From assembly GCF_000250985.1 (NCBI RefSeq), contig NW_013524653.1, positions 62,001 to 126,000 of the forward strand: DNA of 64,000 bases. The letters are read 5' to 3'. Below the pieces are notes generated by a model, which was not told where the DNA came from, did no database searches, and worked only from the letters and a program-made list of their open reading frames with translations. Of the stretch, positions 1-64,000 are shown in pieces. Numbering within the stretch: the first letter of the stretch is position 1; the number at the start of each line of letters is the position of its first letter. This DNA comes from Nematocida parisii ERTm1. Taxonomy: Eukaryota > Microsporidia. Position numbers and translations under genes: made by a program.

Positions 1-986
1 ATTATTTAACTTAAGAATATTCTACCGGGATTAGATAAAATAAAATTGGATTCTTCCAATGGTTATGCTAAATTTCTATTTAATAATCAAATAAAAGAGC
101 ACAAATAGTCTCAACAAACTTATTTCTCTTAAAATTATAGAATTATTTCAGGTTATATAATTAATATGCTTTCTTTATATATAGAAAACATACTAGTATA
201 CCACATTTCATATTAATACTAGCGTAAAAAGAATGTGGGCCTGTGATATATATCTTAATTTAAATTTCAGATCGATAGTAAAGTGTTTGTGCATATACTG
301 CATTAATTATTGTGTATGTTTCTGTGTAATGTATGTGAAATAATAATTTTATAGTACTTCTTCTGTGTTAAATATTTTCAGATAGTTCTTAGTTATTTTT
401 TCTATATGGTATTTTATAGCACTTACGCCTGTATTTATTTTATAATACTGTACATATAATGTGAAGACTTTTACATAAAATAAAATAAAGAAATAAATAA
501 AATACAAAAACAGTAAAAACATAAAGAAGCTGTTAAATAACAAAACACCAGCACAGAGACAACTTAAATCATGTACAACAATAAACACATGACAAACTCA
601 CGGCAAAAACAACTGAATACAAACACACAATAAATATTATTGTCACTAAGCACTGTATACATAGCACAGAAACTAAATACCAGTAGAATAATTATCTTCA
701 GTATTATTATTCAAAAAAAGTTCTCAAGAAAAATAGATAAGTTATAAGACACATTTGGTGCACCTGGTCTGAACTGAACTTGCTTGCATAAAAATCCTGC
801 AATTATATAGGCATGCTATTCATAGGGGCAGATGACTGGTTTATATGTAAAATATTTTTAAAATCATTGTTTATTGTATATTTAGAAGTGCTATTTGTTT
901 GTAAGGACCCATAATATTTATTTTCTGATCGCAAAATGATGAAATGCTCATTATAAATAAGTATAGAAACACGCACGATAAGATAA
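1..986. other. AT-rich intergenic region at the left window edge
   Basis: No convincing gene is seen. A 79-codon minus-strand frame (349-588) begins with GTG, is very rich in Phe, Leu and Tyr as AT-rich noise tends to be, and has no recognisable motif. The right part (803-986) is the 5' flank of the first membrane-protein gene. Confidence 0.5.
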
Positions 987-1616
987 ATGACAAGTAGCAT
1001 AGAAGATAAGACAAGAATTTTTCCAAATAAGCTTTCTGGTGTTCGTAGAGCAATATACGCTTCAAACATATTAGCATGCATCAATGTGGTTCTATTCACA
1101 TACTTAGGTATAAACCAGGGGATGTCATATATTAAAGCAGGATATAGTACAGAAAATATTAATATATACATAGCACTAGCAATTGCTATGATAATGGGTA
1201 TTGCAGGAGAATATACAGTTATTAAAGAACAAGTTAAAAAAAACATTTATTATATAGAAAATCCGTTCAATATTTTTGTATGGGATAACTCTGGTTTTTT
1301 TGAGATTATAATGGGAGCTATGTCTACTTCATTGGCAACAGTTCTTATTTACGCATTCTACAATCAAAAGGCATTCTTACAGGGTGCTTCTGGGCTATGC
1401 ATAATAATGGCAACAGCAACTTGTATGTATAATGCGTATCTGTACCATATGATACGTAAGAACTTTGTGCATCAATATAACTATGTTCTTAATATATATC
1501 TGAACAACTTGCTTCTACTAGGAGGGGTATCCCTTCTCTTCTTTTCTATTTCCTTTCTATTTAATATTTTACTATTTACAAATGGGATACTGCACGTAAC
1601 AATAACCAGTAACTGA
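987..1616 (+). CDS. Hypothetical multi-pass membrane protein (209 aa)
   Basis: I do not recognise this protein. It begins with ATG and reads 209 codons. About five hydrophobic segments are visible, near residues 23-43, 59-79, 104-123, 131-150 and 170-198, separated by short polar loops such as KEQVKKN and IRKNF. The N-terminal 20 residues are polar (DKTRIFPNKLSGVRR) and the C-terminal tail is very short. No catalytic motif or known transporter signature is seen. It sits alone on the plus strand, about 300 bp before another polytopic membrane protein. Opposite-strand frames at 803-1246 and 871-1077 overlap it; I prefer this frame because it is longest and its hydrophobic blocks alternate with charged loops. 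Organelle and function are unknown. Confidence 0.6.
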   Translation: MTSSIEDKTRIFPNKLSGVRRAIYASNILACINVVLFTYLGINQGMSYIKAGYSTENINIYIALAIAMIMGIAGEYTVIKEQVKKNIYYIENPFNIFVWDNSGFFEIIMGAMSTSLATVLIYAFYNQKAFLQGASGLCIIMATATCMYNAYLYHMIRKNFVHQYNYVLNIYLNNLLLLGGVSLLFFSISFLFNILLFTNGILHVTITSN

Positions 1617-1921
1617 ACTATACCCATAAAAACATCATAAATTAAATATTCAGTTGGAAATATACACAAAAACAATTAATTAAGATAGAATAAATTCTAT
1701 TCAGAAACTATTGATAAAGCCTGGGAAGTAAGCGGAGCAAATAATTATGGGGGGAGTTTATCTTTTAAATAAAGTAGCTATTTATTGTATTAAGTCTATT
1801 CAACAGATTTTATGCTGTCAAAGTAACTACAAATTACATATTTATGATTAAAAATAATTGGTGCAATGCGAACCTTAAGCGCAATCGTGTTTTATGAGTC
1901 ACTCAGAATAAAACACTTTCA

Positions 1922-2776
1922 ATGATACAGAACTTTGCTTCGAATCCAGAAAAAACCCCAGATGCATCGAATGGCTCTGATAGTGTGCGACCAGAAAAGC
2001 GCACAAGCGACTCTTTTAAAGTAGGGGATGAGTCAAAGCCGTTCCATATGGCAGAAAAGTCAGACAAAGAGAAGTATATTCAGATAAGCAAAGAGTTTGA
2101 GGGAAAGTCCGTGCTTGAAAAGCCAATGGAGTACATTATGCGCCTTTTTGTAAGTAGATGGTTTGAAATACTAGTAGACATTTCTATTTTTTGTTTTGTT
2201 CTTATACCAGAAAATTATGAATTCTTTCACATACTGTATGAAAGGTATTTATATAATAAAGAAAGGGAAAAGGACTATAATGTCCACTCCTGGAAAGAGG
2301 TATTTGATTTACTCTGCCCAGTTATTGAAGGAATTGTCTGCTTCATACATACAGTTGTGTTTGTGTGCGAGGCATTTATAGGGATGGAAATTCCTCATGG
2401 TCTATTCATTTCTATATGCTCATCCCACATAACATGCATTCTGATACTAATACACGTTGAGCTTATAGACCGGCATAAAACAGAAAGCATCGACATGATC
2501 ATTACATACAGCATAGAGTGCTTGGTTGTTCTACTGTCAATTGCCATCAACATTGCATACTTACAAACCGGCGAGAAGTACCAGTCACTAATTCTTATGT
2601 CGATTATTTTGACGCAGTATGTTTGCAGAACACTCACTAGGCTGGTCATGGCCTCGCACAATAAGTTTAGAAGAACATTCAACCATACTAAAACAAGAAT
2701 TTTGCTGTTCTTGGGATTTTGCGTGCTGTGTATTCTTTTTGGATTAAGCCATATATACATTGCTGAAATTTCTTAA
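1922..2776 (+). CDS. Hypothetical multi-pass membrane protein (284 aa)
   Basis: Unrecognised family. The first 70 residues are hydrophilic and rich in Ser, Lys and Glu (cytosolic-looking, with no signal peptide). They are followed by hydrophobic segments near residues 78-96, 131-153, 158-177, 192-212, 218-238 and 260-282, giving about six possible membrane spans. A charged loop (YLYNKEREKDYN) lies between the first two spans. The stop codon is only six bases before the eIF2-beta ATG, so the genes are packed head to tail and the downstream promoter must lie inside this coding region, as is usual in compact microsporidian genomes. No conserved enzymatic motif is seen, so a role cannot be assigned. 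Confidence 0.7.
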   Translation: MIQNFASNPEKTPDASNGSDSVRPEKRTSDSFKVGDESKPFHMAEKSDKEKYIQISKEFEGKSVLEKPMEYIMRLFVSRWFEILVDISIFCFVLIPENYEFFHILYERYLYNKEREKDYNVHSWKEVFDLLCPVIEGIVCFIHTVVFVCEAFIGMEIPHGLFISICSSHITCILILIHVELIDRHKTESIDMIITYSIECLVVLLSIAINIAYLQTGEKYQSLILMSIILTQYVCRTLTRLVMASHNKFRRTFNHTKTRILLFLGFCVLCILFGLSHIYIAEIS

Positions 2777-2782
2777 CTTTTA

Positions 2783-3457
2783 ATGGGTGGAAATTCAAAG
2801 GACCACAGCGAGCCAGCGCTAGAGAAAGAAATATCAAAAATGCACATAAACTCAGAGAAAGACGAAGATACATCTAGTGATTCTGATTTTGTGCCGGTTG
2901 GATTTGATTATGACGGGTTTAATACGATGGCAGCAGGTATACACCATTTAGAAAAGCCAGAGAACACAGAAAAAGCACAGGTGGACACGCTTTCTTATGA
3001 GATGCTATTAGCAAGGATAGAGAAGTATTTAAAACCATCAGACACAGAAATAGAAAGTAAGATAAAAATACCTATTTCCATTAGAAGAGATGGGGCCACA
3101 AAAACCTCTATCAACATAACTGAAATTTGCAGGGTGATTAATAGAGAAGTAGCACACCTCAGGCAGTTCATAGAGGTAGAGCTGTCAGTAAACTGTTCAA
3201 TAGATGGAGAGGAGAGGCTTGTAATTAAGGGAATATTCCCAGAGGCACAGTTACAGAAAATAGTCAGGAATTACATTAAGCAGTACGTCTCATGCGGTAT
3301 ATGCGGATCACTAGAGACTGTTTTAGAAAAAGAAGATAAGCTTCTGTTTAAAAAGTGCATTACATGCAATGCCACACAGTCAGTCAATGCAATACAGCAG
3401 GGGTATAAGGCGCTTACAACTAAAAGATCGGTCTTAAGAAGAAAAGCAGCAGAATAA
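2783..3457 (+). CDS. SUI3: Translation initiation factor eIF2 subunit beta
   Basis: Beta subunit of the eIF2 GTPase complex that delivers initiator Met-tRNA to the 40S ribosome. The C-terminal two thirds match the eIF2-beta/eIF5 fold: TKTSINITEICRVINR, then DGEERLVIKG, then the RNYIKQYVSCGIC segment. A C4 zinc ribbon is formed by C171/C174 and C192/C195. The protein ends with the conserved basic GYKALTTKRSVLRRK tail. At 224 aa it is shorter than the yeast protein (about 285). The N-terminus is acidic and lacks the three polylysine blocks that, in other eukaryotes, bind eIF5 and eIF2B-epsilon. It starts six bases after the preceding gene and is followed 24 bases later by a profilin-like gene on the same strand. 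Confidence 0.95.
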   Translation: MGGNSKDHSEPALEKEISKMHINSEKDEDTSSDSDFVPVGFDYDGFNTMAAGIHHLEKPENTEKAQVDTLSYEMLLARIEKYLKPSDTEIESKIKIPISIRRDGATKTSINITEICRVINREVAHLRQFIEVELSVNCSIDGEERLVIKGIFPEAQLQKIVRNYIKQYVSCGICGSLETVLEKEDKLLFKKCITCNATQSVNAIQQGYKALTTKRSVLRRKAAE

Positions 3458-3481
3458 ATAGTCTCATTCTTTTTTTTATTT

Positions 3482-3901
3482 ATGGATTGGTCTGATTACT
3501 TCAACACGTACATGAAGATGCCTGGCATAATAAGGCAGGCCGCATTAATATATGAATCATCAGTTATTGCAAATGAATCAACGGATACCTTCCTTGACAA
3601 GCGCGCAATAAGGCGGCTCTGGCAGAAGAAAAAGCCAAAGGATTCTGTAATAATTGGAGGGGCAAAGTATCTTTACATCAGAGACATTGTAGATGAGCAG
3701 GATGGATACTCGATCAGTCTGTACCAAAAGGTAAAAGATGACTCGGATGACCCAGAAGAGGCCAATGTAATGTTTGTTAGTTGTATGGATAATCTTCTGT
3801 GGGTAGGTACATTCAATAACAACCAGAAAACACAGGTTATTTCCTTTATGGAGCCAATTTCATCGCATATATTCGCACACATTGTGCAGAATGAAGAGTA
3901 G
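3482..3901 (+). CDS. Profilin-like actin-binding protein
   Basis: A 139-aa protein with the layout of profilin, the small protein that binds monomeric actin and promotes nucleotide exchange. It opens with W-x-x-Y (MDWSDYFNTYM), where profilins have a conserved N-terminal Trp. A QAALIY strand follows, then IGGAKYLYIRDI, which parallels the profilin 'L-x-G-x-x-Y-x-x-I-R' element. The C-terminus carries a LLWVGTF strand followed by a final amphipathic helix, as profilin does. Length is close to the family's usual 125-140 aa. Divergence is strong, so this rests on pattern and size rather than close identity. It follows eIF2-beta by 24 bases on the same strand, so its transcription signals lie in that gap or upstream coding sequence. 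Confidence 0.6.
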   Translation: MDWSDYFNTYMKMPGIIRQAALIYESSVIANESTDTFLDKRAIRRLWQKKKPKDSVIIGGAKYLYIRDIVDEQDGYSISLYQKVKDDSDDPEEANVMFVSCMDNLLWVGTFNNNQKTQVISFMEPISSHIFAHIVQNEE

Positions 3902-4571
3902 TATGCCGAAAATACTGTAGGCATACATTGCATAAGAGCGGCATGCCTTGAAATACTTCAAAGGAAAGAGAAAAACAAACACATCCTCTAATAATAACAA
4001 TACTCCTTTCATAATTACATAGGAATATAAAATATCTGAGTAAGTGTGCTAAAAGTGAAATAACTCGAAATTCTGTGTAAATATGCAGTAGGGCAGAATC
4101 ACAGCGTATAGTAAGAAAAATCAATAATATACTAAATATTTATGATTGATATACAGTTTTTATTGTATTACTTACTATACACACTATGGCTCATTATTAC
4201 ATGAGCAAGTAAATCTTATGCTACAAAGAAATAAAAGGGTTTTGATTTATTTTTAGTTATTTATACTGCATACTAGTTGTTTTCTGTGTATTTAAGCACA
4301 TGCAGTATAGATGACGAGTGTATAAATTTTATTACTGGTATGTAGTGCTTCAGACATTGTCTATTTAATATAACCCTGCATAGAAGTGAACTGCATGAAT
4401 CATTACTGTAATTATTATACAAATGGACAAAGGCGTGTACTAATTGGTTAGAAAAGCCGCCCCTATAACAAGAATGAAATTGAGTCTATTAGCAATAGAG
4501 GGAACTAATATGGCTATAGCGAAGTATGGAGACTATTGCAGGGTATAAATACAAAAGAAAATTTGCAGAAA
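3902..4571. other. Intergenic region before the TAP42-like gene
   Basis: AT-rich sequence with no open frame worth calling. A slightly GC-richer patch near 4450-4540 lies just upstream of the TAP42-like start and may hold its promoter. No RNA gene is recognised. Confidence 0.4.
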
Positions 4572-5426
4572 ATGGAAAACATTCATGGAATAGTGCAGTT
4601 AATTTTAAACGAAGAAGTGTCTGGAGCAGAGATAGAAATGGCACTTAGCACCATAAAAAAAGAAGAGTATACCATTCCAGAGCTACTTCTTCAAGACTAT
4701 CTAAGAATAAAGAACAGAGAACTGCGGCTGGAGAGCATAGGATATACAAGTAAAAAAGAAGAAATATCCCGGATAATAGAGGAGTGCACAGAGTATCTTA
4801 CTGCCATGATAGAGCTAAACAAGAACAAAGAGATAGCTCTTTCAGATAGAATAGCCACTTTAATAGAAAAAACTGTTTCCTCTCATTATATAATAGGAAG
4901 AGAGGAGAAGATCTATCTAGCGCAAGAGAAAGAGAAGATAAAGAGCGCGCTGAATTATCAGCCAAGCATCAACACTGCACTGGTCTACATATGTGTGCTA
5001 ATACTAAGTAGAATTGAAATGATAAAAATAGAAAAGAGTATTTTAGACCTTCCACAAGACACGCTGGATGGTACATCCCAGAGCAGTACGACAAGGCCGA
5101 TTTCTGTGCATAAAGTAACCAATCCAAACCACTCAATAAGAATAACAGGCCAAACTACCACGGAAGACATACAAAATATGCTAAGAAGAGACAATTCGTA
5201 TACAATGACAATAGAGCAGTATGGAGAAAGAATGATGAAAATGATGGAAGAACAAGGAATATCACTAAAACCATCCACTTTATCCATGGACGAGCCACAA
5301 GACACCGACATACTCACTGATCTAGACACCGTTATAATTAGCGATGCAGATAAAGAAATAGAAAGAAAAAATAAAGAAAAGGATGAGTCTATCTACGGAG
5401 ATGGAAATAGAATTGGAAGAAAATAG
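4572..5426 (+). CDS. TAP42: TAP42/alpha4-like PP2A-associated protein
   Basis: Probable homologue of Tap42/alpha4 (IGBP1), the protein that binds PP2A-type catalytic subunits downstream of TOR. The N-terminal 170 residues form a helical, charge-rich domain (repeats of E/K-rich helices such as EEISRIIEECTEYL), as in the TPR-like Tap42 domain. The C-terminal half is polar and contains the family's late 'T-x-x-x-x' segment (YTMTIEQYGERMMKMMEEQGI). It ends with the family's acidic-to-basic tail (KDESIYGDGNRIGRK, compare D-x-x-x-G-x-GN-x-x in Tap42). The longest frame begins at a TTG (4536); I use the in-frame ATG at 4572, giving 284 aa. Yeast Tap42 is 366 aa, so this is a compact version. Confidence 0.7.
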   Translation: MENIHGIVQLILNEEVSGAEIEMALSTIKKEEYTIPELLLQDYLRIKNRELRLESIGYTSKKEEISRIIEECTEYLTAMIELNKNKEIALSDRIATLIEKTVSSHYIIGREEKIYLAQEKEKIKSALNYQPSINTALVYICVLILSRIEMIKIEKSILDLPQDTLDGTSQSSTTRPISVHKVTNPNHSIRITGQTTTEDIQNMLRRDNSYTMTIEQYGERMMKMMEEQGISLKPSTLSMDEPQDTDILTDLDTVIISDADKEIERKNKEKDESIYGDGNRIGRK

Positions 5427-5821
5427 CTCAAAGTTAGTTTAAATTAACCTAAAAAATCGCATATGTTTTAATCATACCAGATAACAACTCCTCAGTAATA
5501 TAACCCGAATTTCAAATATGCAAATTCTACACGTATATTTAATAAATAAAATGTAAATCCAGTAGCAGTCTGATTCATACTCTAGTTTAATGCAGCGCAA
5601 TTTTATGCATGCCTGCAGATTACCCGAAAATAAAAAATACATATACAAATGTGTATGATAATATTAATAACAGAAAAAAATAGCATATAAATACATTCTA
5701 ATAAAGCTTTCTCTGTTTTAATGAACTTACAATAATCTTTACCAGTGAAATCAAGTAAATAAAAAGGTTAATTTATAGGTACTATAATTATATTTCATGC
5801 ACAATTTATTATACTGTATGA
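5427..5821. other. Convergent intergenic region
   Basis: This gap lies between the stop codons of the TAP42-like gene (plus) and the Sec22-like gene (minus). It is AT-rich, with two copies of the recurring CCCGAA motif near 5504 and 5623. No gene is seen. Confidence 0.4.
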
Positions 5822-6460
5822 CTATCGTATAAAGAAATATAGAATCAGGAACAATATTATAAGAATAGAAGCATAAAATACATACTGCATAACAACTGCT
5901 TCTACATGCATTTTCCTACTCTTCTTTCTAAACTTTTCTGAAATATTTTGTAGCTTATGACCAAGCATTTCTAACTGCTCTATTTTGTGCCCTCTTTGTA
6001 AGACATTTGTATAATTCTGGATGCATACCTCTTTGGTTTCTTTCAAGGTTTCTAAGGTTTCTTCCATCCCCCTGTCTTTGCTATATTTCTTGCTTTCTTC
6101 TTTTATCACGTCCTCAAATCGTATGTAAGACAAATCACTTGGTACGTCCAGCCCATAAGTCTTTTCAAATAAGTCCTTGAGCCTCTCAAAAAACAAAGAA
6201 ATAGAGGTTTTAGAAAGGCCCACTTCCACTGCGCTAAGAATAGTTATACTCTTAAACTGCTTGAAGTATATAATTATCCCCTCCTCGGCAGACTGCGTGC
6301 TGCAGAATTGTGTTTCATTTGGGAACTTTCCTGGTATGCTAGACATGTCATCCAATACTTTAGTGTGTGTGCTTTCAAAGTATCTGGACAATGGGCACTC
6401 TGCTGACACAATTATTCGGTTGTCAGATGGTCTTACTATTTGAGTAAATAAAATAGCCAT
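5822..6460 (-). CDS. SEC22: Sec22-like longin R-SNARE
   Basis: Vesicle SNARE of ER-Golgi transport. The N-terminal 120 residues form a longin domain: MAILFTQIVR start, and a central IIYFKQFKSITILSA strand pair. The SNARE helix follows, with the family signature TNVLQRGHKIEQLEMLGHKL and the zero-layer arginine at R156. Residues 191-211 are a single C-terminal membrane anchor (MQYVFYASILIILFLILYFF), giving a tail-anchored cytosolic protein. Length (212 aa) equals the usual Sec22 length of about 214. The start is an ATG preceded by AT-rich sequence. It is transcribed away from the RRP8 side and converges with the TAP42-like gene. Ykt6 is less likely because a membrane span replaces a lipidated CAAX end. 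Confidence 0.88.
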   Translation of the reverse strand: MAILFTQIVRPSDNRIIVSAECPLSRYFESTHTKVLDDMSSIPGKFPNETQFCSTQSAEEGIIIYFKQFKSITILSAVEVGLSKTSISLFFERLKDLFEKTYGLDVPSDLSYIRFEDVIKEESKKYSKDRGMEETLETLKETKEVCIQNYTNVLQRGHKIEQLEMLGHKLQNISEKFRKKSRKMHVEAVVMQYVFYASILIILFLILYFFIR

Positions 6461-6916
6461 ATACGATAATTAATGAAAAAATATATTTATACTAAGAATT
6501 TCAATAATATAAGATAAGACCTTGAAATAACCAGAAACTAGAAAACCCCAGAAATTATTTAAATAATGCCGCTGAATAGTTGAAAGAGGGATCTTTTTGT
6601 GCACACCTAAGATTTCTAAACTACATAAACTCATAAATATGCATATAAGAAATACCCGAAATTAATAATCTAAAAGTATAATATAATTTATTCACTACTG
6701 GTTTAAACCCCTACATAATGTTTATTCGGGTTATACTTCATGTATATGTCTATTTAATTTAAGATTTTTGGGGATGCGCCTTGCAGTATATCTGTGTGTC
6801 TTTAGATATATTTCAGTTATTTCTTGTCATACTGGCATATACTCAGAAAAGTGCATACTTAATGGATGTTTTCGGGTATCAGCCAGTTTTGTTTATGCAT
6901 GTTTCTGTGAAATATC
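6461..6916. other. Intergenic region between RRP8 and the Sec22-like gene
   Basis: AT-rich spacer upstream of the Sec22-like start and downstream of RRP8. It contains three CCCGAA/TTCGGG motif copies near 6654, 6726 and 6869. A plus-strand frame crossing this region (from 6768) is the complement of RRP8 and is not called. Confidence 0.4.
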
Positions 6917-7579
6917 CTACCTTTTTTTGTATAAACATGGCTTTAGCGGTATTATAGGCAGATTCTTGACCTTTTTTGTTATTTTTTTAAAGTTAAAGAA
7001 ACAGAAAAAATTACTTTCCAAATCCTTATTTAGAAGACTGAATCCATGCATGGTTACCGGCCGCACAAACTGTTCTATCTTGTTTAATCTACTTCGGACC
7101 TCAACTATCTTTAAAAGACCACCCGGTTTTAATACTCGGTACGCCTCTTTAATATATTCACTTGCATTGTTTCCCATAATTGAAAGACAGAAAACCACAA
7201 TATCTACGGTCTCATTCTCTAAAGGGAGGTTTCTTATGTCGGCCTGTGTTATAAACTCGTCATTTTCTGGCTTGACTAAATCAAAGGAATGCACCTCCCT
7301 CTCCTGGAACCTTTTTGCAATCTGTGCTTCCCCGCACCCCATGTCAGCAATTACGTGCGTTGCATCTGCATTCATAAGTTGCTTTATTACTTTATCCACT
7401 GGGTTAAATGGCCATCTCGCCACCTGCTCTTTGTACCCCTCGTGATACTTTTTAAATAGCTCCGGGCTTATGTCTTTCTCCTTCTTTCTATACATCACCT
7501 CATTTAGCACTCTAAACTTTGCTCCCTTCAAACTAGACTCTAATTTCTCCAATAGTTTATTTGGATTATTCGTTGCCAT
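6917..7579 (-). CDS. RRP8: Ribosomal RNA-processing methyltransferase Rrp8
   Basis: SAM-dependent nucleolar methyltransferase; yeast Rrp8 makes m1A645 in 25S rRNA. Family blocks are in order: FRVLNEVMYR, then FKKYHEGYKEQVARWPFNPVD, SAM motif I (VIADMGCGEAQIA), VHSFDLVKP, DIRNLPLENETVDIVVFC, LSIMGNN, EAYRVLKPGG and FFCFFNFKK near the end. The longest frame begins at a TTG; ATGs occur at 7603 and 7579. I chose 7579 (220 aa) because the bases just before it are T-rich, as before other starts here, and a near-motif (TTTTGGGTTAT) lies about 25 bases upstream. The long basic N-terminal extension of yeast Rrp8 is missing, so only the catalytic core remains. Confidence 0.9.
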   Translation of the reverse strand: MATNNPNKLLEKLESSLKGAKFRVLNEVMYRKKEKDISPELFKKYHEGYKEQVARWPFNPVDKVIKQLMNADATHVIADMGCGEAQIAKRFQEREVHSFDLVKPENDEFITQADIRNLPLENETVDIVVFCLSIMGNNASEYIKEAYRVLKPGGLLKIVEVRSRLNKIEQFVRPVTMHGFSLLNKDLESNFFCFFNFKKITKKVKNLPIIPLKPCLYKKR

Positions 7580-7810
7580 AAAAAATTTTACCAGCAATTG
7601 CATATAACCCAAAATCCTCTGGCATATAACTTAGTGTTTTAAAAATAATAAGAGCTTGAAATTTATTATAATATTCCGAGGGAACTAAACATGCACTGCT
7701 GGTCATGTCTTTCTTTTTATATGAAATTCTCTTCGCTTTATTAATAATGCACCTGCATCCCTAAATTCTAAAATATTTATAACTATGTGATCGCATAGTA
7801 CTGTGCACAG

Positions 7811-8089
7811 TTAGTCTAGCTCATCCATTAGCCCAGTTCTACTCCGGTATACAAAGGTTTTCTTTGGCTTTTCTGTTTGCTTGATTACATTCAAAAACTC
7901 TTCATCCGTTATTTGGTATATACGCTGCGTTGTGTATATTTTGTATAGCAATTCTTCTATCTTGTAGTACCTCTCTAGGTCCACTGCCTTGATATTTAAG
8001 AGCCTAGTCAGAGATTCTTTGCTAAGCATGTTTCTGACGATCTGTTCTGTTACATTTTCTTTCTGCTGTCTTTCTTCCCCGGTAGTCAT
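7811..8089 (-). CDS. PDCD5/TFAR19-family DNA-binding protein
   Basis: A 92-aa helical protein of the PDCD5 (TFAR19, archaeal dsDNA-binding) family. The core matches in order: an N-terminal helix ending near EQIVRNMLSKESLTRL, then NIKAVDLERYYKIEELLYKI, a short YQITDEEFLNVIKQ helix and a basic end TFVYRSRTGLMDELD with the acidic last residues typical of the family. In other eukaryotes the protein is linked to chromatin, apoptosis or chaperonin binding; its role in microsporidia is unclear. The longest frame starts at a non-ATG codon; ATGs lie at 8104 and 8089. I use 8089, which leaves 24 bp to the divergent CCCH/RRM gene, so both must share one very short promoter region. Confidence 0.75.
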   Translation of the reverse strand: MTTGEERQQKENVTEQIVRNMLSKESLTRLLNIKAVDLERYYKIEELLYKIYTTQRIYQITDEEFLNVIKQTEKPKKTFVYRSRTGLMDELD

Positions 8090-8113
8090 TAGAAAAAAAT
8101 CCATTTCATTTTT

Positions 8114-8848
8114 ATGGATAGAAATTATGCAGAAGGAAGCGGCAGTGCACACGCTGGATACACTCCAGAAAGGATTCCAGATTTGGATAAGAACTTAAGA
8201 ATATATTTAAAGAAAGAAATAAGAAACTACACAGATGTTAATCCAGAGGAAATAATCTCTAAAATAGAAGCTATGGCACATGAAAATATTCCAAATGTAA
8301 AAGAGCATTTAGCAAGCACATTACAGCCAATTCTTCAGGACAGAACGCAGATGTTTGTGAACAGGCTGTTTGGGTATCAGAAGAGAATGTGTCGTGACAA
8401 CGGCCACTGCCGAAGGCCTGGCTGCTACTTCAAGCACTCGCCTGTAGGCCTTCCCATGATGGAAATTGATGAACGGCCTGCTCTATCTGCCAGAGAGGAA
8501 AGATTTATGGGAGCAAACAAGGGAGCCATAGAAAAACAGAGAAGACTTATTGATATACTCAGTAGGAGGACAGATCTGCCAAGCGATGTACACTCTGTTA
8601 TTGAGCAGCTAAGAAGGCTAATATACAGAGGCCGCCCAATGCCTGCACAGCAGCAAGACACTTCTACCCGGTTTATTATTAACAACCGCCAGGACTGGAT
8701 GACCACTGAGCACTTGCACACATATCCTGGCGTAGTGAGTGTTACAGAAAATGGAATAATTGAATGTGCCACCAGACAAGATGCCGAAAGAGTGTTTAAT
8801 ATGATCTATAAAATAGATAAAAACAGCCATCCAACTTGGATAGAATAA
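8114..8848 (+). CDS. CCCH zinc-finger and RRM RNA-binding protein
   Basis: A 244-aa nuclear-type RNA-binding protein. The N-terminal 90 residues are helical (LDKNLRIYLKKEIRNYTDV to MFVNRLFGYQK) and could be a PWI-like fold. A CCCH zinc finger follows, with C93, C99, C104 and H108 (spacing C-x5-C-x4-C-x3-H). The C-terminal 65 residues resemble an RRM: TRFIINNRQDW as the first strand, GVVSVTENG, then ECATRQDAERVFNMIYK as the closing strand and helix. The order PWI-like, CCCH, RRM is that of the RBM26/RBM27 family, which links RNA to nuclear decay; assignment to that family is inference. It is divergent from, and only 24 bp from, the PDCD5-like gene. Confidence 0.6.
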   Translation: MDRNYAEGSGSAHAGYTPERIPDLDKNLRIYLKKEIRNYTDVNPEEIISKIEAMAHENIPNVKEHLASTLQPILQDRTQMFVNRLFGYQKRMCRDNGHCRRPGCYFKHSPVGLPMMEIDERPALSAREERFMGANKGAIEKQRRLIDILSRRTDLPSDVHSVIEQLRRLIYRGRPMPAQQQDTSTRFIINNRQDWMTTEHLHTYPGVVSVTENGIIECATRQDAERVFNMIYKIDKNSHPTWIE

Positions 8849-8908
8849 ACCAAACGTATTTGTCTATCTTGCTTAGTTTAATTTAGATAAGAAATATTTG
8901 CAAAATAA

Positions 8909-9523
8909 ATGAAGGATTCAATTGGTGTAAAGAGAGTAATGGCCAAGGCAATTATTCCCATGTTTTTGTGGTTTTGTGTTCTATTATACAACCAAATGCC
9001 AGGATATAGAGTGCATGTTATTGATAAACCAAGCCAGGCAGTGCATGCACCTGTTGTTGTATACTCACAAAGGAACATACAGGAGATAAAGAAGGAATGC
9101 ATCTGCTGGATGGGATGTCTATGCATCCAGGAACATGTGAATAAAATACTAGAAGCAAGTGCCGTGCGCGGTTCATTTGTAGATGTTCTTGTGCACTCTC
9201 CTGGCGACCTTAAGTTTATTTTAGAGCATAAAATTACACGCTCTCCGCGTGTATTTCCAGATGGGATAAGTCCTAGATCGAACGGCAGTTCAACGTATGC
9301 ATTATACACGCTGGCAGAGCACATTAATATGTTCCAGTACTTCGCAGATGGTTTAATGTATTCACTGTTTGAGTTTTGCACTAAATTTTCTAAGGAGAGA
9401 AAAAGCACTTATATCCAAGGACTAATTGTATTGTTATACGTTCTGGCCACAAGCAGGAGAATGTGCTGCTTTTCTGCACAGAATAAGAAAAGAACGCCGG
9501 AAAAGGAGCTGGAAATACATTAA
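8909..9523 (+). CDS. Hypothetical membrane protein (204 aa)
   Basis: Not recognised. Residues 12-29 (AKAIIPMFLWFCVLLYNQ) form an N-terminal hydrophobic segment that could be a signal anchor. It is followed by a soluble region with several cysteines (ECICWMGCLCIQEH) and a second hydrophobic stretch near 168-182 (YIQGLIVLLYVLATS), then a basic tail (QNKKRTPEKELEIH). This would place the middle section in the ER lumen or outside, with both ends cytosolic. The gene follows the CCCH/RRM gene by 60 bases on the same strand. A minus-strand frame (8878-9408) overlaps it but lacks clear features. Confidence 0.55.
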   Translation: MKDSIGVKRVMAKAIIPMFLWFCVLLYNQMPGYRVHVIDKPSQAVHAPVVVYSQRNIQEIKKECICWMGCLCIQEHVNKILEASAVRGSFVDVLVHSPGDLKFILEHKITRSPRVFPDGISPRSNGSSTYALYTLAEHINMFQYFADGLMYSLFEFCTKFSKERKSTYIQGLIVLLYVLATSRRMCCFSAQNKKRTPEKELEIH

Positions 9524-10522
9524 GAAAACTACTAGCATATATTTTTAGTGAATAAAGAAGATCTATTGATAGTTTTATTTAATAAATGCATAAATATGCT
9601 CCTTTATATAGAGAACGCCCATAAATAGCCTAGAAAGGGTTTGTGAAGTATAATTTATTAGAAAAGTATTTTTCAGGTTATATAAAATTTACATGTGTGT
9701 ATCTTGTATATTTGCGCATATCCAATGCACTGTAAGTTTTATTTATATCTGGAGATATAATTGGTTTGTTTTCTGTGCTTTTATTGCTCAATTGTGCCAG
9801 AGTATACAATTCTAACCAATCTAATTAAATTTCCCGTTACTTTTGATTATTGTTGTGGTTTTCTTTCGGGAATGTTTAAGATGGTGAGCATATTTGGATA
9901 TTATTTATAGTAGTTAAATATTATTTCTAATAAAAGAAATATACACTAAAATTCAATTTGGATGTACGCTATTTAAATTTTAAAGAAAATATTCTGAAAT
10001 TATTACAAAACATTTAAACAAAACTACAATAGTTACATGTTGATAATGTGAGCAAATTGGGCATAAAAACAAGATTTCATAAATTGAAAAACTATAAGTT
10101 GTTTGAACAATTCTACTGTAGTATCTGGGCTATTACAGTTTGGTGGGTAATATATAATCTAGTCGGCATTTAAAGGATATAGTAAATATTATATTTGAAG
10201 GTAAGTCTAATTTCGGTAGTTCTTTTATTGAATGCATTGTGCAGGGTTTAAAATATTTCCTTAAAATATAGAAATCCTAAATTATATAAATCCAGATAAG
10301 TATGTTTGTATCTAAGTTGATGTGATTTTCGGGTATGCTTAAAAAGTATGAAGAGTTTCTTATATGCACAGAAAAATACATCACATAAACAAATCTTTGT
10401 TCATTATTTTACACCAATCAAATTATATGCACTGAATGGTGCAAATTACATACTAGACTATAATTGGTACATTTCACATAACCCCCTTATATAATATAGA
10501 AACAGATCACCCCCTTAAACGC
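9524..10522. other. 1-kb AT-rich intergenic region
   Basis: No gene, RNA or repeat recognised. One TTCGGGT motif lies near 10327. The last 60 bases before the serine-rich gene include the unusual C-runs CCCCCTTATATAA and CACCCCCTTAAA, which may be promoter elements for that gene. Confidence 0.4.
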
Positions 10523-12520
10523 ATGGACACATCAGTAAGCACATCAAAATCGGTTAGAGTATTTTCCAAGAGCAAAACATCTTTGGAAAAACGACAAAAC
10601 AGGCTTAAAAGGCCAGAATCATCAGAATACATACGCGAGCTATCCAGATACATAAAAGAACTATCACATCTAGAGAATAAAATACAGAAGAGAAGTATTT
10701 TACTGCACCATGGGTATAGCGAACTAAACAAAATAACATCATCTAAAGACCCAAGCAATCTACAGAAAGCGCTAAGGACAAAGCTAACACTCTTAATTGA
10801 AAGAAAGAACCGGCTGCTTGAAGAAATATTTTCAGTATCTGGCCATTTAACCGCACAGAAGAAAGAGCTTGAAAAAAGAAAAAACTCAGAATCATCAGGA
10901 AGAAGCTCATCCAGATCTTTGCCCAGCTCATCAGTTAGCCTAGGAAGCATCCAAGCTAGCTTGAATGAGAAAGTTCTGCACCATTACTTCAGATATAACA
11001 AAACACTTTCTGAAATAGAAGAACTAGCGAGTGAATCACTCATTAGCAAAGAAGACAGAAGAATAATCTACTCAATTTTCTTTCCAACACACTCAGATGA
11101 CAGCTATCCATTTGCCACGCACTGCCTTCGAAAGGTGTTTGGATCGCGCGTATCCACTGCAACAAGCTTTATGAAAGAAATATATAGAAAGAGCTCATCG
11201 CATGATATACATATGTCAAGCAAATCAGATGCATTTGAAATTGTATCTTGCTATGTGCACTTCTTAAGACACCATTCTCTCATTTCATCCAGTTTTATAT
11301 TTGGATCAGTATGTACTATATGCTTTATTCTGTGGAAGAGTATTGAAATATTACTGAGTGAATTTAGCAGTTCAGTGAGTATAATGGGAACGGCAATTTT
11401 ATTTGTGGTTCTGTTTGGATGGTCAACCTTTGGTATACTGTCTATTTTCTTTTCCTGGACATTTGGTCACTCCCACAGCGAGTTGCATATGTCTTCATCA
11501 TCTAGCAGTAGTAGTAGCAGTAGTAGCTCAAGCAAAAATGATAGCAGCAATCTTTCATCTAGTATTAGCAGCGGCTCTAACAGCCTAAGCACTAGCAAGA
11601 GTAGCTCAAGCAGCAGCCAGCAAAACAGTAGCGAACATTCTTCAAATAAGAGTGGCAGCAGCTCTAACAGCAGCAAAAGTACAAATGCTAGCAGCGACAA
11701 CTTTTCTAGCTTTTTCAATAGTCTGTTTGGAAGTAGCAGCAATAGTGGAAGTAGCGGAAGTAGCAATAGCTATTCATCTTCTGTCCCACTTAGCCTATCA
11801 AGTAACAGCAGCAGTGGCTTAAGTGGCAGCAACAGCTTAAGTGGCAGCAACAGCAACAGTAGTAACGGTATAAGTGAAAGTAGCAGCAGAAGTAGCAGTA
11901 ACAATAGCAGCAGCAGCAGAAATCTGTCTTCTTCTGTTTCTTCTAAATCTAGCAGCCTGCCTTCTGAGCCAGTGCTATCTATAAGCAGAAGTATCAGTGA
12001 CTCGCCTTCCATCAGTGAGCTATTGAATTCATCAAGCAAGAGCGCATCAAGCAGTAGCTCTAGCTCGCGCCCCAGCCAGTCAGTAGGTAGTTCGTCAAGT
12101 GCTAATCTATCTGTTAGCAGTGGATCGTCTGCTTCCTCAAGTATAAGTAGCAGCAAAAATAGTAGCGAATCAGTTATATTAGGCAGTGATTTTCTAAAAC
12201 TCTTCCCTCTATTTGTGGCCAATCTTTCCACATCATTGATTTTGTGTATGGCATCAATTGGCTCTATAGACTACCTTCTTTCCTCGTACCTTCCATCATA
12301 TTCTAGACATATTTTCTTACTTATATGCCTTTCTTCTTCACTTCTATCAATCTATGTGACAGGAAGAAGGTCTCTTTCTATAGTTAAACTATCTTCAAAA
12401 GGGTCTTTTATCTCAGTATTCTCTCTGTCTGTTCTGACAGTTTCTATGGTCCTTGGGATAAGTATAGTATCATCAGTGACCATTGGGGTATTAGATCTTT
12501 TTACTCAAATACGTAAATAA
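10523..12520 (+). CDS. Serine-rich polytopic membrane protein
   Basis: A 665-aa protein of unknown family. Residues 1-130 are charged and coiled-coil-like (SRYIKELSHLENKIQKRS). Two membrane spans follow near 252-272 and 282-311. Residues about 321-547 are dominated by serine with scattered Asn, Gly, Lys and Leu, encoded mainly by AGC and AGT triplets (11487-12165). Three further hydrophobic stretches near 556-586, 592-613 and 627-660 close the protein. The serine-rich block is therefore a long loop between span 2 and span 3, facing either the lumen (where it could be O-mannosylated, since microsporidia keep that pathway) or the cytosol. The frame is open throughout, so this is a real gene and not merely a triplet repeat. 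Repeat-number variation is expected. Confidence 0.75.
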   Translation: MDTSVSTSKSVRVFSKSKTSLEKRQNRLKRPESSEYIRELSRYIKELSHLENKIQKRSILLHHGYSELNKITSSKDPSNLQKALRTKLTLLIERKNRLLEEIFSVSGHLTAQKKELEKRKNSESSGRSSSRSLPSSSVSLGSIQASLNEKVLHHYFRYNKTLSEIEELASESLISKEDRRIIYSIFFPTHSDDSYPFATHCLRKVFGSRVSTATSFMKEIYRKSSSHDIHMSSKSDAFEIVSCYVHFLRHHSLISSSFIFGSVCTICFILWKSIEILLSEFSSSVSIMGTAILFVVLFGWSTFGILSIFFSWTFGHSHSELHMSSSSSSSSSSSSSSKNDSSNLSSSISSGSNSLSTSKSSSSSSQQNSSEHSSNKSGSSSNSSKSTNASSDNFSSFFNSLFGSSSNSGSSGSSNSYSSSVPLSLSSNSSSGLSGSNSLSGSNSNSSNGISESSSRSSSNNSSSSRNLSSSVSSKSSSLPSEPVLSISRSISDSPSISELLNSSSKSASSSSSSSRPSQSVGSSSSANLSVSSGSSASSSISSSKNSSESVILGSDFLKLFPLFVANLSTSLILCMASIGSIDYLLSSYLPSYSRHIFLLICLSSSLLSIYVTGRRSLSIVKLSSKGSFISVFSLSVLTVSMVLGISIVSSVTIGVLDLFTQIRK

Positions 12521-12721
12521 ATAAGAATTTATGCAACTGTTCAATTACAATACAATACCATTTAAGATATCCAAACAAATAATCCAGCTTTGTCATAATC
12601 TAAAACAATATCCTGAAATATCTGAAATAGCACCAGATGTCTGCTTTAAATACAGCACAAACGCAAACACTTTCACTATTTAATAAAGTATGCAGCCTCT
12701 ATTCCAGAAAAGTAAATCCAA

Positions 12722-12731
12722 TATCCCGAAA
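12722..12731 (+). promoter_or_regulatory. CCCGAA motif upstream of coiled-coil gene
   Basis: TATCCCGAAA lies about 52 bases before the ATG at 12783. It is one copy of a motif seen repeatedly in the intergenic regions of this window. Confidence 0.35.
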
Positions 12732-12782
12732 TTACAGCATAAATTTATTCTGTGTCAAAATTGAGTAAAAGTATTTTTATTC

Positions 12783-13328
12783 ATGGAGCAATTTGTAGTA
12801 GATGATCTTCTAATTAAGCTAATGGCGAAAAGAAAGGAAGTTATGCACAATTTATACTCGGAGTACAGCCAGAAGATAGAAGTATTTCTGTCTAATAATT
12901 TAGAAGTGCATGGTATAAGTATAAATGCATACTTAGAAAGCATAGACAGAAAGAACAAAGAGCTGCAGGAAAAGAAAGAGAGAGAATTACAAGAAATAAG
13001 GGAGAAGAAAGAGCGAGAAGAAAGAGAAAGGAAAGAGCGAGAAGAAAGAGAAAGGAAAGAGCAAGAGGAAAAAGAAAAAATGAAGAAAGCGCTACAAGAA
13101 AAGAAGGAGAAAGATATGGGGAAAAAAAGAAAGAATGATAAGAGCACAGACGCATCTAGTAAGAGAAGAAGGTCAATGATAGTTACATTTGACGATATGT
13201 CATTCTCATTCGGAAAGGATGAGCTAGAGCAGTTATCTGGGCAGGATAAGTCGGTTGATCCTGAAGTAAAGAATATTCTTGTAAAAATGAATGACTTATT
13301 CAAGCAGCTTGGAAAAACAAAGAAGTAA
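12783..13328 (+). CDS. Charged coiled-coil protein (181 aa)
   Basis: Function unknown. The N-terminal 60 residues are a mixed helix (VVDDLLIKLMAKRKEVMHNLYSEY). Residues about 60-112 are an almost pure Glu/Arg/Lys single-helix or coiled coil (ELQEIREKKEREERERKE...). A basic patch resembling a nuclear localisation signal follows (GKKRKNDKST and KRRRS near 116-132). The end is a short helical domain (VDPEVKNILVKMNDLFKQLG). The Glu/Arg region is built from direct repeats of about 24 bp near 13010-13065, so length may vary among strains. Nuclear localisation is inferred from the basic patches. The gene converges with the leucine-rich-repeat gene 68 bp downstream. Confidence 0.65.
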   Translation: MEQFVVDDLLIKLMAKRKEVMHNLYSEYSQKIEVFLSNNLEVHGISINAYLESIDRKNKELQEKKERELQEIREKKEREERERKEREERERKEQEEKEKMKKALQEKKEKDMGKKRKNDKSTDASSKRRRSMIVTFDDMSFSFGKDELEQLSGQDKSVDPEVKNILVKMNDLFKQLGKTKK

Positions 13329-13396
13329 ATAAATACAAAATATTATACAAGTTTAAAACCTATCTATAGCTAAATTGTGTCATGTGAATTTATTAG

Positions 13397-14635
13397 TTAG
13401 ATACCTAACTGGCATCTTGAAGAGCAAAGAATCTTTTTTACCATGACCTTTCTCCCATCGAAAGATGTCTGGGGTTTAAGAGCAACCCGAGGCTCGTATG
13501 CAAACCATTTATTGCATATGTCACACACCTTTCCATTTTTAGCAAATACGCACTCTTTATGCGGCCACACTCCAGGACCAGGTATTGTATATACACTGCA
13601 CAACTGATTAAGTGTGGGGCAGGACTGAGGAATAATCATTTGTTCTTTTTCATATGGATTTCCTGTTGCACGGAGTGTTGCAAGTGCTGGGAATAGTGTA
13701 AATAACTTGTACGGTATATGCTTAAGCAGGTTGTCGCTCAAATCTATGATTTCCAGCGGATACGAAGTGCATGGATATACATTCACGTCTAGCTCTTCAA
13801 GTAAATTGTTCTTTACATTAAGATATCTTAGTTTTTTTAACGAAAATATCATTGGTGGAATTTTCTTCAGCTTGTTATTGCTAAAGTCTAGCTTTTCCAC
13901 TTTTTCTAATTTGCATACCCAAGAACCAAGCTCCTCCAAACGATTTCTATATACAGGGAGTATGGTCAGTCTCTTTAGTGCACCCAGATCAGGAAGACGC
14001 GTAAGTGAATTGTTGCCCAATCCTAACTCTTGCAGAAGGTACAGCTTGCCCATTTCTGTGGGGAGTTCTTTTATTTTGTTATTACTTAGATTAAGCCACA
14101 CCAATCTGGACAGCTTACATATTTCCTTGGGCACAGTCACAATGTCATTGTTGCTCAAATCTATCTTAGTAAGATTTTTTAATAATGCAATCTGTGGAGG
14201 AATTGCCTGTAGTTTGTTACTGAAAAACCCAAACTTACACAATGAAGTCATTCCAAACACACACTCAGGAATCTTTTCAAATCGATTCTCACTAAGCCCA
14301 AGCCCAGCCACATTCTTCAGATTTGCAAGAGTATTCGGCAGGTCTCGAAGTCTGTTTCGAGTCAGGTCTACCCAGGTTAAATTAGTTATTTCCCCCATCT
14401 CCTCTGCAACCGTCTCTATCCAGTTGTCATTCATTGCAAGCCGTGTAAGACTTGTCATCTGCCGAATTTCGCTGGGAATACTTCTTATCCGGTTATTGGA
14501 CACAATCAACCAATTTAACGTGGGTGATGTAAATACCTCCTCTGGTATCTTCTGCAGACCCTTTTTCCCTATGTCCAGCGATAGTACCTTCTGCTCTGAT
14601 TGTGTTTTGTTAATATAGCTTACTTTGCCTCCCAT
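13397..14635 (-). CDS. Leucine-rich-repeat protein with N-myristoylation signal
   Basis: A 412-aa protein built from about thirteen to fourteen 23-residue leucine-rich repeats (L-x-x-L-x-L-x-x-N-x-L-x-x-I/L-P), from about residue 18 to 345. It is of the Shoc2/PIRL/Ras-suppressor class. The N-terminus MGGKVSY has Gly2 and Ser6, the classical N-myristoylation context, so the protein is probably tethered to the cytosolic face of a membrane. After the repeats comes a cysteine-containing C-terminal domain (CVFAKNGKVCDICNKWF and CSSRCQLGI) that could bind zinc. Shoc2-like proteins act as scaffolds for small GTPases and phosphatases; that role here is inference. The start is an ATG with no competing upstream ATG. 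Confidence 0.85.
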   Translation of the reverse strand: MGGKVSYINKTQSEQKVLSLDIGKKGLQKIPEEVFTSPTLNWLIVSNNRIRSIPSEIRQMTSLTRLAMNDNWIETVAEEMGEITNLTWVDLTRNRLRDLPNTLANLKNVAGLGLSENRFEKIPECVFGMTSLCKFGFFSNKLQAIPPQIALLKNLTKIDLSNNDIVTVPKEICKLSRLVWLNLSNNKIKELPTEMGKLYLLQELGLGNNSLTRLPDLGALKRLTILPVYRNRLEELGSWVCKLEKVEKLDFSNNKLKKIPPMIFSLKKLRYLNVKNNLLEELDVNVYPCTSYPLEIIDLSDNLLKHIPYKLFTLFPALATLRATGNPYEKEQMIIPQSCPTLNQLCSVYTIPGPGVWPHKECVFAKNGKVCDICNKWFAYEPRVALKPQTSFDGRKVMVKKILCSSRCQLGI

Positions 14636-14790
14636 TTTTTGTATATCCCTGGGCCTTCTTAAATATCTAGATAAAACCTAGTTTCATTGCTATGGAGATA
14701 AGGCCAGGCATAATAAATATACAAAAAACAAAAATATAAGAAATATTTTATTTATTGGTCATGAATGCTGTACAGTTTTATCGTCAGAAT

Positions 14791-15117
14791 TCACACTTTG
14801 CTATCAAAAATATCAGGATATTTGTGCATTTCTTGTATTGTATTAGAAAAAAGATCTTCATTGATGGGGACTTTAAATGAACTGTGGCCAATGACTTGAA
14901 TTGAATCATTTGATACATCTCCGAATATTAGAACTTTTTCTCCCTCATAGTCTGATAAATTATGCTTTAATGAAACGTCTTCATCTGTAAATACCAGAGG
15001 CACTTTTATCCCATCTTTTCCCTGGAGAAGCAGGTCTTCTTCTTCAACTATAACTTCTCCCAGAACAATTACTTCGCCGGTTTTACTTAGCACATCCTTT
15101 GTCAGCTCAGAGTACAT
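14791..15117 (-). CDS. RFA3: RPA3-like small OB-fold protein
   Basis: Probable small subunit of replication protein A, the heterotrimeric single-stranded-DNA-binding complex. The 108-aa product fits an OB fold: an N-terminal helix, then strands GEVIVLGEVIVEE, DLLLQGKDGIKVPLVF, KVLIFGDVSNDSIQVIGHSSF. The ending DLFSNTIQEMHKYPDIF closely parallels the C-terminal helix of RPA3 (compare 'DLGLYNEAVKIIHDFPQFY'), which packs in the trimer core. The longest frame starts at TTG (15150); the in-frame ATG at 15117 gives the family's normal length (about 110-120 aa). The assignment depends mainly on size and the C-terminal helix, so another small OB-fold protein remains possible. Confidence 0.6.
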   Translation of the reverse strand: MYSELTKDVLSKTGEVIVLGEVIVEEEDLLLQGKDGIKVPLVFTDEDVSLKHNLSDYEGEKVLIFGDVSNDSIQVIGHSSFKVPINEDLFSNTIQEMHKYPDIFDSKV

Positions 15118-15382
15118 CTGAAATAAAAAAGTATAACAATAAAAGAGCAATGAATAAAAAGCAATAATAGCAACAGTATTTATACAGAAGAATTGGCAGA
15201 GAGTAAGAAATTAGTAGAAGCTAGAAATACTGTATATTAATATATCTAATAATAATAAAGTGTTAAGTAATAAGAGAATAATAAGAAAGAAATGTATTGT
15301 TCACTAAATTATGTAGTATAAATCTCGGGGTATTGCTGCGCATATATAAACATTTTATAAGAGCATCTTTAATAGGCCAGCC

Positions 15383-15475
15383 ATGATTCTTTTTATTGGA
15401 TTTGGCAATGCGGTTATGCACCAATTTTTGTCGTTCTGGATCATAATCACTGTTTATGCCGTGTACGTTGTTTAG
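15383..15475 (+). CDS. Possible 30-aa single-span microprotein
   Basis: A short ATG frame encodes MILFIGFGNAVMHQFLSFWI and ten further hydrophobic residues, ending at TAG. It would be a single membrane helix, in the size range of tiny ER subunits such as Ost4, but without clear similarity to any. An upstream TATATAAA lies about 30-40 bases before the ATG. It is close to the 3' end of the Pds5-like gene on the other strand. Chance occurrence is quite possible. Confidence 0.2.
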   Translation: MILFIGFGNAVMHQFLSFWIIITVYAVYVV

Positions 15476-15499
15476 TGCTATGCGGCTGCAAAATATCAG

Positions 15500-17935
15500 T
15501 TATTTAGCTTTGGGCTTGAAAACAGTGAGTAAATTAGAACTGAATCGGTCATCATCCAGAAGAAGTAGCGTGGCTGCCCATCCTCCCCTTAGCCGCAATT
15601 CTTCACAAAATCCAGATGGCAGTTCATTTGAGTACTGCGCTGAGTTTATGTTTAGCTTGCTTGTTTCCCTAACTAGCATAGCAGACACATCTTCTGACAG
15701 TATGTATAGCTCTGTCTGCCGGACGGTGTCTTCAATGGCCACCCGCTTCAAATTCATGAAGAAAGAGAAGAAGTCCTGCGCCAGAGGGATATTGGCACGG
15801 AATAGTGAGAAAACAACCTCAACCGTTCTAGTGTGTGTATATTCTATGGATAGCCAGCAAAGTAAAGAGAGCACGCTTAAAATTCCTTTACTGTTTAGCG
15901 ACAGGGATGTTTGCTGACAGATTAGCACTGAAATAACAGAGAATAACAACCGAATCTCTGTGTCTGGATGCGATCTAATTCCTATAGCTAGCCGCTGCTT
16001 AAAGAAAAGAGAATTCTCAAAGTATGTGTGGGCAGAGTACGGCTGGGACAATAGATACTTAAAAACGGTCCTTTCTAATATAGCAGATCTAATGCAGCAC
16101 TCTAGCAGGTCCATCTGCACCATTAATAGTATTTTTGTGTTGCACTCATTCAGCTTTCTTTCCTGTTGCTGGATATCTATGCTTACCTCTGATCCAGCCA
16201 GAAGCGACCTGTCCTCAACTCTGGATAGATCAATTGAGAAGTCGCCTCCTTCGGTGGTGCACATTTGCTTTATCTCTAGGTACTCTCTCGGGGTTCCGTG
16301 CTCTGCGTACTCCTCTAGTGTACCCCACCCAAGCCCTGTATTGTATTGTGCCACTGTAATAATACGCGCAATTCTGCAAAACAAATCAATGCCCACAGCT
16401 TTTGTCAGGCTCTTTAGAAAAACAAGCAGCTCTTTTGGAATAAGTCCTTTGGGATACTTCTCGCACAACATAACCACTAAGCAAGGAGGAGATCTCTCCT
16501 CCACAACCGCTTTTGCATCTGTGTCGCCTATTGAAAGAGATATTCTTATAAGATCAATCGTTTTCTTATGGGCATCGCATGGATCTTTATCATAGGATAG
16601 AGTAATGCCCAGAAGATTCAGCGCAGCTGCGCACCCTATCAAAGTCTCGATGTCTTCTGGCTGTTTTACTACAGCCTGGTATATTTCCAGAAGTATTGCC
16701 TGTGGTATTCTGTCCTCCACCTTTAATGCATCGCTTGTTAGTCTTTTGAAAAATCCTTTTACCATATCTAGCTGCACTGCGTGGTCTTGTATAAATATGG
16801 ACAGCAGGGTGCTTACAAGTATTCCATCTGTTTCCTTTTTCCGGCAGACAAAGCACGGTACTTCCGACGATGCAAGCATGTCTCTGTGCATCTCACCTGC
16901 ATATGTTTTGGCAAGTATGCCAAGTGCCTCTTTTCTTACCTCTACGCTTATGTCTCGGGTCCTTTCTATAATATCCTCCATTAGCTCAGGCAAGTGCGTA
17001 ATTATGTCTTCTTGGTCAGCAGCACGAAGCATATCCTGCCGCACAGATGCAGATGCATCCTGCAGCCTCTTCTTCCATGCAGAAATTCCGCTAATCCGTA
17101 TGCTTCTGGCTATAGCTGTGGTGTAAAATGGGCTCTGGGCCTTTTTGTATAATATAACCGGTATTTCGCACCGCACCCAAGCAGATCTGTCTTCCTCCAG
17201 TGTCTCCAGATACTTTATCACCTCATGCCGCACCGAAGCCTCCCTTACAAATTTAAGAAATTCCTTTTTCTCCTGGCTTGTTTCTATCGCCTTCTCAATT
17301 AGTTCTACCGTAATCACCTCTTTATTCAAGGAGTTGAATCTTTTTATCAGCTCTGTTTTTGACCGCTTTGAGGAGAGAATCAGTTCATTTACTGCGGGCA
17401 TAAACAATAACGGATAGTTACTGATAAAAACACCCAGCGTGGAAGACCCTTCTGCAACTCTCTTTACTATTTTTGCTTTTATCTCTTTTCCTAGATCCTC
17501 CTCCTTCTCTTCTACAATAGACTGAAGCATGTCCCCAGACCATGCATGAGAAATATTTAAAAGCGCCAGCTCTGCCAGCGCATTAACTATCTTTACATCA
17601 GAAACAAGAGTGACCATCCTGTACGATGCAATTATCTCCAATGCCTTTTTCTCCTCTGGGCGCCGTGGCCCTCGCTGTATTAACTGCTTAAAAAGATCCC
17701 TCAGCATCTCGGGAGTAAACGGATTGTATGGAGCAGCTATTCGCAGTGTCTCCACCATGGAGTAGAGCAGATGCGGGGGTTTCCTTATTTTTTCTTGCCT
17801 TAACTTGCCAGATATTTTGGCTGCAAGGTAGTCTATGTTATTCTCCGCAGCTTCCTGTTTTATTTCACACAGCACAGCATACATTTCCTTTGGCGGAAGC
17901 TCAGCAGCTGCCAGTATTTGGTTTTCTACAGACAT
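15500..17935 (-). CDS. PDS5: Pds5-like HEAT-repeat cohesin regulator
   Basis: An 811-aa all-helical HEAT-repeat protein, probably the cohesin-associated factor Pds5, which controls cohesin loading, maintenance and release. The clearest block is near residues 295-360, with WKKRLQDASASVRQDMLR followed by LMEDIIERTRDISVEVRKEA and LGILAKTYA. This reproduces the Pds5 pair of helical repeats ('D-x-S-x-x-V/I-R...' then 'ERT-x-D-x-x-x-x-VRKEA-x-x-x-L-A-x-x-Y'). Metazoan and yeast Pds5 are about 1200-1400 aa, so this is reduced. The product is GC-richer than neighbours and has few low-complexity stretches. A start ATG is present, and tRNA-Gly begins 38 bases upstream. Another HEAT cohesin/condensin subunit is the main alternative. 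Confidence 0.7.
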   Translation of the reverse strand: MSVENQILAAAELPPKEMYAVLCEIKQEAAENNIDYLAAKISGKLRQEKIRKPPHLLYSMVETLRIAAPYNPFTPEMLRDLFKQLIQRGPRRPEEKKALEIIASYRMVTLVSDVKIVNALAELALLNISHAWSGDMLQSIVEEKEEDLGKEIKAKIVKRVAEGSSTLGVFISNYPLLFMPAVNELILSSKRSKTELIKRFNSLNKEVITVELIEKAIETSQEKKEFLKFVREASVRHEVIKYLETLEEDRSAWVRCEIPVILYKKAQSPFYTTAIARSIRISGISAWKKRLQDASASVRQDMLRAADQEDIITHLPELMEDIIERTRDISVEVRKEALGILAKTYAGEMHRDMLASSEVPCFVCRKKETDGILVSTLLSIFIQDHAVQLDMVKGFFKRLTSDALKVEDRIPQAILLEIYQAVVKQPEDIETLIGCAAALNLLGITLSYDKDPCDAHKKTIDLIRISLSIGDTDAKAVVEERSPPCLVVMLCEKYPKGLIPKELLVFLKSLTKAVGIDLFCRIARIITVAQYNTGLGWGTLEEYAEHGTPREYLEIKQMCTTEGGDFSIDLSRVEDRSLLAGSEVSIDIQQQERKLNECNTKILLMVQMDLLECCIRSAILERTVFKYLLSQPYSAHTYFENSLFFKQRLAIGIRSHPDTEIRLLFSVISVLICQQTSLSLNSKGILSVLSLLCWLSIEYTHTRTVEVVFSLFRANIPLAQDFFSFFMNLKRVAIEDTVRQTELYILSEDVSAMLVRETSKLNINSAQYSNELPSGFCEELRLRGGWAATLLLLDDDRFSSNLLTVFKPKAK

Positions 17936-17973
17936 GGGAGAAAATTCTTGAAAAAATAAGTACGGTAAAAAAG

Positions 17974-18044
17974 TGCGCTAACCGGGAATCGAACCCGGGT
18001 CTTAACCTTGGAAGGGTTGCGTTCTACCATTATACCATTAGCGC
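17974..18044 (-). tRNA. tRNA-Gly (anticodon TCC)
   Basis: A 71-nt cloverleaf reads on the minus strand. The acceptor stem is GCGCTAA paired with TTAGCGC, the discriminator is A, the D-arm contains GGTAGAAC, and the T-arm is GGGTTCGATTCCC. The anticodon loop CTTCCAA has T33 and anticodon TCC, which reads GGA glycine codons. No intron is seen. The internal A and B boxes are intact, so it should be transcribed by RNA polymerase III. It lies in the short gap between the Pds5-like and MBF1 genes. Confidence 0.95.
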
Positions 18045-18117
18045 CCACAAGTATCATTAGAAGGCTCTTTACGCGCCATGCGCCCTATTTATTGTGAGTC
18101 TGGTAATACATTTTTTT

Positions 18118-18492
18118 ATGCCAAGACAAGCGCCCAAAGCCAACATTAAACCAGCAAACATGTTTGACGACAGAGTTGTCAGACTAACAAAGACAGTCAA
18201 GCCGCAGAGCATGCCAAAGCCTGTTTCTGGCGTCTCCTCTTCTATTCTCTACAATGAAGATACTGGCGTACTGAAAGTTCTTAAGTTCCAAAAGGGATTT
18301 GGTAAAGCAGTAAGAATGGCCAGAGAGGGAAAAAAACTTTCGCAAAAGGACCTTGCCACAAAAATAAGCAAGCCAGTCCAAACAATTGCAGCAATTGAAA
18401 AAGATGATGCAATATTTGATAAACTCATTTTTCAAAGACTAGAAAAGGCCCTAGAGACAAAGTTTGATGCAATGTTCTCTGTTGGTAAATAA
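18118..18492 (+). CDS. MBF1: Multiprotein-bridging factor 1 (MBF1)
   Basis: A conserved small coactivator and translation-associated factor that bridges TBP and DNA-binding activators and also associates with colliding ribosomes. The 124-aa product has a basic, flexible N-terminal MBF1 region (MPRQAPKANIKPANMFDDRV) and a C-terminal HTH_3 domain: GKAVRMAREGKKLSQKDLAT, then KISKPVQTIAAIEKDDAIFD and LEKALETKF. Length is a little less than the usual 145-150 aa. The longest frame begins at a GTG in tRNA-flanking sequence; the ATG at 18118, just after a T-tract, gives the standard N-terminus and is chosen. Confidence 0.93.
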   Translation: MPRQAPKANIKPANMFDDRVVRLTKTVKPQSMPKPVSGVSSSILYNEDTGVLKVLKFQKGFGKAVRMAREGKKLSQKDLATKISKPVQTIAAIEKDDAIFDKLIFQRLEKALETKFDAMFSVGK

Positions 18493-18868
18493 AAATCAAA
18501 ATATGAATTTTTGGTTGTTTTGCGCTATTATTTTCTGTATTAATTTTGTAATTTGCAATAAATGGGCTTAAACATATAAAAATAGTCATAAATAAAAATA
18601 AAAAGCTCAGAGAGCCCGATGCCTATAGTTAACCATTTATTAAATTTATAGGCATCCACATAAATTGAAATATAGATGAGCATAAGACAGAGAAAGGAAT
18701 TCTCTAATAAAAAGCATCATATTTAGTGTTTATCTGAAATAACCCGAAAACCGAAATTATGCCGTCTATATTAATTAGTGCCAATCTGTTGATTATATGC
18801 TCTTAATACTCTTAAATTAGACTTTTTTTGAAATTGCTTAGTTGGCAAAATAGACGGCCTTTGATTGA
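18493..18868. other. Convergent intergenic region
   Basis: This gap lies between the stops of MBF1 (plus) and Hop2 (minus). It is AT-rich and contains a perfect 10-bp hairpin (listed separately) and a motif cluster CCCGAAAACCGAAATT near 18743. No gene is seen. Confidence 0.4.
18618..18656. repeat. Perfect 10-bp inverted repeat (hairpin)
   Basis: GATGCCTATA at 18618-18627 pairs perfectly with TATAGGCATC at 18647-18656 across a 19-base loop. It sits between two convergent genes, so a role in 3'-end formation is possible, but the element could also be a remnant of a small mobile sequence. Confidence 0.6.
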
Positions 18869-19927
18869 TTAGTTCTCTGGCAAGGTTATTCCAAGATTTT
18901 CAAGTATTGCGCACGGCTTCATATTTGATCCTTCTGCCATTTCTGCAAGAATAGACTTGAAGTACTTCTTCACCTTCTTCTTTAGAGCTATTGTATCTTC
19001 AAGCGCTTTTTCTAGTTTCTTTTTTTCTTTTGGATCTATAGTTCCTGTATTTGCTGCATACTTCTTTATCTGGGCCTTCTTTTCACTAAGCTCTTTTCCC
19101 ACACTTTCTAGCTCATCTAATAAATCACAGTCTGCTGGATACATTTGCAACTCCTTTTTCTCTTGCCGCAGCTGACTTACCTCTTCTTCCAGCACCTTCT
19201 TTTCCTCTATAAGATTCGCCATCTTTGCATCTAGCTCGGTAGTGTCGGTGTCATTATCTTCTTTGGTGTGAATGGGGAGAAACACAGAAGTTATACCTGC
19301 TTTCTTCTCTCTTATTAGGTTCTGTTCTGTTAGGTACAGAAGAATCTTCTTTACAGCGGATTGTCCTACAGCATATGGCCCTGTTTGAAAGTTTAGACCC
19401 ACTTCTATTGCATTCAGTGGCTCATTTCTCTCTATTATAAATTTGAGGATCTCCTCCTGAATCTTTGTTGTGTCTGCACTGTCCTTTACTTTTTTTTCAA
19501 CTTTCTTTTTCTCAGCTTCCTTTCTCATTGCTGGTGCGGTAGTGGTAGTTGCTTTTTCTGCAGATTTTCTCTTTCTGCGCGATCTATTTGTGCTCTCTTC
19601 TTCTTGCTCCTCTGGAATCAAGTCTTCCTGGTCTTCTTCCAAAAGCTCCTTCTTCTCATTGCCCTCATTGGCATCTGATGAGTAGTTATCTGCCTGATTA
19701 TGCTTTAGAGTACTGCTTGGCTCATCTGAGCTTAAAACTATTTCATTGTTGTTCTCTTCTTCAGAGCTAAGCACTATTTCTCTGTCCACCATATAATCAC
19801 TTGGGGATGTGTTTTCACTATGGATTTCTTCTGCATTTACATTTCTTCCTCTTCTTTTTGGGCTGTTTCTGCTCGATTCCTGGTTTGCAGCCTGCCTTTT
19901 TCCTCGTGCCGATGGTCTTCCTGCCAT
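18869..19927 (-). CDS. HOP2: Hop2-like homologous-pairing protein (TBPIP family)
   Basis: Partner of Mnd1 that assists Dmc1/Rad51 in meiotic strand invasion. Residues 155-352 match the TBPIP/Hop2 layout. First comes a winged helix (EEILKFIIERNEPLNAIEVG, then SAVKKILLYLTEQNLIREKK and TSVFLPI). A leucine-zipper-like coiled coil (LDAKMANLIEEKKVLEEEVS...) follows, and then a C-terminal segment with DPKEKKKLEKALEDTIALKK and a final helical cap ending GITLPEN. The first 150 residues are an unusual extension rich in Ser, Glu, Asn and Arg, with basic patches (PKRRGRN, RSRRKRKS), about 1.6 times the usual total length. The start ATG has a TTCGGGTTAT motif 24 bases upstream. Confidence 0.8.
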   Translation of the reverse strand: MAGRPSARGKRQAANQESSRNSPKRRGRNVNAEEIHSENTSPSDYMVDREIVLSSEEENNNEIVLSSDEPSSTLKHNQADNYSSDANEGNEKKELLEEDQEDLIPEEQEEESTNRSRRKRKSAEKATTTTAPAMRKEAEKKKVEKKVKDSADTTKIQEEILKFIIERNEPLNAIEVGLNFQTGPYAVGQSAVKKILLYLTEQNLIREKKAGITSVFLPIHTKEDNDTDTTELDAKMANLIEEKKVLEEEVSQLRQEKKELQMYPADCDLLDELESVGKELSEKKAQIKKYAANTGTIDPKEKKKLEKALEDTIALKKKVKKYFKSILAEMAEGSNMKPCAILENLGITLPEN

Positions 19928-19950
19928 AGAAATATTTTAGTCAGAAAATT

Positions 19951-19960
19951 TTCGGGTTAT
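19951..19960 (-). promoter_or_regulatory. CCCGAA motif upstream of Hop2
   Basis: The plus strand reads TTCGGGTTAT, that is ATAACCCGAA in the direction of the gene, 24 bases before the Hop2 ATG. This position fits a core promoter element. Confidence 0.45.
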
Positions 19961-20404
19961 ATTCTTCTGGATTCTTTTAAATACTACTCTCTGTGTTTAA
20001 TTATGCTTAGCCGAATTCTGAAATATATATTTTAATTTTCTCTATGCATAATATAGTATGCTAAATACTCAAAATTCAAATAGCGTGCAGTATACTGCAT
20101 ATTCCATTGCCAATAAGGAAGCTTTAAAGTAAATCCGTATTTGCATTGTATATAAGCTATAGTAAAACTAGCAGCTAGCCTAAGCATATTTGTATTTATT
20201 CCTGTGTTGAAATAACCCGAAATGTTAGTGTTATTGTGCTGAATCGCATCTTTCATGTTATATTGGTATAAAATAACAGTGTTTTTAGATGTTCTCTATT
20301 TTAATGCTCTTTTTGCATAATACCCCAATAATTAAAGATCCTTAGTGCTTTATATATGTTCAAAGTATTTACAAAAATCACGGCTTCTGTTTATATTAGC
20401 TCTT

Positions 20405-20529
20405 TGTGTGTTTTATATTTTTCTATTTTCATTTTTACTATAAAAATAAACCCGTTCACTTTCTTTCAGAAAGATTTGTTTATGTATGGGTTTGTTTTAT
20501 AATAAAAGTGAAAATAGAAAAAACACACA
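20405..20529. repeat. Imperfect ~45-bp inverted repeat
   Basis: The left arm 20405-20453 (TGTGTGTTTTATATTTTTCT ... AAATAAACCC) is matched by the reverse complement of 20488-20529 (GGGTTTG ... AAAAACACACA), with several small gaps and mismatches and a loop of about 34 bases. It could form a long hairpin in the 3' flank of the TBL1-like gene, or it may be a decayed miniature inverted-repeat element. Confidence 0.65.
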
Positions 20530-20680
20530 ATTTAAAGACACACTGTTCTATCACATAAAGAAAAAATACATAGAAAACTTATTAACTGGATATAGAAGAG
20601 TACAGAACGTGCTTACTGTGGATAAAGATTGATGCAAGAGAAGAAAAAGAAAACTTGCTGTATAGCATTTATTATGCAAA

Positions 20681-21973
20681 TTATTTCCGAATGTCCAGAA
20701 TAATCGGGCGGGGGTCAGAGCTACAAACTAACAGACTATTGTTTGTCGGGGAGAATTTAATTTGGTAAATTGCTGCACCAATGTCAAACTCTTTAACTAG
20801 CTCATTTGACCGAATATCCCACAGTTTTGCCACAGGATCCAATCCACCCGATGCTAGAAGCGTTTGGTCTTTGGAGAAGTCCACAGTATAAATAGGCTTT
20901 TCGTGCCCAATCAGGAAATTCAGTGCCTCTGAGCGCTCTGGTGACCAGATCCCTATAGTAGCATCAAATGACCCGGATGCAAATATATTTTTTGCAACAC
21001 TAACAGAGTAGACCTCTTGAGTGTGTCCGTTCAGTACATTCAGCGGCTCCTTTTTGTTAAACTGCCATATCTTCAATTTTGTGTCATCAGAACAGGAAAT
21101 AATCCTTCCATCCATCTCTACAATCGAATTTATTTCTCCATCATGCCCAGATAGTTTGGTTACTTGGCCATCTGAAGGGTACTTGTTTATGCAGGAAAGA
21201 GTTCCATCTGCACTGCACGTAATTATACCGGGGTCCAGAGAAAGAATGTCCATGATTGCGCCCTTATGCAGTGGCCATGTCTTTACATCTACAAGTGAAT
21301 TATTTTCTATTGTCCACTTCTTGCACAGCCCATCCCATCCTCCGGTTAGTAATTCGTCTCCTTTCAGCGATACAGCCACAATTGGCCCTCGGTGCCCATG
21401 CAGAGCCTTCCACTCCTTTTCATTCTTTGTCACAAATAGCTCTCCACTATGGGTTGCACCCACCACAGTAGTGGCCCGAGTAGAATCCCCAAAGGGCGAG
21501 TCTGACTCAATTGCCACTCCTGTTATTCCATGCGCATTGTTTTGGTTGATTCCTACCCTCCACTCCTTTTTTACATTTGGCAGATTCCATAGGCGCAGAA
21601 GACAGTTTTGACTGCCTGTCACCATTTCCCCATTTTCGGCCCATGCACAAAGACTTACATCACTCTCCTGGGAGTCCAGGTAAATAGGATGTATTTCTAT
21701 TTCTTGCTCTATACACATGTGCGGCGTAGATATACTGTACTTTGACGTGCACTTCCGTATCCCCGTTGCCATATTTGAGTGTTTCTCAACATACTCCATT
21801 TCTACTCCCTTTATTACATAGTTCTTAAGCGCATCTCTTTGCAGCTGTGGGACAGATGGATTGTCTTCTATCATAGTTTCATGCCCAAATACATATGCCG
21901 AGTGAACGTATCCTTCTTCTATAAGATATCTGTATACTAGATAGTTCAGCTCTGTGCTTGTCAGTGTAATCAT
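20681..21973 (-). CDS. TBL1/Sif2-like LisH-WD40 protein
   Basis: A subunit type found in histone deacetylase co-repressor complexes (yeast Set3C Sif2, animal TBL1/TBLR1). Residues 4-36 form a LisH motif very close to TBL1 (ELNYLVYRYLIEEGYVHSAY). After a linker, residues about 95-430 carry seven to eight WD40 repeats, recognisable at GSQNCLLRLWNL, TGGWDGLCKKWTI, SCSDDTKLKIWQF, ASGSFDATIGIWSP and ASGGLDPVAKLWDI. The last repeat ends LDIRK, exactly as TBL1 ends. The 430-aa length is normal for a TBL1-type protein without long linkers. The start is the ATG 14 codons before the LisH core. A related LisH-WD40 protein such as Lis1 is less likely because of the C-terminal DIRK ending and LisH sequence. 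Confidence 0.88.
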   Translation of the reverse strand: MITLTSTELNYLVYRYLIEEGYVHSAYVFGHETMIEDNPSVPQLQRDALKNYVIKGVEMEYVEKHSNMATGIRKCTSKYSISTPHMCIEQEIEIHPIYLDSQESDVSLCAWAENGEMVTGSQNCLLRLWNLPNVKKEWRVGINQNNAHGITGVAIESDSPFGDSTRATTVVGATHSGELFVTKNEKEWKALHGHRGPIVAVSLKGDELLTGGWDGLCKKWTIENNSLVDVKTWPLHKGAIMDILSLDPGIITCSADGTLSCINKYPSDGQVTKLSGHDGEINSIVEMDGRIISCSDDTKLKIWQFNKKEPLNVLNGHTQEVYSVSVAKNIFASGSFDATIGIWSPERSEALNFLIGHEKPIYTVDFSKDQTLLASGGLDPVAKLWDIRSNELVKEFDIGAAIYQIKFSPTNNSLLVCSSDPRPIILDIRK

Positions 21974-22421
21974 CCGAAAAAAATAGTAAGTCCTATGCTA
22001 AATATATTTCAATAATGAATACGTTAGAAGAGAACCAGTATATTCATAGGTAGTATTAACAAAATACCTGGCAAGGCCCCTACCACACATAAGATTGCTT
22101 AAATGTACAAATACAGCAATAGTCCGAATATTGCATGGCTAAGCACGAGAAGCAGCATAAATCAACATAAAAATAGAGCATGCCGGGAACGCTAAAGAAC
22201 TAGCCTATTTAATGCGCAGACGCGAGAAAATAATTAACCCGCTTTAAATACGTACATAGTCTATGAAATACTTCTGTATTGCATATCGCTTAAAACGCCA
22301 ATCTTAATATCATGAAGGCTAGCAAAATAACCCGAAAAACCTGACATAACCCGAAATTGCATAGTCTAATTAGTTTGTTTCCATATAAAGTATAAGTTTA
22401 GAATTATAAATTTTATTTGTT
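21974..22421. other. Divergent promoter region between TBL1-like and Sec11
   Basis: A 448-bp divergent spacer with two close copies of ATAACCCGAAA at 22327-22338 and 22346-22356 upstream of Sec11. No RNA gene is recognised. Confidence 0.45.
22327..22356 (+). promoter_or_regulatory. Tandem ACCCGAA motifs upstream of Sec11
   Basis: Two copies of ATAACCCGAAA begin at 22327 and 22346, 19 bases apart (about two helical turns), 66-95 bases before the Sec11 ATG. Confidence 0.4.
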
Positions 22422-23147
22422 ATGCGAGTAGGAGATATACTGAGTCTTGTGCCAATGTCAGATATAATATTTAGCAAGGAAGACATTGCCTACTACAATA
22501 AACTAGGCATGCGGCAGACAATTTTGCAGATGCTGCAAGCTTCTTATATGATTTGCAGTGCATACATGGTGTGGATGCTCGTGGCCGTCATATGTAATAC
22601 AAAGTCCCCCATTGTGGTTGTTTTGAGTGAGAGTATGTATCCAGGGTTTGACAGAGGAGACATTCTTCTTTTAGCTAAAATGAGAAGTGAGTACTATGCA
22701 GGAGACATTTGTGTATTCCAGCTAGCAGAGGAAGATATTCCAATAGTCCACAGGGTAATAGACAAATTATATTCAAAAGCCCCAATTGCTGGATGTGAGG
22801 CAACCACTAAGAACCCGTTATCAAATCACTTCTATTACATGACGAAGGGAGATAACAACCGGTCTAACGACACCTTCTTATATAGAGAAAAAGGCCTCAG
22901 ATATATAAATTCTAAACACATGGGAACAGTAGTGTATGCCTCTTTCCCTCTGTTGGGAATGGTGACCATATGGACAGGATATTGGAAGTGGCTAAAATAT
23001 GTAATTATTGGAATTCTAGCAATTGATGTAGCATTCACAAGGGATAACACAATAAAAATAGCTAGACTGGATGAAAAAGAAGAGAAACAAGAAAGTGAGG
23101 AAGAAGAAGAGAAAAAGAAAAAAAAGAAAAGCAAGAATAAAGTATAA
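22422..23147 (+). CDS. SEC11: Signal peptidase catalytic subunit Sec11
   Basis: Catalytic subunit of the ER signal peptidase complex, which removes signal peptides in the lumen. A membrane anchor lies at residues 40-58. The S26B family motifs are present: SESMYPGFDRGD with catalytic Ser71, IVHRVI with His110, and TKGDNNRSND with the acidic residue Asp144. The RY-type segment GTVVYASFPLLGM and a second hydrophobic stretch (about 173-205) close the domain. The protein is 241 aa, longer than yeast Sec11 (167), because it adds an acidic then lysine-rich tail (EEEEEKKKKKKSKNK). The start ATG follows a T-rich leader. Activity is needed for the many signal-peptide-bearing proteins predicted in this window. 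Confidence 0.95.
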   Translation: MRVGDILSLVPMSDIIFSKEDIAYYNKLGMRQTILQMLQASYMICSAYMVWMLVAVICNTKSPIVVVLSESMYPGFDRGDILLLAKMRSEYYAGDICVFQLAEEDIPIVHRVIDKLYSKAPIAGCEATTKNPLSNHFYYMTKGDNNRSNDTFLYREKGLRYINSKHMGTVVYASFPLLGMVTIWTGYWKWLKYVIIGILAIDVAFTRDNTIKIARLDEKEEKQESEEEEEKKKKKKSKNKV

Positions 23148-23712
23148 ATATTTTTAGTATAGGTACTGATATTTACTTAGAATTAAAGATGCATTGTTTA
23201 CGTTGTCTTTGCAGTATTATTCTTTGTAATACACCATTATATACACTAGCCTGACATGTAGAAAGGGCCTATAGTATATGTTTATTTATATCTAGCAAAT
23301 AGTGTAATAAGTATATAATCCGAAAAATAAGCTTAGTATTGCCTGTGAACTAGTTGTAATTTATTAAAAATAAAATATTATTTATGTCTTACATTGCTTA
23401 ATAAGACAATATATAACTCTAAATACAAAAGATAGACAGAATGCATCTAGAAGTATATAAAATATATTCATAAATAGAATATAAATGATCTTTTATTAAT
23501 TTACTCTTCTAGGCACGGCAACATTTTATACATATATCTTATTATTTGCTTTATTTTAATTTCAGATTATATTTCAGATTATCATTAAAAATAATAAGAG
23601 CCCAGTGGGTTAAATATACTACAAAATGTAAACATCACTATACTACTATATAAGGCATAAACTTATTATTGATAAGGTATATCTACCCAAATGGATTCTT
23701 TCGAGTATTTTA
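23148..23712. other. Convergent intergenic region between Sec11 and Prp8
   Basis: AT-rich, with no gene, RNA or repeat recognised. A direct duplication of TTTCAGATTAT occurs near 23561-23581. Confidence 0.4.
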
Positions 23713-26700
23713 TTAAATAAAATGAGACCTTCTAAACTCTTCGGCAAAGAAGGGGAGCGGTCTCTCTGGAATTAGTACAGGGTCTGCTGGGTGCTTAACT
23801 ATATTCTGATTCCACCCAACTGCAGTTAAAAACATGCTTTTCTCTTTTGTATAGCACACCGAAATATCTTTAACTGACTTAAAGGAATGCGTATCTCCAA
23901 TAGAGTCAACTTCACACAGATTTCCTGTGCACTTGTTATGAATAATATCAAGAGAAAGCATTAAAATATCAGATTGCATGGCAAAGGGAATTCCGGTATA
24001 AGTAAATGTAATACCATCTGAAAAAGGTGTTTTTGTTTGGATTATTGCACTTAAAACAAAAGGCTCGCTGCTAGAAAGAGAAATAAAGAAGTTTCTAGCG
24101 CTAAATAACTGCCGGGGCGTAATAAGGATAGATCGCATAGGATACGCTGAACTGTGGCATATAAACCCAACCATCGGAACTAACGGGTCTGAAATACGAA
24201 TTAGTGTAGAAAGTATGTCTTGGTTAATTGCAAAAGATGGAGTTTTATCTGCTTGATCTAACTGCTGTGTTTCTGTACCTTTCTGATTGTTTGCTGGGAT
24301 AAACAGGCCATCTAGGCCACTTGCATCCTGGCAGGAAAATTTATATCTATTTCTCCAGTCTGTCATATTTTTCCACTCTTCTATATCATGAGGCTTAACA
24401 AACAGTTCTTTTATATCTATTCCAAAGGCAATGCTATCAAGAAAATTGTTCATTTGGTTAGAATCTGCTACTATTTTGCCAGAGATATTACTCTCATTTT
24501 TTATGCGCTCGCAAACTTCCATAGCTAGCTTGCTTTCTATAGAAGCCCATTCTTCACTGGGCAGGGTTTTGTAGAATAAATCAAGTGCCTCCATGCCAAA
24601 AAAAGACACATGCCGCACTATAAGAAATAGCCGGCGCATAAGAGAGTATGCTGGTGCAGATTTCCCCCAGTGTTTATAAGGATTGCCTATTTCCCACGGA
24701 ATACTGGCTAACTCTATATTTATATTGCAGGGCATGCACATAGCATTTATATTAGACTTTGCTAGGAGTGTGCATGTTCTTGGTAGTGAGAATACATGGT
24801 GTATCTTATGTGCTGTGACTATTTGCCCAACCCACTGAGCAATAGTTGCAAATTTAGTATCTGCTGTGTATTTTCGCCTATATATCTCTCCTGTTAGTAT
24901 GTTTATTCCCACGGCAGACTCATTGCTTATTTCCAACAGAAGTGTGCCGCGCGAGTATTTGAACATGTCTAAAGGAGCAAACACCTTTTTTTCCTCCACA
25001 GAATATCCCACTAGTCGAGATATCCTGGACTTTAGCAGATTCAAGCTGGGAAGATCTGGCAGGTGATGCAATAAAGATTTGTTCAAAAGAGTATCTATAT
25101 GAGAAAGTGCCTTGTTTGTTATCCCAACTCGATATTCACATATTCTTAGATCAACCAAAACAACACACCCGTGTGCGCTGTGTGTGTACGAAGATGCAGA
25201 TTCTTTCATTTCTTCAAGATACCTTTCACATTCGTCTGAAATATTATCTGTGTCAATATCACTCCACCGGAGTTTAAGAGCAATCCACCCATTAAATAGA
25301 GACAGATCTGGAATGTCAAATAATATAGATGGAAGAAGAGTTTCTGTGAGAGATGAGTTCAGATTCACTAAGCTGATTGATTGAACTCCATGCGTAAGAG
25401 TGGTAGTTTCCAATAACTGGGCTAGTTTCTGTGCTATTTCTAGGTGGATATTCTCCCACAGCCCATTAGAAAAAAGCTTTTCGTAACTAAGCCTAAGTGA
25501 AGAAAGCTTTCCATAAAGATCTATTCGCGTGCCCGAAATGCGCATTGGATGGCCTACTTGTACTTTGCACCGGTTGATAGTAGGGCTCCACCAAAGCATA
25601 AACATCTTATTAGGTAGCCTGGAGGCTTCGCTTAATCGTGCCTTTATTACTGTTTTTGGGGTGTCTATATTACATATTATACTTTTTGAAATGCTTGGAT
25701 CTTTTGCAGTAGACTCGTACTGCTTTTGAGTGCCAGTCCACTTCTGTTCTACTAAAGGCAGAAGATTTCCTTGTGCTTTTGGATCTGTGCAGTCTGTATT
25801 TGTAAAGTGTATTGGAGAAGAGTCAATAGAGTATGCATTTGTGCGCAGAAGAAGGGAATTATATCTCTCCCACGGCACCCAATACCCATCGTGTATTTCA
25901 GTGGTCCATCTTTTGACTCCAGACAAATGATAGTTTCTAAGCCTCCACATAGCATCCGCTCTAAACCGGGCTGGCTTATGGAGAAATGTTGGCACCCTTG
26001 GTATTCCGCTTTGATTTATGTACACCCCCGCCTTCTCTAGTGAACTTATTACACAGCGCAAAGAGTCGGCTATCCTCTCAGAGGAGGCTTTACCCATCTC
26101 AGAAAGTATCTTGTTGTATACTGCGCTGGATAGAGCAATCTCATCTTTCCATGGAGCAGTTGCCTGCAATAAAACAAGAGAAGAAATCAGACTAAGCCCT
26201 CCAATTTCCTTTCCTGCATAGAACATAGTATTTGAAAATCTTTTTCTCATTCGGCTGTTCACCGTGGCCATAATTCTCTTCTTTATCTTTTCTTCATACC
26301 GCTGGATTATTCTCCAAAACTCCTTTGTAAGGGCTTCTCTAAAGAATAAAATGATCTGTACTATAAGGCGATTCCAGCGATCTGCTGCAATAGAAAAAGA
26401 GCTTCCTGTCATATCATAGTATATGTTTCGTGCTTTTAAATGAAAATGTTCCCGCAGTGCTTCTTTTGAGGATTGAAGATGTGCAGAGGTATGTGTTAGA
26501 TTAATATAAAACTCGCCCACATTTAGAGAAACTGGGAAAGAATCTATTTTAACACTGTTAGTGATTTCTGCCAGCTTTCCTTGCTTTATTTGATCCTGGT
26601 TTCGCTCTTTTTTACCTATATTAAATAAAAGAATTGGCAATCTCTCTAGTCTTCCCTCAAGAAGAGAAAGCTCTCTAAGAAATTCAGAATTTCTATAATA

Positions 26701-29217
26701 GGAAGCATTGTTTGCACAGGGAACCAGAAGATCTACTAGCAAAGATAGTTCTGGCGTACTAAAATCAAAGAGCCTTTTAGTATGAAGAATATATGTGATA
26801 TTTCCACATCTGAAATATTCCATAACAATATTGTTTTTAAGCTTACATAGAATTCTGTCAATTCTTTGCAGAATAAGCTCATTTACTGTGGAATAGAATT
26901 CTAGGCCACATGATATGCCAAGCCTTTGTGTTGCAGTAATATCCTTATAAGTAAGTGTAGAAGAGCACTTGGAAATAATATATTTGGTTAGAACACCATC
27001 GCATATATCACTAATACAGTTAGAAAGCGATATTCTGTCTATCTCTCTGGATGCATTTGTTAGATCAATAGATGAAAAATAGAGAGACTCTGCTCTTCCC
27101 AGTTTTTCCTCTAATTCGTGCTGCTTTTCTATTATTTCCCGCATACTCTCTGCGTATTTATACAAAGTAACAGGCAGCGGCTCAGTGTCTAAAGGAAGCG
27201 TTTTGTGCACCAGAAGATTGTTTTTGTGCAAGTGGTATGCCATAAGATGCTCTAAAAACGAGTCCGCCGTCTTTTCTTCAATTAAGTACATGTACGTAAG
27301 ATCGCTCGCTGTGTACTTTATAACTATTGGAGCACTTTCTTTATGCTTTGTTAGTCTTTTAATGATACGAGCGAGTGTTTCTGGAAGTGAGTTCATAGAT
27401 GTTTTGATGTACTCCATTTCTCTTTTTTCCTCCTGGCTTAAATGTCTTTTGTATGTGCTAAGAAGCCTGTTCAACGATAAAAACAGAATGTCCTGCATGA
27501 TATCTGCTGAATATAGGCCAAGTGAAAGAAGATTAACACGCCCTGCTTCCTCGTTAGGAAATAGACAGGGAACAGAACTGCATTCTCCAGAGAATTCCTT
27601 TTCTAGCGCAAATTTCTGTGCTCTCTTGTTTAACATCATTGACATGCGAAGAACCCGGGCCCTTATCTTTTTTATCTCTTTCTTGTTGGACATTCTGCAG
27701 TTAACATACTTGTTCCATTCCTGCACTGTTTCTTTATACCAAACAATCCCCAGGCTTTCTATCTGTTTTATTAAAAGGTCCTGTATTTTATATACATCTT
27801 CACTTTTCAGTGATGAAAGACTTTTGCTCGTAATCTGTTCTTTTATATATTCTTCATGGCTTTCTTCTTTTTTCCAGCACTTCCAGGCATTTTTTAACGT
27901 GTTTTTGATTATCTGTAAATTTATCTTTTGTGGCTCTATTATTTTTAAAATGCTTTCAAATATTCCTTTTTTAAAACATATGTCCCTCGCTGATTTAATT
28001 CTTTGTTTGGTTACACTTTTTTTTCTTCTCTGCCTTCCTTCTCTCCTTCGCTGCACATACTCTGCTAGGCGCTGAGAGAGCAAAGGAGTACATCCTAGAA
28101 GAAAAAGCGCCCAAACCCGCCATGGCTCACACCACATTAAGTTGTACGGAGCTTTTGTTTTTTCTGTGCAGACATTTAACAATTTTGCCATCTTTGATGT
28201 TTCTGATATCTGTCTAATTGTAGAATACTTATACCTGTATATGGCGGTTGTTGTTCCAACGTGTGTGAATTCTTTGAAAAGCATTTTCATTGACTCTTCT
28301 TGCGAAATCTCTCCTTTCTTCTTTTTCTCTACTATGGCTACTATTCTTGCTAAAAATTTAAAGAGCTCCTGTATAACATGAAATGACTGTCCCAAGCGGC
28401 TTTTCTTTTTGTCTTTTGTGCTGAGCGTCCTTGATGCATCTAGTGTATATGCATCTGATACTTGTAAGTGCTTTAGTTTTCTTTCCTCAATTACATAACT
28501 TAGCATTCTCCTGCCTTGAGACAAATATAGCCTGGCAAACTTGGTCCACTCCATTACGCTTTTAAACTCTTTCTTTGGCGGTATATACCTAGAGTCTTTT
28601 TTATTTTGGGATTTTACTTCTGATTTATCTTGTATCACTCTCTTTTCTTGTTTTTTTATTTCTTTTTGCGCTTTAACTAGTAGAACATTGATGCTTTCTC
28701 TGGACATAGGTCTTCTTTTTGTTTCAGTATCTTCTTTAAATAGGTTATCATTTGCACTTTTCCTGTCTTTAAGCACTTTTCTTGCACTGTTGTACAAAAT
28801 TGGGAACAAGCTTTCTTTGCTCCTCTTTTGTGATATTTTTATTATAGGATACTTCTTCCTTAGCTCTTTGTACTCTTTATTCGTATAATTTCTTGTTTTA
28901 ACTGGATATGTAATGCGAAATGCGCACCCATGCAGAGTGTAAAGCCATTTGCACTTATAATTTATACTGTCTTCTGACTTCTTCCAGCTACAGTCCAATA
29001 TTATTCCATCTGTTGTATATACACATGTAAGCGCTCTGTCACCCTCCCATGGCATGGGGATTGACTGGACCAAAGAAGAAATGATTTTAGAAGATGCAAC
29101 TAGCCCATCAAACAAAGCGTTCTTATTTCTTCTTGGTGGATCTGTAAGCATTTTTTCTAAATATACGCTAGGTAATGGAATTACTCCCTGAATTATATCT
29201 TCTGCAGTACTCTCCAT
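23713..29217 (-). CDS. PRP8: Pre-mRNA splicing factor Prp8 (reduced)
   Basis: Central scaffold of the spliceosome. Landmark Prp8 blocks occur in order: SIPMPWEGDRALTCVY near residue 54, PWRVWALFLLGCTPLLSQRL near 365 followed by EYVQRRREGRQ, the RT-like/thumb region with SRMRKRFSNTMFYAGKEIGG near 985, and MLWWSPTINRCKVQVG near 1208. The RNase H-like domain contains GWIALKLRWSDID and later IDLYGKL. The C-terminal Jab1/MPN-like domain (about 1630-1834) contains PLVPMVGFICHSS and the typical final EEFRRSHF. The frame is open for 5.5 kb without an intron. At 1834 aa it is about 500 aa shorter than human Prp8 (2335), the losses being mostly N-terminal. Its presence implies that this lineage still splices some introns. 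Confidence 0.95.
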   Translation of the reverse strand: MESTAEDIIQGVIPLPSVYLEKMLTDPPRRNKNALFDGLVASSKIISSLVQSIPMPWEGDRALTCVYTTDGIILDCSWKKSEDSINYKCKWLYTLHGCAFRITYPVKTRNYTNKEYKELRKKYPIIKISQKRSKESLFPILYNSARKVLKDRKSANDNLFKEDTETKRRPMSRESINVLLVKAQKEIKKQEKRVIQDKSEVKSQNKKDSRYIPPKKEFKSVMEWTKFARLYLSQGRRMLSYVIEERKLKHLQVSDAYTLDASRTLSTKDKKKSRLGQSFHVIQELFKFLARIVAIVEKKKKGEISQEESMKMLFKEFTHVGTTTAIYRYKYSTIRQISETSKMAKLLNVCTEKTKAPYNLMWCEPWRVWALFLLGCTPLLSQRLAEYVQRRREGRQRRKKSVTKQRIKSARDICFKKGIFESILKIIEPQKINLQIIKNTLKNAWKCWKKEESHEEYIKEQITSKSLSSLKSEDVYKIQDLLIKQIESLGIVWYKETVQEWNKYVNCRMSNKKEIKKIRARVLRMSMMLNKRAQKFALEKEFSGECSSVPCLFPNEEAGRVNLLSLGLYSADIMQDILFLSLNRLLSTYKRHLSQEEKREMEYIKTSMNSLPETLARIIKRLTKHKESAPIVIKYTASDLTYMYLIEEKTADSFLEHLMAYHLHKNNLLVHKTLPLDTEPLPVTLYKYAESMREIIEKQHELEEKLGRAESLYFSSIDLTNASREIDRISLSNCISDICDGVLTKYIISKCSSTLTYKDITATQRLGISCGLEFYSTVNELILQRIDRILCKLKNNIVMEYFRCGNITYILHTKRLFDFSTPELSLLVDLLVPCANNASYYRNSEFLRELSLLEGRLERLPILLFNIGKKERNQDQIKQGKLAEITNSVKIDSFPVSLNVGEFYINLTHTSAHLQSSKEALREHFHLKARNIYYDMTGSSFSIAADRWNRLIVQIILFFREALTKEFWRIIQRYEEKIKKRIMATVNSRMRKRFSNTMFYAGKEIGGLSLISSLVLLQATAPWKDEIALSSAVYNKILSEMGKASSERIADSLRCVISSLEKAGVYINQSGIPRVPTFLHKPARFRADAMWRLRNYHLSGVKRWTTEIHDGYWVPWERYNSLLLRTNAYSIDSSPIHFTNTDCTDPKAQGNLLPLVEQKWTGTQKQYESTAKDPSISKSIICNIDTPKTVIKARLSEASRLPNKMFMLWWSPTINRCKVQVGHPMRISGTRIDLYGKLSSLRLSYEKLFSNGLWENIHLEIAQKLAQLLETTTLTHGVQSISLVNLNSSLTETLLPSILFDIPDLSLFNGWIALKLRWSDIDTDNISDECERYLEEMKESASSYTHSAHGCVVLVDLRICEYRVGITNKALSHIDTLLNKSLLHHLPDLPSLNLLKSRISRLVGYSVEEKKVFAPLDMFKYSRGTLLLEISNESAVGINILTGEIYRRKYTADTKFATIAQWVGQIVTAHKIHHVFSLPRTCTLLAKSNINAMCMPCNINIELASIPWEIGNPYKHWGKSAPAYSLMRRLFLIVRHVSFFGMEALDLFYKTLPSEEWASIESKLAMEVCERIKNESNISGKIVADSNQMNNFLDSIAFGIDIKELFVKPHDIEEWKNMTDWRNRYKFSCQDASGLDGLFIPANNQKGTETQQLDQADKTPSFAINQDILSTLIRISDPLVPMVGFICHSSAYPMRSILITPRQLFSARNFFISLSSSEPFVLSAIIQTKTPFSDGITFTYTGIPFAMQSDILMLSLDIIHNKCTGNLCEVDSIGDTHSFKSVKDISVCYTKEKSMFLTAVGWNQNIVKHPADPVLIPERPLPFFAEEFRRSHFI

Positions 29218-29308
29218 TCTAAAAATTTTAATATTCTTAACAATGTCATTTATTTTTAGCCTAGCCTATGTTAAGCATTCTTATAAAAATGTTTATTTTG
29301 CTGAAGCT

Positions 29309-30874
29309 CTATTTTGTACAATGTTCGTCAAGTTTATCTGAATTTGTGTGCAAACTGGCTATCAAAGACTGCCCAGTCATAGAATCTGGCTTTTCTATCT
29401 GCATAATGTCTAGTATGGTTGGTGCCACATCCTTTAGGGAATAATTATGGCTTGATTTAAAAACAAAGTCGTCTCCAGTGGTGACTAGAGTGTCTTGGAA
29501 CAGGGTGTTTTGTATAACTATAAGTGGCACTCTGTTTCTGCTGTGTGATTTAACCACACCTTCTTTATTCTTCATTATTTCTGCATTTCCGTGATCAGCA
29601 GTTATTATTAGATTGTAATTATATTTTTTTGCTGCTGTATATATATTATGTATCTGTTCATCTACAGATTTTACTGCAGCCACAGTTGGCTCAACTAATC
29701 CAGTATGGCCTACCATATCACAGTTAGCAAAATTGGCTAGAATAAAGTCAATTCCTTCTGCCATACTATCCTGAATGGACTGTGACACCAAAGAAGCCTC
29801 CATTTCTGGCGCCAAATCAAATGTAGAAACCTTCTTACTGGGGTGAATAATTATTTGCTGATTTTTTCTGCTTTTGTCCTTTCCACCATCAAAGAAAAAG
29901 GTTACATGTGCTTGCTTTTCGCTCTCTGCAATTCTTACCTGCCGCATTCCTTTTTCTTCAATAATGTCCCCAAGAGCATCGCTTATAGAAGGCCGCTCAA
30001 ACAATACTCTCGATGCATCTTGGTCGTTGTACAGCCTTGTCATTGTGTATGTTGCTGTGTATTGGCTGAATTTGCTGTATATTTGTCTAATCCTGTCTGC
30101 ACGGAAATTTGTTATAATAACAGGAAACGTGCTTTCTATCCAACCAGCAAAACACACAGGCTCTATAAACTCATCTGACACTCCTTGCGAGTATGAGCTG
30201 GCAATGTGTGCTCTTATTCCTTCTATGCACTTTTCTCTATCTATATTTTCGGCACTACCATTCGTATTTGAAGTAGTTATTGCATTAAAGTATGCATCAG
30301 TTCGCTCATTTCTCTTGTCTCTGTCCATTGCATAGAATCTCCCCGAAACAGAAACTATCCAAACATTATCTGGAACGCTTTCTATAAATGCATCAAGATA
30401 TTTTAGATACATCTCTGGCTGTGTGTCTCTTCCATCTGATACACTGTGAACGTATACTTTCTTACAATGCTTAGATGCAATTATAGCTATGTCTCGAATA
30501 TTGTGCCAATGCCCATGTATCCCACCATCTGATAGAATGCCAAATATATAGACAGAGTCTATGTCACTAGGAAACAGCTTGGCAGCAATTGATGAAGAAT
30601 CTCCTGCCAGTGTGTTTCTGATCCTTACACTGTCTTGAACTATCACTCGGCCTGATCCCAGTGTTAAATGCCCTACTTCTGAATTACCCATTTCATTATC
30701 TGATAAAAGACCAACATACGCACCATGCGCATACAATAGTGTACTGTAGTACGTGTTACAAAGGGATCGCATAGTTTTGGGGTTAGCCAGCAGCACCCCA
30801 TCTATTATGTCTGGAGACTCGGCTTCGTTATACCCCCAGCCATCAAGCACTATTAGACAGCATTTGTTTTCCAT
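29309..30874 (-). CDS. GPMI: 2,3-bisphosphoglycerate-independent phosphoglycerate mutase
   Basis: Glycolytic enzyme interconverting 3- and 2-phosphoglycerate through a phosphoserine intermediate, of the alkaline-phosphatase superfamily. Metal- and substrate-binding motifs are present: VLDGWGYNE with Asp11, NSEVGHLTLGSGR with catalytic Ser65, HSVSDGRDTQP near 143, FRADRIRQ near 254, FANCDMVGHTG near 385 and TADHGNAEIM near 425. The 521-aa length is normal for the family (about 510-550). This family is unrelated to the cofactor-dependent mutase used by yeast and vertebrates. The start is an ATG 46 bp from the divergent ALG1-like gene. It is cytosolic, and important for ATP production in a parasite lacking oxidative phosphorylation. 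Confidence 0.97.
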   Translation of the reverse strand: MENKCCLIVLDGWGYNEAESPDIIDGVLLANPKTMRSLCNTYYSTLLYAHGAYVGLLSDNEMGNSEVGHLTLGSGRVIVQDSVRIRNTLAGDSSSIAAKLFPSDIDSVYIFGILSDGGIHGHWHNIRDIAIIASKHCKKVYVHSVSDGRDTQPEMYLKYLDAFIESVPDNVWIVSVSGRFYAMDRDKRNERTDAYFNAITTSNTNGSAENIDREKCIEGIRAHIASSYSQGVSDEFIEPVCFAGWIESTFPVIITNFRADRIRQIYSKFSQYTATYTMTRLYNDQDASRVLFERPSISDALGDIIEEKGMRQVRIAESEKQAHVTFFFDGGKDKSRKNQQIIIHPSKKVSTFDLAPEMEASLVSQSIQDSMAEGIDFILANFANCDMVGHTGLVEPTVAAVKSVDEQIHNIYTAAKKYNYNLIITADHGNAEIMKNKEGVVKSHSRNRVPLIVIQNTLFQDTLVTTGDDFVFKSSHNYSLKDVAPTILDIMQIEKPDSMTGQSLIASLHTNSDKLDEHCTK

Positions 30875-30920
30875 TTAGAATATTTTAATTACTAATCGAA
30901 TGAAAATATTTAAATAAGGC

Positions 30921-32024
30921 ATGTTGATTATAAATCTAGCACCAATTGATCAATCAGGGCGTACTTTAGGAATTGCAAAGTATGTAAGCAAAAATCAGCG
31001 CGCAGTTAATATAGTATCATATCGAGGATATAGATCCCACTCTGAGTCACCAGAAAAGCTGTTAAATATTTCTTATGTTGAAAATATTATATGCAAAAAC
31101 AAGCCATTTCTTCTTAAAGGGCTATTTCTTATGATCAAATATATTTACATAACAGCCATAAGTCTTATACACCTGTATAGATATAAAATGCATATATATG
31201 GCACCCAGCGGCGAGCTTCTATTAGAGAAGATATATTTTATAGCCCATGGGGCACTGTTATATTTGTTGCTCCTCCTACGCTGACTCTTGTAGTTCCTGT
31301 TCTATTTGCAAAGTTGCTTGGTATTCGGGCCATAGTAGATTGGCACAGAATAGCCACAGGGTGGATGGAAAAATTTGATATTTTAGTTGCTAGAAGAGTA
31401 GAGAACATTTGTGTCACACCTAGCATGCACAAATATTTTATAAATCATCGCATTGGGTCTCTGCATCTTTTGACAGACATAGAGATCCGGCAAAACATCT
31501 ATAAAAAATCAGATGAAATGATCTTTCCAAAAAGTAAAACAAGAAGAGAACTATTTACATTTTTGGCTAAAAAATATCCTGAATATAAAGATGTTCTGTC
31601 TGGCATCAATATGTCTATGCGCATGGGGGTCTGCAGCACAAGCTGTTCGAAGGAAGAGAACATTGAAAAGCTGCTAAAAGAAGTAAGCCGCATATTAATT
31701 CCATCTGGTGGCATTTTGTTTGTAACAACAAAAGAAAAGATATCATTGGAAAAAAGCAGCGTCCAGATTGTCCATCTATTTCTGGACTACACGGACTATT
31801 TGGATCTTCTTTCAGTTGTTGATTTTGGCATATCTACGCATGAGTGTAGATTTGACTTTCCATTAAAAATAGTAGACTATTTGCAAAGCGGGCTAACAGT
31901 GCTGGCGCATGAAACAACTCCTACCTTGAAAGATCCATTGGAAGAATGCAGAATAATTCGATATAAAAACAATAACCATATGAGAGAATGCATATCCAAA
32001 CTATTTTCAGATGAAAGTTCTTAA
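30921..32024 (+). CDS. ALG1: ALG1-like beta-1,4-mannosyltransferase
   Basis: Probable ER mannosyltransferase adding the first mannose to dolichol-PP-GlcNAc2 (GT33). Family features in order: an N-terminal Rossmann half with SGRTLGIAKYVSKN, a membrane-associated hydrophobic segment near 68-85, FVAPPTLTLVVPVLFAK, then IRAIVDWHRIATGW (compare the 'V-I-D-W-H-N-Y-G-Y' block of ALG1), ENICVTPSMHKYF, and a C-terminal half with FLDYTDYLDLLSVVDFGIST, CRFDFPLKIVDYLQSG and a closing helix. At 367 aa it is shorter than yeast ALG1 (449). Many microsporidia are thought to have lost most N-glycosylation, so retention is noteworthy. It is divergently paired with phosphoglycerate mutase, 46 bp apart. Confidence 0.82.
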   Translation: MLIINLAPIDQSGRTLGIAKYVSKNQRAVNIVSYRGYRSHSESPEKLLNISYVENIICKNKPFLLKGLFLMIKYIYITAISLIHLYRYKMHIYGTQRRASIREDIFYSPWGTVIFVAPPTLTLVVPVLFAKLLGIRAIVDWHRIATGWMEKFDILVARRVENICVTPSMHKYFINHRIGSLHLLTDIEIRQNIYKKSDEMIFPKSKTRRELFTFLAKKYPEYKDVLSGINMSMRMGVCSTSCSKEENIEKLLKEVSRILIPSGGILFVTTKEKISLEKSSVQIVHLFLDYTDYLDLLSVVDFGISTHECRFDFPLKIVDYLQSGLTVLAHETTPTLKDPLEECRIIRYKNNNHMRECISKLFSDESS

Positions 32025-32770
32025 AATGCTCTAATATTGGCATAACACAGAGTCTCTAAAATAAAATATCTAAGAATGCCAACTCAATGAATATGTTAGT
32101 TATAGAAGAAATCTCTCCAGAATCTGTCCGGCGTTAGTATATTACTATATAAATTAGCATGAAGTTTTTAAAATATTATATCTATTTAATATATACCCTT
32201 CTAGCCTGCGCCTGCTTGTTTAGCACTGTGTTTTGGTCTTATCATATTCATATACGCATACGTAGAATCTTTTTTCATATGAGAAAGAGTATAAACTATA
32301 AACAGGATGCAATCCATTCAATTTATTGAATCACTACTCATTTTAAAATGCTTATATGGTTTTATGTATGCTATATATGTTGACTTTCGCTCTTAAATAA
32401 TATGTGTGCAATTTCATTGTCTTAATGAACGATTCGCTGTCAATAAACAGTAAGAAACTATTGAATGAAGTTGTTTTTGTATACAAGCATTATTTCAGAT
32501 TTTCAGGTATGCTGTTGTAGTTAGGGTATTATAAGCACCGACAATTATGCAAACATAAAAGCATTTTTATCAGTTACGAATTTCAAGTAGCAAGAGTATA
32601 AATAGAATCCTTTTGTTTTTCTGGATAGCCCAAAAATCAATATCTTTTAAAACAATCACATATATTAAAATTTTTTTGCTTTTACACTTCTTTTTCTAAC
32701 TAAGTTTATTTTCAATTCTTCCTAAATACTGTTAAACTCCATAAAAAAATCATTTTGTCTTCGCTTTTTA
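32025..32770. other. Intergenic region with one possible microprotein
   Basis: AT-rich spacer of 746 bp. It contains a 56-codon ATG frame with a signal-like N-terminus (listed separately). Otherwise no gene, RNA or clear repeat is seen. Confidence 0.4.
32159..32329 (+). CDS. Possible small secreted/membrane protein (56 aa)
   Basis: An ATG frame starts MKFLKYYIYLIYTLLACACL, has a hydrophobic helix at about residues 7-27, and continues with a basic tail (HIHIRIRRIFFHMRKS) to TGA. The N-terminus is signal-peptide-like or a signal anchor. A TATATAA occurs about 15 bases before the ATG. No homologue is recognised and the base composition is AT-rich, so it may be a chance frame. Confidence 0.3.
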   Translation: MKFLKYYIYLIYTLLACACLFSTVFWSYHIHIRIRRIFFHMRKSINYKQDAIHSIY

Positions 32771-33679
32771 TTAACCGCTAAAAAAGGATATTATATAGTC
32801 AATCAACCCATCTGCCGGGGGAGGAGTGGCCGGCTTTTTTTCATCCACATGTTCATTCTCCCAATCTGAATAACTTGTTGAACCACTATCCTCTTTAGAA
32901 CCAACAGATAAATGGCTCTTCTGACTTTTTGAGTCTGTTCCACTGCCACTTTCATTGTTATAGAGCAATTTTTCATCATCACTTACATTATCAACTTCAT
33001 CGTCACTTTCATTTGTATTTTCTAACTCGCCATAATATTTTTCATCCTCTCCGCCTTCTACTAGATTCTTTTTTGCTTTATAGGCATTTTTTAGCATATA
33101 ATAAAAATATTTTCTAAAGAACTTATTTATATCATCAATATTTGAATATTGCTCATTAAAATTCTTCAATAAATCGCTGTGCTCTTGTTTCAGACATGCT
33201 TTTTTCTTTGTGCTGCTACTATTTTGAATTGGCGACTTTTCTGGATTTTTAGTTATTTTTCTGCTTTCCAGGGCTTCTTTGCTTTCTTGTGGCTCTGTGC
33301 TTTCTGTAATCATTTGAGCTGCATTTCTATCTTTATTTACACAAACCATTGAATTTTCTTCAATCACCTTCACATTTCCTTCTAATGTAATTGGGTTTTC
33401 ATTATCTATGCGCATATCCTTCATTGTATCCGATATAGAAGAAGCAACTATCCCTATCATGGGCAGAGAGGTCATAGAACTAGAGTATCTTACGAAATTG
33501 GCAGAAAGAACTGCTGCGCCTGCAATGGCAACACTTTTAAAGGCAAATGTGCCTACTATAAGTGCAATCAAACTATAGTACCATTTTCCTTTCTCCATAA
33601 ACATTATTATATATAGCAGTCCCATATGTGTAATAGTCAAAATAAGCTTTATAGTTAAGTTCTTGCTGAATGTCTTCAT
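32771..33679 (-). CDS. Hypothetical membrane protein with acidic tail (302 aa)
   Basis: Unrecognised, probably lineage-specific. Two to three hydrophobic segments lie within the first 85 residues (near 9-28, 33-50 and 50-64; for example ILTITHMGLLYIIMF and YSLIALIVGTFAFKSVA). The rest is a hydrophilic, Ser/Glu/Asp/Lys-rich domain with an acidic block (GGEDEKYYGELENTNESDDE) and a short hydrophobic C-terminal end (DGLIDYIISFFSG). The lysine- and serine-rich composition is typical of fast-evolving microsporidian surface or exported proteins. It is convergent with the ALG1-like gene, across a 746-bp gap, and divergent from the Arc1-like gene. No motif gives a function. Confidence 0.6.
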   Translation of the reverse strand: MKTFSKNLTIKLILTITHMGLLYIIMFMEKGKWYYSLIALIVGTFAFKSVAIAGAAVLSANFVRYSSSMTSLPMIGIVASSISDTMKDMRIDNENPITLEGNVKVIEENSMVCVNKDRNAAQMITESTEPQESKEALESRKITKNPEKSPIQNSSSTKKKACLKQEHSDLLKNFNEQYSNIDDINKFFRKYFYYMLKNAYKAKKNLVEGGEDEKYYGELENTNESDDEVDNVSDDEKLLYNNESGSGTDSKSQKSHLSVGSKEDSGSTSYSDWENEHVDEKKPATPPPADGLIDYIISFFSG

Positions 33680-33971
33680 AATTTTCGAATTTTTTTCTAT
33701 ATTTATCTATTTGTTCAAATAAATCTCCTATTTTTCATCAAATATATACTGATGTTAACTTTAAATCGATTCTGATATCTTTTTTCCTGATGCTGTCAAT
33801 TAAAGATTGTTTTTGCTTTGTATTTTGCTTTATAAATAAAAATAATAATAAATTATTTATATCCTTTGTATTATTTGGTTTATTAGTTTGGGCTGTTACT
33901 GATTACTTCTTAGAATACTGGAAACCGCAGTACAATTATTCAAAAATAAAAAAATAAATTATTTGTCCTCC

Positions 33972-34937
33972 ATGCAGCAAAGCGCAGCGTGCGAAGAGAC
34001 TTTCCCAAAATTAAAATTGGCAGCAGAACATTCTTACATTCACATAATAACGAAGTTCGTAAAAATTGATGTTGAAATAGTTCCTGAGCTAGATACAATT
34101 CTCACAGACACTGATGGAAAGAAAATAAAGGGCCCGGCCAGATGCATAGCGCATTTATTCCGAGAGAAAAATATTGATGAGGAAACAATTAGCAGCATAT
34201 CCAGTGTAATTGGGCTTAGACCGCAGCAGATGCTAGCATATGTGGCAAGCGGCCCAGAAGAAAGAATAGACAACATCCTTGCCATATCAAAAATAAGAAA
34301 GTGGCTTTTTGAGGGACAAATTCTAAACAAAGTTGGAGACCACCTAGTAGACAAGCTAGCAGATATACATGAAAGATACCAGAAAGTGTACTGCAGAGAG
34401 ACTGGAGAAATATTTGTAGAAAGAAATATGGTCAGAGTAATTGCCGATTTCTACAAGCTGGTGATCCTTTCTGGAAAGATTGAGTCAATTATGGACCATC
34501 CAGAGGCAGATACTCTTTTCATAGAGAATGTTGATTTTAAGACAGAGAAAAGGACAATAGTAAGTGGTTTAAAGGGAAAGTTTGAAAAAAGCCGACTTCT
34601 TGATGCGTGCTGTTTGTTTACTGTAAACCTAAAATCAGTTTCCTTTAAAGGAACCAAATCATTTGGAATGATTTTATTTGGAAAGAGCCAAGAAGAAAAC
34701 AATGGATCTGTGATATTTACCGAGAGTAATGGAGATAGACTGGGTCTGCTGAACTATCCACTTAACAAACTAGTTCCCTTCTCTATTAAAACAGGCGATG
34801 CGTCTAGAAGAACTCTTGAGGTCTTTTTTGAGCGGGTTTCTATAAAAGGAGGGAAATTGGTTTACAATGGCCTAGAAACAGAAATACAAGGAAAGCCAGT
34901 TTTGGTGGAAGGGATAGACAATGGAACAGTATCATAA
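33972..34937 (+). CDS. ARC1: Arc1/EMAPII-like tRNA-binding protein
   Basis: A cofactor of aminoacyl-tRNA synthetases. The C-terminal half (about residue 155 on) is the EMAPII/Trbp111 OB-fold tRNA-binding domain. It has LVILSGKIESIMDHPEADTL with the conserved 'HP-x-A-D' turn, FIENVDFKTEKRTIVSGLKG, VNLKSVSFKGTKSFGMILFG and a C-terminal EMAPII-like extension (FFERVSIKGGKLVYNGLETE ... KGKPV-like end). The N-terminal half (about 1-145) is helical and could be the GST-like domain that binds MetRS or GluRS in yeast Arc1. The product is 321 aa; yeast Arc1 is 376. The longest frame begins at TTG (33963); ATG 33972 is used. A fusion such as the C-terminal part of a synthetase is excluded because no catalytic domain is present. 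Confidence 0.87.
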   Translation: MQQSAACEETFPKLKLAAEHSYIHIITKFVKIDVEIVPELDTILTDTDGKKIKGPARCIAHLFREKNIDEETISSISSVIGLRPQQMLAYVASGPEERIDNILAISKIRKWLFEGQILNKVGDHLVDKLADIHERYQKVYCRETGEIFVERNMVRVIADFYKLVILSGKIESIMDHPEADTLFIENVDFKTEKRTIVSGLKGKFEKSRLLDACCLFTVNLKSVSFKGTKSFGMILFGKSQEENNGSVIFTESNGDRLGLLNYPLNKLVPFSIKTGDASRRTLEVFFERVSIKGGKLVYNGLETEIQGKPVLVEGIDNGTVS

Positions 34938-34988
34938 GATATGTAATAAATAAATCATTTAGTTTATACCAAATATTTCAATAATACT

Positions 34989-35191
34989 TTTTGTATACTA
35001 AGACTAATATTAGTATCGTAATACATGAGTTATCTAAATGTTTACATGAACATGGAAGTGTCAATTAAATCATAAATATTTGTTGACATATTGTGTCAAT
35101 ATAAATTAAATTGATCATACGGTCTATAAATACGTATACAAAATTTAATAAACATTAAAGTATCTTAATGACTTTTTCTAAGAAATCAACT
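34989..35191 (+). repeat. 203-bp inverted repeat, left arm (copy A)
   Basis: This segment is the near-perfect reverse complement of 36906-37108. By eye it differs at about five positions, three of which fall in the loop of a central palindrome (TGACA-TATTG-TGTCA at 35084-35098). It begins 52 bases after the Arc1-like stop codon. It contains the dyads ACTAATATTAGT and ATGTTTACATGAACAT. Confidence 0.9.
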
Positions 35192-36905
35192 ATACTTCTA
35201 GTGCTTCTAGATGTTTCGCCCTTCAATTTGCTTTGGGCCCAGTCCTTCTGTTTTTTTGGCATGTTCTTATGTTTTTTGCTGTGCATATAATAACTGAGTT
35301 GTTTTATTTAATGTTTTAATATTTAATATCGTAAAATATAAAAGATGTCTATTCATTCTGTGGAATAATTCCTTATATACCAATTTAATTCTAAAAATAG
35401 AAAAAACACAAAATAATAATATGAATGTCATAGTAAGAGGACAGACTCCATTATACACATAAAACAGCACATACGTATATCTATTTACATAGAAGCAAAA
35501 ATAGACCTAAAGGGCAAATTTTACAAAACCACCTATAAACAGATAGATCGCCATAAACAGTACATAATATGCTAATATATTATATTAATTATTATATCTA
35601 TATTAATGTTAAATTGCATATTCTTTTTATTTTTCTATTATTTGACTATTAAAATGAGAATCTTCTTCCTTTTCTCACTATTTTAACTCTTTCTTTCTTT
35701 CTTATTTCTCTTCTTCCTTTATACTTTTATTTCTATTACTACTATATTTAATACAATAATCCTATAATCCTATAACAATTGTATACCTAGTCAATTCACA
35801 CTAATATAACACGCCTGCCACTCTCTTCCATCCCATACTAGAATTATAGATACCCACACCACCCGAACTCATAGTTAATAATGACATATTTGCACCCACC
35901 CACACAAGTTTGTATATTATACGCACACGTCCTCACCAACCACCTCCTCCATTTATTCCTGCCCACCTCGCATACTATATATTCTTGGCCTTCTTTGAAG
36001 AGCCCCTTTGCAGAAATAACCTGACAAAAAACTCTGCTGCAGGGGTATGAAAAGTGAGGAAAATGCCCAGAAATTGGCCCAAATATTCGGGTTATGTCGG
36101 GTTGCAGGGGTATACTTACCTTAAAGGGAAAAATTGCGTCCCAAAGAGGAAGTGGGAAATATGTGGGGTATAAATAGAGAAGGAATTTTAAATTTTATCC
36201 ACAGGGCGAGAGACTTCTCAGCCACAGACAAATACATTGTTTGGCCTGGAAACACTCAGCCCTGTGGGTCAGTCCGAAACAAAATCACCTGTGGCCAGAT
36301 TGGTTGGCTACGTGTTCGGTGTGGGGGCCAGCCGGCTTGTGGCCCCCTTGTTCCTTAAGTTCTTCCTTCATCCATCACTTCGTCAATCCTATATTTCAGG
36401 AATAAAATTTAAAAAATATCCCGTCAGAAAAAAATGAGAAAAGTATAATTATAGTATAATTAGTCAGTGTATAGCTGTGCATAGTAGTAATAGAACAAAA
36501 AGAGAATAAAGTGCAGTGGGCTAGGTATGCACATGCAATATAAGCACAGTTTATTATATTATATGCTAGTTTATAATTTAACTTTGCTAAATTATTTAAC
36601 TATTTATTACTTACATAGAAACAAGACATTAAAAATAATTTGTAAAAACTCTTAAAGCAATACATCCACACACTAGAAAGCTATACCAATTAATAACCAC
36701 TTAACAAACAATTATATTTTAAACATCAAATAAAGCACTTTTATTGAATTAGTTATTGCAGTGTGGTGTGTTTGGTTTAAATTCAAAATAGAAGGAGTAT
36801 CTGTAATATAGTTGTATAAATGTATTAAAATAGCACTCTATTTATAAAATAGAAGAATTGTAGAAAACTAACCATAAACTGTATAGTTTAACTATTAATG
36901 TAGAA
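35192..36905. other. Core between the inverted-repeat arms
   Basis: This 1.7-kb stretch has no long ORF. Its composition changes along its length. The first part is AT-rich. From about 35640 to 36000 the plus strand is pyrimidine-rich and almost free of G (runs such as CTCTTTCTTTCTTTCTTATT and CACCCACCCACAC). From 36010 to 36440 comes a GC-richer, purine-rich and hairpin-forming island. The rest is AT-rich again. The whole 34989-37108 unit could be a non-autonomous TIR element, or a structural chromosomal feature. Confidence 0.6.
36040..36440 (+). ncRNA. Candidate structured RNA or GC-rich island
   Basis: A GC-rich island stands out from AT-rich flanks. It includes a TATA-like box (GGGGTATAAATAG at 36163-36175), two copies of GCAGGGGTAT (near 36041 and 36102), and a perfect 8-bp hairpin (GGGGGCCA at 36323-36330 with TGGCCCCC at 36340-36347). 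Two short overlapping frames (36134-36358 and 36237-36437) show no protein-like features. I could not match it to U1-U6, SRP, RNase P or MRP RNA core motifs. The strand is a guess based on the TATA box. Confidence 0.3.
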
Positions 36906-37108
36906 AGTTGATTTCTTAGAAAAAGTCATTAAGATACTTTAATGTTTATTAAATTTTGCATACGTATTTATAGACCGTATGATCAATTTAATTTATATTG
37001 ACATATTGTGTCAACAAATATTTATGATTTAATTGACACTGCCATGTTCATGTAAACATTTAGATAACTCATGTATTACGATACTAATATTAGTCTTAGT
37101 ATACAAAA
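36906..37108 (-). repeat. 203-bp inverted repeat, right arm (copy B)
   Basis: This is the reverse complement of 34989-35191 at about 97% identity. Its right end is 71 bases before the ATG of the 37179 gene. The palindrome loop reads TATTG on the plus strand, as in copy A, although the arms are inverted; the loop is therefore flipped relative to its arm. It contains the hairpin ATATTA-GTCT-TAGTAT near 37088-37103. Confidence 0.9.
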
Positions 37109-37178
37109 TTAATATCAGTTTTATCATATAACAAATATAATTATTTATTTTTTTACATATAAACAACATTTAACCACA

Positions 37179-38051
37179 ATGAAAAAAAAACATATAACTA
37201 ATAAAATATGTAAACAAAACAAACATATAAAAATTCTACCATATGAAAAGCCAGATGGTTCAACAACAGGAATAGGCCGCCCATGGTATTCTAATATCCC
37301 ATTCAAAAAATGCTGTAGTGATATGCCTTCATATTCTAATACTCCATCTCTAAGCAATTCGTACATGCAGATTTATCCTTTTTCTCAGCATAAAATACTA
37401 TCTGCCGAAGATAAAGATAAAGATACGACCTCAAAGGATATTACTATTGATTATATAGACCAAGAAAAAACAGCAGATTTTTTTACCCAATATTTCACCT
37501 CCAGTGTTGAGGATTCTGCATATTTTGAAGATACTTCCAATTCCAATCCCGAAAACCAATGGTTAACTATCTCAATAAATACCAATACCTCCGCATACTC
37601 GCATATATACAACAACTATACATCTAAAAATTGTAGTAATTCTCCGAATGCAAAGGTGCCCTGTATAGATAATTCTGCTATTATTGAATCTACACTTGAC
37701 AACAGCCCAAATGGATATGCTACTATGAATCATGATAATTTTGACATATCCAAAACTTTAAGCAGCTGGCATACAACAATAGACTCAAATAATTTAAAAA
37801 CCACCCAAGTGAATTCTACAGCGAATGATAATTATGCACCATGCACAGATATATTGTGTATAGAGCATACTAAAGAAGATACTCGAGAGAACTTTTCTAA
37901 TATTAAAAAGTTAGTTAAAAATACAGTGCTTCCATGTGGGGCTATTCTATTTTTAGGAATGCTTTTTCATGAGATATATTATAAAAATATAGTAGGTATA
38001 GTTTTATTATATCTCGAAATATTCTTAAGAATGATAGTATCATACAATTAG
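37179..38051 (+). CDS. Hypothetical Asn/Ser/Thr-rich membrane protein (290 aa)
   Basis: Not recognised. The first 20 residues are strongly basic (MKKKHITNKICKQNKH). Residues about 35-240 are polar and rich in Asn, Ser, Thr and Tyr, with many potential N-glycosylation sequons such as NNYT, NSTA and NFSN. Two hydrophobic segments lie at the C-terminus (near 249-267 and 271-288: AILFLGMLFHEIYY, then IVGIVLLYLEIFLRMIV). This is a tail-anchored or C-terminally double-spanning architecture. The gene starts 71 bases after copy B of the 203-bp repeat, so that repeat may carry its promoter. Composition and position in an accessory region suggest a lineage-specific host-interaction candidate; this is inference only. 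Confidence 0.6.
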   Translation: MKKKHITNKICKQNKHIKILPYEKPDGSTTGIGRPWYSNIPFKKCCSDMPSYSNTPSLSNSYMQIYPFSQHKILSAEDKDKDTTSKDITIDYIDQEKTADFFTQYFTSSVEDSAYFEDTSNSNPENQWLTISINTNTSAYSHIYNNYTSKNCSNSPNAKVPCIDNSAIIESTLDNSPNGYATMNHDNFDISKTLSSWHTTIDSNNLKTTQVNSTANDNYAPCTDILCIEHTKEDTRENFSNIKKLVKNTVLPCGAILFLGMLFHEIYYKNIVGIVLLYLEIFLRMIVSYN

Positions 38052-38550
38052 ACTTAAATCACTGATTTTTTAAAATTAATAATCACTTGTTACATAATGT
38101 CTACCATTGTTTGTATAACATTAAATGCAGATTTATTTATAACCGGCCTAATTATAGATGTAGTTCTAAATAATTTTTTAAGTATTTTTATTCTAATAGT
38201 AAATATATATATTCTTTAATTGGTAGCGTGAAGAGTTTATATTTTAAAGTATACCAAGTTTAGGGGTTTAAATGAACATTTATAAGATTAATAACCATAA
38301 ATACTAATTTTATATCAATACACATGTAATTCTTAGAAGGCCGCTAGAATAGCCATAAACATTCGTTAACTTAATTACATAACAAATATTCACTGTATAA
38401 TACTATTTTTATTAAATTTGTTACTTGATTCTTAGATAAATATTATGTATATCTTCATGCAGTTTCTCGCTGTTTAAAGATGATTTTAAGTAGATTATGA
38501 TGTTGTGTATGATTTATTTATACCTAGGCATGTTTTATAGCACTTTTTTC
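38052..38550. other. Convergent intergenic region
   Basis: AT-rich. A 40-codon hydrophobic frame starting with ATG at 38097 is within chance expectation for this composition. No other feature is seen. Confidence 0.4.
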
Positions 38551-39474
38551 TTATAAATCTTCAAAAAACTCCTCGAGCTCTGTTGGCTTTTTCACTTCCC
38601 AGCCGGAGACCTCCTCTCCTGCATAAAAGTATAGTTGGTTTTTATAAACAAAAAGGCCATCTATTCTTTTGGCAGGTATCTGTATTCTAGTAGCAGATTT
38701 GTACGTTGTTATTCTATAGTACTCGTTGTTGTGTGACACATACAGAGAATTATGTATTTTTTGCACATCTGTTATCTTTCTTATCAGCTTTTTTTCTTTT
38801 TTTAAGTCGTTTATGGCTTTGCTTAGAACATATGGAGTTCCATATGCATCTAAAATAACCATTTTATTATCTAACTTGCCTAAGTATCGGATTGGCTTTC
38901 CTATTTCATATGCATCTTTTGGCTCAGTTTCTCCTATTTTTGTTTTAAGAAGCATTCCGTCCTCACTTGCTGTGAATATTACTCTTTTAAGTATTACGAT
39001 GTCAACAATTGCATCTTCGTGCTCGGTGTAGTCATACTGGCTGTCTTCCTGTTTTACAGTAATTTTTCCTTCATAATCGCCATACACCATCATACTTTCG
39101 TCTTCAGCTATTGAAAACGCACATGTTTTGGAGAAATCGTCTTTGTGTAGTGTATAAAGAGTGCTCTCTTTTTCCTGTTCACCTGAAATGCTTGTTCTAT
39201 AAAGTGTGGTGGGCGTAATTATATATACTTTCTTGTCTATTGTTTCTGTGTGTTTGATAACTTCCTTCAAATCAAATATTTCAACATATCTCTTGTCTTC
39301 TGGGATTTCTGTTATTTCTGCTGTGCGCTCTTGTTTTTTGAATACTTTTCCATTCAGCAAAACCACAAGCATTTCTTTTCCAGTATGCACAGAGAATATT
39401 TCATCTGGAAAAACAAACCGCACTTTTTCTGTGTCATTATTTCCTTTTGCTAGTTTTGGGCATTTTACTGTCAT
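38551..39474 (-). CDS. WD40-like beta-propeller protein
   Basis: A 307-aa protein of repeating beta-strands, about 40 residues per blade. Degenerate WD-type blades are seen at YGDYEGKITVKQED, EHEDAIVDIVILKRVIFTASEDGMLLKTKI and LDNKMVILDAYGTPYVLS. There is no transmembrane segment. The C-terminus ends in an acidic PTELEEFFEDL tail, which some ribosome-biogenesis WD40 proteins (Jip5/WDR55 type) also have, but this is too short to assign identity. It is a single-domain cytosolic or nuclear scaffold protein. The start ATG gives MTVKCPKLAKGNND; no upstream ATG competes. It is divergent from Hsp104, with 696 bp between them. Confidence 0.6.
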   Translation of the reverse strand: MTVKCPKLAKGNNDTEKVRFVFPDEIFSVHTGKEMLVVLLNGKVFKKQERTAEITEIPEDKRYVEIFDLKEVIKHTETIDKKVYIITPTTLYRTSISGEQEKESTLYTLHKDDFSKTCAFSIAEDESMMVYGDYEGKITVKQEDSQYDYTEHEDAIVDIVILKRVIFTASEDGMLLKTKIGETEPKDAYEIGKPIRYLGKLDNKMVILDAYGTPYVLSKAINDLKKEKKLIRKITDVQKIHNSLYVSHNNEYYRITTYKSATRIQIPAKRIDGLFVYKNQLYFYAGEEVSGWEVKKPTELEEFFEDL

Positions 39475-40170
39475 ATAATTCTTCTTTTGTGTCTAAAATT
39501 TTAAGCTTTTATAAAATTAAATAATGTTTAGCCGCTGTTTCTGCATATGCTCACCTGTCCTATAAAATTAATTATTTGTTACTACCTATGCGCAAATACT
39601 GGTTTGCATTAATAATATGGATTGATTAATTGTTTATCTAAAATATCCATCTAGGTGCTGATATATTACTATTATATATTAATAATTGTGTATTAAAGTA
39701 TAGCAAGCTTTACTTCAATACTGATAATATAACCCGAAGGACATTCTATTTCATAGCCCATCTGAATTTATTGGCACTGATTTATTTGGCAGTTTTATCG
39801 ACTTCTTTCTCTTTATATAATCTTTCTGTGTTTCTTATACTATTTCTTATTATTTTTAATTTTTAAACCCATTCCTAGTGGAACTATAACAGATTTTTCT
39901 ACGTACACTTTACATTTCTACAAAATATATGAAGGCATAACACCTGGCACAAAATAAAACAATCCGAAATATATATAATATGATATACCCGAAATTATAA
40001 AGAAAAACACTGCGTAGTATTTTCTAAACAGCGCGTATTTGGCATTAGTTCAAGGCTATATAGTTAGTGCTCTATAAAGAAAAGTCCGGAAAATTCCAGA
40101 ACCATATTAGAAATATTCTAGAATAAACCAGAAGGATAAAAGTATAAAAGAATAAAAAAAATAACAGAGC
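39475..40170. other. Divergent promoter region of the WD40-like and Hsp104 genes
   Basis: It includes heat-shock elements near Hsp104 (listed separately) and CCCGAA motifs near 39729 and 39989. No gene is seen. Confidence 0.5.
40090..40124 (+). promoter_or_regulatory. Heat-shock elements upstream of Hsp104
   Basis: GAA-AA-TTC-CA-GAA at 40090-40102 is a perfect three-unit heat-shock element (alternating GAA/TTC at two-base spacing). TTC-TA-GAA at 40117-40124 adds a further pair, and AGAAGG follows at 40131. They lie 47-81 bases before the ATG. Binding by heat-shock factor Hsf1 is expected from known biology. Confidence 0.75.
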
Positions 40171-42744
40171 ATGACATACGGGCAAGGACTCAATTCACAA
40201 GAACTAACAGAAATTATACAAAAGGCAGAAATCATAGCGAAGGAGCAAAGATCATACACTTTAGACCCAGTGCATGTTCTTGCTGCGCTGCTAGATAGGG
40301 GCAGCAAAGAAGTAAAAAGAGCAATCAAGAACAGTTATAGCGAGATAAAGAACACGGTAAAGAATTACATAGAGGGCCAGAGCAAAGCGCTTGGGCATGC
40401 ACAGCCAAGAATAAACGAAGCTGAGCTGGGCATATTCATAGGGCATATAAAGGAGATATCACAAAAAGAAGGCACGCCAATAAAGGAGGTGCATATATTA
40501 TACGGAATACTAAAGACGCCGAGTATTGTGCATATACTTAATCAAGTGAATCTTAAAGAGATATTAGACAGAATAGAAAATGTGAAAGAAAGAGAGGACC
40601 TAGCAATAGAAGACTTTGCCGTTGACATGATACAGCAGGCCCGAGACGGACTATTTGACCCTGTGATAGGAAGAGACAAAGAAATTCGTGCAGTGCTTGA
40701 AATACTGACCAAAAAGATCAAGTCAAATGCAATGCTTCTTGGAGAGCCAGGTGTAGGAAAGACAGCGATAGTGAACGGGCTAGCGCAGTTAATAGCAAAT
40801 GGGCAGGCTCCTGCTTTGTCTGGGTGTACAATATATAGTGTAGATCTAGGGGCGCTAGTGGCAGGAACAATGTACCATGGGCAGTTTGAGGAGAGGCTTA
40901 AAAAGCTAATTAAGGCTGCAGAAGAGTCAAACAGGAAGGTAATTTTGTTCATTGATGAGATACACATGGTTCTTGGTGCGGGGAAGACGCAGGGTGCAAT
41001 GAATGCCGCCAATCTACTAAAACCAGGTCTTGCGTCTGGGCTGATTAGGTGCATAGGCGCCACAACATACATTGAGTACAAGCAGTATGTTGAGAAAGAC
41101 CCGGCATTTGAGAGAAGGTTTGTTTCTGTAAATGTGTCTGAGCCATCAGTTGAGGATACAGTTACTATACTGAGGGGGCTGAGAGAAAGGTTTGAGTCAT
41201 ACCATGGGCTGAACATTCTTAATGAAACTTTAGAATGCGCAGCACAGATGGGGCACAGATACCTAACAAGCGGGCACATGCCAGATACAGCGATAACCTT
41301 GCTGGATGCAGCTTGTGCATCTGTTAAGGTTGCGTTGGAAAGTGAGCCTTCAGATATAATGAATATAAAATCAAAGATATGGGCAGCAGAGATAGAGAAG
41401 GAAGCAATTATATCAGACAGCAAGAGAGATTCAACAATAAAGACTGAGGAGAGGCGGGAGAAAGTAGAGACAAAGATTAAGAATCTGCAAGACAAGCTTG
41501 TTCCAATGGAAAAGGAATACTCACGAAGAATGGAGCACATCTTAAAAAGAAAGAAGTTTAAGACAAAGCTAGAGGAGTTGAAGATAAGGCTTGTAGAGGC
41601 AGAGAGAACAAGAAACACTGCAGCCGCATACGACATAAAGTCATTCGCAATACCAGAAATTGAGGGTGAGCTGAGAGAACTAGAAAAGACAAACGAGCAG
41701 GTCTGCATACGGCCAGAAAACATTGCTGAAATGGTATCCAGCATTACAGGAATTCCTGCAAAAAGACTTACACTAATGGAAAACAAAAGATTGCTTGAAT
41801 TAGAGTCCAGGCTTGCAAAAAGAGTGATAGGGCAGGAAGAGCCTATAAAGGCCCTAACAAATGCAATCATAAGGAACAAAGCAGGATTTGGCCGTATAAA
41901 CAGACCAATTGGATCATTCCTATTCCTTGGTCCAACTGGTGTGGGAAAGACCCAGCTTGCAAAATCACTTGCCTATGAGCTATTCGATGATGAAAAAGCA
42001 ATGGTGCGTATTGACATGAGCGAGTATATGGAGGAGCACTCTGTAAGTAGACTAATTGGCGCGCCGCCTGGATACGTGGGATACGAGACAGGAGGGTACT
42101 TAACAGAGAAAATACGAAACAAGCCATACAGTATTGTTCTTATTGATGAGATTGAAAAGGCGCATAAAAGAGTTTCCAATATATTCCTGCAGGTACTAGA
42201 TGATGGAAGACTAACAGATGGGCAGGGTCGGGTGGTAGACTTTACTAACACAGTGATACTTCTCACTTCAAATCTAGGATCTGGAACTCTCATAGCTGGA
42301 ATGCAGAAAGAAAAAGTCATGGAAGCAGTAAAACATTTCTTCCCGCCCGAGTTTATAAATAGGCTTGATGGCATACAGATATTCAATCCATTGCGCATAG
42401 AAGGCCTCTTCGAGATAATTGAAATATACTTAAATGAAATTAATGAACGGCTAGAAAAGAATAAGCTGCACATAAATATATCTGATGATGTAAAGAGAAA
42501 GATAATAGACGAGTCATACAGCATAGAATATGGTGCAAGGCCGATCCAACGATTCATTGAGCAGACAATTACAACTGATATTTCGAAAATATTCTTACAG
42601 ATAGAAAGCAGTAATGGATACGAAATAATAGCAAGAACACTCGATGAAGAGTGTGCAGTAATTGATGAAGCCCCAGTGTACAAAACAGAGTACTTTGCCT
42701 ATTACATAGCAGACAGTACCTTACAAAAAGAATCTATTCAATAA
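40171..42744 (+). CDS. HSP104: Hsp104/ClpB disaggregase
   Basis: AAA+ chaperone that threads aggregated proteins through a hexameric pore. Domains in order: an N-domain (about 1-140, with double Clp repeats), AAA1 with Walker A GEPGVGKT (191-198) and Walker B VILFIDEIHM, pore loop containing GTMYHGQFEERLK, a coiled-coil M domain (about 410-525, EKVETKIKNLQDKLVPMEKE), and AAA2 with GPTGVGKT (587-594), pore loop GYVGYETGG and DEIEKAH. A C-terminal small domain ends KESIQ without the acidic tail of yeast Hsp104 (908 aa). Both ATPase sites look intact. Heat-shock elements lie in the 80 bases upstream. The cytosolic Hsp104 is favoured over the mitochondrial type because no targeting sequence is seen. 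Confidence 0.97.
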   Translation: MTYGQGLNSQELTEIIQKAEIIAKEQRSYTLDPVHVLAALLDRGSKEVKRAIKNSYSEIKNTVKNYIEGQSKALGHAQPRINEAELGIFIGHIKEISQKEGTPIKEVHILYGILKTPSIVHILNQVNLKEILDRIENVKEREDLAIEDFAVDMIQQARDGLFDPVIGRDKEIRAVLEILTKKIKSNAMLLGEPGVGKTAIVNGLAQLIANGQAPALSGCTIYSVDLGALVAGTMYHGQFEERLKKLIKAAEESNRKVILFIDEIHMVLGAGKTQGAMNAANLLKPGLASGLIRCIGATTYIEYKQYVEKDPAFERRFVSVNVSEPSVEDTVTILRGLRERFESYHGLNILNETLECAAQMGHRYLTSGHMPDTAITLLDAACASVKVALESEPSDIMNIKSKIWAAEIEKEAIISDSKRDSTIKTEERREKVETKIKNLQDKLVPMEKEYSRRMEHILKRKKFKTKLEELKIRLVEAERTRNTAAAYDIKSFAIPEIEGELRELEKTNEQVCIRPENIAEMVSSITGIPAKRLTLMENKRLLELESRLAKRVIGQEEPIKALTNAIIRNKAGFGRINRPIGSFLFLGPTGVGKTQLAKSLAYELFDDEKAMVRIDMSEYMEEHSVSRLIGAPPGYVGYETGGYLTEKIRNKPYSIVLIDEIEKAHKRVSNIFLQVLDDGRLTDGQGRVVDFTNTVILLTSNLGSGTLIAGMQKEKVMEAVKHFFPPEFINRLDGIQIFNPLRIEGLFEIIEIYLNEINERLEKNKLHINISDDVKRKIIDESYSIEYGARPIQRFIEQTITTDISKIFLQIESSNGYEIIARTLDEECAVIDEAPVYKTEYFAYYIADSTLQKESIQ

Positions 42745-43692
42745 ATCTCATAATTATTATTTTTACTACATATTTCCTTTTACATACATATATACCCATA
42801 TAATAATTAAAAAATATTGGGCCATTTACATAAATAATATTATGTTGCTAAAAATTATATAGTTTCTGTTCTCACACGGCAAGCTAACAATTCATTTTAT
42901 AATTCAATCTACACAACAACCCAACTTAACAAACAAGAATTTATTGACAAGCACCCAGCACAATCTATTTCCTTCTTGCCCGATGTATAATTATAATTTG
43001 AGTTATGTGTATATCGCCTAGTTATAATTCAATTCAGTATACCAGAACAATAGCCCGAATTTAAAATTATATTCGGGTAACTTAGTTTAGTGGCAGAACG
43101 TCTAATAAATTTAGAAGGCTTGGGTTCGATTCCTAAAGTTACTTGGGCCCATTTATATTTCGAAAGTTGGAACAACCCCATGTAACTAAACTCATGCATG
43201 ATTTATAATTTGTGGCCCACGTGAACAAACGTAATTGTTAAAAGGCTGATTTCCTCGTCTAAAATTTCTCGCAACTGATACCTTTCATTTCTTCGTATTA
43301 TAGTGATAATTTATAAAGCAATTATAAACTTTCTGTTATTTGTAATAAATAACAAAAAGTTTTTATACTAATAATTACAAATAATAATATACTAAATAAT
43401 GTAAATGCACAGGCCTACTAAACATAAAAGTATTTAATTCTAAAAATAAAAACTGGCTCACTCCAACTGCCTTTAAGATTTACATATTTTGTTGAATTCT
43501 GTGTTATTAGAAAGATACTAGAGACTAACGCATGTATTGCTGTAAAAAAAAGAGCATAGACCAGACAATAGCGTACCTAGCAAAGTTATATAAATAACAA
43601 GCAAATATGACATAAAATACTACACTGTATTATACATTAATACTAATACTATGTATTAACTGCAAGACAAGTTATAGTTTCTTCTGGTATGT
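42745..43692. other. Intergenic region containing a tRNA-like sequence
   Basis: It lies between the convergent Hsp104 and DcpS genes. Apart from the tRNA-like element at 43076-43144, it is AT-rich with no gene recognised. Confidence 0.4.
43076..43144 (+). pseudogene. tRNA-like sequence with defective anticodon arm
   Basis: The acceptor stem (GGTAACT with AGTTACT, one G-T wobble), D-arm (GTTTAGTGGCAGAAC) and T-arm (TTGGGTTCGATTCCTAA) fold well, and A and B box-like sequences are present. The anticodon arm is abnormal. The best stem TCTAA/TTAGA leaves only a five-base loop. A seven-base loop reading would give ATAAATT with anticodon AAA, no purine at position 37 and no base 26. It is either a decayed tRNA or a highly divergent one. 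Confidence 0.5.
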
Positions 43693-44550
43693 CTATTTAG
43701 AATACGCTTCGTATAGATAAGAGCCCTTTGCAAGACATATTTCCATTGTTTTATCTTTAAAAAACGATGAGGAGATTTTTAGCCCCTCAATAACATCATG
43801 CAATAGTATAGAGCTTCCAATGGATCTTCCTGCCCAGTTTGAGGAGATAGAAGAAACATGAATGTGGGCTCTGTAGAAGGTTGGGTAGTAGTGGAAGTAT
43901 ACCATCACTTGGTCCATTCTGTATTCGTATGTACTGAGCACTTTTTGAATGCTTGCTTGGATTCTTTCAAGGAGAGGAATGTGCTCCTGCCGTAGCTCTC
44001 GTATTGTATATATTGCTGGGTCTTTTAGCAGAACAAGCAAGTAGAGTGATTCAGCGGTCTTTCTGTCCCATTTTAAATCTGGGCAAATAAGAAACTCACT
44101 GTCTAAAAAAAGAACTTCTTCTTTTCCTTCAGTTATGCAGGGAGTAGAGTGCCCAGCGGACTGGCTGAAAATAGTATCAACCCACTTGCAGTTAGGGCTG
44201 CTTCTAAGGGCCAGTGGAAGCACTTTATCGGCATACATACTAGGAGTCTCTCTAACCATGGTATGCTCTGAGGCAGTGTATTTTTTTATTTGTGTTTCTG
44301 TGGCAGGGTGTATTATGGCATACTTCACTGCCTCGCTATTTTCAAATGTGCCGCTGCTGTACACATCATTCTCATGTATAAGATGACTTTTTTCAGGATG
44401 TATGAATTCCTGGCTAAATGCCACTTTGTTCAGTGTGAGAATTGCAGGCTCATTGTCAATTCTCCCCAAAAACACTTTAGAAATATTTCCGGTCTGTGAG
44501 TTTATAATAGACTCGGCCACAAATCTGTTCAATTTATCTTTTTTCTCCAT
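43693..44550 (-). CDS. DCS1: Scavenger mRNA decapping enzyme DcpS
   Basis: HIT-family pyrophosphatase that hydrolyses m7Gppp-N left after 3'-to-5' mRNA decay. The C-terminal HIT domain is clear: CPDLKWDRKTAESLYLLVLL, YTIRELRQEHIPLLERI and the catalytic block FHYYPTFYRAHIHV. The usual H-x-H-x-H triad reads R227-A-H229-I-H231 here: the catalytic central His229 and the last His are kept, but the first is Arg. The N-terminal swapped domain (about 1-140) is present in reduced form. The longest frame starts at an ATG at 44604, but the ATG at 44550 (MEKKDKLNRF) is preferred because an ACCCGAA motif lies between them at about 25-35 bases upstream, as at other genes. It gives 285 aa (human 337). Confidence 0.87.
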   Translation of the reverse strand: MEKKDKLNRFVAESIINSQTGNISKVFLGRIDNEPAILTLNKVAFSQEFIHPEKSHLIHENDVYSSGTFENSEAVKYAIIHPATETQIKKYTASEHTMVRETPSMYADKVLPLALRSSPNCKWVDTIFSQSAGHSTPCITEGKEEVLFLDSEFLICPDLKWDRKTAESLYLLVLLKDPAIYTIRELRQEHIPLLERIQASIQKVLSTYEYRMDQVMVYFHYYPTFYRAHIHVSSISSNWAGRSIGSSILLHDVIEGLKISSSFFKDKTMEICLAKGSYLYEAYSK

Positions 44551-44574
44551 GTAATAATAAAAAAATAAACCAAT

Positions 44575-44586
44575 ATAACCCGAAAA
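44575..44586 (-). promoter_or_regulatory. CCCGAA motif upstream of DcpS
   Basis: The plus strand reads ATAACCCGAAAA, in TTTTCGGGTTAT orientation for the gene, about 25-36 bases before the ATG at 44550. This supports that start over 44604. Confidence 0.4.
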
Positions 44587-44604
44587 TAGACCAAAACGCG
44601 CCAT

Positions 44605-45014
44605 TACAAAAAGACGCCGCTATAACATAAAAAATGATAGAAGCTTAACAGTGCTATTTGATATAAAAACTAATAGCCAGAAAACAAACCAGCGATTCAT
44701 GCTAGATGCAGATTCCATGACCGAAGCCATTTATGTTGAAGAGGTATAAAATATAATACTAAAGCGTATAGCAATAGTATAAGTATACTAGAAATGCTCT
44801 AGGTATACTGAAGAGTATTAATATGCCTTCTGCACTACAAAAAAGCCAGGGCAGAAGTTTTAGTGCGCATGGCGCATGGTCAGATTGGAGAATACCACAT
44901 CGGATGACTAAAAGGCAGCAGAGCCGGGTGGTGGTACAATATTAGTGGCAGCGCAACTTGCCGTGCACGAAAATTAAAGAGCCAGATATAGCCATAGCTA
45001 ATGAAAAGAGTTTA
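44605..45014. other. Intergenic region with a GC-rich island
   Basis: It lies between DcpS and RPL3, both on the minus strand. Its right half (about 44820-44980) is GC-richer than surrounding spacers and includes a 40-codon plus-strand frame, listed separately. Confidence 0.4.
44823..44945 (+). CDS. Possible 40-aa basic microprotein or RNA gene
   Basis: An ATG frame encodes a basic peptide (start MPSALQKSQGRSF, end QQSRVVVQY) ending at TAG. The local GC content is clearly above that of spacers, which suggests function. I tested small ribosomal proteins eL39, eL41 and uS14 from memory and saw no match. The same stretch contains a direct repeat CGCATGG-CGCATGG and small hairpins, so a structured RNA on either strand is equally plausible. 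Confidence 0.25.
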   Translation: MPSALQKSQGRSFSAHGAWSDWRIPHRMTKRQQSRVVVQY

Positions 45015-46196
45015 TTATTCCTGTTCATTCTCAGCTGTAATATCGGATTTAAGTTTTCCGTAGAACTGCTTCTTCTCAGCAGAGGTTTGGAATCTACCAC
45101 TTCCAATCTTAGAGGAGGTGTCGACGAACTTGATGTTGATGGTCTCAGCATTTCCGCTCTTGAACTTTCTTCCAACTATCTTTCTAAGGACAAGAACTCT
45201 CTTTCTTGGTCCTACTACAGATCCCTTAACCATGATGAACTCGTTGTTTACATATCCGTATCCAGCGAATCCTCCCATTGGGTTGATTGTCTTCTCAGTA
45301 AGATCGTACTCTGTCTTGCAGGAGTCTGTGGACTGCCCATCTCCAACTAAGTATACTCTCTTGTTCTGCATGACTCTGTGGTGGAAACCGGTCTGACCAG
45401 CTCTTGGCACGGAGTACATGACTCTACTTGGATGCCAAGCACCAATACATGCAACCTTTCTAAGACCTTTGTTTGTCTTTCTTGGGAGGATAGTAGTTCC
45501 CCATCTCTTGGTACAACTCTGGAATCCCTTTCCTTTGGTTACTCCAATGATGTCAATCATTTCTTCTTTAGAGAAGCAGTCTGGAGCGGATATTTCCTTT
45601 TCAAAGTTAGAGAGAGCAAAGTCAATCTTGTCCTGGATGGATCCACCATTCAGCTGGGACTCCATGATATGGGCCTTCTTGGTGTTAAGTGCCTTAATCT
45701 TTGGTGCTTGACTGTGGATTAAAACTCTAATAACATCTGCATTGTCTCTGATGGCCTGGATTTCCTGCTCAATAACTCCATTCTTGTACTTAAGTGGGTA
45801 GTTAGAGAGTGCGGTCTTCTTGGACCTGTAGTATCTCTTGTAGTATCTTCTCTTAACAGACTCGTCAATGTGCTCTGCAAGAACTGTCTTGACATTGACC
45901 AAGCCTCTTGGGGTCTTCTTGTACCCAACTAATCCGAATACTACACACTTTGGTGTCTCCAGAATGGTCACTGGGTCAATTATTTCCCTCTTGTTAAGCT
46001 TGCTGCCTTCTCTCTCTCCCACTCTTAATACGTGGGTCATACCAGCTTTGTATGCAAAGTATGTGGTGAGATGCACTTTCTGTGTCTCATCATCCTGTGG
46101 GTAGGATGGAATTCTTGGTCTTATTCTCTCTGCCCTCTTTCTTGGAAGGAATGCAAGAGAACCGTGTCTTGGTGCTTCATACTTTCTATGACTCAT
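45015..46196 (-). CDS. RPL3: 60S ribosomal protein L3 (uL3)
   Basis: Large-subunit protein contacting the peptidyl-transferase centre. The 393-aa length matches the family (387 in yeast). Conserved stretches include MSHRKYEAPRHGSLAFLPRK at the start, YKAGMTHVLRVGEREGSK, VVFGLVGYKKTPRGL, the tryptophan-finger region with GVTKGKGFQSCTKRWG, and IGAWHPSRVMYSVPRAGQTG followed by FHHR (the 'WHP' histidine is methylated in yeast). The nucleotide sequence is visibly GC-richer and more biased in codon choice than neighbouring genes, as expected for high expression. The start ATG is followed by the invariant SHRK. No ribosomal gene cluster surrounds it. Confidence 0.98.
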   Translation of the reverse strand: MSHRKYEAPRHGSLAFLPRKRAERIRPRIPSYPQDDETQKVHLTTYFAYKAGMTHVLRVGEREGSKLNKREIIDPVTILETPKCVVFGLVGYKKTPRGLVNVKTVLAEHIDESVKRRYYKRYYRSKKTALSNYPLKYKNGVIEQEIQAIRDNADVIRVLIHSQAPKIKALNTKKAHIMESQLNGGSIQDKIDFALSNFEKEISAPDCFSKEEMIDIIGVTKGKGFQSCTKRWGTTILPRKTNKGLRKVACIGAWHPSRVMYSVPRAGQTGFHHRVMQNKRVYLVGDGQSTDSCKTEYDLTEKTINPMGGFAGYGYVNNEFIMVKGSVVGPRKRVLVLRKIVGRKFKSGNAETINIKFVDTSSKIGSGRFQTSAEKKQFYGKLKSDITAENEQE

Positions 46197-46765
46197 ACTT
46201 ACAGGGATAGAAAAAATTTAAAATTATATACAACCGAAAAAAGAAACAACAAAGAAATTATTAAAAATAGATTTAGAAATAGCAATCGTATTCACTGAGA
46301 ATTACATAGGCGTCAAGCGCATCCCCATAGCAAGGGAGCTATGAGAAATTCTTCTGAAATCATTGCCAATAAAATTTTATTCATTCTGGGCAGTCCAAAG
46401 AACTTTTCCAAATGTATTAAATTATAAAAAAGCAGAGCACATCCGCATAAATTAATCATATCCATACGTCTCCACACCACAGCAATACTCACTCTCTGGT
46501 GTTATTCAGCCACTTACAGTGAACTGATTCTACCAAAGAATAGAAGCATACCACCTTCAATAGAATAACAAATAGAAAGACTCTCACCCTATGCGCATAT
46601 AATATAATCCGGTCCGCCTGGAAATACTTTGAACTCTGAAATTCTACTAAGTAACAAGCACTCATTCATTACAGCAGAGGAATTTCTATCATAGGACATA
46701 GTGTGCACGTATAGCAACTAAATCAAACCCACTTCATATGAGCCTCCTTCTTGTACAGGACTATT
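46197..46765. other. Intergenic region between RPL3 and the PSP1-domain gene
   Basis: A 569-bp spacer that includes the RPL3 upstream region (minus strand). No CCCGAA motif, RNA gene or ORF is evident. Confidence 0.4.
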
Positions 46766-47686
46766 TTATTCATGTTTATATATTATGTTCTTGCTTCCCT
46801 TTTTTTCCACAGCACACATCCATATTCGCGTCTTATATGTCTTATACAGTTCTTTAACTAACTCTCTGAAGTCAATTCTTTTGTCGCTTTTAAAATGGAA
46901 TGTCAACTTATTGCGGTCCCACTGGTATTCAGCACTAACTATCTCCATGGGCAATTTCTTTTCTTTAACCATTTGCCTACAATTGTTTATGGCCGTCTGT
47001 TCTAACTCGTTTTGTTCAAGTAGCAAAATCTTATCATTATCTGTTGCAATTCTATATATTTTCTTTGCGTCTAGAGAAGATATATTGTTCTTTTCCGCCA
47101 CCTCTGATATGCACTCGGGGTTAATTGATTCATCGATGACAGAGCCACAGTCCTCTCCTCTGTCTGCCTCTATTATTACAAAAGTACCTTTGGTAAGAAA
47201 AATACCTTTATATATACCAAAACACCTGCATCCACTGCCAAACTGTACAATGCATATACTGCCACCAAAGTACCCACCTGCCCTGCTTGTCTCTCCTCTG
47301 ATTGTTTCTGCCGCCCTCTGTGCTACTGACTGAAACAAAGCCGGATCCAAAGAGTGCCGCCTAAGATGTGCCAGGCTAGCTTTTTCTGAGTATATCTGGT
47401 GGGTTGTTCTAGAGCCAATTGCACTGTGTAATTCCGCCGTATTGTTTATGAGTGGTGCTATCTCTGGTAGAGAGTTGTACAAATTTATGTTATTTAGGGA
47501 CATACTTCTTTTTCTGCCTTCTTTTTGGTCAGCAAGTGTAGCTGGCTTAGGCGGATGGCTATTTATACTATTCGACCGCGTTCTAAATGAGTTTCCAATC
47601 ACCTTCCAGTCTTTACTATTCATGTAAGACCAAATATTATCACTGATGAATGGGGATACAGCAAATGAATTCTCTCTGTCTTTCAT
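46766..47686 (-). CDS. PSP1 C-terminal-domain protein
   Basis: A 306-aa protein whose C-terminal 160 residues form a PSP1 domain. Diagnostic segments are CIVQFGSGCRCFGIYKGIFL (with FLTKGTFVIIEADRGEDCGS next), then LPMEIVSAEYQWDRNKLTFHF, RIDFRELVKELYKTYKTRIW and a short tail. The N-terminal half is polar with Ser/Arg-rich stretches (RTRSNSINSHPPKPAT, GRKRSMSLNN), likely disordered and perhaps phosphorylated. In yeast, Psp1 associates with mRNA decay granules; in bacteria and trypanosomes the domain has RNA-related or uncertain roles. The longest frame starts at TTG (47695); the in-frame ATG at 47686 is used. No transmembrane segment is present. Confidence 0.85.
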   Translation of the reverse strand: MKDRENSFAVSPFISDNIWSYMNSKDWKVIGNSFRTRSNSINSHPPKPATLADQKEGRKRSMSLNNINLYNSLPEIAPLINNTAELHSAIGSRTTHQIYSEKASLAHLRRHSLDPALFQSVAQRAAETIRGETSRAGGYFGGSICIVQFGSGCRCFGIYKGIFLTKGTFVIIEADRGEDCGSVIDESINPECISEVAEKNNISSLDAKKIYRIATDNDKILLLEQNELEQTAINNCRQMVKEKKLPMEIVSAEYQWDRNKLTFHFKSDKRIDFRELVKELYKTYKTRIWMCAVEKKGSKNIIYKHE

Positions 47687-48476
47687 AAACCACAAATATT
47701 ATCTAATAAAAAATAAAAATAAAAATAGATTAATTTCTACGGGTAAAAACACGTCAAAATCAATCAAAAACAAAAGAAGTGCAATATAGATCAGATTAAA
47801 AGATCAGATAAACAACTTGAAAGGGATATCTTGCTGTTTTACAAGAACTCAGCGCAGTATTTCTTTAAAATAAAGAAATTTCAGGCGAGCAAAAAATATA
47901 TCTCAACATATCTGGATATATAGCTAGAGGCACAGTCGATTATACTTGAAATATACACTGGAAAAAGAAAAAAATCAACCATTTTCAGGTAATTTTCTAT
48001 GTTTTTTACTCGGGTATAAAAATATTTGCTGCCTTGGTAACATAGGTTTACTGCACAAAAAGAATAAAACATTAAAAGTTATGTAAAAATAAAAAACTTC
48101 TACGGCCTTTTCTGTTAAGTGTTTAAACAAGTTGCTATATATGAATATATATAACTTCTTTAGGCCGTTTTATGTATATTTCTATGTTTTTATGGTGCTA
48201 AAATTGATATATTTGATGTTTCAAATTTAATTTTATTCAAATAGCTAAGAAGTAAAATTTCGGGTTATATGAATGTATTGATACTAATTTAAATTACTCC
48301 AAATATTTTATAATTAATTTTAATACTGTAAATATTCTATTATACATGTCAGAAGGATTTTATTTTTTTGTATGTAATAACTTCTAGGATATTTTCAATT
48401 GCCATAACGAAGTAGTGTGTATAGAGAATACTTACAGATGTATTTTAGACGTATTACTATAGCAATTCATTCAAGG
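47687..48476. other. Intergenic region between PSP1-domain and Caf40 genes
   Basis: AT-rich, with a TTTCGGGTTAT motif near 48259. A 63-codon frame at 47881-48072 has no coding features. Confidence 0.4.
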
Positions 48477-49289
48477 CTAGTTTTGAAGTATTGCCAAAAA
48501 TTCATCGTATGCAGCCTTTACTGCTGGATTTGATTTAACAATTTCTCGTATGCTCTCTGTATAAAGCATATGCGGCCGGTTCTTGTTAAATGCAATCTTT
48601 GCATTTGGCATATCGCACAATTTAGTATATATTTTAATAGTCAGCTCCAATAGTTTTGGAGACTGAATGGTTTCCATCTGTACTAAGACAGAGTTTAAAA
48701 TCATTGAAATTGCCATAAATCGATCATATGTTTGGCAAGAATATTCCAGCCCTTCCTGAACCGAGATTATAAGATAGAACACCTCGCTTGCCTCTATTTT
48801 TGTCTTTTTTCGGCCTAATTCCATATTGCGAAGACATAATGGCACTAGCTCTGTATTTTTGAAGAACTCAATTAAGTGCTCTATCTTGTTTCTTTGTAGT
48901 ATGCACTTAATTATCCTTAGTGTAATGTACTTTAACTCTTCTATCTCTTCATTTCTAATAGAGGAGTTGATTATTGGATAGAGAAACAAAAGTAAATTTG
49001 AGTCAATCGCGTATGATATAAATTTGTCCTCATCTGTTAATAGAATGATTATTTCAAGAACTGTATAGATGTTTTCTGGAAGACATGCTCTTTCCAGAGT
49101 TAAGTACTCATATATTGATGAAATATCCTTAAGAAACACGGTTAGAATGCCAAATTCTTGAACTATTCTAGATTTACATTCGGCCTTTTCCGATAGAATA
49201 GTACGCAGCTGCTTAAGTGACTCGTCTTTATTTTCATTTCTTATAATGTGGCCGCAAATATCCTCAAAGACTGCAGAGCTATTAGTCAT
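48477..49289 (-). CDS. CAF40: Caf40/CNOT9 subunit of the CCR4-NOT complex
   Basis: Armadillo-repeat subunit of CCR4-NOT, the main mRNA deadenylase, which bridges NOT1 to RNA-binding proteins. The 270-aa product reproduces the RQCD1/Caf40 domain: QEFGILTVFLKDISSIYEYL, then SNLLLFLYPIINSS, ELKYITLRIIKCILQRN, TELVPLCLRNMELGRKKTKI, EASEVFYLIISVQEGLEYSC and QTYDRFMAISMILNSVLVQM. The long Gln/Asn-rich N-terminus of yeast Caf40 is absent. The longest frame begins at a TTG in the upstream spacer; the ATG at 49289 (MTNSSAVFEDI) is used and has an AAACCCGAAA motif about 32 bases upstream. It works with the DcpS and PSP1-domain products in cytoplasmic mRNA turnover. Confidence 0.93.
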   Translation of the reverse strand: MTNSSAVFEDICGHIIRNENKDESLKQLRTILSEKAECKSRIVQEFGILTVFLKDISSIYEYLTLERACLPENIYTVLEIIILLTDEDKFISYAIDSNLLLFLYPIINSSIRNEEIEELKYITLRIIKCILQRNKIEHLIEFFKNTELVPLCLRNMELGRKKTKIEASEVFYLIISVQEGLEYSCQTYDRFMAISMILNSVLVQMETIQSPKLLELTIKIYTKLCDMPNAKIAFNKNRPHMLYTESIREIVKSNPAVKAAYDEFLAILQN

Positions 49290-50522
49290 TATAAATAAAA
49301 AAATAAAAACATTCTGTAATAAACCCGAAAGAGTTAAGATGCCAACCAGTGCCCCTACTCGAGCAGAAGATACGGCAAAAGACAATCATGTAAACACTTT
49401 TATTTTGCTGCAATAAATTATTACAGTCATAAACATATAAGAAAATAATAGTATTTATGCATTTATTAGAATGCAGCATAGTGCATAATCGAGCCTCTAG
49501 TCTAATTAATGTATGTATACAAATAGATATAGTGAATCTTAAATAACATGAAATCTTAAATAAATATTCAGGAGATTTTTAAAATACAAATATAGATGAA
49601 TTATAAAAACAAGCAGATAGAATATATTAAACAGAAGAGGTTTTCTGAGAATGCGCAATAAAAATAATTAGTTTAGTACATCTGAATTTATTAAACATGT
49701 TAAAATTTTTATTAATTCTCATCCTTATGAGGCTTTAAGTTAGTTTAATATTACTGCTTCTGTTGACCTAAATCAATACATATGAGATTTTCAGTATACG
49801 TGACTTGTAATATGAAAAAATCCGGCAAAATAAACACGTGTATATAAAAGGTTAATACTAGTTTACACTAAGCTTACTGTGTCAATAGTAACTATACCAC
49901 CTAATTATATTCTTTATTTTAGTAAAACATGTATAAAGTTCTATTTATAGCTGCTTTTTTCCTTGAAGGCTCAGACATACGAAAGCTTGTTCTTTATTTA
50001 ATCCACGTTGTCCTTATATAGGCGACTTCCCATCATAAATGCTGTTACTCACATATTTTAGCACTTCAAAAATCATCATTTTATTTGGCATTCTGGATCT
50101 CACTATTCAAAACCAACATTTATTATAAACCACTGAAAAGCATTTATAGCTTCATAGGAATAGCCAGAAGAATATTTTAATTTTTCATGTGCGTTATACC
50201 TTTCTGAGTTATTGAAACATTTTGTATTTAGTCAGTCAGTGTTTAGGAATATTTTTAGATGTAAAAATATTTATTGAATAGTGCCATGACCAACCGGTGG
50301 CAGCTGATTAGAAGTCCATACGCATTCTAATAGGCTTTAGCACGATGGCAGTGTATGGCGAATGTGTATTAAATCATTGTTTTTTCATTATTGTATTCTA
50401 CTCTCATATTAACTTAATATAACTTGCTTGCTGCTCGGGTATCAAATTTTAAATAAATTAAAATTCTGGAGAAATGTCAAATACAACAAATAGACATAAA
50501 AAAGATAATTTTTTATTTGAAA
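49290..50522. other. 1.2-kb AT-rich divergent intergenic region
   Basis: This is the upstream region of Caf40 (minus) and of the LLSEG-family gene (plus). A 30-codon frame with a signal-like start at 49929 and a CTCGGGT motif near 50437 are noted. Nothing stronger is seen. Confidence 0.4.
49321..49330 (-). promoter_or_regulatory. CCCGAA motif upstream of Caf40
   Basis: The plus strand reads AAACCCGAAA, 32 bases upstream of the Caf40 ATG, at a spacing similar to that before the Hop2 and DcpS starts. Confidence 0.4.
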
Positions 50523-51653
50523 ATGCATAAAATAAGGAAGAAAAGGCAAATAATTTTTGGAATATTACATATCTTACTAATAGCAATGAAAAAGGCCAGT
50601 ACTCAAGGCATGCCGTATGCCGAGATTATTAAAATTCATGAAATTGAAATTATGTGTCAAAATTCAATACGTATAGCAATTTCTTTAAAGGGGGCGCTTA
50701 ACCTACTTTACCCGTATTTCATAGAAGAAAAATTAATTATGAAAGAGTATTATGAAAACTTAAAAAGCAAAGAAAACCAAGAAAATTCTTTGGGAGGACT
50801 GCATACTCCAAAAAAATCTATTAATATACTACCTAATATAGTGAAAAAATTTATGCCAATAAAAAAGAAAAAGCGTTTAATACTAGAAGAGTACTACAAT
50901 ATGTGCAACGCAGCCTTTCTAGACATGTTTATATTTGAAAATACTTCCGTGCCAAATATTGTGAATTCAAATTGTGATAAACCCAGCAGTGCCCATGTAG
51001 AAAATACCGTTATAGTTATTAACAAGCGCAAAAAATATTCATTTTCAAATTTTCTTGCCGAAGAAAAAGTTGAAAAATATTCGAATTATATTCTTGCTTC
51101 GCTGTTTCTTCTTTCTGAGGGAATAAAAGTTCCAATAAAAATATGTTCATGCAAGAAAAAACAAGAAATAATTCTTATTCTAACGAACTACCAAAAAACA
51201 AAACCAATCTTTCATATTGAAATAGACAGAACTTTAAATAAGTACTTGCCGGATGTATCTAGAATATTCAGGCTATTTAAAAAATATACAAAGATCTGCA
51301 AGTTACTGAAGCCAGAACAGAGAAAAGAGCCAAGTACATTTGATGAATTTAAAGCAAATGAATTTTTAGGCTCTCTAAGATTTCTAATAAGGATGTATAT
51401 ATATAAATTTTATACAAACTGTGATGAGCTTAAACTATTTTATATTGAAGTAGACAGGATTCTCTCGGATATTGTGATTAATACAATGACTCTAACTATA
51501 CCTATGGATTCGTTTGCTATAAATCAATGTGCAGACTCGCTGTTCACAGAACTATTTGAATTCACACTTGATGGGTTCTATAAGTCAGAGAAAGAATTTG
51601 AAAAGATATATAAAAAAGTGTATGAGGAAGTTAATAATGAAGTTAAAGTATAG
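50523..51653 (+). CDS. LLSEG-motif family protein, short member (376 aa)
   Basis: A member of a divergent gene family with three copies in this window (also at 57893 and 63293). N-terminal residues 7-22 are hydrophobic after a basic start (RKKRQIIFGILHILLIAM), consistent with a signal peptide or anchor. The family core near 170-215 reads FSNFLAEEKVEKYSNYILAS followed by LFLLSEGIKVPIKI. A further block, NEFLGSLRFLIRMYIYKFYT, matches NFREFVFSSTFFLNIYIYEY of the 1138-aa member. It lacks the C-terminal 700 residues of that paralogue. The longest frame starts with TTG; ATG 50523 is used. Large, fast-evolving secreted families of this kind are known in Nematocida; an exported or surface role is inference. 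Confidence 0.7.
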   Translation: MHKIRKKRQIIFGILHILLIAMKKASTQGMPYAEIIKIHEIEIMCQNSIRIAISLKGALNLLYPYFIEEKLIMKEYYENLKSKENQENSLGGLHTPKKSINILPNIVKKFMPIKKKKRLILEEYYNMCNAAFLDMFIFENTSVPNIVNSNCDKPSSAHVENTVIVINKRKKYSFSNFLAEEKVEKYSNYILASLFLLSEGIKVPIKICSCKKKQEIILILTNYQKTKPIFHIEIDRTLNKYLPDVSRIFRLFKKYTKICKLLKPEQRKEPSTFDEFKANEFLGSLRFLIRMYIYKFYTNCDELKLFYIEVDRILSDIVINTMTLTIPMDSFAINQCADSLFTELFEFTLDGFYKSEKEFEKIYKKVYEEVNNEVKV

Positions 51654-52638
51654 CATATTAAAGCAGCACAGTATAGAGTAATTAAATTCATGTAGATCTC
51701 GTATACTGCGAATTATAGTACTAATAACTATATATTTATGCATAGTTATTTCACAAATATTATAAGAACTAATTCGGGTTATGAGAAGAGAATATTATAA
51801 ATAAAATACAATATTTAAGACACTTCTATTATATAGCCTATTAATAATGGCAAAGAGACAAAATAAAGACTAGGCTGATTAAAAACCTTCCTTCTATTGC
51901 AATACCCCGAACTAGCTTGCTTAAAGCAGCTATGTTTATAATATATAGTAGACATTGTGCAATGATATAATTATAGGATATGTTGTTTATGCACCCATAA
52001 ATATTTACACAAAATTAATATAAAGTGTGGTGACACCATCACCCAAGCGCGCGGGTCCGATACCGATCCGCCAATGCGCCGCCGCGCGCGGTGATCCCGC
52101 CATGACAAAAGGCCGGGATCTAAGAATCACCGATCAACTTTGGACTATATAAGTAGCACGCACCCAAACAAAGATGGGAGAAACCACGGGACAACAAAGA
52201 AACATATTTACTAAAAGGCTCAGCGCCAATAGTGCCACAAGGACTCCGCGTCCGCGCACATCCCAATATTCTAATAATCACAATAAAGAGCATCTCTCAA
52301 CACTATCTCTATCTATCTTGGACTATGTTATCCAGGCGGCAACGGTGCCTCCTCGTGAGCATGTCATAAAGTAATCATTCTATATGAATGAATGATATAA
52401 CCAGAAAACCTTAAATTCTATAAAAGATCCTGATATAACCCGAAAATCTTTTGTTATGTTTTTATACAGTGGACAGCACAGGTTATAGTTTCATAATAAG
52501 CGCACTGAGTAAATATAGAATTGCCTCTATATAATGCAGCATAAATTATTAAAAGTGCTGGAAGGCATTCAAGAGGAAGCTGGCTTCTATACATAATGAA
52601 CTTACTTAAACGGAATTCTACTTGTCTAAATGCCTTTA
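51654..52638. other. Intergenic region carrying a solo LTR
   Basis: It includes CCCGAA motifs near 51773, 51904 and 52438 and the solo LTR at 52026-52366. No protein gene is recognised. Confidence 0.5.
52026..52366 (+). mobile_element. Solo LTR of an LTR retrotransposon
   Basis: A 341-bp GC-rich insert begins TGTGGTGACACC and ends GAGCATGTCA, that is 5'-TG...CA-3' with TGACA/TGTCA inverted ends. It is flanked by a perfect five-base target-site duplication TAAAG at 52021-52025 and 52367-52371. Inside are a TATA box (ACTATATAAGTAG near 52144-52156) and an AATAAAG poly(A)-type signal near 52281. No gag/pol sequence is adjacent, so it is a solo LTR left by recombination. A five-base duplication is typical of Ty3/gypsy and Ty1/copia elements. 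A 66-codon frame inside it (52174-52374) is not called. Confidence 0.88.
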
Positions 52639-53361
52639 TTACATTTTCATTCTTTTTTCAACTATTTCTTGAATCTTCCTTACAGTTTCACTAACTGTTA
52701 AGCTTGTATTATCTATAACTATAGCATCCGCTGGCTTAACTAACGGTGATATTTCTCGGGTTGTATCAAGATAGTCTCTCTCCTTTATCTCTCTTTCGAT
52801 TTGCTTTAACTTATCTTGGTTTTCTATAGAGTCGTCTTTTGATCTCTCCTTTTCTCTTCTAATGGCTCTCTCTTTTACAGATGCCTCTAAGTAGATTTTT
52901 AGTTCAGCATCTGGAATAATTTCAGATCCAATGTCTCTTCCCTCTACTACTACCTGGGGATGTGCGCTTATCAGGCTTTTTTGTATAATTTTCACTCTCT
53001 CTCGAACTATTTCATACTTTGAAATAATACCCACGGCAGAATCTATTCTGGGAGTTCTGAGCTCTCCAATTATATCAGTGCCCTCTACAACCACACTGCT
53101 TTTGGTTATTCTAGGCGAAAATGCGCTGATTATATCAGTAATTCTGTTTTTCTTTTCTTTTATTGTCTCTTCCAGCTCTAGTATAGACTCATTTGCAAAT
53201 TTGCTTAATAATATGTAAGAGAGTGCACGATATATCATTCCAGTGTTTATATGCTCGAAATTCAATGTTTTGGCAAGCAATCCGGCAAGTGTGGTCTTTC
53301 CTGCCCCTGCTGGTCCGTCAATTGCAATTCTGAATTGTTTTTTACCGCACGCGTCCTTCAT
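52639..53361 (-). CDS. cmk: Bacterial-type cytidylate kinase
   Basis: Phosphorylates CMP/dCMP to the diphosphate. It has the bacterial Cmk layout, not the eukaryotic UMP-CMP kinase (adenylate-kinase-like) form. The start reads FRIAIDGPAGAGKTTLAGLL (P-loop GPAGAGKT), followed by INTGMIYRALSYILL. The CMP-binding NMP insert has VVVEGTDIIGELRTPRIDSA, then VVVEGRDIGSEIIPDAELKI, YLEASVKERAIRREKERSKD, ERDYLDTTREISPLVKPADA and the end IVIDNTSLTVSETVRKIQEI. The frame extends to an ATG at 53406, which adds a hydrophobic leader (MLSVLIVANLKIFYSM); I use the ATG at 53361 because it is preceded by AT-rich leader sequence and sits next to the conserved core. It gives 240 aa, normal for Cmk. Confidence 0.92.
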   Translation of the reverse strand: MKDACGKKQFRIAIDGPAGAGKTTLAGLLAKTLNFEHINTGMIYRALSYILLSKFANESILELEETIKEKKNRITDIISAFSPRITKSSVVVEGTDIIGELRTPRIDSAVGIISKYEIVRERVKIIQKSLISAHPQVVVEGRDIGSEIIPDAELKIYLEASVKERAIRREKERSKDDSIENQDKLKQIEREIKERDYLDTTREISPLVKPADAIVIDNTSLTVSETVRKIQEIVEKRMKM

Positions 53362-54156
53362 GGAATAAAATATTTTTAAATTTGCAACTATTAAAACCGA
53401 TAACATTGTTATTTATCTGTTTTATTTATAAGAATGACGTACTGCCAGAATCAGATGGATTCTTTTCACTTTATAGCCGAAATTAATATTAAATTGTATA
53501 AAAGATCACTTTTTAAATAATGCAATATAAATTCATAATTAAATACACAATGCATACTTTTAAAATATAAGCCCCTGCGAAAGAATGGTCTAGCAGGCTT
53601 TATAAGTTTTTCTATTACAGTTTTAGGTGGCAATAAAAAAATAATGGTGTTTTGTGATAAATATAGTAAATATACAGTAATACATCACACAGGTGGCTTG
53701 TTATATAAAGAGTATATGTATATTATTCTCTATATAAATAATTAGTTATGCTCAAATATTTTTAATATTAGTGTGCCATAGTATTATATACTGAATATTT
53801 TCTGTACATTTTAAATACAATTAAAACATACAAAATCACAAAACAACCCAAAAATATTCCTAAATCTATTTGATGGCCACATATGAATATGCCTATGCAT
53901 AAATATGAGTCATACAATAAGAACTCCGCACTTTTATGCAAAGATCAAATCCGCGTTGCTGTGGGATAGATGTTTTGTATATCCAAAATTAAACCGGTTT
54001 TATTCTAAATTCTTTATTTTCCATACTTACTCTGGAATGCTTGCTGCTTTTAACCATCGGGGCGCTTTCTTGTGCAGAGGCCATATGGAATAACCCGAAG
54101 AATAGTATATATATCTTATGTGTAAACTCTGTTTTTACATTGATCTATTTTGTACA
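53362..54156. other. Intergenic region with one small basic ORF
   Basis: It separates the divergent Cmk (minus) from the 3' side of Epl1 (minus). It contains the 62-codon frame at 53905-54093. A CCCGAA motif follows the stop of that frame at 54094. Confidence 0.4.
53905..54093 (+). CDS. Possible small basic protein (62 aa)
   Basis: An ATG frame encodes a protein rich in basic and aromatic residues (start MSHTIRTPHFYAKIKSAL, end HRGAFLCRGHME). Its codons show higher GC than flanking spacers. There is no match to known small ribosomal or mitosomal proteins that I can recall. The size and charge would suit an RNA-binding microprotein. The opposite strand has no equivalent frame. Real coding status needs transcript or homologue evidence. 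Confidence 0.35.
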   Translation: MSHTIRTPHFYAKIKSALLWDRCFVYPKLNRFYSKFFIFHTYSGMLAAFNHRGAFLCRGHME

Positions 54157-54957
54157 TTAATAATACGTATTCAGGTAATCTATTTCCTTTTTGGTTAGTT
54201 CTAATCTGTTCTCAGGCGGAGGCCCTGCTTTTAATAGTTTTCTAAGACTGCCAATGCTCTTTCTGCATAAATATAAGTTCGTGAATGAGGGAATCTTCTT
54301 ATAGAAAAGATCGCTTTTACTAACTATCTTTGTAAATAAAATGTCTCTGAGTATTGTTTCGCTTATATTCAGAACCCCTATGTCAAGCCGTTTGTTCATT
54401 TCTCGGCATATGCTAAATATAGAGAAGATTGTCGTAAGATGCTGCGAGAGATAGTTGTCCCTCTGCAGAGCAAGCTCAGTCAGTCTTCTCATCATCTGCA
54501 GATCCACCTTTATCTTCTTTATCTTCTCTATTGAGCTGTCAGACTTCCTTGCCTTTCTCTGGGTTTTTAGCTCTCTCTTTCTAAAGCACACGAATGGAAG
54601 AGTGTCTGCAGGCATGTCAGCCTCCTGCGTAATTATATCCTCTACCTGCGGCTGCTGCACATCCCCAATATCTGCTAAATAATTGCTGGGTTCTTCATAT
54701 ACACCACTTTGCGAATTGTCCGTCTTTCTTTTTTTTATTCCGTGCTTTGTGGACTTTTCTATTCTCGGAGTGGGTATGTCTGTAGCCCGCCGTGAGATGA
54801 TTTCCTTTAAGTGGTGCTCTTCCTCCTCTTCCTTTTCCACGCCCGTCGCGAGTGCCGGCCCGGTGTACTCCTGCACACAATCCATGTCAATCTCTCTTTC
54901 GTATAGTACACTCAGCTTTTTGTCATTTTCTATTTTCTTGCTTCGCACTCTTTTCAT
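54157..54957 (-). CDS. EPL1: Epl1, enhancer-of-polycomb-like NuA4 subunit
   Basis: Scaffold of the piccolo-NuA4 histone acetyltransferase module (with Esa1 and Yng2), acting on nucleosomal H4 and H2A. The EPL1 N-terminal motif is present (EYTGPALATGVEKEEEEEHH followed by LKEIISRR and IPTPRI). The middle EPL1-domain segment LPFVCFRKRELKTQRKARKS continues into a conserved helix, IEKIKKIKVDLQMMRRLTEL. The 266-aa product is much smaller than yeast Epl1 (832), retaining the piccolo core only. The C-terminal 70 residues are helical and unrecognised. The start is an ATG next to the basic MKRVRSKKIENDKK sequence. Confidence 0.82.
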   Translation of the reverse strand: MKRVRSKKIENDKKLSVLYEREIDMDCVQEYTGPALATGVEKEEEEEHHLKEIISRRATDIPTPRIEKSTKHGIKKRKTDNSQSGVYEEPSNYLADIGDVQQPQVEDIITQEADMPADTLPFVCFRKRELKTQRKARKSDSSIEKIKKIKVDLQMMRRLTELALQRDNYLSQHLTTIFSIFSICREMNKRLDIGVLNISETILRDILFTKIVSKSDLFYKKIPSFTNLYLCRKSIGSLRKLLKAGPPPENRLELTKKEIDYLNTYY

Positions 54958-55089
54958 TCAAATAAAAAGTGGTTCTCTCTAATATACTTTACAAGTCTGT
55001 GTCTGTACCAGAATGATATGAGTAATAATTTATTTGAAGAAGGAGGAATGGAATATGTAAAAGACCTAGGAGGCATGCAGAGGAAATGG

Positions 55090-57225
55090 TTATTTATTCA
55101 ATTTCTTAAACATTTCAAAAAGCCGAATTGAACTCTTACGGACTCCCCCAAATGTCATACTAGATCTAACACTGCTTCCTTGTACACTGCTTTCTCTTTT
55201 ACATAATTTGTTGTCCTCTTCTATATTGTAATGTGTTCCTGTGACATCTACATACTTGCTACACTCCTCCAAGCCAGAGACTTCGTTCAGTATCGCAAAT
55301 ACACCAGCAACTATCTTTATTTCAGATTTGTTTATCGTATAAATTGACTTTTTTAGGAGAGACACATAGAGCCCGCCATGCTGTATGGCCTGGGTTCTTA
55401 TTTTCGCAAAGAGGCTAATTCTTTTATGCTCTTCAAACTGCGACCTTTTTTCAAGAATACCCTTTTCAACCATTAATTCCAGAGTGCTGTTTATGTACTC
55501 ACGGAACTGCAAATTCGGAGAAGATGCTATTTCCAGCAAAACTTCAAGCAGCCCTAAAGACGAACACTTTTCTAGATGCATAATTGTTGATTCTAGCTCT
55601 TTTGAAATAAGCAGCTTTAAGTCGGCAGGAACTGTAGATGTTCCTATCCCCACCTCTTTTTGAAAAGTTCTTCTCAGTAGGGAGTGAAATAAATTTTCTT
55701 TGTCTTGACACTTGGTCATAAATAGCTTGAAGTACTTGATTGTTAGTGCTCTTTCCTGAAGGTCTGCGTCTGTAAGGACTATTTTTCGGAAGAGTGTCTT
55801 CTTTGGAAAGAGAGACCTTAGAAGAAAGTAGAAACTTTTGGCTATCTGTGCAGTGGGTACGGTTGTTTCTACCTCGCTTATGAACGACACGGTTTGAAGT
55901 AGTAATAGAACATACATACGTCTGGTTTTTTCATTATTAGCAGACTCAAACATTTTAAGCCGCCGCGATGTAAGAATCGAGTTAGACTGTTTGATAAGGT
56001 CAGCATAGCAGTCACTGCTTATATAATAGTATATAATACTGTGCATGTTGTCAATCTCTCTTTCACTTGCTATCTCTAAGGCCTGGTGCACCACTGTAGA
56101 GAGGATAGACGCTGGCGCAAGAAGATGGAAGTACGTGCTGAATATGTCCTGCCGGATTTCCCTGTTAAAGGATGCTGCCTTAATCAGCGCGCGGTTTAAG
56201 CTGAATATTTTCTTCTCTGGGTGTCGCACTAATAGACCAGCTGCCTTAATAATCATAGAAAGAAGAGTAAGCAGAAACATATCATTAAACTCTGCACGCC
56301 CCATGCTATCGGACTTGACAATAAAACCATTCCCTGTAATAAACTCCTTTCTGACGCTTTCAGATGTGCTGTTTCGTATAGACAGTTCCTGGATTCGGCT
56401 GGCGTCTGGATTGTACAGTGTGTCCTGCTGCGGGTCTTCAACCTCCTCTGCCCTATCAAGCGCCTTTTCGCCCTCTCCTTTCTCCAGCAACGGGAATATG
56501 GAAGAGGAAGAAGAAGTTTTGTCGTCTGTGTAGTTATAGGACATTTCTGCAAAGTTATATGAGGCCGTTGCATCTGTGCTGTATGACTCATCGTCTGGGT
56601 CCTTTATATTGGACATTCTTTCATCCTCTGTGCATTCTTTTTTCTTTATGTTAATTGTTGATAGAGTGCTCCAGTTGCATGCATACACCTGGGATATTCT
56701 TTCGTATATCTCTGAAATCTCCATTTTCTCTCTTTTCTCTGAGATAAACCCACTGTCTATTGCACTGCAAATAGCAAAAAATATCTGGGAGGTAAGACTT
56801 TCTGCCTCAGAGCACCGCGTTCCTGCATATGTAAACAAAACAAAGCATCTTTTTATCTCCTGGCAGCATATATCAATGAATCCAGCAGGGCACGCCTGCG
56901 GACCTTTTTTCATAATCCGCAAGATAACCTTTAGGTGGGTCTTGATAAGCTTTAAGGCAGCCACCTCAAAGGACGCGCAGAACATAGAATAGTCTTGAAC
57001 TAGATGAGAAGATATCACAAGCGTAGTTAGATGCTTTTCAAACTGATTTGACTGTGCATACTTCTTTGTGTAATCCTTTAGTATATTAATGGTTTCTGAG
57101 ATTTTCATGGGTTTCTGCTGCAGATAATGTTTAAAGAACGACAGCTTCTGCTCATCCACTGACCCGTCTCTCTTATAAATTTCTCTTAGAAGCTTCTCGT
57201 GCTGCGGTCGTAAGTTCATGATCAT
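55090..57225 (-). CDS. Large helical (HEAT/ARM-like) protein of unknown function
   Basis: A 711-aa all-helical protein with no membrane span. Predicted helical pairs occur throughout (HLTTLVISSHLVQDYSMFCA, SRRLKMFESANNEKTRRMYV, SLGLLEVLLEIASSPNLQFR), resembling HEAT or ARM repeats. A polar, acidic, Ser-rich linker lies near residues 205-300 (DPDDESYSTDATASYNFAEM). The C-terminal tail is Ser/Arg-rich (GSSVRSSMTFGGVRKSSIRL). I cannot assign it: candidates are a nucleoporin, a cohesin/condensin-type subunit or a karyopherin-like adaptor. The start has two in-frame ATGs (57225 and 57219); the first is given. It lies 132 bp upstream of Epl1 on the same strand. Confidence 0.75.
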   Translation of the reverse strand: MIMNLRPQHEKLLREIYKRDGSVDEQKLSFFKHYLQQKPMKISETINILKDYTKKYAQSNQFEKHLTTLVISSHLVQDYSMFCASFEVAALKLIKTHLKVILRIMKKGPQACPAGFIDICCQEIKRCFVLFTYAGTRCSEAESLTSQIFFAICSAIDSGFISEKREKMEISEIYERISQVYACNWSTLSTINIKKKECTEDERMSNIKDPDDESYSTDATASYNFAEMSYNYTDDKTSSSSSIFPLLEKGEGEKALDRAEEVEDPQQDTLYNPDASRIQELSIRNSTSESVRKEFITGNGFIVKSDSMGRAEFNDMFLLTLLSMIIKAAGLLVRHPEKKIFSLNRALIKAASFNREIRQDIFSTYFHLLAPASILSTVVHQALEIASEREIDNMHSIIYYYISSDCYADLIKQSNSILTSRRLKMFESANNEKTRRMYVLLLLQTVSFISEVETTVPTAQIAKSFYFLLRSLFPKKTLFRKIVLTDADLQERALTIKYFKLFMTKCQDKENLFHSLLRRTFQKEVGIGTSTVPADLKLLISKELESTIMHLEKCSSLGLLEVLLEIASSPNLQFREYINSTLELMVEKGILEKRSQFEEHKRISLFAKIRTQAIQHGGLYVSLLKKSIYTINKSEIKIVAGVFAILNEVSGLEECSKYVDVTGTHYNIEEDNKLCKRESSVQGSSVRSSMTFGGVRKSSIRLFEMFKKLNK

Positions 57226-57892
57226 GTAAACTTAAATAATTTTCTGTGCTAGTCTTATAGAAACATTTTAATATAAAATAAACCAAACAATTGAAATGCG
57301 CGGCCTGGCCAGAAAGCACCATCTTAATAAGAAGAACGCTCGGAAATAACCTGTCCGTTATAAAAACACCCCAATACAACAAACAAACTGCATTTAGATG
57401 AGTCTATAATCACATGTTGTTCAGCATAGTATTTATAGTAACACAAAGCATTCAGTGATAGGATATTGTTTCTGTAAATATAGTAAGACTACACTATAAA
57501 AGACATTATATATAAGACATTATATACATTACAAAAGAAGAATTTAACTGGCGCTCTGTAGTCCTATATAAAATATTTTGTTACTTACCAGCACATAATA
57601 AAACACTGTATCTAAAATGTCTAGCACAGCTGCATATAGTATAATAATTTAATAAAGCCCCTAGTAAATATTTTTGAGCACATTTTATTCATCCAATGTA
57701 TATGCATCTGTTCTTTTAAATATCATTCTTTTCTTTGGTCTAGACCATTCTTATATACATATGCAAACTCTTCATTGCATAACATTTTTTGGGTTATTCT
57801 ATGTTTATCTCTTAAAGATATTTGCTGTTGCAATAGTTATATAATACTTGTTTAATAGCTTTTATATTAGAATAGTTTTTTTAACAATTAAA
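57226..57892. other. Divergent intergenic region before the 1138-aa family gene
   Basis: 667 bp of AT-rich sequence with short repeats (ACATTATATA twice near 57504-57525). No gene or RNA is seen. Confidence 0.4.
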
Positions 57893-60800
57893 ATGAAGAT
57901 ACGTATATTAAAGATGTTTAAAGAAATGAAAGAACTAACTATAATAAGAAAGTGTAACAAAAAATATAAAACAAAACAAAGCACATCTATGATAGTATGT
58001 ATTATGCTGTCTTTACTGGTTATGTCTCAGACTACTGCTAGACTATATTTCGATTCTATTCAAAAAATACCTTATATAGGAATTATTAATACTGTTTACC
58101 CAAACATAAGTCCAAATGAGCACAGTAATGCAACTCCTTTAACAGCATGCATACTTAAAAGGATGGGATATTTAGATATTATAATTTCCTTTACCCAAAA
58201 TGCGAATGCAACTTGCAAAATGAGGATTAAAAAAATAGAAAGGCCGCCAAATGGGCAATTAAAATACAATGAAGAAGAAAGTGAAACACCAGAAGCACGA
58301 GGTGCAGATAATCTCATAGAAAGTATTATACAAAAAGAAGAAGAACATAATAGAAATACTAGTGCAATTAACAATCAAGCAATATATTCAATGATATATA
58401 GAACAAACTCTAATAAACCCCCGCTAGATCATAATTTAAAAATACCCTCAAAAAACCCAGATTATCTTGTAGCGTATTATGATGTATTTTACAAATTATT
58501 TCCATCATACCATGACAAAAAAAATGAGTCCATATACTCAGACGAAAAACATTCATTCTACAATTTTATAACAGACATAGAAACTAGAAAATCTAAATAT
58601 ATGTTTTTTGCATGCTTGCTGCTTCTTTCAGAGGGGTTATATATGCCGGTGTCAATTGAAACAAATAAGAATGGGTGTAGGCAGTTTGTGCTAAGAAGTA
58701 TTGTCAGTGGAATGGAGCGTTTTCGAATTAACATAGATAAAATCCAAACTATTTGTAAATGTGCCATCTCACATGATGAATCATCAGATTGCGCGTATTC
58801 CAATACATCTGTAATAGTTTCTCGGCCAGATGTGATTGATATACTTAAATTTTTCATAAGCTTTAATAGAAGTTTAGTTAAAAAGGCTATAAATCCCAAT
58901 GAATTCAATCTCTATAATATGTGTAGTGATTTGAACTTTCGGGAGTTTGTGTTTTCCTCAACCTTTTTTTTAAACATCTACATATATGAGTACATAAACA
59001 ATTTAGAGAATATGGCCATATACTTGCAGGAGATTAATAACCTTCTTTTTGAGTATATACCTAGGAACAAAAACACTGACTTGATGAAGAGTGTGAAAAA
59101 CAGATTGAATATTCTGAATGAAAATACAGAGAATATAGTATATCGAATAGAAAAAAGCCAGATTCCACCTGTTAGTGATATATTAAAGAACGCAACTGTG
59201 CTATTTAATAACTATTTCACTAATATAAGCTTTGATAATCCAAGAGCCCCGTCAATTATACCAGACATAAAATTCCTTTCCTACCAAATAACCCGAAATA
59301 ATCCGCTGTCTATAAACACAGAAATGTTTTATCCAATAGAATGCCCGATAACCCATAACCCGAAGAATGTGATTAAACTATTATCGCTGTGTAGTGCAGC
59401 TTTAAACCTAAATTTAAATGATAAATACAGTATAGAATTGAATCGTGAAATTATGCATCTGCCTAAATTTATTAATCATGTGGAGACTATGCTTCTAGGC
59501 ATATTATGCATCTGCTTTTATGACCGAGCTGATCATATGTACACGATTAGCCCCAAAATAACCAGTCCGTCTTCTGAATTATTGGAGCTCTTTACAAAGT
59601 ATAAGCATTTGTTTGAAAAAACCGACAGAACTGTCCATAATGATTGGAATAAAGTAGTTTCTTATATAGCGGACAACAATATACGATATATTAGGCCAAG
59701 CTCATTACAGCTAAACTCAGGCCTGTTAAATATACTATTGGTCATTCGACATATAACTGGGTTATATACAATAGAGAACAGCCGATTTTTAGAAATATTA
59801 AATTTAGTTAAGAATGATGGCTGCATAGAAGAAATCACAAGGAACATTAAAACCTATATATCTAGTTTGTTAAGCCTACTATTAGTAAAAAAGACTGCAA
59901 TTATTAGTATGTGTATTCTAAGAAAAGAATTTGTATCTAAAAAAGAGAGAGATTTATTTGGGCAGATAATTATAGCATATCAAGATGAGTCAGAAGAAAC
60001 TTATTCTGTGAACTGGGTAATTGAACCAATTAATATGTTAGAAAAGGCATCTTTAATTACACAACCAGATAGCAAAGAAGATTCTGATAAGAATAATCTA
60101 AAATCTGAGAAATTGAATGAAGAATCTAAGAGTAACCCGAAAGCAAAACTTCCTTCATTGATTTATCCGCCCCCAAAAAAACATATGTTATTGCCTATAA
60201 CAGAAATAGACTATGAAGTTCCATATAATATAACAAATACAAAGCTTATAATTGAAAATCCCAATAATTTTAAGTTAAACCGCACTATTACTCAGAGAAT
60301 AAATGCATTTAATAATCGGATGTCTATGAAATATCCCATGATTCATGGCGAGTGCTCTGCATATATAAAATATGTTACGTCTAATAACCCGAATTGCATA
60401 GAAAGCCAAAATCTCATAAATATAATTAACTATATCTTGGGAAAGATAAAAAACAAACAACCCTTTTTACCAAATGGAGGTTTGACTTTTAGTGATATTT
60501 CTTCTAGAAGTCTTCGTCTTTCTATAGCCAAAATTTTATTTTTACATAGCCTTGATTCGACTATATGTGAAAAGAACAACCTTTTATTATTGATATCCAA
60601 TATATTGTTTGGAGTTGGCTTAGATAATGGAGATCTATGCAGCTTTTTATTATTTATGTTTGGGTATTTTCCAGAAACAAAGAAATATTTATCTAATATT
60701 GAAATCGATCCTAAGCTCTTTTTTTTGCTCCCAAACTATGAAAATGTTTTCATTGAGACTATTCAGACCTTGATCTCATACAAACTAAAGGAAGTTCTTG

Positions 60801-61309
60801 TTAATTTACTTCACAGTCATATAAAAATGTGCCTTACATATAATATGCCACACATACACAAATTGCTTGAGAATCTCTCATATGAAAATCAAATAAATAT
60901 GCTTTGCTGCTTGACTGATATGGGTATGGATTTGACCCATATAAAAAGCATTGTGCTGCATATAAAGAAGACTTTTAAAGACGGCCATCAGACTTTAGTT
61001 AATGAGTTTTTACAAAAAATTCTAATCATTATGTGTAGTGACATAGATGTATTTAAGAAAAACATAATTGAGTGTGCAGATATACATTTAAATAGTTTTA
61101 ATCCCTCTTTAACAGATATAACCAAATGGGATATGCATAATAAATCTAGACTGAGTAGTACTATCGTGACACTTAGTAATCTGATTGAAGAAGAATCAAA
61201 AGGCAATCGCAACATCTCAAATTTAAGTTATATTAAAAAAATATATGAAACAAAGATATCTTTAATATCCAAACTACCTTTTATAAAAAATTCGAAAAAT
61301 ATAACCTAG
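57893..61309 (+). CDS. LLSEG-motif family protein, large member (1138 aa)
   Basis: The longest of three related genes. A hydrophobic segment near residues 32-48 (TSMIVCIMLSLLVMSQTTA) follows a basic start, consistent with a signal anchor or late signal peptide. The shared core is near 225-260: NFITDIETRKSKYMFFACLL continuing LLLSEGLYMPVSIE. The downstream STFFLNIYIYEY block is shared with the 50523 gene. The rest is helical, rich in Asn, Ile, Lys and Leu, with a polar Glu/Ser-rich linker near 720-760. No enzyme motif is seen. The longest frame begins with TTG; ATG 57893 is chosen. Four copies of the CCCGAA motif lie inside its coding region. Family expansion and secretion features suggest a host-interaction role, which is inference. 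Confidence 0.75.
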   Translation: MKIRILKMFKEMKELTIIRKCNKKYKTKQSTSMIVCIMLSLLVMSQTTARLYFDSIQKIPYIGIINTVYPNISPNEHSNATPLTACILKRMGYLDIIISFTQNANATCKMRIKKIERPPNGQLKYNEEESETPEARGADNLIESIIQKEEEHNRNTSAINNQAIYSMIYRTNSNKPPLDHNLKIPSKNPDYLVAYYDVFYKLFPSYHDKKNESIYSDEKHSFYNFITDIETRKSKYMFFACLLLLSEGLYMPVSIETNKNGCRQFVLRSIVSGMERFRINIDKIQTICKCAISHDESSDCAYSNTSVIVSRPDVIDILKFFISFNRSLVKKAINPNEFNLYNMCSDLNFREFVFSSTFFLNIYIYEYINNLENMAIYLQEINNLLFEYIPRNKNTDLMKSVKNRLNILNENTENIVYRIEKSQIPPVSDILKNATVLFNNYFTNISFDNPRAPSIIPDIKFLSYQITRNNPLSINTEMFYPIECPITHNPKNVIKLLSLCSAALNLNLNDKYSIELNREIMHLPKFINHVETMLLGILCICFYDRADHMYTISPKITSPSSELLELFTKYKHLFEKTDRTVHNDWNKVVSYIADNNIRYIRPSSLQLNSGLLNILLVIRHITGLYTIENSRFLEILNLVKNDGCIEEITRNIKTYISSLLSLLLVKKTAIISMCILRKEFVSKKERDLFGQIIIAYQDESEETYSVNWVIEPINMLEKASLITQPDSKEDSDKNNLKSEKLNEESKSNPKAKLPSLIYPPPKKHMLLPITEIDYEVPYNITNTKLIIENPNNFKLNRTITQRINAFNNRMSMKYPMIHGECSAYIKYVTSNNPNCIESQNLINIINYILGKIKNKQPFLPNGGLTFSDISSRSLRLSIAKILFLHSLDSTICEKNNLLLLISNILFGVGLDNGDLCSFLLFMFGYFPETKKYLSNIEIDPKLFFLLPNYENVFIETIQTLISYKLKEVLVNLLHSHIKMCLTYNMPHIHKLLENLSYENQINMLCCLTDMGMDLTHIKSIVLHIKKTFKDGHQTLVNEFLQKILIIMCSDIDVFKKNIIECADIHLNSFNPSLTDITKWDMHNKSRLSSTIVTLSNLIEEESKGNRNISNLSYIKKIYETKISLISKLPFIKNSKNIT

Positions 61310-61533
61310 CAAACTATTCTAATTTAAACTAGTTTTCTCTAGTTATTAAAGAATTTCAAGTGTGATGATGGACACTAAGGCCTCCTTCCATCTTATCTCT
61401 TAAGTTTTATAATAAAGCTCTGGTTATAATCACATATATTAATTATAATTAGAAATAAAGCCAGAAATAAAAAATTATTTAAGTCTACAGCCGTCTTTCG
61501 TATTAAGTATACTTTATTAAAATATAAAATTAT
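61310..61533. other. Short convergent spacer
   Basis: Gap between the stops of the 1138-aa family gene and the secreted coiled-coil gene; AT-rich, no feature seen. Confidence 0.4.
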
Positions 61534-62643
61534 TTATTCTTTACATTTTTTAAATGCAAAGCAGGTTCCTACTATTGGGGTATTTTTTAGTATAGTCAAT
61601 AGAAATTCTTTATCTTTTTCTACTTGCTTCTGAATTACAGATATGTGGGGTTGGATTTTATCTATAAGCTCTTTCAGGCTATACTTGTCTTGGGCCGAAG
61701 ACTTCATTAGCTCGGAAGTTTCTTTTATGTATCCCGTATGTTCCACAGAAACTTTGTTCCAGTAGATTCTTTCATGCAATCGAAACTTTTCTATTATTTC
61801 TGTTAGTCTTTTCTTTTGTGCTGGATCTTCTTTGTTATTTATGGCAAGCAGATTTATTTTGTATGACTGACTAATTAGCTCTTTTATTTTTGTCTCGAAA
61901 TTATTCCTTTCCAAAATTATTGTTTTTTTATGTTTTAGAATGGCTATAGAGGTATCCAGCTTCATTAGTTTTAGCTGTAGTGTATTTTTTATTTTGCACA
62001 TTTCTAATTCTTTATTATTAGCTTCTTCTGCCTCTTTTTTCTCACTGCCTAATCCATTATTGGTTATATTGGGTGTGGATTTACTATAAGGCATCTTTGT
62101 ATTCTCTAAGTCTTTTATTGTATTCATCACTTCTACAATATACTTTGAAAGCTCTGGAATATTATTAGTGGTTAATTTAATGGAACTAAGCATGTATTCT
62201 ATACATTCATTCATTTGTTCCAATTCTAGCAATATTTTTGTCTGATATATGTCTATTAGGCCAATTTGTGAATAAACTTCTTTTATTTTTCTGCTTAATT
62301 CAATTTTGTAGTTCTCATACGCAGTGCACAATAGACTTAAATAACTAGAATAGTCTTTTAACTGAGACATGCCCATAAAGGAAGCAAATAGACCCTCTTG
62401 AATGTTAGAGGTAAGCCTGGCAATAGAACAATTTGTCTTAAATAAAAAAAGACTTTTCTTATCTTTAAAACCACCGGCATAGTTAGAGCTCTCTTCCGAC
62501 ATGGTCTCTTCTAATAGTGGATTTTTTATTGTGGTTTTTTCTGGATGGTTTTTATCATCCGAACTTGCTATTACTGCGTTATACTGTATATACATAGCTA
62601 GTGCAATAACTGCCAAAAGTATTTTGAACTGAAGAATTTTCAT
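61534..62643 (-). CDS. Secreted coiled-coil protein (369 aa)
   Basis: Unrecognised family. A classical signal peptide is visible: MKILQFKILLAVIALAMYIQ with a likely cleavage after NAVIAS near residue 27. The mature part is helical and rich in Lys, Glu, Ile and Leu, with coiled-coil-like segments (NKELEMCKIKNTLQLKLMKL, KKTIILERNNFETKIKELIS) and a lysine-rich C-terminus containing two cysteines (GTCFAFKKCKE). No membrane span follows the signal peptide, so the protein may be secreted, or delivered to the spore wall, polar tube or host. Its start codon lies 79 bases from copy C of the 200-bp repeat. It converges with the 1138-aa family gene. Confidence 0.7.
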   Translation of the reverse strand: MKILQFKILLAVIALAMYIQYNAVIASSDDKNHPEKTTIKNPLLEETMSEESSNYAGGFKDKKSLFLFKTNCSIARLTSNIQEGLFASFMGMSQLKDYSSYLSLLCTAYENYKIELSRKIKEVYSQIGLIDIYQTKILLELEQMNECIEYMLSSIKLTTNNIPELSKYIVEVMNTIKDLENTKMPYSKSTPNITNNGLGSEKKEAEEANNKELEMCKIKNTLQLKLMKLDTSIAILKHKKTIILERNNFETKIKELISQSYKINLLAINNKEDPAQKKRLTEIIEKFRLHERIYWNKVSVEHTGYIKETSELMKSSAQDKYSLKELIDKIQPHISVIQKQVEKDKEFLLTILKNTPIVGTCFAFKKCKE

Positions 62644-62721
62644 AATTTTTAAAATACTAAAAATTTTATAGTTTATATAAAATCAAATTCTCCTTTATTT
62701 ACATAAATTAAAAACTCCAAT

Positions 62722-62926
62722 AGTTGTTTTCCTAAGAAAAAGCATTCTTAAACTTTGACCTTTATTGAATTTGTATACGTATTTACAGTCCGTATAAGCA
62801 ATTTAATTTATGTTGACATATTGCGCCAACAACAATTTCTGATTTAATTTGTGCTGCCATGTTTATGTAAACATTCCGATAACTCATGTCGTGCTACACA
62901 AATGCTAGTCTTAGCATACAACAATT
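62722..62926 (-). repeat. Diverged third copy (C) of the 203-bp repeat
   Basis: This copy has the same orientation as copy B (36906-37108) and roughly 75% identity by eye. Conserved blocks include TACGTATTTA, TTTAATTTAT-TTGACATATTG, GCTGCCATGTTTATGTAAAC and GATAACTCATGT. Its hairpin ATGCTA-GTCT-TAGCAT near 62902-62917 differs from copy B at two stem positions in a pairing-preserving way. It lies upstream of the secreted coiled-coil gene. Confidence 0.8.
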
Positions 62927-63259
62927 TAATTTTCTTTCTATATTTGCCTCTATGTACTATATACTTATAGAGAATATTACTTCTCTTTTATAACACACCA
63001 CTGTAATATATTTCTATTTTTATATATTTGTTTTATAATTTTTGCATTTCTAGGAAATTAAATGAATATTTATTAGTATGAGAATATAGACAGAATTCAT
63101 AATTATTAGATATAAAATTGTACTAGTATTTGAATTTATGTGTATACAAAATTAATTCTATTCATCACTATATGCTAGTATTGCAGAAGCACTTATTAAG
63201 CAAAGTTTCCAAATAATGATGGCGGGCTTAATTACAAATTTAATTTGGCACTTTTTTAT

Positions 63260-63268
63260 TTCGGGTTA
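63260..63268 (+). promoter_or_regulatory. CCCGAA motif upstream of the edge-truncated family gene
   Basis: TTCGGGTTA lies 25 bases before the ATG at 63293, at the same spacing as motif copies before the Hop2, DcpS and Caf40 starts. Confidence 0.4.
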
Positions 63269-63292
63269 AATAGAAAAATTTAATTATTTTTT

Positions 63293-64000
63293 ATGAATAT
63301 ATATTGGGTGATTAACCTGATGATCATAAGCAATGTATGGGGAAGACTAAAAATATCTGAGATCGAAAGCATACAGAGAGAAGTAATCCATAATGAAACA
63401 GAAGGAAGTTTGTTGATCAATCCGAAAGAGTCATTAAATCCACTCTTTGGCCGCATAATAGTCAATGGTGGGATTATGCAGAAAAAAAGGTTTCTCTCCC
63501 CTGAGATATATACAGAAAGCAAGATAGAAGTAGATCTTATAGATTGCATTGAAAACACTCTATATATAAACAGGAGGAATTATAAGATGGACAGAGTGCA
63601 AAGTAATTTATATACAAAAGATGAGCTAGACACGTATAGTAGAGAGTATTATACAACTCTTCTAAGGATGTTTCCATCCTCAAATGGGTCTTTGTCAATC
63701 AAAAGTGATCTATCCGGGTCATTTTATATGTTTCTTACAAATTTGCTAAAAAAAGAACAACAGCGCATTATTCTGTCTGCATTGCTGCTTCTTTCAGAAG
63801 GGATTCCTCTGCCTATGTCTACTGATAGAAAAGGGCGAGGAAGTGAAGTAGTTTTAACAGGGTTCGGTGAATCTGGCGATGCTCTAAGAGTTGGATGGGG
63901 ACTGTTATGCAGCATACAGGAATCTAAAATATTGCCATTTCTGAGATTTGAGACGATTTTACCCGGAGAGAGCATAGATGTACTTTCATTTTTTATTACA
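63293..64000 (+). CDS. LLSEG-motif family protein, partial at window edge
   Basis: An open frame of 236 codons runs off the right edge with no stop, so only the N-terminal part is visible. It begins MNIYWVINLMIISNVWG, a hydrophobic, signal-peptide-like start. The family core appears near residues 145-175 as MFLTNLLKKEQQRIILSALL continuing LLLSEGIPLPMSTD, directly comparable to the 50523 and 57893 genes; DALRVGWGLLCSI follows, where the others have a strand and ID pair. A Y-x-x-E-Y-Y-x-x-L block (DTYSREYYTTLLRMF) precedes the core, as in the other two. A TTCGGGTTA motif lies 25 bases upstream. It was missed by stop-to-stop ORF calling because it is truncated. Confidence 0.75.
   Translation, partial: MNIYWVINLMIISNVWGRLKISEIESIQREVIHNETEGSLLINPKESLNPLFGRIIVNGGIMQKKRFLSPEIYTESKIEVDLIDCIENTLYINRRNYKMDRVQSNLYTKDELDTYSREYYTTLLRMFPSSNGSLSIKSDLSGSFYMFLTNLLKKEQQRIILSALLLLSEGIPLPMSTDRKGRGSEVVLTGFGESGDALRVGWGLLCSIQESKILPFLRFETILPGESIDVLSFFIT

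Follow-up and report, generated by a model that had tools for sequence, protein, structure and literature searches.

The DNA analysed here, called the window throughout, is a stretch of 64,000 nucleotides (C8:62001-126000) from the assembly of Nematocida parisii (3.98 Mb, 11 contigs), a microsporidian that infects worms. Two repeat arms are placed there in inverted orientation around a spacer that carries a GC-rich core. The features of the locus are listed below in window positions, the arms being named according to the preferred reading as solo long terminal repeats (LTRs).

34984-34988, no strand: target-site duplication ATACT on the outer side of the left LTR, exact match to 35192-35196
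34989-35191, plus strand: left solo LTR, 203 bp, from family search and alignment; L053, a full element, has LTRs of this family
35083-35099, plus strand: 17-bp hairpin, inverted relative to the right arm, from the arm comparison
35168-35191, plus strand: gag-type start codon and seven codons (MTFSKKST) at the 3' end of the LTR; the L053 gag ORF starts likewise inside its LTR
35192-35196, no strand: target-site duplication ATACT on the inner side of the left LTR, exact match to 34984-34988
35691-36585, plus strand: core, a GC-rich non-coding dispersed repeat present at nine places including the window, 90-94% alike
36169-36178, plus strand: TATA-like motif TATAAATAGA (motif only), invariant in six core copies
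36621-36903, plus strand: remnant of sequence lying 3' of a gene-family locus, with 69-75% similarity to stretches of L026, L031, L033 and L025
36906-37108, minus strand: right solo LTR, 203 bp, lacking a target-site duplication, from sequence and copy alignment
37179-38051, plus strand: ORF of 290 aa, 70 bp past the right LTR; its identity is 99% to an N. parisii protein and 63% in Nematocida sp. ERTm5
62722-62921, minus strand: third LTR copy of the family in the window, 79% identical to the left arm (BLAST)

The initial annotation had described near-identical inverted arms of 203 bp, and this was confirmed. The arms at 34989-35191 and 36906-37108 are 203 nt each, inverted, 98% complementary and separated by a spacer of 1714 nt. 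They differ at five positions. Three of these are due to one flipped hairpin, the perfect 17-bp TTGACA(TATTG)TGTCAA at 35083-35099 in the left arm and 36998-37014 in the right arm, which is micro-inverted between the two; the remaining two are substitutions. A weak direct repeat of 33 nt between the arms was traced to the same flip. Among 19 full copies of the family, the nearest relative of each window arm is the other arm (97.5%, the next being 94.4%), and two positions carry states private to the window arms, absent from the 17 other full copies, three of which are gapped at the first position. The fork joining the two arms was unresolved in a tree of the 19 copies. If 53 copies are placed at random, a mean of 0.76 inverted pairs no more than 2.2 kb apart is expected, against two observed (P 0.17); for neighbours in any orientation the values were 1.5 and four (P 0.06), one of the four being the LTR pair of L053 itself. 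The inverted pairing is therefore near random expectation and needs no special cause.

A BLAST search of the arm against the full genome had been proposed as a check in the initial annotation. It scored 40 places including both arms, at 71 to 100% identity, and these amount to a lower bound since 40 of 58 BLAST candidates were scored. Other genome copies thus exist at no fewer than 38 further places, which excludes chance as the origin of the arm repeat. The ends are fixed, 37 of the 40 scored places spanning positions 1-4 to 201-203. A 22-nt pattern taken from the 5' end, allowing at most two mismatches, occurs at 53 places in the genome and its reverse at none; the related element L052 contributes two of the 53 with its LTRs, so that more than one family is counted. 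Analyses of individual copies were carried out on 27 BLAST rows in fetched stretches, of which 19 of full length were used and eight partial ones dropped. The 19 aligned copies end sharply on both sides, and in all of them an ATG followed by seven open codons closes the 3' end of the repeat. Set against the TG...CA ends of LTRs, most copies begin as expected, with TGTT, and the window arms with TTTT; all 19 finish with CT, not CA. These departures count against the solo-LTR reading.

Copies of the arm are flanked by short duplications. With the copy ends set by fixed motifs, an exact 5-bp target-site duplication was found in seven of the 19 full copies, and 13 of 19 (these seven included) have at most one mismatch. 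In 10,000 re-pairings of the flanks, the means were 0.36 exact and 0.88 with at most one mismatch, and the observed values were never reached. No exact duplication of length 3, 4, 6, 7 or 8 was seen among the 19 copies. In the remaining six copies, the flanks expected to be duplicated disagree at three or more positions, which speaks against the solo-LTR reading. As the length of 5 bp was first spotted by eye in these same 19 copies, the independent test is provided by the full element L053.

L053 was reached through the Gag-like ORF of L052. With this ORF as query, a match was obtained at C5:100800-101669, which starts inside one of two direct repeat copies and continues between them. The element defined in this way (C5:99881-101845, 1965 bp) has two identical 203-bp LTRs in direct orientation and GTTAT, a 5-bp duplication, on both outer sides. 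Its Gag ORF of 302 aa begins with MPFPKKTT within the first LTR, and the frame is continuous from the LTR onward. The protein contains CYHCSKPGHIEAEC, with the spacing CX2CX4HX4C, which is that of a Gag zinc knuckle; the Pfam zf-CCHC model gave an E value of 0.003 on the ORF, below the curated cut-off. A second ORF above 60 aa was not detected on the gag strand of L053, and the reverse transcriptase (RT) search of the genome gave no match there. As its LTRs are identical, L053 is apparently a very recent insertion. It is the single full gag copy of the arm family seen, and the arm retrotransposon is probably non-autonomous.

Between the L053 LTR and the 19 full copies, identity ranges from 76 to 97%. 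This LTR is closest, at 97%, to a solo copy in L033 that carries an exact duplication of its own. Identity to the window arms is 76.5 and 77.5%, and no full copy of the arms' own subfamily was seen in the genome; the distance to the arms counts against the solo-LTR reading. A reading of the arm as a promoter block of a gene family was dropped in view of L053; the ORF starts look mostly unrelated by eye. In an uncontrolled count, an ORF of at least 100 aa starts within 700 bp, on one side and in one orientation, at 11 of the 19 full copies, and the other eight have none.

L052 (C1:937350-941300) has LTRs of 216 bp, 97.7% alike, which enclose RT (1.4e-38) and RNase H (1.6e-32) sequences. The first 22 nt of its LTR are identical to the arm copy L042; over the full length, none of the 19 full copies is more than 62% alike to the L052 LTRs, and the L053 LTR is 56% alike. 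No integrase-domain match falls within L052, the three in the genome all lying elsewhere, and this is a further point against the solo-LTR reading. So is the primer binding site, none having been recognised in a non-systematic reading. Directly before the 3' LTR, both elements have AAAAGGTTTGCCC[A/C]GGGA, which is not a pure purine run; this common motif suggests that one enzyme set could serve both. Further Gag-like matches are present at C1:407291-408118 (with five stops), C1:85791-86321 and C3:469654-470682.

The direct LTRs of L053, its Gag ORF starting in the LTR and the GTTAT on both sides lead us to read the window arms as solo LTRs (probability about 0.94). Their family would be one of short LTR retrotransposons, in which the single full copy seen carries gag alone. 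The left arm, with ATACT on each side, is a simple insertion. At the right arm no duplication was found (ATTAA and TTCTA). Since ATTAA recurs 6 bp further in, it is possible that the duplication of the right arm was lost through a 6-bp insertion or small changes.

The sequence between the core and the right arm resembles the 3' flank of gene-family loci. The similarity at 36621-36903 reaches the right arm in L026, and only parts are covered in L031, L033 and L025. Beyond the right arm it is not regained, except for one match of 36 nt to L032 on the opposite strand (E 0.005). Because the flank similarity stops at the right arm, where the duplication is also missing, we give about even odds that the right LTR marks a junction at which ectopic LTR recombination removed a gene of the large family.

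The core itself was found on seven contigs, with two copies each on C1 and C2, and not on C7, C9, C10 or C11 (C10 is 27 kb; C9 and C11 together 71 kb). The 15 matches to the core query are the query, eight copies at 90-94%, two diverged ones (84% and 73%) and four to the downstream stretch. Five of the eight other core places extend over about 720-900 bp and three are interrupted by N runs. The runs L030:1-4331, L031:5681-6275 and L032:4172-4862 directly abut three cores, as if the assembly broke there. In the fetched stretches, none of the eight other cores lies within a pair of full arms. One full LTR is present 0.4 kb downstream of the L024 core and another 1.9 kb downstream of the L029 core, both oriented as the right arm, so that core and LTR may not be wholly independent. 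These two LTRs share 78-79% and 88% identity with the arms, whereas the cores are 92-94% alike, which speaks against a joint duplication of core and LTR.

That the 1.7 kb between the arms hold no credible protein gene, as stated in the initial annotation, was borne out. There is no ATG-started ORF of 80 aa or more, and the longest ORF, of 65 aa at 36161-36358, has a frame open in six of six core copies but shows no bias by codon position. The variable sites number 7, 5 and 7 at the three codon positions, and of 100 pairwise codon changes 69 are non-synonymous; the core was accordingly rejected as a protein gene. A structured RNA was not supported either, compensating double-sided changes being seen at 0 of 77 predicted pairs in copies that vary little. 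A 451-nt stretch of the core folds with z scores of -2.60 on the plus and -1.61 on the minus strand. In an Rfam search of 34000-38200 with E up to 10, only two matches were returned (E 4.8 and 6); over the whole window at gathering scores, Rfam gave two tRNAs.

The sequence ATACTTACCTTAA at 36112-36124 resembles the 5' end of U1 snRNA. A U1 gene in the core found no support, the U1 model having no match genome-wide at E up to 10 (39 candidates scored; in microsporidia the model may lack sensitivity). Despite this null result, the genome has a core protein of the spliceosome, as a PRP8-like ORF of 1834 aa lies at 23713-29217 of the window on the minus strand. The SSU rRNA model also gave no match against the assembly (63 candidates, five scored). 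In six core copies, the four-gamete test fails in 69 of 190 pairs of informative sites, and over a wider stretch in five copies it fails in 237 of 406. The core copies have thus exchanged sequence, or sites have changed repeatedly.

At six of the nine core places, an ORF of one gene family is among the two nearest ORFs (at least 150 aa) pointing away from the core. The longest members of this family have about 1000 aa. In L029 the family ORF is the second of the two, and the match in L030 is just 27% identical (1e-18). No ORF of the family was found at the cores of C1:806k, C2:690k and the window. A protein search with one member returned 26 proteins including its own record, all from Nematocida and none with a Pfam domain listed. 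The gene-family loci are 63-92% alike in BLAST pieces, and the core copies more so. Large gene families of Nematocida are described in PMC10393165. A separate repeat of about 340 bp also lies beside this gene family (L031:5078-5411, L032:8029-8367, L032:9465-9803 and L033:4863-5200), its copies being 87-99.7% alike and GC-rich in L033. The sole Rfam match in six loci scanned is a 5S rRNA gene at L033:1529-1647, near a gene-family locus.

It is conceivable, if doubtful, that the core has a function, as a non-coding module linked to the loci of this fast-evolving large gene family. It might act as a GC-rich anchor of ectopic recombination or as the promoter of an untranslated RNA, and would be kept at 90-94% by interchromosomal exchange while the neighbouring genes diverge; LTR recombination would then give such loci a further way of being reshuffled or lost, as it would have done at this site.

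Other readings of the arms were weighed against this evidence. Nearly identical, inverted arms that share two private states against 17 other full copies would suit a single non-autonomous transposon of 2.1 kb, with the arms as terminal inverted repeats (TIRs) and the core as its inside. The outer ends, however, have no common duplication (ATACT on the left and TTAAT on the right), which agrees with what the initial annotation had seen, and the left arm alone has one. Most arm copies are without a core, and the eight other cores are without a full arm pair. The window arms and the core do not form a single element, so that the 2.1-kb unit proposed initially was given up and a transposon of this kind is extremely improbable. 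Mobile DNA of recent origin had rightly been suspected there, and the Nematocida host rightly guessed; the TIR type did not hold, the arms being LTRs by comparison with L053. The same degree of improbability applies to a 200-bp MITE of a DNA transposon. It would fit a discrete element of some 203 bp that has 5-bp duplications and whose inverted ends are short and imperfect (judged by eye), but in L053 gag lies between two direct copies, the repeat closes with an ATG and seven open codons in 19 of 19 copies, and a related LTR flanks the reverse transcriptase of L052.

The arms could also be a recombination or inversion switch, or be kept alike mutually by gene conversion. They are each other's nearest relatives, and the flip of the left-arm hairpin makes both arms read alike on the plus strand. 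Against this, the duplication of the left arm is intact, and there has therefore been no net inversion, as an odd number of inversions would split the ATACT pair. Two insertions from one source explain the arm identity, and inverted LTR pairs within 2.2 kb are not unusual, so that the inversion site of the initial annotation found no support and this reading is unlikely. A centromere or replication origin, also raised there, would draw on the GC-rich core between AT-rich inverted arms and on core copies on seven contigs. The uneven count, with two cores each on C1 and C2 and none found on four contigs, is ill suited to one centromere per chromosome, provided that contigs follow chromosomes (three of these four contigs are small), and the other cores are without a pair of full arms; we regard it as very improbable and the proposal as unsupported. 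In the part of PMC12449221 consulted, a 2025 survey of other microsporidia that does not include Nematocida, no centromeric regions were found by GC or repeats.

The solo-LTR reading suggests the following course of events, which builds on the observed LTR identity, the 5-bp duplications, the gag start in the LTR and the one full copy with identical LTRs. The full gag copy would be transcribed from its LTR and translated from the start codon within it. For reverse transcription and for integration, which gives the 5-bp duplication, the copy would presumably depend on the enzymes of another, related element of Ty3/gypsy-like type. Once inserted, it would lose its inside when its two LTRs recombine, and one LTR would remain. 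Two such solo LTRs in opposite orientation would now surround an older, unrelated core repeat. Transcription, the supply of enzymes by another element and LTR-LTR recombination are the proposed steps of this scheme.

With the solo-LTR reading, a striking inverted repeat is in all likelihood settled, and a gag-only LTR retrotransposon is added to a small microsporidian genome. The dispersed non-coding core beside a large gene family, with copies more alike than the genes, bears on the reshuffling of that family.

Solo LTRs of yeast Ty elements have 5-bp duplications, are more numerous than full copies and act as sites of recombination. Single LTRs of the arm family likewise have 5-bp duplications and outnumber full copies. 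Unlike in yeast Ty, recombination at the arms is proposed from sequence, and divergence from the left arm reaches 29% among the copies.

Among the papers listed for solo or non-autonomous LTRs in microsporidia and for LTR retrotransposons of Nematocida, none describes the arm family in its title or opening abstract. The table in PMC4202319 gives four LTR families and no LINE for N. parisii, and the arm family may or may not be among the four. As in the Ty3/gypsy-like LTR retrotransposons of microsporidia, there are LTRs and a CCHC knuckle in Gag, and the related L052 has RT and RNase H. For three microsporidian subgroups of such elements, the consulted portion of PMC4202319 describes single polyproteins, whereas the full copy of the arm family holds a gag ORF only. 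Terminal-repeat retrotransposons with a GAG domain (TR-GAG) are described from plants in the section of PMC8704663 consulted. Like these, L053, as one copy, has a single gag ORF without pol between two LTRs; unlike the plant elements as described in that section, it is microsporidian, is the one full copy seen, and has the gag start codon inside the LTR.
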